From positions 9,520,553 to 9,584,552 of the forward strand of contig OX344750.2 in the NCBI GenBank assembly GCA_947034885.2: a DNA stretch of 64,000 nt, written 5' to 3'. The position numbers and the translations under genes were made by a program. Under the pieces are notes generated by a model, which made no database searches, was not told the origin of the DNA, and saw only the letters and a program-made list of their open reading frames with translations. This document shows, one piece after another, positions 1-64,000 of the stretch. Position 1 is the stretch's first letter; each line of letters begins with the position of its first letter. This stretch comes from Thuidium tamariscinum (lineage: Eukaryota; Streptophyta; Bryopsida; Hypnales; Thuidiaceae).

Positions 1-439
1 CACTTGAATTTGATGGTTAAGATTTGTAGGCACAATGCTAATGCATTATAGTGCCAGTATTGCACAATATTGCTAGTCTTGTAGCCAAAAATTGCGTTTT
101 TGAACCAAAAACGTGAAGTATTTCTTACAATCACCCATGTGTGCAATCAACACTCCCATTGCTGGCAATTTTTGAACATTGATGATGGTGCCAAGATTTT
201 TTTTTTGTGCGATATCATTACCATCAACTCTTCCCAAATGGCCAATTTTAAAAAAAAAATTAAATAGTTTTTTCTATTTTTTACAAATTAAAATGTAAGT
301 AAACCCATTTTCATGAGATTTTTGCACTTTTCTAATTCTCCTACTTAGAGAATTTTCCTAAGCATTTCCTTCACTGGGTATCTTCTTCTTTAAGGTATGT
401 ACACTGGACATATTTTTCATGTTTTTTTAAAATTGTTTT

Positions 440-930
440 TCTAATTAAATAGTACTCCTGGAAAAAAAAGTGTCCAATTCCAAAACGCTACAAGAAATAG
501 ACAATGTTTCTTGCAATGACTCTACAGTTAGATTTACCAACGCTATGACCAATGTTTTTCTATAAATTTGAAAGAGGAACTCAAAACTCCTTCTAAATTC
601 AATTGCAAGCAAAATATTGTCATTTTTAAAGTAAATTTTGTTGAAATGGTAAGGATTTGAAATGAGGTTCTCTTGACATGGTGTTTTTGGGGAATTTTTC
701 TGATCTTTAACTTGATGACCTTTGTTTTTTTTGCAATTCCAAGTTTGAACTAGAGTCATTACAATTTTTGCTAAATCAACCTCTTGACAAACTTCCACAT
801 TTGTAATTTAAAAAAATATGTACTCTAGTAACACCAAATCTAACCCTTGGATAGAACAACATCATAAAGTATCTTTAAAAATCAAGATGATTTTCATCCA
901 ATTTGTAATGAGGAAAAAATTTGATTTTCA
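440..930 (-). repeat. Dispersed repeat, inverted partner at 30.7-31.2 kb
   Basis: This stretch is an inverted, diverged copy of about 30700-31190. Shared strings include TTGCAATTGAATTTAGAAGG, TCAAATTTATAGAAAA and AAATCTAACCCTTGGATAG against its reverse complement. A 117-codon minus-strand frame (445-798) lies inside it. The other copy keeps parts of the same reading but with stops, so this may be a decayed coding fragment carried by a repeat. No ends or target duplication were identified. Confidence 0.65.
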
Positions 931-937
931 TTCTATA

Positions 938-1263
938 AGGTAGAAGGCTCTTAAATGAAGCGGGTTCTAAAATGGTGCCCTATCTTAAATGTACAGTACT
1001 TGTACATGTTACTTTTTCATAACCTTCAGCAGTGTACTGATAGTGTACATTTTAGCTAGGCACCATTTTAGAACCCTATGTCCTTTCAATTTCAAAATTT
1101 GATAACTAATTCAAAAAAGCTCAGAAAAATATGAAACGACTTGAGTTAAATGTCAATTCTACTTATCTTTCAAGGAAAATTTACTGAAAAATATTTCTAG
1201 AAGTTTTACCTCCCTGAAATTCTGATTCAGCCCTTAGATGGTCCATTATAGGACCTCTTACCT
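938..1263 (+). mobile_element. AGGTAG-family MITE, TA target
   Basis: Bounded by TA (936-937, 1264-1265). Left end AGGTAGAAGGCTCTT, right end (reverse complement) AGGTAAGAGGTCCTA, a degraded terminal inverted repeat. The interior matches the copies at 54765 and 41812 along most of its length, with paired TGTACA words and an AATTCATAACTAATT-like middle. 326 bp and non-coding. The TA duplication suggests Tc1/mariner-type mobilisation. Confidence 0.75.
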
Positions 1264-1411
1264 TACATCATCAAGAAATTGGACTGTCAGAACGCTTCAG
1301 GGTTAAAAAAACGGTGTTAGTAGTTTCCAGTGAAGCCCACTCTACTGTACTGCGGTCCAGCTCCTGAGGAGAATACTGTATTGACCTTGAAAGGAGGCGC
1401 CACCAACTTAC

Positions 1412-1674
1412 GTAGAATCTGTATCCGTACGGTCAGATCCCCAAGTTGGAATTCAAAATGTTTTTTGTCAAAGTCGTGGTCAACTTCTATGAAATCCATC
1501 AATCCCTTCATGATTTCATGGGCATCAGCCATCCTCTCCAATCTGCACGCTCCACATGCATGTAGTTTCTATCCATTAATTAAAGCTTTCAGTGTCTTCC
1601 ATCCGGCCATGGCTTTGAAACCTTGCCCTCAGGCTCACAAGTAGCTCGCGAGCTAGGGTCGCGCCCGAGTCCAT
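1412..1674 (-). CDS. First two exons of an unrecognised gene
   Basis: On the minus strand, ATG at 1674 opens exon 1 (1674-1622). A 79-bp GT-AG intron follows, then exon 2 (1542-1412), which ends at a strong GTAAGT donor. Joining them keeps one open frame of 61 codons beginning MDSGATLARELLVSLRARLE and ending HFEFQLGDLTVRIQIL, amphipathic and coding-like in composition. The exon-1 donor (GTTTCA) is weak, so that junction is tentative. The continuation would lie left of 1412; the intron there carries the transposon at 938-1263, and the next exon is either lost in the repeats or beyond the window edge. I do not recognise the family. It could be a truncated or dead gene. Confidence 0.4.
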
Positions 1675-4330
1675 TGTCGTCGGGACACCTTTTGACCGAC
1701 TTTTCTCGCAGACATCGGAATGGGTTTCGTTGCCTATCATTCACCAAGTCAAATGAAAGGCACAATTGAAAGAATCCAAAAGGAGACGATCCCCACACCT
1801 GCAGTGACACTATCTGGCTGTTTCTTTGCTCCCAGTACGGATCGACAGACTTTGGATGATCAGGTCGAGGAATCCCAGCCCATCGATCTCACGAGTTCCC
1901 AACAATGGAGATTTCTTGACTGACTGAATTTCCAGCTCTACCTTCTGATTTCATTAACTTCAATTATCTATATCGTTAAATTGGAGCCTGGTTATACTTT
2001 CCACTACTTAGTTTGGCATTTGGGTCGCACAGCCTCAGAAACATAAATCTGTACAAGTACAAGTTTTTAGACTAGTTTTGCATGTGCAGATGCAGGTCAC
2101 AATTATTTGAGCTAATTCAACGAAATTGAAGATCCAGTTTTGCTGCAGTTGGACTGCTGCAGGAATCACAAGATTGGTCAAATGAATGCATCAATCTTTA
2201 ATTTGGAACTGGGGTTTAATGTACACTTTTCTAGAAACGCAACCCGCTAGCTGTTTGACTACCCAGCTCAGAGTTCAGACAAGAAGAGGGGAGACGGACG
2301 GGCCGTCTGCCCTTCAATTGACGCTGTCAACAGTCGTGTTTCTTACGAAATTGTTTACAAAAATTAACAGCAAAGCAAGCTTTCGGTATAATTCATGTTA
2401 CAGCGGTCAAGGACTGATATTTATTTGTGATTAAGATCGAAGCTCGCTCAAGGACGCGCAACTTTTCCACTTTCAACATCGTGTTGCAATTAGTGGTGGG
2501 ACCAAAGTCTACTTCACTTATCCATAATAAGAACATCTACTCGATCTTGGCAAAATGAATTATGTTTCAGTCTGATGTACCGCTGCAGGGAGGACCTAAT
2601 CTGCATAAGAAGTTGCCTTAAAACCCACGTCTGTCGTGTCGTTGAGTACTGTAATTCTACGAACTTCGCATATGAACACCGCGATCGAGAGACACAGATC
2701 GCGAGCTAGCGCGATCCTTAGTGCCTCTTTGAATTCAAAGGTAGACTCCACGACCTACTCTACCCATGTACGTACAGAATTCGATCCCTCACGCACTGAC
2801 GTGTTGCAAGTACGTCCTTCCAACAATGATTGACTTTCACGCCATGGAGCATTAAATTTCCCCACTTTCATGAGATTTGCAGATACAGAAAGGTGCACCT
2901 GCAGGAGTGGAATTTCCACAGCCACACACATACGGTACGTACGTATCGATCAAGAAGGAGAAAGATACAAGCACAAGAGACACCTGCTGGTTCTCCATTC
3001 TTTCTCAAAGCTAGGACGTAAAGTAAAGCCGCCCGACCAGGCTCTCCTCTTTGGAAATTGGAACCTCCAAGGCTAGCTGGGGCTCTGCATGTCTGTTGTT
3101 TGAACAGCTCGAGGCAGCCACCCCGGCCCGAGCAAGCTAGTACGTGTCTCGATGTGTAGGGATTCAACCAGTGAAAGATCCTCGAACACTGAATCTGAGC
3201 TTGCAATTGCCTGCTAGTACACCATCATAGGTACCTAGCTAGCTTAATTCGCTTCAATTCGCCCCTCAGTCTAGCTCGGTGTTTTTACCAGCTGTATGTA
3301 TACCAGCTGTATATATAGAATTATGGGGCAAGCAAGCGTTACGTTGCAAATACCCCTCGATCGAAGCAGCTGGGATCTGGCCTCAGTACGTGTGCTCTTG
3401 TATTAGCCATAGATAGATAGATAGATAGCTGGTTATTACTTTCAGGAAGGTGAAGTTGCTGAAGGTCTCAGCTAGTGTGCTGCATGCGGGAGCTAGCTTG
3501 GGTTTTGGATCATTTTGTCGAACATGTCCTGTGGCCAGGCTCTGGCGAGCGGGGATGGAAGATTCAGTGTACGGAGTTGACGAAGAGGCTTTGGAGCTGA
3601 GGAGGGTAAGGAGTCGATGCTGCTGCAGTTTCGAGAAGTGAGACTGATTCTAGCTGTAATCAAGCCAAAGTTGCTGGAGAGCGAGGTGAGATACTCCAGC
3701 CGAAGTAGAAAAATGATTAATTAATTCACCTGTAGAAGTTTAGAGACTAAGTCACGTACACTGAAAGCAAAGCACTTAGGTTGTACATCCTCCGATCCGC
3801 AGGTGCGCTCGATCTGTGCAGCGGGAGCGTTAGGGCCGCGCGCAGGAGTTGCGATTGGAGATCTACAGAATTAATTAGCTAGCAGGCCTTCAGAATTAAC
3901 TCCAATGCTTGCGACAATGCATGCTCTGTGCACCTGCAACTGAAACCTCCACTGAAACTCCACTGAAACTAAGCTAGCAGTCCGTGTGTTGTCCAGAGTC
4001 CGAATCGAGATTGCAGTACGTCTGCTCGGCTAGTTAACCTTGACTGGGTAAGTACGTAGAGCGCATAGGAGATCGACCATCTGCTAGCTCCCGAAGCAGG
4101 AGCCTTGCAATAAATAGAATTGCAAGAAGAGATCAATCATAGTCATCATTAATACAGAACCAGCGCAATCGATCGTCATTATTTGAGTTTGCAGCAGGAA
4201 AATTTGAACTAGTTTTTTGAGTTATATTCATTGAGGTGACAGAAGATTGAACTGTGACCGTCCTGAGACCAACAACAAGAATGCCTGGAGAGGTTGTTGG
4301 AGGCCGTTTTACTAACTATGGCATACATGG
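1675..4330. other. Moderate-GC intergenic region between two divergent exons
   Basis: Mostly single-copy DNA, rich in GCTAGC, GATCG and ACGTAC words, between the minus-strand ATG at 1674 and the plus-strand ATG at 4331. It contains donor-like sites (GTAAGG after 3606, GTAAGTACG near 4048) and a TATATATAG at about 3310-3318 that would suit a plus-strand transcript with 5' UTR introns ending in the exon at 4331. A short frame starting MEDSVYGVDEEALELRR (3556-3606) ends at one of these donors. No protein family was recognised. Confidence 0.3.
3409..3428 (+). repeat. ATAG microsatellite, five units
   Basis: Five perfect ATAG units in otherwise single-copy DNA; useful only as a length marker. Confidence 0.9.
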
Positions 4331-4522
4331 ATGCAGAGATTTTGGAAGAGCACAGCGCCTAACCTTGCTATGGCAAGCCTTGGAGTGCTGCGACATTGGA
4401 GGGTGTTGGCACCAGGATTGGTGGTGAGCATCTTCTTGCTGCTCGTCTGCATGATCATGAGAATGCCAGACGCAAGAATTCTACTCTTGGAACCGGCATC
4501 TTCACTCCAAGGTCAAGTGCCG
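4331..4522 (+). CDS. Candidate first coding exon with signal-anchor helix
   Basis: ATG at 4331 follows an in-frame stop at 4313-4315 and opens 64 codons ending exactly at a consensus donor (CCG followed by GTAAGT). The product begins MQRFWKSTAPNLAMASLGVL; residues about 27-46 (VLAPGLVVSIFLLLVCMIM core) form one strongly hydrophobic helix preceded by Arg/His/Trp, followed by a short stem. This is the layout of a type II membrane protein such as many Golgi glycosyltransferases, but a single exon cannot name the family. No downstream exon was found; the DNA after 4567 is repeats, so the next exon may be far away or the gene may be broken. Confidence 0.4.
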
Positions 4523-4599
4523 GTAAGTGCATTTGGGTTGAAATTCTCTAATGTATTGATCACCTAATTTTGTCCAAGTCTTTTACTTCATTTAAGTAA

Positions 4600-4750
4600 G
4601 TTTACTAAACCCATTGCTCATTACTATTTGGATTTACTAAGTGGTAAATTCACTACCATTACCACCTCTAAAGTAGTAATGGTATTGATTTTACCACTTT
4701 GGATGTAGTAAACTAATAATGGTAGTGAGTTCACTACATGGTAAACTCAA
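4600..4750. repeat. Imperfect fold-back of GGTAGTGA-like motifs
   Basis: Repeated inverted words (TTCACTACCATTACCAC against GGTAGTGAGTTCACTAC, TTTACCACTTTGG against GGTAAAC) make an imperfect hairpin just inside the presumed first intron of the 4331 exon. Probably an old fold-back MITE; its ends are not defined. Confidence 0.4.
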
Positions 4751-4978
4751 ATGATCTCCTTGTGTCTATAATACATGGTGGGGATGCCTATGCATGATTC
4801 CTACAATTGTAGAGGTTCTTTTCCAATGAATTATGGAGAATTTTTTATGGTGTTGTTTACTAGAAGTTCTTAAAAGCAACTTGATTACAGAAGAAACCTT
4901 GTTTGATGTTGGATAAATAAATGAGCTTTTTTCAGTGAAGTTTATGGTTTTGAAAGGTTGCATTGGTGTTATTCTTAG

Positions 4979-5133
4979 GGCTATTACTCTTCACAACACC
5001 GATTACATTCACCGCGTCGAATTCTAGGAAATGAATTTCCTCGTTCAAGACCTACTCCAACAAGTTACCCCCCTCCTTTTCAAAATGTTCGACGCTCTCC
5101 ATTTAGGCGCCCTCATTCTCCTCCACATCCTTA
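4979..5133 (+). pseudogene. Short Pro/Arg/Ser-rich frame, possible gag remnant
   Basis: A local frame reads NEFPRSRPTPTSYPPPFQN followed by more Arg/Pro/Ser, less AT-rich than its flanks. Such composition is usual for the tail of a retrotransposon gag protein. No intact zinc knuckle, protease or polymerase is visible nearby, and the frame is closed on both sides. Weak evidence. Confidence 0.15.
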
Positions 5134-6504
5134 GAAGATTAGCATGCAATAGTTATATGCTTATTAACACTTAAAGAGTTTCACGCATCTTGTGATGAAT
5201 TATGCCGAACTTGTCATTGTTGTCAATGCACCTTTGGGATGTTTTATGATGAATTGGTCCTATTTGGACAGATGTTCATTGTCAATTTCCATTGACAAAA
5301 TACAATTGGGAAACAAAGAAGGAGCTTAGAATATAAGGTGCCATCTAATTATGAACATAATATTTGGAGTCATTGCAAGAAAGAATGAACGATTTCTTAA
5401 TCACAATTGAAACCATTCTCTTATTGTTTGCTATAACTTTTGAGGCACAAGTCCAATGAACATTAAATTTTTCTTAAACATGTCTAACTTTATAGTAATC
5501 AAATATTTTATTTTTTATAAATTAATAAAAATTATTTCATATTTGAGAACTATTTTTGCTAATTTGTCACAAGTTGAGGTTTAGGGGTTTTTACTACATT
5601 ACAAGTCCCCAAATTTAATGATTTAGAGCTCAAACTTTCATGGTCTATTTGTATAGTAGGGAAACATGTATCTACCAGAGGAAATTTGAAAATATATTAT
5701 TTTTATGTCCTTTATATATGAGTACAAACAATACTTCCATTGCACTCATTGAGGTTTGAAGATGGTTTTTAAATCATGTTTTTGGTGAAACCTCATCACT
5801 ATCAATTTTTCCCAAATGGACAATTTTTTTTGGATGATTAATGAATATGAAAACAACTAATACAAACAAAAAAGAATGGGATCTCAAGACAACTAGTCTA
5901 GATCCAAAGTTCCAAACCAACAATGCTAAACTGCTAATAGTGTAAATAAAAGAATTATTTGAAAAAAATTACAATCTAACATGAGAATTTTTTTGAAATA
6001 TACTCTTTTCCCAAGATTTTGTTTTCTTTGCAATGGCCCAAATCTAGTGGCACTATTGAGGCATCATTCTTTTTTCTAATGAATTTTACAAGCTATATGA
6101 ATATAAGTGTTCAAGCTCTTGATTCATGATATATATGCTAATCCTTGAACATATTATGCTCTAATTTTTAAAGTTTAAAATTCACTTAAAGTGCAATTTG
6201 AATGTTCTAAATTTATAAATATTTTCAATTGTGTATTTATACTATATACAAGATTTCAAGGAATATGATTTTGTTGTGTATTGAATTTCTCAAATAATCT
6301 TCAAAGTAGTTTAGTAATTTTGCAAAGAAGTTTAATTGTCTTGCAAGAAATAGTAAAATAAAATCTCAAACACCTAGAGCCCCCTGGATTTTTAAGTCAA
6401 ATTTTAGCAAAAGAAGTTCATGGCTTTTGACATCTATTGTAGAACTTGAAATTTTTATAAAGCTCTTGATTTTTTTAAAGATTAGATTCATAAAATGAAA
6501 AAAA
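5134..6504. other. AT-rich stretch without recognisable genes
   Basis: Very AT-rich with short homopolymer runs; no coding frame, element end or RNA gene could be supported. Confidence 0.6.
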
Positions 6505-7164
6505 GACATGCCTTTTTTGGCAACATAGTGATTTTGGGTAGGTACGTGTGGCTAGAGATTTCCATATTTTGGAACCAAACTTTAATAGAAGGTGTGAACA
6601 AGGAGTATCTTCAAAGTCCAACAATTTTCGTGACTTTTGACTACATGGTTGAAAAGTTATTGCATAAAATGTTGTTTGTTTATTACAACATTTGAACCAT
6701 TGGGATTGGCATTTTTCAATTCAATAGATAAATTGTTACTATTTTTGTATTTTGAATCATTGTCTACTTTTTTCTACTTACTATTTCTTTTATGCATGTT
6801 GTATAATTCCAAATGATATGAAAATTTTCAAGCATGTAGCCAACTTGAATTGGAGAATGAATCCAAAGAGTTGCAACCATTTTGGACATTTTTTCATACA
6901 AATGTGGCCTTTTGAAGTGCAGCTGCCCGGATTTTCACAATGGAAAAAAATGATTTTTGTAACTTCAAATACTAATATCTTGCAATCTACATGGTGAAAA
7001 TTTCTGAAATTTTTTCTACATCTTTCCAAACTAGTGTGCTAAAAGATCCTATGGTTATATATGTCAAAAAATGTTTTTTTTTTCTAATATTTGGTAGCTG
7101 TCCTAGAAATGACAATTTTGGAGTAGTTTTGGTGGAAACATAGTTGTGGTCCTTTAGGGGTTAA
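6505..7164 (+). mobile_element. Deleted copy of the 925-bp TTAA element
   Basis: Matches the TTAA elements at 35784 and 60622 (shared words TTGGCAACATAG, GACTACATGGTTGAAAAG, AACCATTGGGATTGGCATT). The right end is intact, CCTTTAGGGG followed by TTAA at 7161-7164. Spacing of shared words against the 60.6-kb copy shows about 260 bp missing from the first half; the left end is eroded. Confidence 0.7.
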
Positions 7165-7443
7165 CTTGAATTGCAATTGGTGTAAAATAATCTTAATTGA
7201 AAAAATTTGAAAAAATTTGGAAGCTTACACCTTCAAAATTTTGTAGATCATTGCATTAAGTTGGTTAAAGTCATAATCTTGAATTTTTTGGCAACAACTC
7301 CTTATATTGCATAGCATTCAAGACATAAAAGTCTTAGGGATTGTCAAAAAAGATGGAACACCTCTTAGAGCTCTATACAATGCTTTTAATTAGATTGCAC
7401 TAGCTTTTGATTAAGCCTTTGTAGTTCAATCATCCATCTAAAG

Positions 7444-7717
7444 CAATCCTTTTTTTTTACTTTTTGAGAAAGTGTTAAGAGGGCGATTACTTAAAAATTT
7501 TGTGAAGCATTGTATTTCTACATTCATCCATCTTTTGAACTTAAAAACACTTTTCCATCACATTCATACATTTTTTCATCTAAATTTGGCAACTTCATCA
7601 ATATTTTAAGGTGAACTAGAAAATTTCTAGCAAAAGAATATTACTTTTTATAGTGAAAAAAAGACATTTATTTTGAAATGGTGCAATTTGGCCCCATGGT
7701 GCCAAAAAAAAGGACTG
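7444..7717 (+). mobile_element. hAT-like MITE, 8-bp target duplication
   Basis: Ends CAATCCTTTTTTTT and (reverse complement) CAGTCCTTTTTTTT, flanked by ATCTAAAG and ATCTAGAG (7 of 8 identical). The interior (TTTTTGAGAAAGTG ... CCCATGGTGCCAAAAA) recurs at 21959-22239 and, inverted, at 21139-21727. Eight-base duplications and CA-start ends fit hAT elements. Confidence 0.75.
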
Positions 7718-7918
7718 ATCTAGAGACATTTTTTGTCAATCCTCATTTTCACTTTCATGTCTTACTTTAAATTCAACGGTACTAATATGTAAGCATGAAA
7801 GTGTGAGTATGTGAGCCTTCAGCATATGTATAAGTAGATATCACGTAACCATTGAAAGTGTTTATAACATAAACATCTATAATATATGTATTTATAGAAT
7901 TTATACAATATTACCATA

Positions 7919-9124
7919 CAACGATGCTAGAGTATGAGCGTTGAGCAACAAGCAATGAGCAATGAAACTTGAATGCTCATTACAAGAATGTTTTCTAAAA
8001 ATATACATGTTAAAGAAATAAATAGTATTATCAAATCCAAAAATAATAATGACAAAAAAAATCTAATTTTTAATTTTCAAAAAAATCTACAAAAAAATTA
8101 TATAAAATAGTCGATAGTATAATAAAAGGTTGCATTAATGAACATCCATTCATTCATGTGTGAATGAACTTCATCCATGTCATCCATCCATCATCCATCA
8201 TTCAATTTTCAAATTGTTAAAATTTTTGCAATTCGTTATAAGCTTCTTTGAAACCAAAGAGGCTTTGAACCATCTGTGCTCTTTAATATCGTCTCCCTAA
8301 AAGCCTCTTTGGAGCTAAAGGGTTCTCCTAGTATAGGCTTTTTTAGAACTTAAAGAATGCTCCTCGAATTTGAGGAGCTTTTCTTTAGTACCAAAAGGCT
8401 TTTTTTAATAAGGCTTTTTGAATTCATAAAAAGCTCCTTGAATCTAAGGAGCATTTTTTGGTGCCAAAAAGGTCTTTCATTGAAACCACTTTGGAACTAA
8501 AATAAGGGTATTTCAAATCAATGAGCCCTTCATTTGTGCCAAAAAGTTCATTTAGAGCATCTTTGAATCGAAGAGGCCTTAAAACCATCATTGCTTTTTA
8601 ATATTGTCTCCCTACAAGCCTCTTCGGAATTCCTAAGAGCCTCCTCGGAACCCAAGGAAGGCTCCTCGGATCCGAGGAACCTTTTTTAATACCCAAAACT
8701 TCTTGCAATGAAGGCTCTTCAGAATCCAAAGAAGGCTCCTCGGATCCGAGGAGCCTTTTTTGGTGCCCAAAACTTCTTGAAACGAAGGCTCTTTTAAACC
8801 CAAGGAAGAGTCTTTGGATCCAAGGAGCCTTTTGTTGATGCCAAAAAGTTCTTTCAATGAAGGCTCCTTACAACTCAAAGAATAATCTACATCTATAGTT
8901 CTTAATTTTTTCATCTACATTTTTCATCTACATTCATCTAGTATTATTTTCATCCATCTAAAGTAATGAATGAAATAAGGCATTTACATCTAAAGATTTA
9001 TTTTTTATAAAATTAATTTTTAAATATTCATTCTTAAATTTTTTTCTTAAAATTCTTAACGCTCAAATCTTCCTGCTCAATGCTCAACACTCAACGCTCA
9101 TTGCTCATACTTTAGCAACTATGT
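7919..9124 (+). mobile_element. Mutator-like element with perfect 9-bp duplication
   Basis: Flanked on both sides by ATTACCATA (7910-7918 and 9125-9133). Termini are GATGCTAGAGTATGAGC and (reverse complement) GTTGCTAAAGTATGAGC, followed on each side by GTTGAGC/AATGAGC repeats. The relative at 28.7 kb has the uninterrupted sequence CTTACCATAGAAGG, an empty site. 1206 bp; no transposase frame. The middle is the minisatellite at 8230-8890. Confidence 0.9.
8230..8890. repeat. Palindromic minisatellite (GGATCC-centred units)
   Basis: About eight diverged units of roughly 70-90 bp, each with an AAGGCTCCT...AGGAGCCTT arm pair and a spacer reading GTGCCAAAAAGTTCTT or similar. One unit (8732-8757) is a 26-bp perfect palindrome centred on GGATCC. 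An open minus-strand frame (8633-8914) is a by-product of the repeats, not a gene. Confidence 0.8.
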
Positions 9125-9222
9125 ATTACCATAGAAGGTTATTATAATATAGACACTTATATCATAGGTTTATAGTCTTTTCGGCTCATAAACTCACATA
9201 TTAGCAACCCTCACTTTAATTT

Positions 9223-11030
9223 CAACCTCAAATATAGATCATCAAGTCTAGTTTTTGCTTTATTTTGAAATCTAAAAGATCTCTAAAGTTGAAAATTTTA
9301 TTTCTTTCACATTTTAATTCCATGTCCTTGAAATTTTTTTTCAAAGATTTGGTAATGACTAATGAATATGATTATTTTTAGATCCTAAACTTAAAATTCC
9401 ACAATAGTTGAATTTTTCCAACAAAAATTCTAAATTTCAAGAGAATAAAATTATATAATTTTATCCTCAAAAAATATTCTAAGAGATATTTCAATAATTT
9501 CTCTTGACCAAGTTATACATAAAAGTGCAATTTGGCTTTATTGGAAAAATTCAAGCATCAATGATTTAGGAATAGAAAAAGATTGAATCCAATTTACAAA
9601 TAGTAGTGAATGGCTATTTAGTGTAAGGTTTAATAATCATCTACAATATACCATACCTACAAGGGAGATTCAACTTTAAAATAATTCTAAATAAAAATTC
9701 CAAATTTTTTGGAAAATGACTTTTTCTTAAGAGTTGTATAGAAAAATGTTTACCAAACTATATTTTAGCATATGATGGAACTCAACTTTTAGAAATAATT
9801 TAATATTCATCAAACATTCACGATTTTTTGGACCAATTCTTCCTTCTCTAAACATTCTTATACCATATACTATACACTATTATCTACAATCATATGTGGT
9901 GCTCTCAAGCAAAAATTTATCCACATAGCAGTTCTTGCTTTAAAAAAATTCTAAAAGAAGATGCCAAAATTTTTGGAGATTTTTAGGTTATAAAATGGTG
10001 TGACAAAAAATAATTGTATAGATTATATCTACTTTAAACATATATTGAACCTTATTTTTTGAAAATAATTAAACACTTTATAAGGAAAAAGTATTGAAAA
10101 TACTATTTAGGTGTAGTCATGCAAGTATTGTCTTTGAAATAAATGCAGTGGTTGCATGTATAAACATTGAAAAGTAGGTGTGATTAACATTAACCTTTTA
10201 ATTTCAACTCTAATTTCATTTTTTTTTCCTTTGACCTCCCATAAATAATGTAGAATGGTCAATAATCAATGAAGTATATCATGCTAATTTAGAATTTAGA
10301 TTAGATGAATTCCTATAGCATCAAATTTTTTATCGAATTAGAAGTTTAGAACATTATAGAGATACTAAGTGGAAAAAAAAAGTAGGAAATTGATCATGAG
10401 TTTATCCAACTTTTAAAATCACATGAGAAACAAAGTTAATGCAATTAATTAAATTAGGAAAACTTTCAAATTCAATTCCTGATTCAATTGTATTGTACAT
10501 TCAATTTCAAAGCCCTTTTAAGGTATCAAGATATTGTTTTAATCCATATTGAGATCAAAAAAAGAAGATTAAACAAACCAAACCTTAAAACTCATAATTC
10601 AAATCAATTGAAGATTTATTTGAAATATCATTCCTAAGCTCAATTTATCCATTCATATTATGTTCAAGCTTCAATCTTTTAATTTTATTACATAAGATTG
10701 TCGATTGTCTAATATTTTGAAAAACTCTACTAGTTTTATGGAGATTGTCAATTTTTATCTTCAAACTAAAAGAGAAATCAATTAGTAGATATAACAAAAA
10801 TAATTCAAATAAATTCAATTTTCTTTTTAACTTACAAATAGCATTAAGGGAATAGTGTGAATTTTTTTACAAGTAATTATTTCATTTTACACTAAAGCAT
10901 TCTTAGCTATAACCATCATGAGGCCATATTTAGAAATTTTTTACTACTTTAATCCAGATGTCATTTTTTGGTCGATGAATGACTTCAAAACAAGCAACAA
11001 AACAAAAAATGAAGCTTTTTGTCCATTTTT
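9223..11030. other. AT-rich stretch without recognisable genes
   Basis: Strongly AT-rich; no coding frame above chance, no element ends that could be paired. Confidence 0.6.
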
Positions 11031-11280
11031 TTAATCAAACCTAAGAGTGTGTGCCATGATGTTGTGCAGAAATTAGTTTGCATTAGTGTACTCATATTTT
11101 TAGGCAAGACCAGATTCTCTCAACATGCCGTAAAGGTTCTATTGTCCTTCCCAAAATTTGGATTGCAGGCTATCTTCTATGTCCAAATACAATGGCTTTC
11201 ACATACGGTCTTTGCTCAAGTGGACTCTGTTCACAACCCGTTGCTCCCCCACGGTGACCCACTTGTTGTTTAGGGGTTAA
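11031..11280. mobile_element. TTAA element, short class, diverged interior
   Basis: The right end (CACGGTGACC ... TTGTTTAGGGGTTAA, TTAA at 11277-11280) matches the inverted left end of the copy at 29793. The left TTAA at 11031 is the best candidate but its following bases are eroded. The interior is less AT-rich than its flanks and differs from the 229-bp copies. Confidence 0.5.
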
Positions 11281-13348
11281 GTAGAAAAGAAATTGAACTA
11301 CTTCATCCCTTCATTTTTTTAATTGATATCTAGAGATTCATTTGTTTGCCAAGGGGACAAATGGGTTTTCTTTTGTTGGCTTGGATACCTTCAATTTTTG
11401 CTTCAATATCTTAGAGCTTTCTATAGAAATGCAAGAGTATAATTTTCTTGTAAATTGAACCTTGTCTTTTTAAGAAAAATAGTTTTTGGCAAAATGGAGT
11501 TTGAAAGGCAAATCAAGCATGGGGTCACTCTTTGACTTGAAAGGGGAGAAACAAAGGGGGAAAGGGGAAAGTTGAGGAGGTAGTGGGTGAAGTGATCTAA
11601 AGAATGTGAAGGCTTGGCACAATATTGATATAAAAACTTTGAATGTGGTTTAGATTGCAAGAGTAATTTTTTTTTCAAATCCAACATGTAATTTGGTAAA
11701 GTAAAAAAGATTTGGATTCTAAAAATATATGAAACACTTCCTAATTTAAAGAAGTGAAAACATACAAAGCCTTCAAAGTTTGTTGCAAAGGGATTTAAAA
11801 TAAAACTTTGAATGCAAATTCTACAATATTTTTTCAAATCCAAGATGCAAATACCATCAAAAAGTCCTCCAAAGTTTACTCCTAATGCTATAAAATACAA
11901 ATGAAAACACATAGTGTCTAAAGTCATTGCTTAAAGCTTGATACATTTCATACCAAAGGAACTATGGTCAAGAACTAAAGGAAAACATATTGGAACTCTT
12001 TATTCAAGGATGTTTAATATCTTTGACTCAAGGATTTGTGCATGAGCCTCTAATATTGATAGAAACTAGAAGATTCAATTATTTTTAATTTATTTCTTAG
12101 GGCTTGTGGAGGATCAAAAAATCTTTCAATTCAACATTAGAATTTCTGGGATTTTAGTAGTATGCTGTGGAATGTATGGAAATCCTTGCAAAAAAGACTA
12201 TTAAGTAATTGTCAATATGTAGAATATCCTTGAATTGCAAGATTTTTTAAGATGTATTCCACCTCTTTGTTAACTATAAAAATTAATAGAGATATTCCTA
12301 AGATGATTTAAATAAGATAGATTTTTGTATTCAAAATTCATAATGAAAAATTTCCTACAATTGATAGTTAAAGTCACAAGGAGCTTATGGGTAGGATTTA
12401 AAAAAATAAAATTTCAAATTTCAAAGAATTAAAAAAAAAAACACTTTCCTTTCACATTGCAATATCTTATAGTCAAACTTTACAAAACTCAATAGCATGC
12501 TCTTAAAGAAGTGTAGAAGTACATCCCATAGCCCATAGTTAGACTTTGTCAAAAAATCATCTTTCTATTTTATTTATTGGAACTAAGATTCATTAAATGC
12601 CTTGATCCTTTGAGGATTAAGAAAAAGATCACTTTGAAAGCTACAATTGCGTAACTTATGACCAAAGTACATTCAAATTTGGGATCCATGGATGTTGAGT
12701 GAATGAACTCTTAGGGGTTTATACCCACTTTCTAAAGCCATATCTAAATGAAATTTTTTATATTTATTTTTTACATATCTTCTGTAAGTCATTAAACTTT
12801 TAAAAAAATTGATAAAAGTTTAAAATTATTGTGAATATATAAATAAAAAGTGAAAAGAGATCAAATACAATAAATGCTTAAAAAAATTTGAATTTTCTCC
12901 ATAGGTGTATATACTAGTGGAAAACATCACGGTGCAAGTCAATTTACAACGTTAGTAAAAAATTAGAAAATTGACTCTTCATAATTTCAGACCCAAAGTT
13001 CAAATTGCAATAAATTACTGAATTTTTGAAATATTTCAAAATCTCAAATGAGAGTAAAAACTGGACTTAACATGCTTCATTTGAATAGTTGGAATCAAAT
13101 TCCAACAAGGTCATTTTCATAACTAAAATTCAATTAAAGATAAAGAAGTAGAAGTTGTTAGAATTTGTAGATTTGACATTTTTCTTTATAGGAAAGTCAA
13201 AATATACCACAAGAGGGAAAATCCTCCACCATTCATTGAAACTTATGTCAAGCAATTCCTCCAATTGAAAAAAATGTTATATTTGTCCTAAAGGTCTTCT
13301 TTAAAATCATTCAAAGAACTCATTATTGCATCCTCAATCATTTCAAAG
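11281..13348. other. AT-rich stretch without recognisable genes
   Basis: Contains a 168-codon minus-strand open frame (11421-11927) that is Phe/Leu/Ile/Lys-rich as expected for AT-rich DNA and shows no domain. Nothing else can be supported. Confidence 0.55.
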
Positions 13349-13571
13349 TTAACTCAAAAAAGACACCGTGGATGTTTAGTGTTCGATGAACAACAAGGAA
13401 TTCTTTTGTGTAGGATGAAACTACAACTATTCATCCTTGAATTTTGGGGTGGAAAGTGGAGATCTTTTACAATAGATTTATTTCAAATGAGTTCTTTCAT
13501 ACTTTTCTATACCAATGATTCCCACGATTTTAGAAAAGATGATACACCACCCCCCATCCTTCAAGGGTTAA
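13349..13571 (+). mobile_element. TTAA element, 229-bp class
   Basis: TTAA at 13349-13352 and 13568-13571; right end TTCAAGGGTTAA. The interior (TCGATGAACAACAAGGAAT, TTCATCCTTGAATTTTGGGG) aligns with the copies at 33262 and 33775. 223 bp. Confidence 0.75.
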
Positions 13572-14903
13572 TAAGATTATGATCATGTGTCACTTAAGTA
13601 TAATTTCAAACATGTGAAAGAATCAACGAGACCTAAATCTTGCAATTTTGGCTTGCAAATCAATCAATCTGCCATTCACACTTTAGGAACCCTGTGCACC
13701 TCAGAATTTTTTAGCACTGGCCATTTTTTAGAGTCAAAGCAATAGCTACCGGTAATTGCTTCCACAATCTTTCTAGATACTTGAAAGTGCCATATATATT
13801 GACTGAAACTCTGATTACAATAATTATCAGAGAACTAGGTACTCTGCATTGTCTGCTACACTCCAAGTCCTGACCTAGCGTGATAACTTGCTAAAATCTT
13901 ATGACAAATTCCTTGTGACAGCAACTGAATTGAAGCCTGAGTACAAGAAAAAGGAATTTCTGAAGGGGGCCGAAGGAGAGTACCGGTACATGATACTAAT
14001 TCTCCTGCCAGACTCGCGCTGCACTCCACTTACAGACACCCTTGTGTACTCCCAATTGATTTAGGCCGTTTATTTTACACCAGAGTATTATCATGTCAGA
14101 TTGCACCACTCACCAAACCTAGGACGAAATCAATACTACTGTAGACCTTATTTTGCCATGAATTCCTTGGCTACATAACATGGCCAAAAAAGGCTGAACT
14201 TAAAAAAAAACATAATGTTCATAAATGTATCTACGGTACATGTACATGATCCAAGATGAAGGAAACATGATCCTGACTCAAGGCCCTTGGTAATCCGCAA
14301 CGAGGTAAAGGGCAGTCGCTTAATCAATGACTCCTACCAGTCCTTACAAGGTCCCACAAGCGAAGCGTAGGAGATCGAAACCATCCCATTGTAACCCAAA
14401 TTTGGCGGAGGAGACATGACAGAAGCAATTCCAGAATGAGGCCGATACCTGAGGGCTTCCCACATACTGGCCTCCTGGCGCAAAGTATCCTTCTTGGCCC
14501 AAGGAAATTCAGCGAACTAACCAGACTGGAAAAGGTCAAGTTGTAACCCGGTATCTTCCAAATCTTTATCTCCCAGTACTGTGGTGGCTCTTGAGCACTT
14601 TTGAATGCACAACTAAATATACTGCTGCAGACAAGTGCTTCAATGCCTCACAGTTTGTTCCGATAGAGTTCAACCCATATCACTAACATGTCAACATGTC
14701 ACAAAAGATGGCATGCAAAGCTTCTAATGAGCGAGTTTCCCACAGTTTTCTATCTTGATTCATGGGCGCACCAACAATGAGGGAGAAATACTGCTACTGT
14801 GCAAGAGACTCCAAGATTATGCCTGGCTCAGACTTATCCGGTCTGACAGCTTGCATGGCTTGCACAATCAATTCTAGGTCAGCAAGCCGTTCCACAACAC
14901 AAC
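13572..14903 (-). other. 3' UTR and downstream flank of MAP70
   Basis: Mostly single-copy, moderate-GC DNA lying downstream of the MAP70 stop. No conserved frame was recognised. A minus-strand AATAAA lies at 14069-14074, about 830 nt past the stop, and is a possible polyadenylation signal; nearer signals are not obvious. The stretch 14792-14937 is open for 47 codons in a second frame of the last exon (see findings). Confidence 0.4.
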
Positions 14904-17900
14904 TCAGGGTGCCTGCCTCAGGGTACCATTGGATAATCTGCAGACCAAAAGCACAAACTAATTAAAAAGATATCAAAATTAAGATCTACTTCAGCTCTCT
15001 GTGCCTTGAACGCTCATCCAAAACAGCTAGAAACAAACAAGCTTGAGGTTTGAGAGCTTATATTATTTAAAGTACCTTCCGGAGAGAGAAAGCCGCTGTG
15101 AACTATTTACAGGTTCCTTTGACACACTCAGCCGCCTGGTTCTCCGTTCCTGATCCTTGTCAACTCTCATCGCAGCTACCTCTTTCTCCATTACTGTAAC
15201 TTCTCTGCGCATTTTCTTGGCTTCCACCTCCATAGCTTTGCTCAGAGTGTCGACTTTCTTGGAGAGCATCTGTGATAAATGACGCAAAAATCAGTATGCA
15301 ATTATAAGACAATCAACTATTGCCGTAATCAAAATTTAAACCTACTCTTAATGTACTGTGCCTGCCAAAGAGACGCACCTCTATAGCATTGTCTTTGTCT
15401 TTGAGACTCTGGTCCTTTTCCTGCGAAGCTTTTCTTAAAACGATGACTTCTTTCTGTAACATATCGTACAGCACTCCCGAGACAGTGTCGTTTACACTTT
15501 CTGTAGAACCTTCCGCTGGAGCAGTAGACTCTGCTGTACCAACAGCTTCCGCTCTCTGCTTCACATCCACAGTTGCCTGCTCAGGTTCAGGGCTTACAGG
15601 TTCAGTACTTGCACCTACTTCAGGAGTTGAAGTCTTCCTGACTGTCCGCAGCTCTTCAAATCCATTCGTAAATGGCTTCATCACAGAAACTGGTTCCGCA
15701 TCGCATGATTGACCTCCGTCGAAAGATTTGGACGTCATTCTTCCACTTTTCAGAATTGGGCCCGTCATGGATCTCAATTGGGTTACAGCAGAACGCCTGG
15801 TCCTGGAACCATTGGCAAGTACTTTTGCTCCTTCATCAGGTCCAATTGACCTCCGCGCATGTCCGTTGCTTGTGACACTGGAACTTCGCTTTGCTTCAAC
15901 TGCAGGCCGGCGAGTTGTGCCGTTTCCAGACTTCAACCCTTCCTCAAGAACTTTCAGACGAAGTTGAAGTTTTTCCTGTACAAAAGGAAAAAGTCAGTGC
16001 CAGGCTGCAAAATTCTAGTTGTTACATCTCAAAGCAAGCAGTCGAATATTAATTGTACCTTCAGTTGTGCTTCGGTCTTGGCAGTCTTCTCCGCAGACGC
16101 TAGCTTCTCACGAAGTTGCTGCATATCACCCTGTATGCACATCGCACGAACTTGATAAGTAAACATTAGAAGGGCGAGCAGTGGCAAACCACTGTCGGAT
16201 TCCATAATCTAAGAAGGAAATATAAAAATCCAAGAAACAGTACGTGTTGCCTCTCATATGAAGATGGCATCATATGACAAGTGGCCATTCGAAAATACAA
16301 CTACGGAGTACTTGATAACAAGAGTTAAGTTACTCAAGGATTACTCAGACTGGAGAGCCTGGAGTCGCTACCTGTAAGAACCGCCGTTCTTCAAGCCACT
16401 GCTTCACGGGCATGACCTTGTCGCTTTCATCCTTCCAGTCATTAGCAACCACAGAGGCCACTCTGTTTGCACTGATTTTGGCTCTCGCAAGTTCACGTTC
16501 CAAGGTCCGCTTTACTTCCTACAATATGAAATCGATGAAAATCGACAGAAAGAGACTAACTAAAGTTGTTAATCTCCGTTACATTCTGAGGAACAAAAAT
16601 GTCATCACCCTAGACTCTGCAGGAAGGATTTAGATATAGTACTATGCACATCCTTCAGGCACATAAAATATTTAGATTCTAGCTTCTTCAGGTGTGCAGT
16701 CCCGACTTAATATCCCAGAGCTCAGCTGTACAATATTTGAAATGGTAAGATCGAACTCAATCAACAGAAAAACTCAAGTTCGAAAACAGTGCGAAAAGCT
16801 TATCGCCCATATCCAAACACAGCTACAACGCAGCAGCCCACGGTCAGAGAGACCAACAGCTCAGAGAATAGCTACCTAAGTGTACACGACACAAAAACAT
16901 TGTAAGGGCTGATTTTCTTTCTCACCATCAGTTCCTGTACTTGCCGCTGAAAGTCACGAGCAGCATTCACCGCAGCCCCTCCAGCTAAGACCGCTTCCTC
17001 CAGGTCGCGAATTGTTGAGCTGAGTTTCTCAACCTCATTCACTTTGCTTCTGTGCATTTTATCCAGGATTTTATTCTCTTCCTGCCAACAAACTTACTCT
17101 CAGTTGCAGACCTCTCGTAATTGCCTCCAACAACTCCATAAAGAAAGGGGTGTTTTGCTCTATGAATAAGATACGGTAAGATTTTTAGAGCACCTGACAA
17201 TTCTCTATCTGCTTGAGGAGCTCCTGATTGCGGTTCTGTAGGTCGTCCACCATAGCGGCCTTAGCCTCAGCCGCTTTGACTGTTTTCTCTGCCTCAAGAA
17301 GTGCCGCCTCCTTCGACTTTGTCAAGCGATCTAGAGCTCTATTGGTATCTTGTAGCTTTGCAATCTGCCATGTCACGAATAACACAAGCCTGACAGTTGA
17401 GTCAAGGTCCAGAACGGGGTTGATCCCCACGGAAAATAATATTTCAGAGAAGATTTGGAATAGGTTTCCAAGATAGGAATTACACCTCCAACAGTGAACC
17501 TGCTGAAAAGAGAGCATGTTACTTGACTCTGGCTCCACATTGAAGATATGAAGAGAACGATTCTCTTTCAATATCTACAGTAGAATTCTAACCGGTTAAT
17601 CGGAACATAGGATGAGAATTATCAATGCCGAAACCGAAACGAGACTCCGATGAAAGAATTCCAACTGACCTCATGTCGTGAAACCTTCAACTCAGCCTCC
17701 AATGGAGCAAGAATAACCTCAAGTGAAGGCATATCATTATCCTTTTGAGAAGCCTGAACCCTTCGTAGAGTTGCTTCTGCTGCATTCTGTGCGGCGACTG
17801 CTGCTTTTTTCTCATCATTGATTTTCTTCACTTCAAGATTCTGTCAAACCTCAGTGAGATTAGAAATACTAGTTGCTCGTGGTACCAGTACGCATATACT

Positions 17901-19030
17901 TTACTGCCAGCCCGTGCAGTTATAAAAGACAAGACATTAGAACAGTCTTGAATCGGTACCTTGTTGTCGAGAAGAAGCAAGGTGCAATTCAATTTCTCAT
18001 CGACCTTCTCCAACTCCTCGGAAAGCTGCACATGGTCATCACAGAAACTCAACCTAAACTGCATATAGTGTCTTCGAGGAAATTTTTCCCAATTGAATCA
18101 AAAAAGGGGAGCCGTCTAACGCCACCATGTGAATTCAATTAGTCGATACTCAAAGAGGGTTCAAAACAAAAAAATCACCCAGTTGCGCTGCCACATGCAA
18201 CTGACTGCGTACCTCATCCACTGCTTTCTGTTTCAAGCGGTCTGAGAGCCGGAGAGATTTGATCTCTGCTTGAGCATCCGTCAATCCGCGATTCTTATCT
18301 AAAACAACGACACCAAGTTAATACGATTCTACTTCTGGAATGCCCTGCAACCTCTCAGCTAGAGATTCATCACCAGTACAACATAATCAAATGCTCCGTC
18401 CATGTCGCCGAACTTAACTCGTACATTACATTTCAATCACTCCCATAGATCTGGTACTCCCTAATGCCACGAGACTATTAATATGAGCAGCACAAAGAAT
18501 CAAGAACGATGTACTCCCCGCCAAGAAAGTCCTCGGCACAACAAGACGCTCAAGAACGACATGCTCTGATCTCACAACAGTACGTCGACCTAGGAAAACC
18601 TAAGAAACTCCCCTGCGATCGCTTCTCCGACACTCCCAGTCCAGTGCGCCTTACCCCTAACTTCGTTCTCTAACCGCGTGAGCTCCAACCGCACCGGATC
18701 CGAGCCATTGAAATGGTTCATCAAATCCCCGGTCGCATACGCGGGCCGCGTCGTACTGCTTCTGCGTCTAGGTTTCTCCTCCGACTTCGGCACTGTAGGC
18801 AAATGATACATATTCGCGTAGTCCGAGCTCCGCCTCTTATCCCCGTGCACTTTGTTGCTGTTGTTGTTGACGTTGTTGCTGTTGCTGTTACTGTTGCTGT
18901 TGGTGTTGCTGTTGGTGTTATTTTTATTGTTATTCCGACCATCGAGCGAGTTGTCATCGTCCTCTACACTACTACTCATCGAATCCGCCATTGGCCTCCC
19001 TAACAACTTCCTAGGCACTCGGGAAGTCAT
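14904..19030 (-). CDS. MAP70: MAP70-family microtubule-associated protein, 11 exons
   Basis: Plant-specific protein that binds cortical microtubules; in Arabidopsis the family shapes secondary walls and cell outline. Exons, in order: 19030-18655, 18298-18213, 18025-17960, 17840-17670, 17364-17194, 17081-16926, 16518-16372, 16130-16059, 15975-15379, 15269-15076, 14937-14904. Every intron is GT-AG; the first is phase 1, internal ones phase 0. About 689 residues (Arabidopsis MAP70-1 is near 620). Residues 1-108 are poorly conserved and Asn/Ser-rich (about 33-59). Family blocks follow: SDPVRLELTRLENEVR (110-125), KKINDEKKAAVAAQ, ALDRLTKSKEAALLEAEK, EEAVLAGGAA, DKVMPVKQWLEERRFLQ and, near the C terminus, GVLYDMLQKEV and KAMEVEAKKMRREV. 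Long stretches are heptad-like coiled coil. The start at 19030 is the first in-frame ATG after a stop at 19100-19102. The last intron is inferred; reading through it ends the protein at 15063 with three other residues. Family assignment is near certain, the last exon less so. Confidence 0.95.
18842..18930 (-). repeat. Asn/Ser/Thr codon repeat in MAP70 exon 1
   Basis: An AAC/AGC/ACC-type trinucleotide run (GTTGCTGTT on the plus strand) encodes an Asn-Ser-Thr tract at about residues 33-59 of the MAP70 protein. It is low-complexity, in the non-conserved N-terminal extension, and likely to vary in length between individuals. Confidence 0.8.
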
Positions 19031-20450
19031 CGCCACGCCCCCCACTCCCCCCTCCTGCACCTCAACCCCAAATTCCAAGCTCCTCCTCACACTCCCCCCT
19101 CACATTCGACACAACCATGACAACATCCATGGCTGCGTCTCCCGCACTCGCACCCGCACCTCTCCCCCTTCGTCCTCCCCCTCATCCCTCTCCCCGTCGT
19201 CCTCCTCCCAATCATCCCTGCCCTAAAATACACTGCCCCTCGCTCTCCGGTCTCACCATACCGCCACTCCACGCACCACCTCCCAAATCAGGGCTCCATC
19301 CAAGCCAGCCCGCGCTCCACGCACACGGAACGGAGCCGAACCCCCTCACTCCCTCACTCTCTCCCTCAATCGAACCCAATGCGAAGAGCTCCTACCCCGA
19401 ACCTTCGATGAGCTTGTCGTGACGCATCCCGCTAAGTTAGCGAAGGTCGTGAGCTATGGCGCTTCCTTCCTTCCGCGTGGTCGCTGCGTTGCAGAGGGCT
19501 GCTGAGGCGATGGGCCGTGGCAGTGGCGGGGGGCGATGGGGAGGGTGAGATGGTGTCAGGGGCGATGGCGGGGAAGGGTGATGTGCACTTGCCTTGCCTG
19601 GCCTGGGAAACCGACCAGCCCGCCCCAGGTCCCCAGCGTAAGTTATGATGATGGAGGGGGAAGAGCAAGGGATGGGAACTAGGGAACTAGGGAACTCCCA
19701 CACTCCCGAACTGGAGAACTCGAGAAGGCTTTTCTTTCCAACATACGGAGGAGGAGGAGGAGCAGCAGCAGCAGCCCTGGCAACATACATGAGTGCCAAG
19801 GCCCTCAGCCCAGCCCTCACTAGTTCTCTGGAATGGCACTAATTGGTGAATACAGCAGGCTGGCGGGGGCTGTGTACAGTAGCATTAGGGGGACGCTGGC
19901 TGTCCTTTTATACCTAGGCCCAGAAGCCCCGGATGCCCCCGGACGTCCCGGATGTCCCACATGTCCCTGATGCTTGCTTTTGCTGGGGTGCAATAGAACC
20001 TGCTGTGCTTGGGCCCGGAGCCCCGGACAGAGACCCATGGCCCGGGGGTTTGGTGCACACCCCATCCACCATGACAAGGGCAAGGGTGCTGTTGAGCGGG
20101 GCGTTCTGGGGGCGGATTAGTAAGTTAGTTTACCTTAGTTTGGGGCTTCAGGGGGTGGAAGTGACTCTGCTCTTTTGCTGAAAAAGGGCTGTGTGCTGAA
20201 CCCATGGCAGGTCCCCATGGTGCATGCCCTGCTTCTGGACCATGGCAAGGGTGCCGTCCAGACATTCTTTTGGAATACTTTAGTTTGGGGATGAAAGCCG
20301 GGACCGGGGGTGCGGCCAGGTGGCGGTGGGGACAGCGAGAGGGGGAGCTGGAAGGGTAAAAAGTAAGGTGAGTAGGAAATGCCACCAATAGGTACTGTGC
20401 CTCGTTACTAATATCACTCAGATTTTTGTGTTGTCTTGTTGGCAAGTGAA
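19031..20450 (-). promoter_or_regulatory. GC-rich 5' leader and promoter region of MAP70
   Basis: Base composition changes sharply from the AT-rich surroundings to a GC-rich block with CT-rich stretches on the plus strand (GA-rich in the transcript) at 19025-19400, a GGA/GCA microsatellite at 19747-19776, and a degenerate array of CCCGGATGT-like units at about 19925-19975. There is no conserved open frame on either strand. Its place directly upstream of the MAP70 start codon makes it the 5' UTR plus promoter; a 5' UTR intron is possible. The transcription start is not fixed. Confidence 0.55.
19904..19912 (-). promoter_or_regulatory. TATA-box candidate for MAP70
   Basis: TATAAAAGG on the minus strand, a full match to the plant TATA consensus, in a GC-rich context where such a string is not expected by chance. 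It would start transcription near 19875, giving a 5' leader of about 850 nt, long but not unknown in plants. A TATA-less start nearer the ATG is the alternative. Confidence 0.35.
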
Positions 20451-21037
20451 AGGAGATTCCAGTGCATCAAAGAACACAACATTCGGACACAATCTACAAA
20501 AGTTACCTTTCAAAGGGTAAAAGTCTGATTCTAAAAGCATTTCTTCCACATAAGTACGTGATTGATTTTGGAGATGTACGGAGACTGAAGATGGCAATTT
20601 TGGATACGGGCAACTTGAGGGTGTGTACTATATCGAGGTTTTGGTAATATGGAAAAGGGAAAAAAAGGGAAAAAAAGGGGGGGGGGGGGAAATGTTGTGG
20701 TCAAACTATGATAGGAACCCAACCATGGAGTCTCACCAGGTTCTGCACAGGCCATGGGTCCATCTGTTCTTTTTGTTCAACTTAGTTTTGTTTGGGGATT
20801 TGAATGAGTGAAACTTTTCTCTTTTTGTAAAAGGATTTGCAGGTGCAGCCAGTGAGGAATTTGGGATCCATGGAGGGATAACTTCAGATAAAGACGTACC
20901 ATGCCAAGATTGCAGTCAAGGCATTCTTTGATTCACTTCCATTTTTTGACGCAAAGGGAAACTGAAAAGGACTGACTGCAGGAACCCAACACGATCTGGG
21001 GAACATGGACATGAAGAAAATGGATGCGGTTGTTCCA
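20451..21037. other. Transition from the gene island to repeats
   Basis: Moderate-AT DNA with no coding frame that can be supported; it contains the homopurine run at 20649-20689. Confidence 0.5.
20649..20689 (+). repeat. Homopurine run ending in 13 G
   Basis: AAAAGGG-type purine blocks end in a run of 13 guanines (20677-20689). Such a tract can form triplex or quadruplex structure and is prone to sequencing-length error. Confidence 0.85.
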
Positions 21038-21138
21038 AGGTAGTCTGCTCCAAGAGCAATCATGGAATAGGGGTACATTTTGCTTTCTTCAATGCATGTA
21101 TACTGTACATTTCAAGAGGTAGTTGTTTTAGTGACCAC

Positions 21139-21727
21139 CAGCCCTTTTTTTCCAGCACCATGGGGGCCAGATTACAACATTTTGAAATTAATGTCTTTTT
21201 TCTCACCAGATAAGGTAGACTGCTCTAAAACTGAGCACTATTCTAAAAGAGATCATGCCACAGGGGTACATTTTGGTTTATGCAATGTACTAGTGGTGTA
21301 CATTTCAGCAGGTGGTCGCTTTTAGAAACCATTGCATTTGCACTTTAAAAATTCATAACTAATTCTACATAGGTCCAAAAAAGATGAAATGACTTGGGGG
21401 TTAGATGCCGATTCCATTTTCCTTCCTATGGAAATTTACTGAAAATTGATTCAAGGAGTTCAGCTTCCTCCAAAAGGCAATCAGCTCTTAAGTGGTCGCT
21501 TTTAGAGCAGTCTTCCTTAAAAGTAATATTTTTTCGCCAAATATTTTCCAATTCTCTTTAAAATATAGATGAAGTCGTCAAATTTGGATGAAAAAGTGTA
21601 TGAATATGATGGAAAAATGTTTTGAAGTCCAAAAGATGAATGAATGTAGAAATATTAATAATGATTCACCAAATTTGAAGTGATCACCATCTTGGCACTT
21701 TCTCAAAAAGTTTTAAAAAAAATACTA
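21139..21727 (-). mobile_element. hAT-like MITE inside an AGGTAG MITE
   Basis: Flanked by perfect GTGACCAC duplications (21131-21138 and 21728-21735). Ends CAGCCCTTTTTTT and (reverse complement) TAGTATTTTTTTT. Inverted relative to the 7444 copy (CAGCACCATGGGGGCC against GGCCCCATGGTGCC). Removing the insert at 21213-21517 leaves about 282 bp, the size of its relatives. Confidence 0.85.
21213..21517 (+). mobile_element. Innermost AGGTAG-family MITE
   Basis: TA at 21211-21212 and 21518-21519. Left end AGGTAGACTGCTCTAAAA, right end (reverse complement) AGGAAGACTGCTCTAAAAGC. 305 bp. Third level of a nest: same family as the outermost layer but clearly younger, with a better-preserved terminal repeat. 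Confidence 0.9.
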
Positions 21728-21958
21728 GTGACCACTATGTTTCGATTTCAAAAATTTGTAATGAATTCTACAAAGGTGCAAAAAATTGAAACAACTTGGA
21801 TTAGAGTCAGTTTCATTTTTTTTCCTATGAAAATATACTAAAAAAATTTTCAATAAGTTTAGCTTCTTTGAAAAGGCAACTAGCTCTAGTCGTCATGTTG
21901 ATCAAGATTGTAACACCAAGACTTTCTTTTTAAATTTATTTTTTGTGAAAGTGAAACT

Positions 21959-22239
21959 ATTCTATTAGGGCTATTTTTCTATTTTTTGAGAAAGTGCTAA
22001 GATGGCAATCACTTAAAATTTGGTGGAGCACTATATTTCCACATTCATCCATCATTTAGACCAAAAAATACTTTTCAATTGTATTCATGCATTTTTTTCA
22101 TCCAAATTTGGTGGCTTCATCTACAATTTCAATAGAAATGAAAAAAATTGCAAAAAAGACAACTTTTATTTGGCAAAAAGTAGAAATTTATTTCAAAATG
22201 GTACAATTTAACCCCATAGTGCCAAAAAATAAGGATTGA
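21959..22239 (+). mobile_element. hAT-like MITE, perfect 8-bp duplication
   Basis: GTGAAACT on both sides (21951-21958 and 22240-22247). 281 bp, interior matching 7444-7717 (TTTTTTGAGAAAGTGCTAAG, CCCCATAGTGCCAAAAAAT). The poly-T end is partly eroded. Confidence 0.8.
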
Positions 22240-22669
22240 GTGAAACTAAAGGTTTGGATATTAATTAAACTCTAAAAGGACTAGTTTAATTGCCATATGG
22301 TGAAACTTTGTTTTTCAATGCAATTTAATTTGGCCCAAATTCAATTTGAATTTCTATGTTATTTTATTGTTACACTAGCGGTTGGTGCTTTCTATGCTAT
22401 GCAATCATCATTCGAATTTAGAAAATTGATATCATGAAAGCTCATTTCTCACAAAAGCACTAAATCATAGAAGCACAAAGAAGTGTTAAGTCAAGAAAAC
22501 CAATGGATTTGCTACCTCTATTATATCTTCTTGTGGATCCTCTTTAATATCACCTTCATTGCAATAACTATATTATTTTTATAATATCACTATTTGTAAA
22601 AAGTGATATTACAAAAAAGATTGCAAATTGCTACTCCTTTTCTGTAATATCACATTGTGTGACACATTA

Positions 22670-22964
22670 GAAGGGATTTGAGGGCATTGGGAGCCTGTGA
22701 GTTCCCACAACCCGAAATCCCGAAAACAGCCGCGGGAACGCAGTTGTGCAGGAATCCGACGTGGTCGAGACCGTGCCACGTCATCGACTTTTTTTTTTTG
22801 AAAAAAAAAATTTTTTTTTGGACTTTTTTTCATATTTCAGGACCCAAAAAAAAACTTTTTTTTTTTTTTCTTTTCGAAAATGCTGACGTAATAGCAGCCA
22901 ACCGTTCCCAGACCAGTTTCGAGAACAGTCCCGAAACGGCCCTGTGAAGCCCTCAAATCCCTTC
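22670..22964. mobile_element. MITE with perfect GAAGGGATTTGAGGGC ends
   Basis: TA at 22668-22669 and 22965-22966; 16-bp perfect terminal inverted repeat (GAAGGGATTTGAGGGC). GC-rich arms with GTTCCCA words enclose a core of T and A homopolymers. It carries TGACGTGGCA on the minus strand (22774-22783). Related in plan to 55087 and 61544. 295 bp, non-coding. Confidence 0.9.
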
Positions 22965-23188
22965 TAATGATAAGACTTTCATGCCTTCATGATTGAAAAC
23001 ATTCTTATAAAATATTTAAAATAATTATTTTAAGGACTTATTAAAATCAATATCATGCATTCTATTCAAATATATAAAAAATTTATTAATATATGATACA
23101 GCGAATGCATAGCATACTAAGCACCATCCCCTAGTATTAATGGTAGCATTTGTGACATTAGAGAGGGAGTTATGATTTTAGTAGTATG

Positions 23189-23326
23189 ATAGGACTAGGT
23201 GGAATTGATAGCCAAAATAATGTAAATAATGTGAAATTTCTCTATGAAGTAATTTTATTGTTACATAGGACTAGGTAGAATCGACAGCCAAAATAATGTA
23301 AATAATGTGAAATTTCTCTATGAAGT
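23189..23326 (+). repeat. Tandem duplication, 76-bp period
   Basis: ATAGGACTAGGTGGAATTGA at 23189 recurs as ATAGGACTAGGTAGAATCGA at 23265, and the following ATAATGTAAATAATGTGAAA is identical in both. About 1.8 units. Confidence 0.9.
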
Positions 23327-23511
23327 AAAAGTGCTCATGAAAATAGTGTAGAAACATTTCAAGTAATTATTTTTTTCTTACATCCAATACACTCTTTAGT
23401 GATGATTTTCTAGTCCAATCACAACCATCGAGCTAAATTTTGCCTTTCTATAATTGATTGATAAAATTCAAATAATTTTCTTATATTGAAGTCTCTATTG
23501 AGTTGACCAAG

Positions 23512-23737
23512 ATGGTCAATTTCGTTAAAATGGCGATAGTCCATTAAAATGGCATGATATTCCGTTAAAATGGCACAACATTTCGTTAAAATGGCACATT
23601 TTTTTCCTCTACCACTATACCTCTATGTCAAAATGGTACACAAAAATGTCAAAATGACACTTGAAATTTGTCAAAGTGGCACATGGAATATGGCAAAATG
23701 GCACTCGGAATACCGCCATTTTAACGAAATTGACCAT
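23512..23737. mobile_element. TIR element packed with GTTAAAATGGC repeats
   Basis: A 24-bp perfect terminal inverted repeat beginning ATGGTCAATTTCGTTAAAA, flanked by CAAG on both sides (23508-23511, 23738-23741). The left half repeats CGTTAAAATGGCAC-like units every 21-24 bp (four copies); the right half repeats GTCAAAATGGCAC-like units at similar spacing. 226 bp. The 4-bp duplication fits no standard plant superfamily well. Confidence 0.8.
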
Positions 23738-26120
23738 CAAGGTATTTTGATTTTGAAGATGCAAAGACCTTTTGTACTTAACTTCTTTAGGCCAATTGAG
23801 AGTTGAATGGACAACTGAAAATCTAAATAGGTACAAAGTCAATTTTGGTTGGATGTTCACAAAATTTTGACACAAGGTGTAAGCATGAAATTTTTCACTG
23901 AAATTATAGTTTTTTTGTTGATTGGGTGGCCAATTCAAGAGTTGTGTTGCCTTGAGGTTTTTTTTCAACCGTAGCAAATTGAGCATCTTTTCCTTGTACC
24001 CTCATCAACTTTTGAAATTTGTCATGCATATAACTAATAGCATATGGCATAAAATTTTCAAAAGAAGATAGATATTAGTTTATAAATCACATTTAAAGAT
24101 GAATCAAACTTTGTTGACTATATGTAGGCTAAATTATTTCTTCTAACTTCAAGCTTTATTTTCTTACCAATTTTTAAAATCAAATATCCTAAAATATCTT
24201 TACATATTTCAAATATTTGTCTCTAACATGTCATTTTTTGGATTTCAAATTAAAAAAACTTCATTGTATAAAAAATCATCAAAAAATGACTAGTATATTG
24301 GCTAGTACACTTGACCTCCTTGCATTGCACATTGATTGAAAGTAAGCTAGATATCTTAATTGCATCTGAAATTTTCCTTAAATAAACATCATATACTTGT
24401 GAATGATAAAAATCCTTATTTTCTATAAAGCAAAAATATTCATCCAAAGGGACTCAAAATCTACTAACCTTCTTATGCAAGAATGAAAAAAAATTGGTTC
24501 ACTTTCAAGGCCTAGACATACCTTATAATCTTTCAATCCTTGTGGGAAAATGGGGTGATAATTTTTCCACAAATTGATTTACTTGTTTAACACACTTTTG
24601 TTTAGTTGAGATTAAAAAAAAAATTGTTACAAAATTCTAAACAATGCATCAAAAATTGGTAGTTTTAAACTTTTCCTCTTCCAAAATCCACTTTAGCATT
24701 TAAAAAAACAATGTGATGCTTTGGAAGAGTATATTTGAAATTACAAAGCCCAAATGAGAATTGGTTTAGAATTGGTTTTGCATTGAAAAACATTGGTTTA
24801 GAATACAATGAAATGTTCATTTTTGAAATTGTGCATAGTATTCAAGATCCCCTTTTGTATGGCTCAAAAGGGAAACTAAGAAGGTTTGGTACATTTTCAA
24901 TTTGTTTCTAAACCTTAAAGGGATAAGGTCCATCACCAAGATTGTCACCAAGAAATTATTGGATCCTTAGATGGATAGGTGCATTCTTTATTTTTATAGT
25001 TTTTTTGAAAATCACTTCCTCATCATTTTCAAAATCAATCACTTGTGATAGTGTGGGGCACATTTTGGATCTTTTGGATAAATTCAATCATTCTCAGAGT
25101 ATGAAAGAGACAATTTTTTCTCTAATTCTGTTTTCTCAAGTTTCTTGAACTTACATATAGTAGACAGTATTGAAAATTCCCTCATTGTATTATTAACACT
25201 TCTACAAGAAAAAAAATGCTTATCTAAATATCACTATTCAATGTGTTTTGGCAACTTTTTAATCAATGCTCTTTATATGAATTTAAGCAATATAATCGAT
25301 CTTTTTCCAATGTAAGTTCATCCAATGAAATGAATTTTATTGTGTCTAGTTTCTATTCTAATTTGAAAAACTGAAAAAAAAACCCTGAAAATAAGCATTT
25401 TATTGTAATTTGGAAGTAAATTTGAACCTTTGGGTCTTGAACCATTTTCTATTGATTTTTTTGATTTTATAATGTCACATGAATTTGGTTAATACATGAA
25501 ATTTGACACCTATATGCATACCCATGAAAAAAATTGATTTTTTAACACATTTTATATTTGATATGAATTTTTGTGTTTTTTCCTTGATGTTGTACAACAA
25601 TTAAATTTTTCATCAAAGAAATCTTTAAAATTATATCTTAAGGAAGACAAGTTAATTAGTCTATAATAAAACAATTATGTGAAATTCATCTTTAAAAAGT
25701 CACAAAGTGAAAGTGCATAGAACGAAGGATTTTAAGGTTAAATTATAAATTGGTCATTAAATACTTCTTCTAGGTTTATCTCTTCAAAATGAGAGGGATT
25801 TCTAGAACAATAAATATGATTGCTTGTTATAAAGTCCATATAGAAGAAGGATATAGACGTAATGGTATTCAATTAAAAATTATATGACTATATCAATGTA
25901 TGTATTCTAAGGTATCAAGACCTATTAAAGTCCAAAAAAATATTTGAGTGCCTCTCTTGTTATTAAATTTTTTGAATAAAAATTAGAAAGGGACTAGGTT
26001 TTTTTAAGATTTAAAATTTAGCCCCTATATAAATATTATATAAAATTTATTAAAAAAATTATACCATAAATTAATCCTAGGCTCTCATAATTTCTTTAAG
26101 CCCTAAAGCCCTAAACTGTG
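23738..26120. other. AT-rich stretch without recognisable genes
   Basis: AT-rich DNA; open frames at 24250-24447 and 24942-25148 look random. No paired element ends found. Confidence 0.55.
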
Positions 26121-26815
26121 TTTTTTGGCAACATAGCAATTTTAGGCAGCTCACTACAAATGGAGTTTTTATTTTTTTCTTTGAAATTTTCACACAACAT
26201 CTGCTTGAGGAATAGCTTTAAGGCCCAACAATTTTCATAACTTTTGGCTTTGTGGTTCAAAAGTTATTGCATGATGTGTGATTTTCTTTGCATGGTAGGC
26301 AACCCAAGCAACTCAAAAAACTTATTCAAATAACACTTTTCTTAAAAATTAAAATTTCAAATTCTTTTTTTAGATTTATACAAACATAGGAAGCTTTGAA
26401 TCATTCCATTTGGATTAATAAGATGAAAGTTATGAGGAATTTTAGTTTGCAAGTAGGTATGGAGTCTTTGAAAACCATACCTACCCACAGACTAAAATTC
26501 TTCATAACTTTCATCTTATTAATCCAAATGGAACGATTCAAAGCTTCCTATGTTTGTATAAATCTAAAAAAATAATTAGAAATTTTAATTTTTAAGAAAA
26601 AAAAATTTTGAATAATTTTTTTGAGTTGCTTAGGTTGCCTACCAAGCAAAGAAAATCACACATCATGCAATAACTTTTTAACCACAAAGTTAAAAGTTAT
26701 AAAAGTTGTTGGACCTTAAAGCTACTCCTCAAGAAAATATTGTGTGAAAATTTCAAAGAAAAAAACAACTCCATTTGTAGTGAACAAGCCCAAAATTGCT
26801 ATGTTGCCAAAAAAA
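26121..26815. repeat. 695-bp fold-back, two 342-bp arms and 12-nt loop
   Basis: Arms 26121-26462 and 26475-26815 are reverse complements with few differences, from TTTTTTGGCAACATAGCAAT at the outside to GTAGGTATGG/CCATACCTAC at the loop. Each arm matches the first part of the 925-bp TTAA element (shared with 47.1, 60.6 and 6.5 kb), so this is two half-elements joined head to head. Transcribed in either direction it would make a near-perfect double strand. Confidence 0.95.
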
Positions 26816-27629
26816 TAGGTGTGCTTGTACCTAGGAATTACCATTGCAAATACTAATATTACCTATAAATTAAATTTTAATTTTAATTTGAAACTTTTGA
26901 TATTGTTGGAAAGATTTCAATATCTATATATGCAAATAAAAAGTTTTATTAGTTGTAAACTTACAAACAAAAGATTTTAGAGATATCCATTAACCTTCAA
27001 AACACTTAGGTGTTCCAACCAATAAAACATGCAACTACATTCAAGAACTTTTTTTAAAAACTTGGATTGAAATAAATATTGTAATATATAGCCCAAGCAT
27101 GTTCTTTATAGCAATGAATCTTTGAAAATATTCTCTATTTTTTCTTACAAATTTTTAAGAGAAATCCAACCAAATACATTAGGGTTATTGCAATACATTC
27201 AAAAATTACATGTTTGTATTTTAGGTGGCCCCAAAAATTGAATTTGTAACATAGCTGATTGCAAGAAATACCATTATTGTAATCTTTTGTCTCCTTGGCC
27301 TTTGACATAGATTCTAACTCATAACTTTTGCATTATATGCTAACTTGGTCTAAAATTTGAAATAAAATTTGAAATGAAGGTATATATAGTAGCTACATGC
27401 ATTGAAATCTTTTTCCAATTAGAAAAACTATTTTTAAAAATTAAATAGCCCCAATAGGATGTCTATAATATTTGTAACCACACATAGTTGCACAAGAATA
27501 CATAGTAGGTTTACTAAAATTAGTTTTTTAACTCAAAATTATTGCCAAAATTTAGATGAATATATATTAGAATAAAATGTGACCATCTATATGGATGAAA
27601 TCATGACAACATGTCATGACATTGTGCTC
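26816..27629. other. AT-rich stretch, probably old repeats
   Basis: No gene or paired element end can be supported. Confidence 0.5.
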
Positions 27630-28378
27630 TTAACCTCTTAAAATCATTGACTATGTTTTCAACAAAAATACTCTAAAATTACCATTTTTAGTGCAAAGTA
27701 CCAAATTTTTGAAAAAAATGTTTTTGGATACATGTAACCATAGGATCTTGTAGAATGCTAGTTTGTAAAGATATAAAAAGGTTTAAAAAATTTCCACTTT
27801 ACAAATTGCAAGATATTAATCTTTGAATTGACAAAAATCTTTTTTTGGCCCTATAAAAATTGGGCAATTGCACTTCACAAGGTTACATTTGTATGAGAAA
27901 ATGTCCAAAATGGCAGTGCTTCTTTAGATTCATACTTCAAGGCAAGTTGTCTATGAATTTGAAAATTTTTAGATCATTTAGAATTGTACAACATATAAGA
28001 AAAAAATAGTAAGTAAATAGAAGTAGGGAATCATTCAAACTACTAGATTGTTGATGATTTATTCACGGAATTGAAAAATGCTAGTTTCAATGGTTGTAGT
28101 GTTATAATAAACAAAAAAAATTCTAAAATTTCATTTTTTTTCAAAAAATATTGAAAATTGAATTACACAAAGAACTTCATGGTTTATTTTCAAGCGGAAA
28201 AACTATAATTACCTACAAACTAAAATTCATCATAAGTTTCATCCCATTAGTAATAATGAACTATTTCAAATCATTTTTTGTATGTAAAAATCTCCAAAAC
28301 CAAATTCAAATTTTTACTTTAAAAAGAATTCTAATCACCCTAGAATACCTAGCTGACCCAGCTGGTGAAAAAAAACTA

Positions 28379-28465
28379 CTCCTTTAGTCCCACTTAAAAC
28401 TTCCTAAATTCTATACAAGATTGTAAGTCAAGTTAATTAGGAAGCTTTTAGTGGGATTGAGGGAA
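28379..28465. mobile_element. 87-bp Stowaway MITE
   Basis: TA on both sides (28377-28378, 28466-28467). Ends CTCCTTTAGTCCCACTTAAA and (reverse complement) TTCCCTCAATCCCACTAAAA; the left end is close to the Stowaway consensus CTCCCTCCGTCCC. Inserted in the TTAA element at 27630. Confidence 0.85.
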
Positions 28466-28562
28466 TACATATCATGGAATTACCTTTAATTATGTAGTCA
28501 AAAGTTATGAAATTTGTTGTGCCTCAAAGATATTCTTCGTCCACACGTTGTCTGAAAATTTT

Positions 28563-28800
28563 CAACGATGCTAGTATGTGAGCATTAACATGCAAGCATG
28601 TGAACATTTAATATGTATATAAGTAGATGTACTATCACCTTTGAAGGTGTTTATAGTAAAAATATCTATAATATAGGCACCTATAGTATAAATATACTCT
28701 TACCATAGAAGGCTTCTATAGTATAAATACCTATACTATAGGTGCATCATCTTTGAGACTCATAAGCTCACACTTATTTGCTCACATACTAGCAACCATG
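28563..28800 (+). mobile_element. Mutator-like MITE, 9-10-bp duplication
   Basis: Flanked by TGAAAATTTT (28553-28562) and TGAAAATTTC (28801-28810). Ends CAACGATGCTAGTATGTGAG and (reverse complement) CATGGTTGCTAGTATGTGAG. 238 bp. Its interior holds the empty site for the insertion seen at 7919-9124. Confidence 0.85.
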
Positions 28801-28972
28801 TGAAAATTTCAAAGAAAAATAAATGAATACTCCATTTGTAGTGACCAAAAATTTATATGTTGTAGAAAAATGCAACTTGATTCTTTAGGAGTTAATGTAA
28901 TAGGCATCAAGTCCCCAAAACCACCTCCAATTTTGCAACCTTGAGTTTAAGATTGCATGGAATAATTATTTA

Positions 28973-29528
28973 GGGCCTCTTCACACTATGGCCAAAGGTC
29001 GAGAGGCCATTGGTTTCTACCAATAGGAGGCCAAGAAACCTTGAGTTCGGCCTCTCGACCCTTCACACTACACGCCAAAATCCAAAGTCCGTCACTTATA
29101 TAGTGCCTACATGGCACGAAATTCAACGAACTCTTGACTGGAGTTTGGGTCGGCCAAATGTTGAGATCCAAACTCTAATTGAGAGTCTGTCCAATTTAAA
29201 AATCTAAAAATTTTAAAAAATCAAATACTGACAAGATCTAAGCTTTTAGATTTGAAGAACCGTTTTAAAGAAGATAAAAAGGTAGACTTTTGACTTGGCC
29301 CTTAGAGACTTCACACTATAATCATGCAAGTTGAAAGGCCATAAGAGTTCATTGCTAAGGGTTTGAACTTTGGACTTGACTTTGGAGGCTTCTTACTACG
29401 GCCGGCCAAAGGCTTCAAATCTTTTTATTTATTTATTTTTATTAGCCTTTTTCTTTGGACTCTAGACAAAGTTTGGACTCTCAATCCCACGGCCTCTCAA
29501 CTTGGACGGCCATAGTGTGAAGAGGCCC
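28973..29528. mobile_element. Tourist-like (PIF/Harbinger) MITE, 21-bp perfect ends
   Basis: A 21-bp perfect terminal inverted repeat beginning GGGCCTCTTCACACTATGGC; flanks TTA and TCA. 556 bp. Terminal-like words recur inside (CTTCACACTA near 29060 and 29309, CTTCTTACTACGGCC near 29389), with alternating GGCCTCTC/GAGAGGCC. Shares its end sequence with the 139-bp element at 54432. Confidence 0.9.
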
Positions 29529-29792
29529 TCAGTGCATTCCATGTACTCAATACACTCAACTTTCTCTAATGACAAAATAATGCCTTTGGTACAAGTAAGC
29601 TTCTAAATTCACTCGCATATGTTAAGAACTTAACATGTGAAAATTGTCCAATCAAATGTGTACACAACAAGGAGGATTGCTGAAACCATATCCGAGTTTC
29701 CCTGAATTGAAGAGTTAGAACAGGCATTGAAACTGAAGGATGAGATTTTGAGCAAAAAGAAGAGGGTAGTTACAAGTCCTATAATCCAAAGC

Positions 29793-30022
29793 TTAACCCT
29801 TGAACGACAGACTGGTGACCGTGAAAATCATGCATTTTGATTCCGTGTGACATCATCTACTTTGGAAAAGCCAAATATATTTATTGGAAGTCAAAGCCCT
29901 ATGGAAGATCTCTTCTTTCCACTGCTAAAACTGAGGACCAATAGTTGCACTTCCATTCTACAAGAGAAGATTCTCTCTCAGTCAGAGGACGCAAAACGTC
30001 CTCTTCAATGTTTAAGGGTTAA
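29793..30022 (+). mobile_element. TTAA element, 229-bp class
   Basis: TTAA at 29793-29796 and 30019-30022; ends TTAACCCTTGAACGACAGAC and (reverse complement) TTAACCCTTAAACATTGAAG. 230 bp. Confidence 0.85.
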
Positions 30023-30089
30023 TATGGTATGCAAAAAATAAAAAAACAAAAAAATCTTGCACCATGATCATATTCTGCAAATCATTTCA

Positions 30090-30320
30090 CTTACGGTGGA
30101 AGCTCCTAAAATTGTCCAAATAAAGAATTCAGCATAGTTGGAGGCAACTTTTTCTAAAAATGAAATTTTCTAGTATTAGCAAGTGAAAATCATTAATATT
30201 AAAAAAAATAGATTTTTCGGATGTTGTATGTAATTTCTTTGATTTTTCAAAGTATTGGCTCTCTACACCACCAAAACTGTGCAATAGGGGCACCCAAAAC
30301 CAAACCCTACTAAAATCAGT
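30090..30320 (+). repeat. Dispersed repeat, inverted partner at 38.3-38.55 kb
   Basis: ATTGTCCAAATAAAGAATTC, GCATAGTTGGAGGCAAC and the following AATGAAATTTTCTAGTATTA are found inverted at 38320-38555. Ends unclear. Confidence 0.7.
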
Positions 30321-30699
30321 AGTGAGCCAATTAGATATTTATATGTGTCCTTGAAATGCATTAGCCAATTAGAATCAAGCATGTGGCAAACACATTAAGG
30401 AAACTCTATTGATGCAATTGGATGAGTCTACAATCTACTACAAGGGACACATTTAAGAATGGGTGTTTCTCCCTTACTAAAAACTAAAGACCCAAGCATC
30501 TACATTTAACATAAATTAATCCATTAAGGACCAAGTCAATGATTGCAAATGAATATATGGCTGAAAATGACATGTTTTCATTAGTAGCTAAAGTGACTAC
30601 TAATGAAAACCTGTCATTTTCTAGAGTCATTGACTTGATCCTTAATGGGTTAAGTTTAACCCCTTAACTCTAAAGTGTGCCAACATCCACTTCCTAGAG

Positions 30700-31190
30700 G
30701 ATGAACACATTGAAATTCAAATTTCTTTCTCATTATAGTTTGAATGAAAATCATCCTAATCTTTAGAGATACTTTATGAAAGTGTTGTCTTATCGAAGGG
30801 TTGGATTTGATGTTACTAGAGTATATGTCTCCAAAATTACAAATGTAGAAGTTGTCAAGTAGTGGACTTGCATTGCCTCTAGTTAAAATTTGGAATTGCA
30901 AAAATGTGGTCATAGAATATTAGAATCAAATAACATTAAAATTCCAAAAAAAACACCATGCTAAAAAAAACTCAAAAGATGATAATATTTTGCTTGTAAT
31001 TGAATTTAGAAGGAATTTTGAATTTTTCCCTTTCAAATTTATAGAAAATATTAGTAATAGCATTGGTGAATGTAACCATATAGATAGTCTAATCTACAAT
31101 TGAAATTCTACAACTTTTATTTGCATTTCAATTCCAAAATATTCTTCCAAATAGTACTCTATGATGGCTTTTCCAAAATTGTCAATTGTG
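30700..31190 (+). repeat. Dispersed repeat, inverted partner at 0.44-0.93 kb
   Basis: Shares AAATTTATAGAAAA, GAATTTAGAAGGA and GGTTGGATTTGATGTTACTA with the inverse of 440-930. Carries fragments of the same open frame, interrupted here. Confidence 0.65.
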
Positions 31191-31545
31191 CAAGTGAGTC
31201 TCAATGCTTGAGAAATTAACACTGGTGGCTTTTGGAATGATATGGAGAGAGGTTGAGAACTTTTTTTCATCCATATTTTGCTTGTTGATCTTTCATGGAA
31301 GGTTATAAAGAGTATCTAATTGAGTTTGTAGTCTTGCTAGTGTTTGTCTTCATGTGAATGAGAAGTTAGTAAAAAAATGGATCACAAAATATGCTTGTCA
31401 TAACCCTTGTTACAAGATAGATGCATTGATAGATGAAAGGATTGATGATTGTGTCATGACTTTTGTCATGACCTTTGATAGATGATCATGAAGTAATTGA
31501 TGATGGAATGTGCACTAGTAGATGAGCAGAGATGGATATCTAGAG

Positions 31546-31790
31546 ATGGATATCTTTAGATGGTGGATTTATACACTAAAGTTAGATAACTCTTGTTGGA
31601 TGACAAGGGCATTGGAATGCTTGAAGATGGATATTTGTAGACAATGGATTTATGCATTGGAGTTACATAACTCCATGTGGATGACAAGGGCATTGGAATG
31701 CTTGAAGATGCCGGATATTTGTAGATAATGGATTTATGCACTGGAGTTATATAACTCCATGTGGATGACTAGTACACTAGCTAAACACAA
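31546..31790 (+). repeat. Minisatellite of three 80-83-bp units
   Basis: Units begin GATGGATAT at 31546 and 31626 and GATGCCGGATAT at 31707; each contains ATGACAAGGGCATTGGAATG or a variant. The last unit includes GGAGTTATATAACTCC, a perfect palindrome. The 68-codon frame here is produced by the repeats. Confidence 0.85.
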
Positions 31791-32419
31791 TTGTGTTAGA
31801 ACTTGGAGTTAGATAACTCCAAGTAGAAGATGAAGATTTGGATTAGAGATGATTTGATAGGATAATTGGAGGAGATAACTAGGACTTTTACTTTAGTGAA
31901 TGGTTCTAAACATAATCAAAGAAAGAAAGATAAAGATAGAAAGGTAGTCCTAGTCTATCTTAAAGAATGATAGCTTTTATTGATAGTCTCCATTATAAGA
32001 CAAAGCTCAAGGGTGAGGAGACAATATCTCTTTAGAGATTGATCTCTCTATAGTTGGGTCATTTGAGTTTTTGTGAAACGTTTTTTTTTTAAGTATATTT
32101 TGTATTTGCATTTGGAGTCCATTATGATTTGAAGTTATAAACTATAGGAGGTTTGTAGCAATGCTATTTTAGTATATTTTGAGAAGTTGTTGCTCTAAAT
32201 TTGAAATCCCTCTACAAAAATGACATTTTTGAGCTTGACTTCAACTAACAAAATGAAGGTCTTCTATTCTTGTCCCCACTCCAATTTGAATTTTGAAAAA
32301 ATTTGTAATATTGAAATTTTTATTGCATTTTGAATTATGGATGTATTTTCAATGTCTATTGTATTCTAATTTCAAAATGACATGGAAATTGAGTTTGCAC
32401 CGTAATGTTTGTAAATGTA

Positions 32420-33003
32420 AGGTAGATGGCTCTAAAAGCAACACTTTAAGGCTGTTGGGCCTTTTTGATGGGTTTCAGATGCCCGAATTTTTATCACTTA
32501 TTTTTCACTAGAAGAAGAATTGATGTGGAATCTAATCCAAGTAGTTTTATATTTTTTGAAGCATTTATGAATTACTTATGAATTTTCAAAGGACTTTATA
32601 GTAGGTACCTATTTGTGACTTGTAGCCCTTGCAAAAACCACACACATGTGCTCTGAAAAAAGATATGACATTACCAAAAACAAGCATTGCAACATGCATA
32701 AAGTAATAGAGAAGGTTCCTAAATGTGACCCTTTCTAAAACTTAAATGAAAGCTTAAGTCAATTAATATTTTTGGATTTTTTAACATACTTAAGAAGGTA
32801 GTTGGGCTGTCATTTCTTATTTTGAATTCACTTAGTTAAAAATGGACCCACTGTGGCTCTTAAATCAACCATTAGAGAACTATGAACCAAACCTTATTAA
32901 GTTATGATGCAATCATTAGTCCATTCCGTCATCAACACATACCTATTTTAGAGCCTCTTAGAGGACGGTTTGAGAGGAAAGTATGTTTTAGAGCCACCTG
33001 CTA
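32420..33003 (+). mobile_element. Long AGGTAG-family element
   Basis: Left end after TA: AGGTAGATGGCTCTAAAAGC; right end (reverse complement) AGCAGGTGGCTCTAAAAC. About 584 bp, nearly twice the usual size, with an interior unlike the short copies except for the ends. Confidence 0.6.
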
Positions 33004-33261
33004 TAATAGACACCCATGATGAAAATTTTTCAGATTTTTTTAAATAATTTTTCATTTGATGTGATTTTCTTCACTTTTTCTTCAAAAATTCTCAACAAAA
33101 CAATCTAAATTTTTTTTGGTGAAGTGTGGAAGACATGTAATTTCATCTTTGAAAAATAAATACCAAATTTTTCATACATATTTACTTCAAAAATGGCAAC
33201 AAACTAAGTGATGGGCAATGAGGCTTCAAACCCCAGTGGTTATAGGTCCGTCCTTTACAGA

Positions 33262-33490
33262 TTAACCCTTAAACAGCGTCGAAGCTATTTTGTGGTCGAT
33301 GAACACGAGAGAATCTTTCTATGCAGGACAGAATAGCAATCATTCATCCTCAAAATTAGGAGTAGAAAAGAAAGATTTTCTACAATGCTTTGACTTCCAA
33401 CGAGTACTTTTAGAATTTTTTGAACCAATGATTTCCGCGGTATCAAAATTCCTCATTTCCACGGCCACCGGCTCATCGTTTAGGGGTTAA
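33262..33490 (+). mobile_element. TTAA element, 229-bp class
   Basis: TTAA at 33262-33265 and 33487-33490; ends TTAACCCTTAAACAGCG and (reverse complement) TTAACCCCTAAACGATGAGC. Exactly 229 bp, best-preserved of the class together with the neighbour at 33775, same orientation. Confidence 0.9.
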
Positions 33491-33774
33491 GTGGTACCGT
33501 CCAATAATAAATCCAATTCTTTCCTTCTGATTCTTTTATTATAAAGAGGGAAGCTTGTTTGCTATCTTGTCAATAATAATGTAGCAATCAGCTACTGAGG
33601 GGACTAGGGAGTCAAAGAATGCTAATAAATATAATTTGAAACTCCAAAAGGCCATCCACTCCGTCATGTCAGAGTCTGTTGTCTGTTTAGAGTTTCAAAT
33701 GAAATGGTGCAGGTTTGTATTGCTTACAAAGGCTAAAAGAATGTTTCCTTGGGCAACAACAAGATCATTTAATA

Positions 33775-34003
33775 TTAACCCCTAAACGACGAGCAGTCCA
33801 TATTCTGGCCAATGAACAAGAGAGAATCTTTTTGTATAGTACAGAAATACAATTATTCATCTTCAAAATTAGGGGTGGAAAGAGAAGATCTTTTATATGG
33901 CTTTGACTTCCAATGAAAGCTTTTGAATTTTTTGGATCCAATGATTCTTATGGTATCAAAATTCAAGATTTCCACGGCAACCAACTTGTCATTTAAGGAT
34001 TAA
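33775..34003 (+). mobile_element. TTAA element, 229-bp class
   Basis: TTAA at 33775-33778 and 34000-34003; ends TTAACCCCTAAACGACGAGC and (reverse complement) TTAATCCTTAAATGACAAG. Exactly 229 bp; interior aligns base for base with 33262-33490 over long stretches. Confidence 0.9.
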
Positions 34004-34639
34004 CCTGTGAGCACCAATTTTTAGTGTCGACAATATTTTGAAGTTACATAAATACTCCCTCTACTTTACTAATAACTTCCAAAAATCTTTCCCTTTAAGA
34101 GTTATTCAAATGTATTTTCAATCATAGTGCTACTAACATATGCATTGAGAATTTGTAACCTATCCCTTAGATCTATGCAAAATCTTGAGCTTAGATGTTG
34201 CCATTTAGATATCCAAAATCCACATGAAAAGTATGATTTTTTAGCACATTTTGTAAATGTTGCCAACTCTATCATTTTAGATGATTTAAAAGGTGGTGGC
34301 AACAATGGGATGCTAGAAACATGTTGCACAATCTAAATATTCACAATATGGAAACCTAACCCACTTAATGATCAAAGTTTATAGCATTGAAGTGATCACT
34401 AAACGCATCATCAATGCCACTATTTGAGAAAGCAATTAATATGAGGTGCCTTATATGGGCAAAGCTAAGCTTGCAAGGTGAAAGAAATGCTCCTAGATTG
34501 TTTCACTAGCCCCTATGAGGTTGTTCAATACTACATATACTTACTCAATGCTCAAAATCAAGAATCAAATCTTTTTAGTGGGACAAACATTTTGACTGAT
34601 TTGGAGGGTTTTAGTAGGATAGACAAATTACTAATTGAG

Positions 34640-34870
34640 TTGTTATTTGTAGTTCACTTTAAAAAAATTCTTTTTAAAGTCTAGTTTTAGCATAAAAAAT
34701 TTGTTGCTTAAAGGGATTGATTATGATTTTTCTATTGAAGATTTTGTGCAAGGATGACCATTGCAATCAAGACTTTATGCAATGTTGAGGGCTCTTGAAA
34801 ATGAGCCTCAAATACACTAGTTCTTGGAGAAAAATCACATCAAAAATTCATTAAAAAAATTGTAAAGAAG
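34640..34870 (+). pseudogene. Coding-like fragment, second copy at 52.0-52.2 kb
   Basis: Translates locally as DFSIEDFVQG, then PLQSRLYAMLRALENEPQIH after a frame break. The inverted copy at about 51985-52235 reads DFSVQDFVQGSPLQSSLSVV followed by LRALENEPQIHEILVKK. Differences that keep the protein suggest an ancestral coding segment, now dead in this copy. The protein family is not recognised. Confidence 0.35.
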
Positions 34871-35783
34871 ATTTTAAGAAGTCATTATTCATGTTAGGCC
34901 ATTTAACCTCATCTTTTTGGTGACCAACTTTTTAGATTTGACATGTGAAAAGATGAATGAAAGACTTCAAATCACTTGTATAATTTGAACATCCTCATGA
35001 TCAAACACTATGATCTTTCAATCCATAAATGATATTGTTGTGTTTTCTTTTCTTTTATGATTTCTAACATATCTAGATTGAATCTATACAATTACAATTG
35101 AAAAAACATTGATACAATTTATCAAAATGTTGACATTTTATTCAATTTAAAGCAAACTCCTAAAAGCTCATAAAAGGCTTTCGGCATTTAGGAGTTTAGG
35201 TTTGGTATACACCAATTTCAAAGGTAATAGGGCCTCTAGGTAAAAGAAATCAAAAACTAAAAATTAAAAATATAAGTCAGGGGCTAAGTGTTTTAAAGTT
35301 TTGTTTTTTGTTTTTGTTTTTTGAAACTCATGGAATTTAAGTTTTTTAAGTTTTAAGTTTTTCATTGTTTGAGTCCTTGAAAAATGCTTTAACTCTTAAT
35401 GGACCATCTAGTGACCATGCACTACAAAGGAAACTACGTCTTATTTGATAGTAATTTTGATAGAATTCTGTCAACTCTGCTATAAATTAGGAGTACCTGT
35501 TTTGGACACTTTTTTGACAAAATTCTGTCAATTTGGCTGTCAATTCAGACAAAGATACACATCAACAAGTCTTCCTCTCACTCCTTTGCCATTGTAGATT
35601 TTTTTCCACGTCACTTATCCAAAAAACTATTTTCTAAGGATTTAATAATAGTTGAAATAATGGTTAGAAAAAAATTGGAGGAAATTATTTTAGATGAATG
35701 ATAAATTTTAGATGAAATGCTTTTGGATAATTAAAATTTTCAATTTTTTTTAATCAACTTTCAAGAATGTTGACCAAAACAAA
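34871..35783. other. AT-rich stretch without recognisable genes
   Basis: No coding frame or element ends supported. Confidence 0.5.
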
Positions 35784-36708
35784 TTAACCCCTAAAGGACC
35801 ATTGTCCCCTCGGGGGACAATTTGGAGTTCGGGCAAGTTCCGTAGACCTCAATTTTTAATGAATCTTTTTTAAACTTTCTCATAAGATAGGAAAACTAAT
35901 GAGCTTCATGGGAATGTAATTTTTATTTCAATTGGTGACCAGGAGCAAAAGTTATACCACAAAAAGCCCAAATTCTCATTCGGCGGGCAGAATTTTTTTT
36001 TGCAAAAAGTCAAAATTTAATTTTTTAAAATTTTTTTTTCTAAAACAATAAATTTTTGCCTACATGTGAAGCTTTGATTCACTCTATTTGGACTTATAAT
36101 GAGAAAGTTATGGACAATCTTGTTTTTCGGGCAATCTAAACAATTTCTTGAAAAAATAACTTATAGGATTCATTTTTGAATGCAATTTTCACAATTTTTC
36201 AAAAAAAATTGTTGGAAAAGGTTATGTTTACTTTCTAGAACAATCTCACCATTGGGATTATTGTATTTCAATCCCATCTTAGAGTTATTAACCATTTAGT
36301 TTTTCTTTCAATCTTGGACCTACATCTACTTAACAATTTTTTAAAGAATGAAAATCAAGTGTTTTTTGTGTGAAATTTTTTTCCTAGACTCTCAACTCAA
36401 TTTCTTAACACAAAAAATTATAAATTCAAAGTCTGTAGTGCAATTTTTTAATACAAATTCCAGTCAAAGTCATCTGAAATTGCAAACCACAGTTCAAAAA
36501 AATTTGTATTTCCAACTTTGAATGCTCATATCTTCCAATTTGTACGGTCAAACTTCATGAAATTTTTACCACTTGATCTCAATCAAGTTAAGTACAAGAT
36601 CCTACGGTTAGATTCTTAAAAAAAATTGTTTTCTTGGATGAATGCAACAGAAATGGCAGTTTTGAGAGGTTTTTGACAGAAAAAAGGCCTTGGTCCTTTA
36701 GGGGTTAA
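35784..36708 (+). mobile_element. Intact TTAA element, 925 bp
   Basis: TTAA at both ends (35784-35787, 36705-36708) and an 18-bp perfect terminal inverted repeat TTAACCCCTAAAGGACCA. Non-coding interior, uninterrupted, so it sets the class length. Relatives at 6505, 27630, 47092 and 60622, and half-copies in the fold-back at 26121. Confidence 0.9.
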
Positions 36709-36909
36709 GATCATAGAGTTAATTTATTCTCTAAATTGTTTTTCTCCTTGAAGCATTTGTATTTTGTGAAATGAATGGAGAAGTGAAGTTCTTTATATAG
36801 ATAGGAGGTCGAGCAATCCATATGGGATATATGAATTCTCAAAGTTGTGAGAGCTCATAGTTAAGTTAAAAACCCAAAATTTTGTATTAAAACTAAGATT
36901 TTAGACCTC

Positions 36910-37225
36910 ATTTAAGTATAGTAGAATGTCTTTTTTGAAAAACATTTGAACTAAGACTACTTAGGATATGAATTGGAGTTTCAAGTCCAAAAATTGGGTT
37001 GACATTTCAAGTTTCTAATCAAAAGTTATGGACAAATTTCAAAGAGGAAGTTTCAAAAAATATAACAAGAACAATTTCAAACACCTCTTTGAAATTTCAT
37101 AACTTTTGATTAGAAACTTGAAATGTCAAAAGAATTTTTGGATGAAAAACTTGAGTTGATTTTCTAACTATAATCAGTTCAAGTTTTTTTGAAAAAACAC
37201 ATTCTTCTATGCCTAAGTGAAGTTT
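36910..37225. repeat. Fold-back, about 130-bp arms
   Basis: The inner arms are nearly perfect (GACATTTCAAGTTTCTAATC and its reverse complement, 37000-37060 against 37083-37145). The outer arms match with gaps out to TAGAATGTCTTTTTTGAAAA near 36925. Loop about 25 nt. Confidence 0.85.
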
Positions 37226-37564
37226 GAAGTCCTACTTTCAACACAATTCCTATTTTTAACTTAATGTGTTCAAAATTTGCATTTGATTCATACAAGAATA
37301 TTATGCTAGAACTAATTGGATGAAAAAAAATCATAAACCATTTGTATTCACATTCATTAGTCAATCAATGTGCATTTTTCACTCCCTACTTGGAACTACC
37401 ATCATCACTCTTTGCACATCCCAAAAATCAATATGTACTTATATTGAAGCCAAATTATTTTACAACATCTACCCAAAAAACCTTTGACCCTTCATATGCT
37501 ACATTCTTAGTTGCGGTGAAACCTTTTCTCATTTGCCAAAAGAATACAAAAATTTGATTAAGAT

Positions 37565-37960
37565 AAGGTCACTAATTGTCAACCACACCCTGTATTCAAC
37601 TTGTAGGAGTACACTAATGCCAACCAAGGTTCACAAAGATTTCCAACCAAAACTTGAAATGTGTTTTTTTGGTCTTTTTTAAGGTTGGGAATGATAAGGT
37701 TAGGACACATGTCCTATAGTAATGGAAAAAAGTAGGAAGAAGTGAGGGGGAAATCAATTATAGAATGATCAAAATTAGAAAGACTCCAGACAATGGCTGG
37801 TAGTGAAGTATACATACTTTCTCACTCCCTAAATTCATGATAGTTTCAATTTTGGAAATAAAATTATGAAAAATTTGCAATCCCTATATTTCTTGTATAG
37901 GAAAATTCCTCCCACCTTCAGCTGTTTATAATCTACTCCAAAATTGATTAGATGATCAAC
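37565..37960 (+). repeat. Dispersed repeat R2, copy 1
   Basis: Shares CCAACCAAGG, TTGGGAATGATAAGGT-like, ACACATGTCC and TTGCAATCCC...ATTTCTTG words in the same order with 49270-49640, 54600-55660 (interrupted) and 56940-57310. About 370-400 bp; termini not resolved. Confidence 0.65.
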
Positions 37961-38319
37961 CATTGATAATTCAACCTCAATCTTCTAATAATAATTAGAT
38001 GCAAGAACAATTAGTGGCAATTTTGGAGGTACCCACAATACTCATCTATCACATCTAGCACTTGCATTAGCATACGGTATGCCAAGGTCATATCCAACAA
38101 TGAGGTGCTTGAATGGAATTTTCATGTCAAATTTTGACAAGTCCACATCACTTTGTACCAATCACTACATGCCCCATGGCACTTTTTTTACACAAATGAA
38201 TCAATTCATGTTGAATCTGACTTTCACATTACCGGTAGTGTCAATGCGTGACCTCCAAAAAATTTGAAATAAATTAGAATATAAAAATCCTTCTGATTGA
38301 CACATAGGAAAATCTGATT

Positions 38320-38555
38320 GGATGAGTGTTGATTTTCACAGGGTTCAGTTTTGGGGGCACCTGTAGGACGGTTCCATAGGTCTAGGGAGTCAACACTTCG
38401 AAAATTTGTAGAAATTACATACTGCACCCGAAAAATCTATTTTTTAATAATATTCACGATTTTCACTCACTAATACTAGAAAAATATCATTTTTAGAAAA
38501 TGTTGCCTCCAACTATGCTAAATTCCTTATTTGGACAATTTTGGGTGTTTCTACT
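38320..38555 (-). repeat. Dispersed repeat, inverted partner at 30.1 kb
   Basis: Inverse of 30090-30320 (GTTGCCTCCAACTATGCTAA, ATTCCTTATTTGGACAAT). Confidence 0.7.
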
Positions 38556-38581
38556 GTACACTGTGAAAAGGCAAGACGTTA

Positions 38582-38847
38582 AATCCTGTAAACGAACATG
38601 ATGTGGCACAGGTAAATCGAGCCTCCCGCAGGTAAAACAAGCTTTACCAGGGGTTGATGAGGGGTTTGGGGTTTATGTTTTGTTGGGTTTTTTGGTTGTG
38701 TCAAGGTCCTTCCTAGCTAATTTGGGGTCTCTGAATCCAAATATGAAGTCAGAATTTGAAAAAAATAAATTTTGAAAAAAATAAAAAATTTCAGTGTTTA
38801 CCCTAGGGTAAATTCAGCTGCGCCACGTTAGTTTCGATTACAGGATT
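38582..38847. mobile_element. MITE with AATCCTGTAA ends
   Basis: TA at 38580-38581 and 38848-38849; ends AATCCTGTAAACGAA and (reverse complement) AATCCTGTAATCGAA. 266 bp. Carries TGATGTGGCA (38599-38608). GTGAAAAGG lies outside both ends. Confidence 0.85.
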
Positions 38848-39129
38848 TAACGCGCGCCTGTGAAAAGGGCACCAAATTCTTTGTTGTTACGCTACATTGC
38901 AGTGCAACTCCTTATAATGATCTTTGAAAGTACACAGTACTCATTATTTTTCAATGCTAGTGATGATGATTTCATTTGTGAAAGGCATAACAGAAATCAC
39001 AGCTTTCTTTGAAGCTTAAGATACTAATCATGATTGAATATTTCCACTTCTTCTCATCATGGTGATAAACTGTCTAACAGAAATTAGTAACTTAGCTTAA
39101 GTTTATGAATGCTCATGCATCAAAACTTT

Positions 39130-39372
39130 GAAATTTAATAACTCTCATACCATAGGTCCAAACGTCATGAAACCAAGCCCATGCACCCCTCCTTGTTGAG
39201 AGCTTTCCAACGGTATCAAGATTGCGACCAAATCAAAATAGAAGTAATTTTTTAATTTTTTAGAACCAAAAATAACTCAAAAATCCATAACTTTCACAAT
39301 ATAGGTTGGAACACCATGAAACCAAGCCCATGCACCCCTCCTCACTGAGAGCTTTCCAACCTTACCAAGCAT
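39130..39372 (+). repeat. Tandem duplication, about 146-bp period
   Basis: CATGAAACCAAGCCCATGCA and CCCCTCC...GAGAGCTTTCCAAC occur near 39170 and again near 39316. Better conserved and more GC-rich than the spacer between them. Confidence 0.85.
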
Positions 39373-41811
39373 ATGATCAAAGGGCGCACGGTTTGGAAGA
39401 TCTCAATATGACAAACAAAACAAACTACTTGTCTAAAGGTATTGATACATAAAATTATGGCTTTAGTCAACTATTGCGATTTGACTTTTGGCTTTTTTGC
39501 ATGAGCCAATCTTCACTTATCGTAAATGATTCGGGATACCTATACTCTTTTGCAATCTTTGGGTAGGCCATTGTAAAACAAAATTTAAAATAAAAATATT
39601 TTAAGAACATGTATTAGATAACCAATGAACTGCACTAGTGGTAAATAGGTTATTGTATATCAGTTGTGCATTTTCAATCACAACCTTTCATCTTCATGAT
39701 CCAAGGGTGAAGGAAACAAATTGAAAGGAAAGAAGGTTATTAGTTGCAACTTGTAATGACAATGGTTGCTAGTGGATGTGCCACTTTAGAGTTTAATAGT
39801 AAACAACTAGTTATTTATCATGTTATTAGTTTTCTATCACACTAATTTATGCCTATTTTGCCTAAGCAATTGAAAAACTATGAGTTAAAATGTGTTTTCA
39901 TTCACATTCCATGTAGATGATATTTAAATGATATTTATAGAAAAATTAACTCTTTAAATCAATTTATAATATCATAGTGAACTCATCAAAGTGAATTGTG
40001 TTCAAATTATATTGTTATAATAAAACTCATTGCTAGTAAGATATTTATTGTGACATTTTTTTTATGACTTCGCACATACATCATTCATTCTTGAAAGCTT
40101 AAAAAAATGAATACATCCTACAACATCTCAAGGTAAAAACTTGTTTTGAAATTTAGTCAAAAATCCATGAAGAAAAATTCAAGGAAATAAACTTTAATGC
40201 CTAATTTTTTGAGTGACTATATAAGGTTGCTTTAAAATTTTGGCTTCTTTATATGTAAGCAATTAAATTCCTTTGACAATTTCAAAAACTCTAACTTATG
40301 AACAATGTTGAAAGTTAAGTATTGAAATTGTTGTTTTTTTCACTCAAAAAATAATAATTAATACAAATTTTGAGAAGTCCCCAAAGGCATATATGTACAT
40401 TCAATTGGTGGAAGAGTAAAGCTTGCCAATTTTACTTGATTTCTTGACTTAAAGCAAAGCCTACCAATTTCCTCGTTGATTTCACTTAATTTGAGATGTA
40501 AAAAATTATACTTATCCATTTGCTTTGAAAATGGTCCCAATTGAAAGTGTAGGTGTTTTCATAGTTTTCACCATTGAAAATTCAAACATGCAAGTGTGGA
40601 CTTGGAGTTATTTGTGATTTCTACTTATTAAAAAAATTGCATTTCAACAATTGCAAGGAGATTGATTAATGAATTTGAGAGTTCTTCATTTGAACTTAAG
40701 GTTCTTGGAAGTGAATTTTATTGTTCTAATACAATTTTTAATTATTTATGTGATCTCCAATTTCCAAAACCTCTTATATGCAAATTTCTCAAATATTGTT
40801 GGAAGGGTCAACATATTAAAAATAAAAGACACACATTTATCTTATTAAAATCCCACAACTTTTATCCAATTTTGCACTTGAAATTGGTATTCACACAAAT
40901 GAGCAAGCTCATTAAACATCTATATGGTTAAATTTGAATTTTTTTTTAATGAGGATGACTACAAGTATGTGCTTTTTGTTTTAATAAAAACACACACATT
41001 AGGAAAGGCTTCTAAAGGCACTCAAGGGTTAAATAAAAAAGTATTTCTTGTTGCCTAACTAATTTGTATTAAGAACAAAAAGACTAAATTAGACATAACT
41101 TTGTAACCACCAATCCAAATTTTATGAACTTTGTCTTGCATTCAAAACAACCATTGCATGCATTCACATGCAAAAATTGAGTTGACTTGTAGCATCCAAA
41201 ATTTAAGATTTTCATTTCCTATCTAAATGTTTTTAAAGCCTCCAAACATTCCTTAGTCACTTAGGGGATAAATTTATAGATGCACATTTTTGTTGCAAAT
41301 AAAAAATAAACAAAACTTGCGAATGTATGCAACTTCAAATACACCAGCTATGAATTACTAGGTATTTTGTTGGCCCCACATATTCAATGTTTATAATTAC
41401 TAAAAGCTTGGTAAATTGTTGTCACTTGATAGTTTTTTGCCGGCACTTGAAACCATGGCGCTTCAATTACTTCTTGCAAAAATAATAAGCTTTTAGACTA
41501 AATTTTTTTCATTTAGAGCCTTTTTTTTTCCCATCCTGTTTTATATCATTCTAGTAATATAGCAATAGATCATTTCAATTTTAGAACAAGTATATTTTAA
41601 AGATATAGTAAATTTCTGAATATTTCTTGATGTTTTGCTCATCTCAAAAGAATTGTTGTAGTGCATTTTGTACAGGTTTTCTACAAAGTGGGTTCAAATT
41701 CTAATTTTTGGTTTTGTAAATTTTGAAATTGAAATACACATGCAGGCAATGAAGCATGTAATAGGGAACACTATTAATTTTACTTTGACCACATAGATCT
41801 TGTAAGTGATA
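39373..41811. other. AT-rich stretch without recognisable genes
   Basis: Open frames at 40358-40540 (minus) and 40662-40931 (plus) have only AT-driven composition. No other feature supported. Confidence 0.5.
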
Positions 41812-42138
41812 AAGTAGGAAGTCTATAAATGGAACATCTAAGGGTTGGAACTGAATTTTTGGGAGGTAAAACATCTTGAAATATTTTTCAATAAATTTTC
41901 CTTAAGAAAGAAGTGATATTGACATCTAACCAAAGTTATTTCATATTTTTTGGAGCCTGGTAAAATTAGTTATAAAATTTTGAAGTTGAAGTGACATAGG
42001 GCTTTAAAATGGAGCACCTCCTAAAATATACACAGTATTTACATTGCTAAGGGCTATGAAAAAGCAACAAGTACGAACAAGGTACATATGAGGATATACT
42101 CCATTTTAGAACCCACTCCATTTTAGAACCTCCTACCT
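41812..42138 (-). mobile_element. AGGTAG-family MITE, inverted
   Basis: TA at 41810-41811 and 42139-42140; ends AAGTAGGAAGTCTATAAATG and (reverse complement) AGGTAGGAGGTTCTAAAATG. 327 bp; interior is the inverse of 938-1263. Confidence 0.85.
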
Positions 42139-42299
42139 TACAAAATTTTGAAGTTAAACCTATTATATGTAGTATGTATGAAGGCAATATTTAGATCCTA
42201 CATTTACAAATGTCATTTCTTACAAATTTTTTCATACAAAAATCTTGATTCCAAAGTTATTGCTTTATGCATTTTGGGGGCTCAAAATTGCAAGGATAT

Positions 42300-42560
42300 T
42301 TGGAGGTTTGGTGATGTTGGCTTGTGTGTGCAAAGACATGAGTCTATAAGTCTTGAACCTAGTTGTAGATATGTATCTACAACTATTTGAAGGTGTTCAT
42401 AACATATGTATCAATAATGTAGGTATTTAATAATATGGAAAGAATCTACAACATTGCTATACCTACAACATAAACATCTATAACAATTATGATATAGACT
42501 TCTAAACTTATAGACTTGTAGATTCTATAGTCACATACTCACATTGTCCTTTAGAGGTGA
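42300..42560. repeat. Mutator-like MITE relative
   Basis: The interior (AAGGTGTTCATAACAT, ACATAAACATCTATAAC) resembles the 238-bp elements at 7774 and 28563; ends and duplication are not clear. Confidence 0.45.
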
Positions 42561-43827
42561 AGTTCAAATTCTAAAGGTATATATGCATGATTGTTTTGGG
42601 TAAATGTAATAAACATGTCAAGTTATTTCGATAACTTGTTAAATTTGCATGTGATTTTTGAGTGCCTCATCACTTCTAATATATATTATATTATCTAAAA
42701 AATTTCAAATTTATAGATAGTATGATTGAATTTATTTTGAACTTCTCAAATTATCCTAAAATACAGAAATTCATTGTTGCTAAGGAGTTAAAAGCAATTA
42801 TTGTCACAATGTTGGAAAAAAATTGTCTTTACTAAAAAATTAATTAATTTCAATAATTAAATATTATATTTTACCATGATTATTATTTTTATAATTTAAT
42901 AGAAAATTCTATAGCCTCAAAAGTTAGAGAGTTCTTTGACATTTTACAATTCACATGTATTATAGTTATAGGATTAAAAATTCTTTAAAATTTCATAGTT
43001 TTCATTTTGTAATAACTTTGAAATAATATCATTTATAGAAAGTGTAGTTGTGTCTTTGAAAAGTAGAATTGAAATATGATTCATTAAAAATACAATAACA
43101 AAGATAGAAGTTTTTTACATTGATCTAGGATACAACATTCAAAGGTCAAGCTATTCAATCACAAATTTGGTCAATAACATATTTACTTCAAATATTTATA
43201 TTGGACCTTGTGATCTATTCAATAATGTATGGAATTTGTAACACTTTCAAAAGATAAGAAAATTGCAACAATAAATGGCTAGAAGTAGAATATCTTTATT
43301 TTTTAAAGTAATAATCTTAAAAGAAATAAAACCAACAAACTACACTTACCTCAACTAAATTAGTTGTAAAATAAAGCTTGTTTAGATAGATTGAGAACCT
43401 TAAATTTTTTTTAAAGTCTTGATAATTTTGTCAAAAAATTGTTAACCTCATGATTGGAATATCTTCTTGGTTGTTAAAAGCATCAAAATACGGCACTCAA
43501 AATCCACTTTCTATTATGTATTTGAGATCATGTTCCTCATTTAATTTCTACAACAATATATGCAAGATACATCCAATACATACTTAAAGAATCAATCACA
43601 AACCATCACAATAACTACATATTAAGCATAAAATATAGATATTGCTATCTAACTAAATCTAGAAAAAAGAAGGTGGTTTTGAAGGCTCAAATCAATGACA
43701 ATCATCAAGGATTGATTCAAACTTCATCTTAGAATCAAATATATTTAGATTATTTTTAATTTTTTTAGACAATTATTAGTTGTAATGTAGGATCTTTCAA
43801 AATAGAGCATGTTTCTAAAAGCATGAT

Positions 43828-44690
43828 TTAACCCTTAAACGACAAGATCCATTGCCATCTGGTCAATCATCATGTCCAAGGCAAATTTAGCATATTAGAT
43901 GGCCTTCAAATATTGATCTTATATTTTTATTACTTCAAACTATGAAAAATGTAATATTAGGAGCAATTTCAATTGATTTTGTAAAAAATTGTAATTGTTA
44001 TCATTTTTGTTGCAAAAACCAGAAATAAATAAGTAAAAATAGAAGAAATGATCCAAATTATTTGAAATTTTCTCAAGAGTTACAAGTAGAAATGAATATT
44101 TGTCTACAAAATTTTCAATTGATTATTCTATTTTTAAAACCCCAAACAACCACACCAAAGACCTTGAAGTAATATTTGCCTATTAAACCACATTTAATAC
44201 TTTATTGAATAGAGGTATAAAAATTTGATGTTTTTTACTAATAGGAAATTTAACTTCCTATTCACTCAAATTTTTTCAAATTTTTTGATGAAAACTACAA
44301 ATTATCGTTATTTTTTAAAGTTATGAATAAAAAATAATTATATCAACTTGAATATATAGTAGAATAATCTAAAAATTTTACCATTAATGAAGGTAACAAT
44401 GGAAAACTTAATTTTGTAATTTAAGTTGAAAATTCATTTTAAAAGAAAAAAATATGAATGAAAAACACAACAAATTGTGTTTTTTGGATTTTAACACATA
44501 GAGCTTGCAATTGCAATAACTTTTTCAATTTTTCAATTTTTTCAAAATTTCAAGTTGAAATTGAAAGAAAAATTGTCAAGCTTCATTTTCTTAGTCAAAA
44601 TCAAATTCCAAAAATGATTATATTTTAAGTTAAAATCAAGGTTGACCACGGCGCATCCACTTTTTGGATGCATATGTGCTTAAGGGTTAA
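43828..44690 (+). mobile_element. TTAA element, 863 bp
   Basis: TTAA at 43828-43831 and 44687-44690; ends TTAACCCTTAAACGAC and (reverse complement) TTAACCCTTAAGCACA. Interior differs from the 925- and 980-bp classes; non-coding. Confidence 0.85.
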
Positions 44691-47091
44691 AGGGGACACA
44701 TGAATTTAAGTAAATTCTTTGTGCAAAATATTCCACATATAGGCATTGGATTTTAGAATGGTTTTAGAATATCTAGCTATTGAATTCAACCCTCACGAAC
44801 ATGAATTTTCAATATTATATTTGAATGTACTTCATCCAACTTGTCTTTAAATAATTCTAGCTTAGACCTATAGCTAATATTTTATGTATATATTAAGGTA
44901 TTTTGTATTGAAATATATCTATTCCAATTGATGAACTACGACTAAAGTATCATAATTTTGAGGTACTACAATGAAAGTGTCATAATTGAAGCTAGAAGTG
45001 TTTGAAAGTCAATTTTTTCTATCCTTCAAATTACATATAGGACTAATATAATGACATATATGACTAAGAATTGGCACCAATTTTTTTGAGCAAATCAATA
45101 AGAAGTGAAAGTTCCTTTAGGTTAAATTTATTTATTAATTGAAAACATTTCAATAAAACTAACAAATTTTAATAGAAAGTATTTTACATATAATTTGTAT
45201 TATTCCAATGATGACCTTTATATTGAAACACCTTTTAATTAGCTAATATTTTTCATGTATTGGTAAATTTTCCTCTATAATCCTTACGGACTAAAGTATC
45301 ATAACCAATTGATTCATCTACATTTGAGTCTTGAACAATTGCCTACACCATTAAAAATTACCACATGTTAAGAAGAGCAACTTATGGGAGTCAAAGAGTT
45401 TTTTAGTGGTACATATTTATTAAATTTTTAAACATTAAAAATTATCAACAATTTAGATGAAGTTGAAAAATAAGAAATAAATTTGAAATTAGAAGTTATT
45501 TTTTTCTTCATAGATTGTGATTTTGAAATTGTGGTCACTATATTTAGAGGTCTTTTGGTAATTGAAGTTCTACCTTTTTGAAATAATTTTTGAGGGTGTA
45601 GTTGTTCAAGTAATAGTCTTATGAATGTTTTGTTCTTGTACACATCTAAATTGATGTCACAATCTTTTTGGTTATTACCTTATATTTGAACCATTTTTAC
45701 ATCATTTTTGGACAAAGGGACTTCTATTACAAATATTAGCCATTTCTCTTGTAGAGAATGCAACTAGGTTTGAAATCTACACATTGCTTATTCTAACTCA
45801 CTCAATGTCAAAAGTGGTGCATTTTCATCACCACTCATCCTTGCATTGGTTTTATTCTTTTTTTGTTGAATTTTGAATAAAATGTTGCACTTCAAATTCA
45901 TCCATTGATTTTTTTTAATGTTTACAAATAATGCATTCCCAATGGTGACAAGTTCACTTTTGATCGTCCGAGCTAGTTTCAACAACAATTCTTTCTAGAT
46001 TCCAATTTTGGTATGACAAATGTGTTGACAAAAATTGTCTCTAAAATATCTGAAGTTCTTGACCTTTATTTAGTAATCATTATTAGTGCAAAGAACAATA
46101 AATTCCTAGTTAGTAATATAAGATATATTCTTGACTTTCAATAAATGATGGTTGTAAGATAAGTTTCAATTTGGTCTGAAAGTGATACCACATTAATTCT
46201 AATATGCATGGGGATATTTTAGGCAAAAATATTGCTTTCTAGTGTAAAATTATAGCAATCAAAGCTTGAAATTTTATTTATTTTTAATTGTGCCTAATGG
46301 AGTCAACAACTTTTCCACTTGTGTTTGAGTGATATTCCTACGTTGAACATAGTCTTTTTTAGATGATTGCCCATTATTTCATATTAGTTACATACTTGCC
46401 AAAAATTGGAAGTAAAATGGGGTTTAGCACAAGTAGTGTGAAATTGCATGATAAGCCTAAAAAAATCTTGGCAAATGTAAATTTTGATCTTGATGCTTGA
46501 TTGGCAAATTTTATAATTTTTCTCAATGGAAATACACATCTATATCTTCCATCAAAATCTAAAATATATATTGGTAATTAGCATTATAGAAACTTAGTTA
46601 AATTTCTAATTCTCCATTCAATGAACAAATATTCTTTAGGAGTTAATGTGATATATTTCTTCTAATTTATCCAACATTTCAAAGCCATAAACTATCCCAA
46701 TTTCATTGCCATTGTCTTATAGACATGAATGGATAAAATATAAGATCATGAGATCTAATTTGGAACAATGAGCTACATCACAAGAAGTGTTGTCCCTATA
46801 ACAACAACTCATTTTAGTGTAAAGACCAACTTAAATATGATCAAATTTTGCTTTTGTCTTTTAAAAGCATGTGCGACTCAAAGTATCTTCACCCCCTAAG
46901 CATTAAACTAGGAGAATGATGAATGTTGTGAAAAGTATGCTTTATTTCATCAATATACATTTGGGAAGCTTTGAGAATATTCATGTAACCTATCAATGGA
47001 AAGAAGAAAGAAAGCTCTACAATGATATATCACCAATACACAAATGCTATAGGAGTTTCAATGATTTGTTATAAAATTTTGCAAGTAATCT
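44691..47091. other. AT-rich stretch without recognisable genes
   Basis: Repeated short words (GACTAAAGTATCATAA at 44940 and 45293) suggest a diverged internal duplication. No gene supported. Confidence 0.5.
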
Positions 47092-47990
47092 ACTAAAGGA
47101 CCAAATTGCAATTATTGGCAATATAGAAATTTTGGGTACTCATGATTGGTGATTTTATTATTTTTATTTGAAATTTTTGCACAACATTTTTTCAAGGAGT
47201 AGCTTTAAAGCCCAAAAATGTTCATAAATTTTTACTACATGGTTAAAAAGTCATTGTATGATATGTAATTTTCAATGTTTGGTGGGTAGCTTGGGCAATT
47301 CAAAAAACTTCAGAAAAAGTCACTTTTTCGAAGAAAAAAAATTGAAATTGGTTTTCACTAGATTTACATTTATATGGAAAGCTTTGAATCATTCCATTTT
47401 GATTAATGAAACAAAATTTGTAAGGGATTTTAGTTTGAGGGCAATTATGGATTCACTACTTTGAAATAAACTTTGAGGTCATTTGTTTAACACAATTTTT
47501 GTAAATTTGGAAAAAGAAAAAAATTGGGTGTAGATTGGTTACTACAACATTAGAACCATTGGGATTGAAAACTTTCAATTTCATAAATAAATTATTAACA
47601 ATTTAGTATTTTGAATCATTGTCTATTTCTTTCTACTAACTATTTTTTTCCTATATGTTGTGCAATTCCAAAAGATGTGAAATTTTTGAAGCATTTAGCG
47701 AAAGTGCCTTGAAGAATGAATTAAAAAAGTTACAACTATTTTGGACATTTTTTCATACAAATATGAACTTGTGAAGTAAAAGTGTCCAATTTCTTGCAAG
47801 GCCAAAAAAAAATTGGAGCATTTCAAATGCTAATGTTTTGCAATCTACAAGGTGAAATGTTTTGAAATGTTTTTCAAATCTTCCTAAACCAACTTACTAC
47901 AAAACCCTAGAGTTTTGTACTTGTAACACAAATGGTAGGTTTTGGAGTATTTTGGGTGAAAACATTGTAAAAATATTTTAGGAGTTTAGC
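47092..47990 (+). mobile_element. 925-bp-class TTAA element with eroded ends
   Basis: CTAAAGGACCAAATTGC at the left and ATTTTAGGAGTTTAGC at the right are decayed forms of the class ends; neither outer TTAA survives. Interior aligns with 60622 and 6505. Confidence 0.65.
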
Positions 47991-49269
47991 ACTTAACGTA
48001 GAGCCATCTACAATTGATCAAATAATCAATTCTAGATATGATTTGGTGTAGTGCAATACAAAACAAATATTTAAGAAGTGTGGTTGATAGAATTGACATG
48101 GATTGCAAAAACCTTGGTAATTTTATTCCTTGAATTTAAAAAAACTATGAATTTGGAAAGGCAAGAAGTACTCTAGACCCAAGCCAATTTCTAGATTCTT
48201 CCAATTTTAATCATTCAAAAAAAAATTCTACCCACTACTTCCTACTTTCTTGCTCACTACTTTTGAACATGTGTCATGAACTTGTTAGTTCCAATATTGA
48301 AAAGGAGAAAAAAACAAAACATTTTATCCTTGGTTGGAAATAATAAGGTAGAACCACCTATTTCCAACCAAAAATCCATATCCTAATGGAAACCCCTTTT
48401 CCCTTCTTTTTATTTCACTTGATTTTTACAAAAGAAAAATATCTTGGCCTTCCCTTCCATCCTTAATGTAGAATTCTTATTTTGAATTTGGCTATAACTA
48501 CATTCTAAAGTTCTTGAGCCAAAGCTTGTATTTTCCCTTATAATGGCAATTTTTGTGCCCTATATGTACTTTAGAGAAGTTGAGTCTTTGCAAGTCTTCA
48601 TCATGGATCTTGAATGCTTATTTTGTCTTGTAGAGTGGTCTTCGACTTTTCTTGTCTTTATGATAATAATACCTCACCATGGGAATTCCTCCCTTTTATA
48701 GTTTCCCTTGGTGATAAGAGAACTATTTTAATTACCCTAACCATTTTTACATGGTCATAGGTCTAAATATATTCCTATTTGAATTCACCTAACTATCCTA
48801 AGTACCTTAGCCATATCTATTTTATCCTAAAACTATCCTAGTAACTTTATCAGATACTAATGTTCTAATTCCATACCTTCCTCCTTGCCTATATTAATTG
48901 GGTCTTTTGTGAAATTAATAACATGCTTTTGAAATCTTTTTCTCCTTCTTATACTTATTAATTATTGTTTTCTATAGTATAATCTTTGTATTGTTGTGTA
49001 GATTTGTAAAAATACCCATAGGTAAACAGCCTTTATTAATTTATTAAGAGTAATAATAATATAGTTTATCACAAAGATGATCTATTTTTATAAATCAATT
49101 ATCTTTTTACAATAATTACTTTTGGATATTAAATATATATTATACTAGATTATTGTCTAATCTAGCCTTTAAACTATGTATTTTGCTATTTTGAGATGAT
49201 CAACAATTATTTTGGAAACGTTAAAGTAAGCCTATTCAATAATTGTTTTTATCTTGTATGAAAATGAGG

Positions 49270-49640
49270 TCAAAACGAACCTATAGAATGTAGTTGTATC
49301 CAACCAAGGCTACAAAGAATTCAAATCAAAGCTTCAAATGAACTTTTTCCTCATTTTCAAGGTTGGGACTAATAAGGTCATGACACATGTTCCAAAGTGT
49401 CATGAAATGCACTGAAAGTACCAATTGGAAAAACAAGGTTTTGAATGATTGGAATTAGTAGAGTCTAGACATTGACTATGGGTTCAACACACTTTTTGGC
49501 TTCCAAAATCACAATAAATTTAATTTTGGGAATAAAATTTTGAAAAATTTGCAACCTTCATATTTCTTGTCTTTCTGCATGGGAAAAAATTGCATAGCCT
49601 TATATAATTATTTGCTCTAGAATTGATTAAGTAATTGGAT
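49270..49640 (+). repeat. Dispersed repeat R2, copy 2
   Basis: Same ordered words as 37565-37960 (CCAACCAAGGCTAC, AGGTTGGGACTAATAAGGTC, ACACATGTTCC). Confidence 0.65.
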
Positions 49641-49655
49641 ATAGATCTTTCTATT

Positions 49656-50620
49656 TTAACCCTTCAATGCCCCAAGGGACCAAAAGTGTTCTTCTAGTTT
49701 AGAAATTCAATTTGAAGTGCTATAACTTTTTCCAATGTTCAAATTCAATAAAGATTGTTGGAAAATCTACGCTTTTTTTTTTAGTTTGTGTAGTAAAATT
49801 TTCAGATCAATCCAAGATATAGTGAATTTTTGGGAGCCAATTAAAGTTGACTAGTTCAATTTCAATTCATCAAACTCAAATTGATGCCTACAACTTCACA
49901 GGCTTGTATGTCCTTCATCTAATATTTGTTTTCAATAGAAATTTGTTTGATTATGTCCCTCTAGAAGTCTAGTTATTGTAGTCAAATTTTCCTAGAAATC
50001 CAAGTTGTTTAGAATGTTTAGGAACAATTCAAAGTTTGAAAACCATGAATTTTAGGATTACAATTAACTTTGACAGCTTCTTTCTTCTTCATAAGTGTCC
50101 ATTTCCAATAATTTTTTTCAAAAAGTTGTGTATACTAGTCTAGTTTGCATGGCTAAAATCATTATATTAATCCTAGAAGTTATGACTTATGAGTGATAGA
50201 GAAGCATTTTAGTCGAAAGAGCTTGAATCCTATATCAATGTGTTTTTTACAACTCATTTTTGACATTTCAAAGCCATTTTGCAAACACAATGAGCCAATT
50301 GAATGGTATTCTCTTGCACCAATGTGTTTGTATGCTTGTTTTGAAGTACTTTATGGTTCAAAGTTTTTTCACTTGAGTATTGTTAGAAATCAAATTTCAT
50401 CTCCAAATGTGTCTTCAAGAAAATTTAAACATCTTTTTTCAAAACTAAAATATTATAATCTCTCAATTTACATGGCCAAATGACTCCAAATTTGATCCAC
50501 GTCATTTACAATACATATGTACTACAAGATTGTCTACTTCAAATTTCCATACCTTAATGACATTTAGATGTATAACACTTCAAAAGCAATGATGTTTTAT
50601 CTCCCACAAGGCTGAATTTG
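49656..50620 (+). mobile_element. 980-bp-class TTAA element, right end eroded
   Basis: Left end TTAACCCTTCAATGCCCC (TTAA at 49656). Interior matches 50966-51946 and, inverted, 61897-63136 (for example AATGACTCCAAATTTGATCC). The GGGTTAA right end is not preserved. The 96-codon frame at 50193-50483 lies inside it and is not shared intact. Confidence 0.7.
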
Positions 50621-50965
50621 TTGGGTCAATTAATCATGGGGTATTGATCAATTATGAATTGTTCTACCTTACATAACCCCTAAATGCTCAAATCTTGCTT
50701 TGAGCTTCTTGAAATTTGCTCTATATTGAACAAAATGCCAACATTTTGATAAGTGGTATCAATATTTTCTGAGTTGTAACTATAAAATTTAATCTAGACA
50801 TGTTAGGGATTGCCTTGGAAAAGAAAATACAACAATATTACTTATGAAGTGAAAGATTATAATGTTTGACCATGAGGGTGCTAAAACTGCAAAAGTGATG
50901 TGAAGTCTTTCTATTTTTTTTTTGAAAGTCAAATTTGAAAAGTTGGCGACCAAAAAAATATGAAG

Positions 50966-51946
50966 TTAACCGCTTATCACCAAAGGGGATGAAAAGTATC
51001 CTCACAACTTAGCACTCCAATTCAAATTGTTGTAACTTTTGCATTCAATGTTTGAATTCAAAAAACTTGTTGGAAAAGTTGCATATACTAATCTAGTTTG
51101 TGTGGTAAAATTTTCAAATCAATCCAAGATATACTAATGATTTGGAAGCTAGTCGAAGTTCATAGGTTCAATTTGCGTTCACCATATTGTAGTTGATGGT
51201 TGCAACTTTGAAGGCTTGCATCTCCTTCATCCAATGTTTGTTTTTAGTAGAAATTTGTTGGATTATGTTCTTCTAGAAGTCTAGTTATTGTGGTCAATTT
51301 TTTTTATAGCAATCCAAATTGTTTTGAATGTTTGGGAGCATTTCAAAGTTTGAAGACTTGACATTTTTGGAATGTAGGGAACTTTGGCAGCTTCTTTGGC
51401 TTCCTCATTCAGTGTCCATTTTTAATAATTTTTCTTAGAAAAATTGCGCATTCTAATCTAGTTTATGTGGTTGAAAATTCATATCAATCCAATAGGTTAT
51501 GAGTGACTGAGAGGCATTTTAGTAGAAGGAGGTTTAGCTATTGAAGTATTTTTTCACCCTTTTTTGTTATTTTTTTACATGTCAAAGTCATTTTGCAAAC
51601 ACAATGAGTCAATTAAATGAAAAAAATTTCCACCAATGTGTTGGTATGTTGATTATGAAGCACTTTATAGTTCAAAGTTTTAACATTTGAGTGGGTTTAG
51701 AAATCAAATTTGACCTCCAAATGTGTTTTCAGAAAAATTTAAGTATCTTTTTTCAATACTAAAACATTATAATCTTTCAATCTATGCAATCAAATGACTC
51801 CACATATTATCCACGTCAACTACAACATGCACATTACAAGATTGTATGGTCAAGATTTTCATAGCTTAGTGGCATATATAGACTTTTAAAACTTGAAAAG
51901 AAAATAGCTTTTAGACATAGTTAGACTTTTGGTGATGAGGGGTTAA
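50966..51946 (+). mobile_element. TTAA element, 981 bp
   Basis: TTAA at 50966-50969 and 51943-51946; ends TTAACCGCTTATCACCAAAG and (reverse complement) TTAACCCCTCATCACCAAAA. Both ends present, no insert. Confidence 0.85.
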
Positions 51947-51984
51947 AGGGCCTAACATGCATAACTCCAATCAATTCATGGCTT

Positions 51985-52235
51985 CTTGAAATCTACTCTA
52001 CAGTTTTTGTAAATGAATGTTGAATGTGATTTTTTCACCAAGATCTCGTGTATTTGAGGCTCATTTTCAAGAGCTCTCAACACTACGGAAAGTGAAGATT
52101 GCAATGGGGATCCTTGCACAAAATCTTGAACAGAAAAATCACTATCATTCATTTTCCAAAATTGAATTTTTGACATTGAAACTAGACTTCAAAAAGAACT
52201 TTTCAAAAATGTAAACTACTACAAATAACAACTTC
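51985..52235 (-). pseudogene. Coding-like fragment, second copy at 34.6-34.9 kb
   Basis: Minus-strand frame MSKIQFWKMNDSDFSVQDFV followed by QGSPLQSSLSVVLRALENEP and QIHEILVKK. The better-preserved copy of the fragment also at 34640-34870; not tied to an element with visible ends. Family unknown. Confidence 0.35.
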
Positions 52236-52312
52236 GTTAAGGTTTTATTTAACTTCAAAGTTTTGCAAATACTAGATTTGGGTGCCTTAGGCATTTAGGA
52301 AATAAGCTTACA

Positions 52313-52865
52313 ATGCATCTCTCCCCTTTCAACTTGGCCATTATAGCCAATAAGGTAGGGGGCTGTAAAAGCAACCTTGTCTCTAAAAGCGATCTGGTAG
52401 ATTTTACCTCTAACATGTACCAAAAGTGTACATTTCAGGAGGGGGTCGCTTTTAGAAACCACTGTGTTTTCAACTTCAAAAATTCATAACTAATTCCATG
52501 AAGGTCCAAAAAATATGAAATGACTTGGGTTAGATGCCAATTCCATTTTTCTTACCACGAAAATTTACTAAAAATTGTTTTAAGAAGTTTAGCTTCCCCA
52601 AAATGCAAATCAGCTGGTAAAGGGTCGCTTTTACAGCCCTCTGCCTTAAACAGACTGAGTCTTGATTCCAGCCAGTCTTTAATAAAGGTTCAGACTTCAG
52701 AGTTGAGAGCGAGTTCTTCTTCTTCCACCAGAATCCAGATCAGTCTGCTTTAATTTTATGAATCCGCTTGTCCTAACATAAGACAGTCTGTACAGTTGTA
52801 ATTAAGTTACTTCTTCTACACTCTGCACGTCCACTTGTCTTATGTCCAAACCAGCTTCAGAACAT
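52313..52865 (+). repeat. Segment duplicated at 53276-53470, here with a MITE
   Basis: TCTCCCCTTTCAACT...CATTATAGCCAATA and CAGACTGAGTCTTGATTCCA ... CTTCTTCTACACTC-GCACGTCCACTTG occur in both places in the same order. In this copy the MITE at 52353-52646 separates them. Confidence 0.9.
52353..52646 (+). mobile_element. AGGTAG-family MITE with in-window empty site
   Basis: TA at 52351-52352 and 52647-52648; ends AGGTAGGGGGCTGTAAAAGC and (reverse complement) AGGCAGAGGGCTGTAAAAGC. The duplicate at 53276-53470 reads GCCAATAAACAGACTGAG with a single TA at 53313-53314, proving the boundaries. 294 bp. Confidence 0.97.
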
Positions 52866-52884
52866 TAACCAAACTCACAAGCAA

Positions 52885-53200
52885 TCAATGGAATGGTATT
52901 TTCTTGCACAAATGTGTTTGTATGCTGGTTTTGAAGCACCTTACAGTTCAACGTATATTCATTCAAGTACGTTTGGAATTCAAATTTCACCTTAAAATGT
53001 CTACATGAAAATTTTCAGCATCTATTTTCAACACTAATACATTATAATCTCTCAATCTATGTGGCTGAATGACTCCAAATTTGACCCATGTCGTCTACAA
53101 CACGAACACTATAAGATTGTCTGGTTGAGATTTCCATACCTTAATGACATTTAGATCCATAACACTTCAAAAGCAATGATATTTTTAACCCCCAAAAGGA
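52885..53200 (+). repeat. Fragment of the 980-bp TTAA element
   Basis: GGAATGGTATTTTCTTGCAC, CTCCAAATTTGACCCATG and CTTCAAAAGCAATGAT follow the same order as in 50290-50600. Separates the two copies of the duplicated segment. Confidence 0.8.
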
Positions 53201-53275
53201 GGCCCAATGTGTTAGGTTAGTTGGTTATGGGGTGCTGATCCGTTACAGGTGGCTCTACCATCCATAAACTTTTAA

Positions 53276-53470
53276 TGCATCTCTCCCCTTTCAACTGGGT
53301 CATTATAGCCAATAAACAGACTGAGTCTTGATTCCAGCCAGCCTCCAATAAAGGTCCAGAGTTGAGAGCCAGTTCTTCAGACCAGTCTGCTTTAGTTTTA
53401 TGAATCTGCTCGTCTTAAGTACCGTTGTAATTAAGTTACTTCTTCTACACTCCGCACGTCCACTTGACTG
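53276..53470 (+). repeat. Duplicate of 52313-52865 without the MITE
   Basis: Retains the unoccupied TA target (53313-53314); also shorter by small internal deletions. Confidence 0.9.
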
Positions 53471-53491
53471 CAACTTGGCATCCAAACTTTA

Positions 53492-54428
53492 GAGCATCCC
53501 CATCGCATGGGTCAGAATTTGACTCAAAATCAGCCCCTTTGCAGGGCTGATGATTATGATTCATCCCAGCCAGAGTTGGAGAGCCCCACTGCTGAACAGT
53601 GCAAGAAACCCTCTAAATGATATTTTCAAATTTTTTTAATCCAATTTTTCAGTTACTTTGCCTTGAATTAAACCCAAAAACATTGGCTTTTTTGTTTTTT
53701 CCTTTGAGGTTTCATTCTCCTTGTTTGAGGAGATCTCAAAATATTTTGAGTTTGCAATGGAGCAAGGCTCCTTATATCCCCATGGGGTGGAGGGAGGTGC
53801 TCCAACCCATGTGGGATATAAGGATTCCAACAAGTTGGAACTAAAAATTTGAATTTTGAATCTTGAAAATCCCAAAAAACTTAGATTTTCAAAATTTTAA
53901 TTCCAACTTGTTGAAATCCTTATATCCCACATGGGTTGGAGCACCTCCCTCCACCCCATGGGGATATAAGGAGCCTTGCTCCATTGCAAACTCACTTCTT
54001 CCTACATACACTTTATTGTGAATGTTGGGAAGCATGAGTTTCCATGAGAAGTGGAACTCCCTACATCCTCTTGGGGTGGAGGGAGGAGTCCCAATCCATG
54101 TGGGATAAAAGAGATAATGAACTCTTTTTTTGAGATAGGAATTGTCTCATTTTTGTACATGAAATTGCTTGTAAGCATTTCATTTTTGAAAAAAAAAATT
54201 GAAATTGGAAGGTTAGCAGGGTTTGTACCTCGATTTTGGGGTCAAAAGTGCAGTCAAACTTCCTTCTGGTCCCTGGGTAAAACTCAGTATTATCCCGTCT
54301 ACCTAATAAATCTGGCCGTGCCTGACCATATTTTGAGTCTTATTTTGCGTGGGGTGGGGTACAGATAGTTGGCTGACCCGACCAAATACCCAGTTTGAGC
54401 CAAATTTTGAGCTGCAGTGGGGATGGTC
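53492..54428. mobile_element. PIF/Harbinger-like element containing a hairpin
   Basis: TTA at 53489-53491 and 54429-54431; ends GAGCATCCCCATCGCA and (reverse complement) GACCATCCCCACTGCA, then ACTCAAAAT-like words on both sides. GAGCATCYCCA ends with TTA are a known plant PIF/Harbinger type. 937 bp, no transposase. The fold-back at 53747 sits inside. Confidence 0.8.
53747..53994. repeat. Near-perfect hairpin, about 100-bp arms
   Basis: Left arm TGAGTTTGCAATGGAGCAAG through GGGATATAAGGATTCCAACA pairs with 53893-53994 with only one or two mismatches; the loop region is about 37-45 nt and AT-rich. A diverged single arm lies at 54055-54110 (GGGGTGGAGGGAGGAGTCCC). Size and pairing resemble a young microRNA precursor. 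Confidence 0.95.
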
Positions 54429-54431
54429 TTA

Positions 54432-54570
54432 GGGGTGTTTCACACTATGGTCGTCCAAGTCAAGAGGCTATGGTTTTCTCAAATCTGATTGGTGAAAATC
54501 ATGGTTTCTCAAATTTGATTGGTAGAATTGACAGCCTCTAGACTTGGACGGCCATAGTGTGAAAGGTCCC
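54432..54570. mobile_element. 139-bp Tourist-like MITE abutting the previous element
   Basis: TTA at 54429-54431 and 54571-54573; ends GGGGTGTTTCACACTATGG and (reverse complement) GGGACCTTTCACACTATGGC. The left TTA is also the right TTA of 53492-54428. Same end sequence as 28973-29528. Confidence 0.9.
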
Positions 54571-54764
54571 TTAGTACGCTAAGGTAGATGTACCCATTCT
54601 CGACCTTGGACTTATGTCCAACCTATAGGGTGTGTGTACTCTCAAGTGAGATTGAAATATATTTCCAACTAAGGTTTGAAATTTGTTTTTTCCTCTTTTT
54701 CAAGGTTGGGCCCAATAAGTTCATGATACATGTCTCAAAGTAGTGAGCAAAAAAGTAGGAAGTA

Positions 54765-55424
54765 AAGTAGAAGGCTCTTAAATGGAGCAAGTTCTAAAAT
54801 GGTGCCCTCCTTTAAATGTACAATATTTGTACATGTTGCTTTTTCATAGCCTTCAACAGTGTCCTAACAATGTACATATTAGCTATGGCACCATTTTAGA
54901 GCCCTATGCCCTTTCAACTTTAAAATTTGATAACTAATTCCACAAAACTCCAAAAAAATATGAAACAACTTGGGTTAGATGTCAATTCCTCTTGTCTTTC
55001 AAGGAAAATATATATTGAAAAATATTTCAAGAGGTTTCGTCTCCCCAAAATTCAGTTTCAGCCCTTAGATGGGTGATTACTGCATAAGAGGATTTCTGGG
55101 CCCCTAGGAGACCGTTTCAGGGGTGTTCCCTGAAATTGTTCCCACTGCTGCAGACCAGCCCCCTGCTGGTCTGAATTTTTGAATTTTGAAAAAATTAAAT
55201 TAAAATCTTTTTTCAAAAAACTTCACAATGCATTAAAGAGAAAAAAATGATTTAAAAAAATATTTAATATTTAATTAAAATTAATAAAAAAATATTGTTT
55301 TCTGACGTGGCAGTCGCTTGACCACATCAGCATCGCGTTCCCAACGTTCCCAATGCGTTCCCAGCGTTTGGGAACTTGCAGTCTTGTACAGTAGCTGAAA
55401 ATCCTCTTTATGAGCCTTCCACCT
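54765..55424 (+). mobile_element. AGGTAG-family MITE split by a second MITE
   Basis: TA at 54763-54764 and 55425-55426; ends AAGTAGAAGGCTCTTAAATG and (reverse complement) AGGTGGAAGGCTCATA. Without the insert at 55087-55408 it is about 338 bp and collinear with 938-1263. Confidence 0.85.
55087..55408. mobile_element. AGAGGATTT-family MITE
   Basis: After TA (55085-55086) begins AGAGGATTTCTGGGCC, ends GAAAATCCTCT before TTA. GC-rich arms with repeated GTTCCCA flank an A/T core; contains TGACGTGGCA at 55303-55312. Close relative at 61544-61890. Confidence 0.9.
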
Positions 55425-56333
55425 TAGTAAGCAAAAAAGTACTTAGTCTATGATTGGAATTAGACATTGGCTACTAGTCTAGACAACTTTTTGGCTTCTA
55501 AAAATCACAAAAATTTCAATTTGGGGAATAATATTTGAAAAATTTGTAGTTCCCATATTTCCTATCTTCCTACATGACAAAAATTTACTTCTGTCACACT
55601 GCTTATGATCTACCAAAAAATTGCTTAAGTGATTGAATATGAGTACTTCTACCTTAACCTAACTCACTTGAAGCTATTGGAGTTATTTAGTCAATCACAA
55701 TACAATATTTTGCTCAAAAGCAATACAATTTGTTTTGGAGGGAATATTAGGCAATGTATTCATTCCCCATTTTTTAGTAGATGAGATTGTCAACTTGCTA
55801 CATGTTTGAAGGACAACATTCCTCCTTTCTGGATGAATGTGCACTCTTTCAGATGAAGTGAATGGAAGTTCCATCCACTTTGTGCACATTTCATCCATTG
55901 GTATTAATGTAAATAGTTGGATCACTCCAAATAACTATTTTAATTTAAAAAAATCCGTACTTCAATGTGTAATCTGTACCATAACATTTAGTAGCATGAT
56001 GTAGCATTGCCTTCCTTTTACAATGAAGGGTGTGGCATATTCCACACCTAAGCAACCTCTCCATCTTCCACCTGTCCACTTCCTTCAGTAGTTACTGATG
56101 AAACACTATTAGGGTGTCGAATATTCCACATCCTCCAAAGGCAGTGCCAACCAATGCTATTGAATGTTATGACTAAAGAACTAGACTGAGTAGAATCAAT
56201 CATCATAGAATTATCTACTAATAGACTGATGGGAACTTTGGGATGGTACTAAAGCTATCTTCCAATCAAAATGCCGAATTTCTTTGGTCTCCAACCCAAG
56301 ATTTTTTTAGTGTAAACAAGCCCTCAGTCTAGG

Positions 56334-56640
56334 TAGGAGGTCCCTAAACCAACCATCTAAGGGTTGGAACTAAATTTTGAGGTGGTGAAACATCTTGAAA
56401 TATTTTTCAATGAATTTTCCTTGAAAGACATCTAGAATAGGCATCTAACCCAAGTCATTTCATATGTTTTTGGAGCTTTGTGGAATTAATTATGAATTTT
56501 TGAAGTCAATGTGACATAAGGCTCCCAAACCATCCACCCCCTCAAATGGATACTATTTGTACATCACTGTAAAGATAAGAAGCAGCATGTACCAAAGATG
56601 TACATTTGGGAAGGTGAGCAGTTTTTGAGCCTGAGCGGTT
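56334..56640 (-). mobile_element. AGGTAG-family MITE, diverged
   Basis: GGTAGGAGGTCCC at the left; interior (AAACATCTTGAAATATTTTT, CATCTAACCCAAGTCATTTC) is the inverse of 938-1263. The right end is eroded. Confidence 0.65.
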
Positions 56641-56939
56641 TTTGAGCCAGTGTTTCAGATCCAATCAGAATTATGAATTGATGAGCTTTGCATGAGAGAT
56701 TTGGGTAGTTTCATGACACCATTGGAAGCTGAAAACCAGTGACTGCATAAGCTTATAGATGCATGGTTTTTTTAAATTTAAGCTTCTACAAAGCATGACT
56801 GAACAGAAGCTTGTCTGTTTCTTCTTGTCCTGCAGAGTTGAAGTTTATGTTCCATAGTTTTCTGTGCTTACTGGAACTGGAGCCAGTGGAATGAGCTGCA
56901 CGGGGAGATAAATTCATGTCTTTGAATTTAAGATAGAAC

Positions 56940-57310
56940 CACCCATAACCAACCAACACCCCACAGCCAACTCGTAGATGGACGTACTTCCAACCAAGGC
57001 TAGAATATATTTTTTATTCTTCTTTTCAAAATTGGGACTACAAGTTTTGAACACATGTAAGTTCCTGAAGTAGTGTGCAAGAAAGTAGGAAGCAATGAGT
57101 GGAAAAGTGTTTTTTTGAATAATTGGAATTAGAAGAGTTTAGAGATTGGTTTTGCATCTGGAGCACATCAGGCCTTTCAAAATTCATACTAATTTCAATT
57201 CATGTACTACCATTACCAAATTTTTTGCAATCCCCATCATTTCTATCATTGCACCTCTGAAAGTATCTGTTATGGATGGTTCTCCCTCCAGCTTAGGACA
57301 AAACTGATAT
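56940..57310 (+). repeat. Dispersed repeat R2, copy 4
   Basis: CCAACCAAGGCTAGAATAT, AAAATTGGGACTACAAG and ACACATGTAAG in R2 order. Just upstream, GAGCCAGTGGAATGAGCTGC (56880) is repeated at 63187, so the surrounding block is duplicated too. Confidence 0.6.
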
Positions 57311-59989
57311 CTGGGACTGGCCAACACCAGCTGAAGTGTTAACAAAGATTGAGTGAATTAGTTGCACGGACTGCATCAACATTCCGTCCTTGTTTCTAAA
57401 ACTCATCATCCTCACCCAAAACTACAGACTTAGTTCCACTGTTACAGTGGATGCTTGTTAAAGGACCAGTCCCAACACTGGTACATTGTACAGAACTTGG
57501 ACTGTCAACTACCCACCCTTCTCAACTTTTTCTTTGTGAAGGCCATGCTCAGGTACTTAGGTTGGCGACCATTTGCATCTCTTTCTTTTTTCCTCCTTTT
57601 GTTGGTAACCTGCTTGGACGGGGACCCAAAGAAACGGAATCTGTTCCTTGGGCTTTTGTCTCTTTATCCATGTGAGCAGTTGGGAGAGAGGCAAAAACTG
57701 GTCCTTGGATGGGTACGTTACATGATCTAATTCCTTACAGCGCAAGGTCGATGGCAACGGAAACAAATAATTGAGTCCACAACAACGACAAAGCTAAGGC
57801 TCCCCTCTTGGGGTGGAAATCTCCGCCCAAAATATTGTGTGTATGTGGCCGCGGCGAGGGCAAAGTGTTCCAGATATGTTCACCAGTTTCAGGCCTTCCA
57901 TCTGATCCAGTCTCACACACCTAACTTACGTGAAGGTGGTTCCGTAGGACTCTCCGTCCCTTTTGCCTAAACCTTTAAGTTTGCCACAAAGACAATCCAC
58001 TGGCTCCTGCATTTGTCAACAACCTGAAGCCAGCTGGATGAAAAGAGTGACCAAGTCAAAAGCCCCGATGGCTCCAAATCGCAAGTCAACTTTGACGCAG
58101 CCAAGCATTCCATTCAGGCCATGGCCACCTGCTTGCTTTTTTTTTTGTTTGAATTCTGGAATGTACAGCTTTTCAAGATTGCCAAGCTTTGATAAGATGA
58201 GTTGTGGCCGACTCCACCTCATACATTCGCATTCTTGCATTTTCAGGTCCCCAACTGATTCCTCTCCCGGGTCACAACTTTGCTGTGCAATGTGGTTGCT
58301 CACACTGTGCGGAGTGGCCGGCGGCAGTTCTGTGGCTTTGGCATTAGCAGACGAGTTTGTTTGTAGGAGTCCAAGCTAAGAGAGAGTTGCTTTCCAGTTG
58401 AAGCCCGTTTCTTCTCAATTCCAAAGGGACGAACTTAGGCCACTTCCAGCATGGTTGGGCACAATTCTCTTGCGGTCGATTAAGCGGTCTTTTGCGGTTG
58501 ATTAAGCAATCTTTGGGGGTTGATTAAGCGGTCTCTTGCCATTGATTAATGAGATTTGGCTCCTCAGACAAGGATTCAGTATGGATTAGGCCGGTCACTG
58601 GGAAGCTCTCTCTGGGGAGGCTCTCCTGTTCAAACGGTTTTGAGCACAGTCCCGAGTAAGTTGGTTCCTCTTGTTTGGTGGACTGAAAATGTTGGAAGGA
58701 GGAGAAGGATTAGTTAGTGTGGCGTAACCTTCTTATGCCTCGGACACAAGGCGAGGCCTGGCCTTAGGAGGAGTGGAGCAAGACCCAAGGCAATGGTCAA
58801 TGCAAAGGGGAGCTTGGTAGGATAATAATACTAACCTAAAGTGTTTTGGAAGCCAATAAATTGGCATATTTCTAACTAAAAAAATAGCATTTTTCCTAGC
58901 TTGTTAACCAAATGAATTAGACTCCCTTTCTTGAGTGCTTTTTCACATAGATTCATTATTGAAACTTCTCATCTTGTAAGTTAAGAAAGGAGAAAGAACT
59001 TGTTGTAGTCTTTAAACTTGATTAGTTTAGGAAAGAAAAAAGTTAATTGTATGGGGATTCTCAAACAGCTAATCAAGTCTTATGCATTGCATACAACAAA
59101 CTATGAGTTTAAGCACAAGCTGGTTTTAGTTTGTTGGCTTTTCCTTTTGCACGGAACCTCCAAATCATCACTTGCGCATTGACTCGTTGCATTGTGCAAT
59201 TTAAGCATCATAAGTGTGTGGGTTTAGGGTTTGCACTTGATGCACATAGTCATATAATCAATTGAAGTCATGGCAATGAAGTACACAACAAGTGCAAAAA
59301 CTAAACTTATAGTGACATTTGTTCCTGCTGACCACCCTATAAAAGAATTAGGGCCCCTTTTAATTGGGGAGCCTACATCACACATCATAACCCACTTGAT
59401 AGTGGTAGTGAATACAGGTACCAACATTACCTTCTTCTCCTCCCGCACCAAATCCACGACTTAGCTAAGCTTGATTGTTCACCAATTTTTCACATGGCCA
59501 CATTCCCTATCGCCTTTTCTTTTTTCTTGAGGTCTCCCAAAATGTGAAGTCAAAGGTGCAAAGGCAATGACATGGCAAATTCTATTTTATCTTTGCAAAG
59601 GCCCTATCTGAGGTCCTACCTGGGTATGTTGGTACTCAACTTCCTTGGTGAAAGTTTGTTAACCTGAAACCAAAGCGGATTGAAGATGGAACAAGGAAAT
59701 GGAATGTTGAGTTAGGTGTGAGTCAGTTGGATAGAAAGTGGAAGCCAAAATTTGAGATTCTTTGCCTTCTTCCAATGGTGCTGTTTCTGCACCCAAGGAA
59801 AAATGCTTCCATATTGTTGAACGATTCTCGCAAGAATATGATGTGCAGTTTGAATGGGATGAATGTGGCGTTGATCACATTCTGCACTTCATGGACCTCC
59901 CTTAGTGACAGTCAACCTTCTGTTCACTCTTTGTATTAAAAAAACATGCATTTCCTCACTGCTTTCTATGACATGTACAGCCATATCAT
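57311..59989. other. Moderate-GC, mostly single-copy stretch, no assignable gene
   Basis: Less AT-rich than its flanks, with several open frames (58016-58303 minus, 57963-58379 plus, 59224-59457 minus, 59718-59939 plus). The minus frame at 58016 contains LSKLGNLEKLYIPEF, reminiscent of a leucine-rich repeat, but is short and has no supporting splice structure. I could not assemble an exon chain on either strand. Either a decayed gene or exons of a gene whose family I do not recognise. Confidence 0.35.
58467..58553 (+). repeat. Four 22-bp units with TTGATTAAGC
   Basis: CTCTTGCGGTCGATTAAGCG at 58467, CTTTTGCGGTTGATTAAGCA at 58489, CTTTGGGGGTTGATTAAGCG at 58511 and CTCTTGCCATTGATTAATGA at 58533; period 22 bp, two helical turns. 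Confidence 0.9.
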
Positions 59990-60295
59990 AGAGTGCCCCT
60001 CTAAGAGTGGAAACTGAATTTTGGGGAGGTGAAACTTCTTGGATTATTTTACAATATATTTCTCTTAAAAGACAAGTAGAATGGCATCTACCCCAAGTCG
60101 TTTCATATTTTTTGGAGTTTGGTGGAGTTAGTTATGATTTTTTGAAGTTGAAATAGCATAGCATGCACTTTGTCAAATGTACATTGTTTGTACATTCCTA
60201 TAAACTTAAGAAGAAAAAGCAACATGTACAAACAATTTACATTTGAGAGGGTGGTTGGTTTTCGAGCCTAAGCATTTGCTGAGCCTCTTCCTTTA
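59990..60295 (-). mobile_element. AGGTAG-family MITE, diverged
   Basis: Inverse interior of the family (GAATTTTGGGGAGGTGAAAC, ACCCCAAGTCGTTTCATATT, paired TGTAC words at 60180-60240). Terminal repeats poorly kept. Confidence 0.65.
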
Positions 60296-60621
60296 CTTGT
60301 TTCTTCTTGTCCTTCAAAGTTTATCCATTCCTAATGACTCCTACATCTTGGTGATGTAGGAAGGTGTATTTTCAATCAATTATGTGATTAGTAAGTGATT
60401 GGGAATGGTGCATTATGATTGAGCTACATGACGTTCAATTCTGCAACTAGCCCTTGGTAAAAAATAGGATTACCTCTATGATTAGTATAGGATGAATAAA
60501 ATCTTCATGTAGAAAATTCATGGCAATTTTTTTTTGGAAGATAAAATTGTGAAAAATTATGGAATCTTCATAGGGAAATTTTTCCACTCAACATACTTGT
60601 GCTCCAAATATGCTTAATTTC

Positions 60622-61900
60622 TTAACCTCTAAATGCCCAAATTGCTTTTTTTTTGTGTAGTTTACTACAATTGAAATTTTTTTCCCTTTAAAATTTTCTC
60701 ACAACATTTTCTTAAAGAGTAGCTTTAAGACCCAATGATTTTCATAACTTTTGACTATATGGTTAAAATTTATTGAAAGATATGTCATTTCCATTATATA
60801 GTGGGCAACTTTGATAGCTAAATAAACTTCTTTAAAAATCATTTTTTAAAGAAATAAAAATTTGAAATGATTTTCTTAGATTTATATATATAGAGAAAAA
60901 ACTTTGATTCATTTCATTTTTACTGAAAAGTTGAAAGTTATGAGGAGTTTTATTTTTTGGGTTGTTATGGATTTCCCACTCTAAAATAAACTTTGAAGTC
61001 CTTTAATTTAGTCAATTTTCAATATTTTTGAAGAAAAATTAAAATATTGGGTGTATATTGTTTATTCAAACATTACAACCATTGGGATTGGCATTTCCGA
61101 TCACACAAATAAATTATTAACATTTCAATATTTTGAATCATTCTCTACTTCTTTGTACTTATTATTTTTTCCTATAAGTTAAACAACTCCAAATGATTAG
61201 AAAATTTTCAAGCATGTAGCTAACTTGTAGTGAAAATTGAATACAAAGGGTAACCACAATTTTGGGTATTTTTTCACACCAATGTGAGCTTGTAAAGTGT
61301 AGCTGCCTTTTTTTCCATAGGGACGAAAAAAGGATTTATGTCAATTCAAACACTAATATCTTGCAATCTACATGATGAAAACTTCTAAAAAAATTTCTAC
61401 ATCTTTTCAAACTAGAGTATTGTAAGATCCTCAATTATATTTTTCCTATTTTTTCTATTTTTTAAATTTGGACCTTGTATCAATAATGACAAGTTTGAAG
61501 TGTTTTCATGAAAACATAGTCCAATACAGTACATTTATGCATAAGAGGATTTCTGGGCCCCCAGGAGACGATTTCAGGGGTGTTCCCCGAAATTGTTCCC
61601 ACTGCTGCAGACCAGCCCCCTCCTGGTCTGAATTTTTGAATTTTGAAAAAATTAAATTAAAATTTTTTTTTTCAAAAACTTCAGAATGTATTAAAGAGAA
61701 AAAAAATGATTTAAAAAAAAATTCAATAATTTTAAAAAAAAATATTTAATATTTAATTAAAATTAATAAAATTATTATTATTTTCTGATGTGGCAGTCGC
61801 TGGACCACATCAGCATCGCGTTCCCAAAGTTCCCAATGCGTTCCCAGCGTTTGGGAACTCGCAGTCTTGTACAACATCTGAAAATCCTCTTATGGGTTAA
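60622..61900 (+). mobile_element. 925-bp-class TTAA element with a MITE in its right end
   Basis: TTAA at 60622-60625 and 61897-61900; left end TTAACCTCTAAATGCCC, right end GGGTTAA. Removing 61544-61890 plus one TA leaves about 930 bp. The right TTAA is shared with the next element. Confidence 0.85.
61544..61890. mobile_element. AGAGGATTT-family MITE
   Basis: TA at 61542-61543 and 61891-61892; ends AGAGGATTTCTGGGC and (reverse complement) AGAGGATTTTCAGAT. 347 bp, about 90% like 55087-55408 by eye. The 10-mer is TGATGTGGCA here (61786-61795). Confidence 0.92.
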
Positions 61901-63136
61901 CCCTTCAAGATCCGTGGTAGAAACATGTTCAAAAACATCATAGCTTTTGAAGCCTTAAGGTGGGTACACCCAAAAGCGCCCTATTCCTAAAAGCACCATC
62001 TACAGTGCACATACATTTTCGAAATCAGTCATGTACCCAGACTGTAGATGGCGCTTTCAGAAACAAACTTTGACCATTAATAACTTTTGCATACAGTATC
62101 CAAATCCTGCGTTCTTTGGTGCATTGGAACATGCTTTCACTTGCCAACAAGACTACATAAAAATTTGAACTAATTCATAGCAGGAAGTAGGCTCAGTATG
62201 AATAAGTGGCGCTTTTGGGTGTACCTACCTTATATATCTAAATGTCACTAAGCTATACAAATCTCAACCGTACAATCTTGTAGTAGACATGTTGTAGATG
62301 ACATGAACAAAATTTGGAGTCATTTGACCGCATAGATTGCAAGATTATAATGTTTTAGTGCTGAAAATGGTTGCTGAAATTTGATTTCTAAACCTACTCA
62401 AATGAAAAAACTTTACACTACAAAGTGATTCAAAACTAGTACACAAATACAAACAAAGTGATTCAAAGTGATGGAAAAAAAATTCACTTGATTAACTCAT
62501 TGTGTCTACAAAATAGCTTTTAAATGTAAAAAATTAGCCACAAAAACTACAAAGAACTACATCTAAGGCTGAACCTCCATTTACTAGAACGCTTCTCAGT
62601 CACTCATTAGTGTTTGGATTGACATGAAACTTTAGTCACACAAAGTAGACTAGTATGCGCAACTTTTCCAAGAAGTTTTATTGAAAATGAACTCTGTATG
62701 AAGAAGAAACAAGCTGTCAAAGTTTACTATATTCCAAAAATGGCAGGGTTTTGAACTTTGAATTGCTCCCAAACATTCAAAACAACTTGAATTGACACGA
62801 AAATTTTACCACAAAAACTAGAATTCAAGGGAAACAAAACCCATCAAATTTGATTGAAAATGATCATTTGATGAAAGAGAACCAAGCCCCCAAAGTTGCA
62901 GCCCTAAAATACAGTTTTTGAACTCAAATTGAACCTGCGAACTTTGATTGGTTGCCGAAAAATCATCACGTTTTGGATCAATCTGAAAATTTTACCATAC
63001 AAACTAGAAGACAACGCACAACTTTTCCAACAAGTTTTGTTGAATTTGGACATTAGATGCAAAAATTATAACACTTTGAATTTGACTAAAAACTTTGAAA
63101 GGCGCTATTTGCGCCCCTTGGGTGTTGAGGGGTTAA
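61897..63136 (-). mobile_element. 980-bp-class TTAA element with a MITE inside
   Basis: TTAA at 61897-61900 and 63133-63136; ends TTAACCCTTCAAGATCC and (reverse complement) TTAACCCCTCAACACCC. Inverse of 49656/50966. Removing 61958-62230 plus TA leaves about 965 bp. Confidence 0.85.
61958..62230. mobile_element. AGGTRGGTACACCC MITE
   Basis: TA at 61956-61957 and 62231-62232; ends AGGTGGGTACACCCAAAAGC and (reverse complement) AGGTAGGTACACCCAAAAGC, one mismatch. 273 bp. The second half of each end (CAAAAGCGCC) echoes CTAAAAGCGACC of the AGGTAG family. Confidence 0.92.
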
Positions 63137-64000
63137 GTGATTGGAAATGGGTTGGCTTCCTTTAATAGGTATCTGTGTCCCTAAACTGGAGCCAGTGGAA
63201 TGAGTTGCACAGGAGATTCATGCCTTTGAATTCAAGCTCACCGAGAAATGAAATTTGGGACCAACAACGGCTGATGTGTAATAACTTAGTTATCAAGGGT
63301 TGAGTAAATTAGATGCATGGAATGCAAGAATATTCTATGAGTAAAACTGTATAATTGGGCATTATGCATCATTCATCCAAATTTTTCCTTCTTACTTACA
63401 ATTTCATCCAAAATGTTCAAATTTTTCATCCCCTATGATTTACATTGGGCAATTATTGCTCATTGTCTAGCATTGTGGTAAACAAATGGCCTTCTTGTTG
63501 GGCTCCACTCTCCTCATTGGCCCTTTGTTCACTCCAAGCCTTCCTCCTTAGGCATTGCCCTATATATATAATTGTGGACTTAGTTAATGTGGATGCTTAT
63601 TAAAGTACTAGTAAAGTAACTACACCTAAAATTGCATGTTTTCTAAAATTGCACATTAGATATTCTTGCCTAAAATATCCTCTCATTGTTCATGAGAGTC
63701 TATAATCACTTCTATGAACACCTATTTTTAGCACTTTGAAAATTCATAGTTTACTCATATGGTGTCCACAAAATATATTCTAAGGGAATTTTGAATCTCT
63801 TCTTCAATACCAACATGACCCTACAAAAAGAGATTTCAAATATATTAATGAGAATTATGCTGAATTTCTTATTTGTACAATTTTAAGTGTAGTATATATT
63901 AGAACGTTGTACAATGGAGTACAACTCATTTACAAATTTTTGCATTCCTTATAAAAGAAGTTCCATTGTTGCCAAGTTTGACACTTTTTACCATGAATTT
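63137..64000. other. AT-rich end of window, partial repeat of 56.88-57.45 kb
   Basis: GAGCCAGTGGAATGAGTTGC (63187) and GTGGATGCTTATTAAAG (63583) correspond to 56878 and 57446. No gene supported. Confidence 0.55.

Follow-up and report, generated by a model that had tools for sequence, protein, structure and literature searches.

Short TTAA-flanked elements of piggyBac type and their coding relatives in a plant genome that is most likely that of a moss

The tips of piggyBac, the transposon of Trichoplusia ni (T. ni), read CCC, as do those of the elements described here, which reside in what is most probably a moss. The T. ni element (structures 6x67 and 6x68) is further like them in its TTAA target, in its DDD transposase and in the cysteine-rich domain at the C-terminal end of that enzyme. 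In the cited passages on its structure, the catalytic triad is given as D268, D346 and D447, and a dimer of the cysteine-rich domain binds base pairs 17–33 of one (left) end, where a palindrome is centred near bp 25 (PMC7351741). The two systems differ in size, the T. ni element measuring 2472 bp (in the passage of PMC10803768) and the moss coding elements 4.9–5.9 kb, with frames of up to 1127 amino acids. They differ also in the arrangement of their ends: the internal repeat of T. ni is present in both ends (same passages of PMC7351741), whereas in the moss a palindrome at that place was seen in 5' ends alone and differs in sequence by family. Among solved structures the best match to a moss transposase is piggyBat of Myotis lucifugus (9c0f), which comes from a mammalian host and has a chain of 578 residues, compared with 1127 in the moss frame. 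The short elements have a counterpart in the CMITEs and AmiPB of corals, for which the passage of PMC2872659 describes short TTAA-flanked elements tied to piggyBac and an allele without the insert; those CMITEs are about 100 bp long and reside in an animal, whereas the moss elements are 229–981 bp long and account for thousands of ends.

In plants, the available descriptions are of a different kind. PiggyBac is listed as one of seven superfamilies of angiosperm MITEs, recognized by terminal repeats and target duplications, in a passage that presents neither an element nor a coding partner or a transposase (PMC10004981). Repeat tables label 1,230 fragments (122 kb) in Ceratopteris (PMC6890710) and one fragment (75 bp) in Stipa (PMC8319324) as PiggyBac; these hosts are land plants too, but the labels come from repeat masking and the passages give neither ends nor a transposase. 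According to the passage of PMC12732532, piggyBac has a wide distribution across animals, fungi and protists and is met only occasionally in plants, red algae being an example, and other passages name ‘plants’ among its hosts without detail. Plant piggyBac MITEs as such are thus not without precedent, and what is unusual here is the host and the scale. Our literature search, which covered mainly openly accessible papers, found no account of a moss piggyBac and no coding piggyBac from a land plant, and the word piggyBac is absent from a moss review (PMC13120521); priority on either point is uncertain. One further paper (PMC10619864) was discarded as a source, as it contains only the word ‘piggybacking’.

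The window, by which we mean the whole 64,000-nucleotide stretch that was analysed (G000:C2:9520553-9584552), belongs to a genome assembly of 363,211,507 bases in 19 contigs, of which C1 to C11 sum to approximately 362.9 Mb, so that the assembly consists essentially of eleven large contigs. MAP70 is a plant protein family, and exons of a MAP70 gene lie on the minus strand of the window at approximately 15.3–19.1 kb (a third matching stretch falling just below the family cut-off). A LEAFY exon of the same genome finds its best match in chain 4bhk (LEAFY homolog 1; 238.5 bits), followed by 9fwy (173.2 bits) and 2vy1 (172.4 bits); we take 4bhk to be a protein of the moss Physcomitrium and 2vy1 to be from Arabidopsis. 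From the MAP70 exons and a LEAFY exon that scores best against 4bhk, the host, in which the preliminary description had seen a plant, is a land plant and most probably a moss. An Rfam search of the window returned no match. The superfamily is known mainly from animals, and animal DNA contaminating the assembly would account for its appearance here; that explanation is nonetheless vanishingly improbable, given that scored transposase loci (described below) are found on all of C1 to C10, that the window itself carries the plant MAP70 gene and that the elements sit inside the genome's own repeats.

A preliminary description of the window had proposed that at least ten elements begin with a common motif, TTAACCCYTMAA, and end in its inverse. 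The elements are real, and their ends occur far above chance. Counting both strands of the window, the motif is found exactly at 12 ends, compared with 0 for the reversed motif; with up to one mismatch the counts are 25 and 1, and with up to two mismatches they are 77 and 61, so that two-mismatch ends are not evidence by themselves. Throughout the genome the motif has 25,291 matches and its reversed control 559, and an 18-mer, TTAACCCCTAAAGGACCA, has 4,488 matches compared with 0 for its control. The first 100 places listed for this 18-mer include 16 facing pairs less than 2 kb apart, 15 of which span 915–934 bp. The uniformity of the ends, on the other hand, had been overstated: the motif is exact at five of the 11 listed left ends (33262, 33775, 35784, 43828 and 61897), carries one mismatch at two (29793 and 60622) and two mismatches at one (27630), and departs by three or more at the remaining three (11031, 13349 and 50966). 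Facing right ends lie at 11280, 13571, 30022, 33490, 34003, 36708, 44690, 51946 and 63136. The left end at 27630 is faced by a one-mismatch end at 28895, forming a candidate pair, and for that at 60622 no facing right end was established in the window.

A 925-bp element lies at 35784–36708 (plus strand), with a palindrome at its left end. A 981-bp element at 50966–51946 (plus strand) is inserted in a high-copy repeat for which empty sites exist in both the window and the genome. Two 229-bp elements on the plus strand, at 33262–33490 and 33775–34003, are 75% identical, and a 230-bp member of the same class lies in the opposite orientation at 29793–30022 (minus strand), with a palindrome at its right end. 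A 223-bp element at 13349–13571 (plus strand) is a decayed member of that class: its left end is without the motif, its right end has one mismatch, and it is 69% identical to 33262–33490 over 152 bp. The 250-bp stretch at 11031–11280, to which no strand is assigned, is a possible further decayed member; it carries the motif (exactly) at its right end only, its left end reads TTAATCAAACCT and does not fit, and no alignment to 33262–33490 was reported in the comparison within the window. The minus strand also carries an 863-bp element at 43828–44690, with a palindrome at its right end, and a 1240-bp element at 61897–63136, which, judged by its sequence, is probably a modified relative of the 981-bp class. 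Several members of the 981-bp family lie close together in the window (49676–53176 and 62239–63085), with three in a row at a spacing of approximately 1.3 kb.

The four proposed size classes (229, 863, 925 and 981 bp) all recur genome-wide. In counts of whole-length rows, which include the window copy and describe the best copies only, 39 of 41 rows cover bases 1–925 for the 925-bp class (best 40 of 6,359 candidates, 96–98% identical to the window copy). The corresponding figures are 37 of 43 rows for the 229-bp element at 33262–33490 (best 40 of 1,902 candidates, the best copies being 87–91% identical to the window copy), 27 of 40 for the 863-bp class (best 40 of 979 candidates) and 28 of 43 for the 981-bp class (best 40 of 3,471 candidates, the best copies being 81–84% identical).

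The transposase anticipated in the preliminary description is present in the genome. A search with the PF13843 (DDE_Tnp_1_7) profile gave 659 candidate loci, and each of the 116 that were scored has an E-value of 1.4e-70 or lower. The best thirty loci, eleven of which are near-identical copies of one family, were cut out for inspection of their motifs. The DDD aspartates, in the motifs [ST]xDE, DxxF and [RK]GVDxxD, are kept in all thirty, as is a fourth D, and the C-terminal cysteine-rich pattern CxxC...CxxC...C..C is found in 28; it is partial in L018, from which one cysteine is missing, and in L038, which has a stop and a lost cysteine. In a phmmer search the 1127-residue frame of L080 matched piggyBat (9c0f) with E=1.8e-32 and the T. 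ni enzyme (6x67) with E=7.8e-25, with the aspartates aligned. Twenty transposase domains, compared after ten copies of one family had been set aside, are 37% to 100% identical with a median of 42%. The frame is open over the domain in L039, L080 and L081 among others; some other frames are broken or contain stops. Kolobok elements also use TTAA, and so the target site as such fits them equally well. An origin of the short elements from that group is nevertheless extremely improbable, for the partner transposases match DDE_Tnp_1_7 and the solved piggyBac structures and most of them carry the cysteine-rich domain of piggyBac type.

The boundaries of one coding element are given by alignment. A 5096-bp element is represented by two copies, L039:289-5384 and L040:339-5434, which are 99.96% identical and lie in different flanks; their similarity breaks off precisely at TTAA at either end. 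In this family, eleven loci show 0–1 differences from L021 over 3,984 bases counted inward from the 3' end, and the printed 21 bases that flank them differ; the near-identity of these copies therefore indicates recent movement. A wider fetch of 11 transposase regions found facing TTAACCC ends, 4,896–5,946 bp apart, in ten, and one end only in the other (L083). These represent nine distinct coding elements (L039/L040, L041, L079, L080, L081, L082, L084, L085 and L086), all with CCC tips at both ends. The ends of all but L039/L040 were recognized by the motif itself, so that the sharing of ends between short and coding elements is in part a matter of construction, and the independent cases are L039/L040 and the pair of coding elements that partner the 925-bp class (described below). 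The nine elements have a G+C content of 43–51%, compared with 28–38% in their flanks. At C2:5660472, where the flanks on both sides were examined, no facing pair of ends was recognized.

Two observations concern other reading frames and other insertions of this kind. In L039, L041, L079, L080 and L084 an extra open frame of approximately 260–300 amino acids lies upstream, overlapping or preceding the transposase frame; those of L039 and L041 have a stretch with HPSWC in common, and the frame could represent either a 5' exon or an additional gene. Another insertion, L042:1307-6341, has the same ends and measures 5,035 bp; it is one in which no transposase frame was seen and for which empty paralogs of a single site exist; it is a large non-autonomous element.

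Inspection of the element ends revealed a palindrome near the 5' tip. Its centre lies at position 29 when the TTAA is counted as 1–4, which is 25 bp from the first C. At this centre the ten coding 5' ends that were scored have 6, 6, 7, 5, 6, 8, 7, 2, 4 and 7 of eight possible pairs (the weak ones being L085 and L086), that is, at least five pairs in eight of the ten ends and a mean of 5.8, whereas none of 500 shuffles exceeded 3.6; the ten elements belong to approximately six families, so that the shuffle result overstates their independence. The ten coding 3' ends show no peak at centre 29, and for them the mean is highest at centre 18, with 3.4, a value that 16 of 500 shuffles also attained. 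The palindrome was spotted by eye and then scored on the same elements, and the comparison with T. ni came afterwards.

Several short elements in the window have the same feature at one end. All eight pairs are formed at the right end of 29793–30022 (centre 29) and at the left end of 35784–36708 (centre 28), and seven of eight at the right end of 43828–44690 (centre 29). The 1240-bp element has six of eight at its right end and five of eight at its left end, the left end of 50966–51946 has five of eight, which is not above shuffles, and no palindrome was found in the scoring of the ends of 33262–33490 and 33775–34003. The palindrome sequences differ from family to family and the position is constant. 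Because this position agrees with that of the left-end site in T. ni, we suggest by analogy that the moss palindrome is put to the same use, as a predicted site for the cysteine-rich domain.

Coding elements that share their ends with the short ones and encode a DDE_Tnp_1_7 transposase, as the preliminary description had envisaged, were found, two of which can be aligned with the 925-bp element at each end. Bases 1–95 of that element align to bases 1–95 of L081 (77% identity over 97 columns) and bases 629–925 to bases 4841–5143 (69% over 315 columns). With the first 12 bases set aside, its ends score 44 and 34 against L081, values reached by 0 of 200 shuffles. L081 corresponds to locus L018, the transposase that is short of one cysteine. 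The second partner, C7:17555611-17562063 (of which the ends were fetched), reads TTAACCCCTAAAGGCCCAAG at both ends, aligns with the 925-bp element over 307 and 53 columns, and has two stops in its frame. The alignments thus extend beyond the tips, and the 925-bp class, non-coding and uniform in size, is on this comparison a MITE of a coding partner. The right end of 61897–63136 likewise aligns with the 5' end of L086. Beyond the first 12 bases no strong coding match was found for the 229-, 863- and 981-bp classes, their best scores falling within or near the shuffle range.

These three classes without a strong coding partner, together with the lower identity between the window copy and the best copies of the 229-bp (87–91%) and 981-bp (81–84%) classes, lend some weight to a different history, in which the short elements are old and were moved by an enzyme since lost, and the coding elements arrived in a separate, later piggyBac invasion. 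We regard this as unlikely, though it deserves more credence than the other alternatives considered. The best 925-bp copies are 96–98% identical to the window copy, and two coding elements can be aligned with this class at both of their ends. The size classes also keep the palindrome at one end, although in the 981-bp class it is weak.

The preliminary description had left open whether TTAA, TA or nothing at all is duplicated upon insertion, and had looked to empty sites for the answer. We therefore joined the flanks of 14 insertions around one TTAA and searched for the resulting sequences; the empty sites so recovered are paralogous repeat copies, as distinct from alleles or orthologs. Such sites were found for five of the 14 insertions, each with one TTAA or a substituted 4-mer and free of gaps at the junction, and the remaining nine yielded none in these searches. 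The clearest example lies in the window itself: at 34799–35020 (minus strand) the repeat that flanks 50966–51946 is present with one TTAA and no element, at 77% identity across the junction (241 aligned columns, with gaps elsewhere in the alignment). A genome search listed 40 copies of this empty site at 89–93% identity, and among the 20 of them that were fetched the junction reads TTAA in 12, TGAA in six and TTGA in two, with no base gained or lost. This site fills 40 of the 41 scored rows and so left the search little room for the other seven window insertions; none of them, 35784–36708 included, gave an empty site there.

In a second search, with six more insertions, empty copies were recovered for four (L039, L040, L042 and L004), for which 16 spanning paralogs were compared; no empty site was found in the genome for L041 or L006. 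The empty paralogs of L039 read TTAA once and TGAA once, and the single one of L040 reads CTAA (TTAA in 0 of 1). The 5,035-bp insertion L042 has TTAA in three of seven, the others being TTAG, TGAT, TTTT and TGAA, and the 932-bp element at L004 has CTAA in five of six and CTAG once (TTAA in 0 of 6). Overall, and with the window copy included, 17 of 37 empty sites have an exact TTAA and 20 differ from it by substitution.

The superfamilies with shorter targets bear on how these figures are read: PIF/Harbinger elements have a 3-bp target (TWA) and Tc1/mariner elements a 2-bp target (TA). Were the short elements to belong to either, the outer TTAA bases would form part of their terminal repeat. 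TTAA is its own reverse complement, and from an empty TTAA by itself one cannot tell whether all four bases were duplicated or only a TA between fixed neighbours; the 20 empty sites that differ from TTAA also count in favour of such an origin. We nonetheless judge it very improbable. The outermost T is conserved in the 925-bp family (4,488 of 4,605 ends, 97.5%), which speaks against a duplication of TA only, and elements with the same ends encode a piggyBac transposase. For these two reasons we take TTAA as the target, and the sequence comparisons accordingly point to a duplicated TTAA. At two places (L022:217/220 and L019:181/184) opposed ends have a single TTAA in common, as though an element had inserted into the TTAA that terminates its neighbour. 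A third place at which neighbours seemed to share a TTAA, C9:20594019-20594464, was dropped, as its second unit aligns only from base 8.

The transposase, the shared ends, the empty sites and the recurring size classes together support the piggyBac assignment first made from the tips and the TTAA, and we are highly confident that the short elements belong, as non-autonomous (MITE-like) members, to a piggyBac superfamily population in a moss that includes coding relatives of approximately 5–6 kb. The genome is filled with thousands of short elements of piggyBac type and also holds full-length coding copies, and to judge by their sequences they form a recently mobile and highly amplified piggyBac lineage. 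By comparison with the animal system, a dimer of the transposase would pair the two ends and a dimer of its cysteine-rich domain would grip the palindrome; excision would proceed through TTAA hairpins and leave no footprint, and the element would then be inserted at a new TTAA. The short elements, with both ends kept and the gene lost, would be moved by enzyme supplied in trans. With rather less assurance, and only slightly in preference to its denial, we favour a fuller account in which this is an old and diverse lineage of its own that is still jumping, that is the source of the thousands of short elements and that employs an asymmetric transpososome, such that the sequence of the palindrome may vary and its position at 25 bp is fixed by how the enzyme is built.

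With at least 116 scored transposase loci, one family of which is near-identical, such a moss would offer a natural plant system for footprint-free transposition. Its palindromes, fixed in position and varying in sequence, would likewise constitute natural variants with which to test how the enzyme distinguishes the two ends of an element.

The distribution of the elements among contigs and a few further repeats may also be recorded. Contig C11 (17.5 Mb) is absent among the 116 scored transposase loci (of 659 candidates) and among the best-match copies listed for the 925-, 229-, 863- and 981-bp elements, and it does carry other repeats. As best matches are what was listed, this depletion is a lead only; a sex chromosome, or a contig that is young or divergent, would be possible. 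Elsewhere in the window, positions 26169–26768 form a long and nearly perfect inverted repeat with two arms of 294 nucleotides (90% complementary) around a spacer of 12 nucleotides, positions 53747–53994 form another with arms of 107 nucleotides (97% complementary) and a spacer of 34 nucleotides, and positions 8638–8859 consist of 74-bp repeats in tandem.
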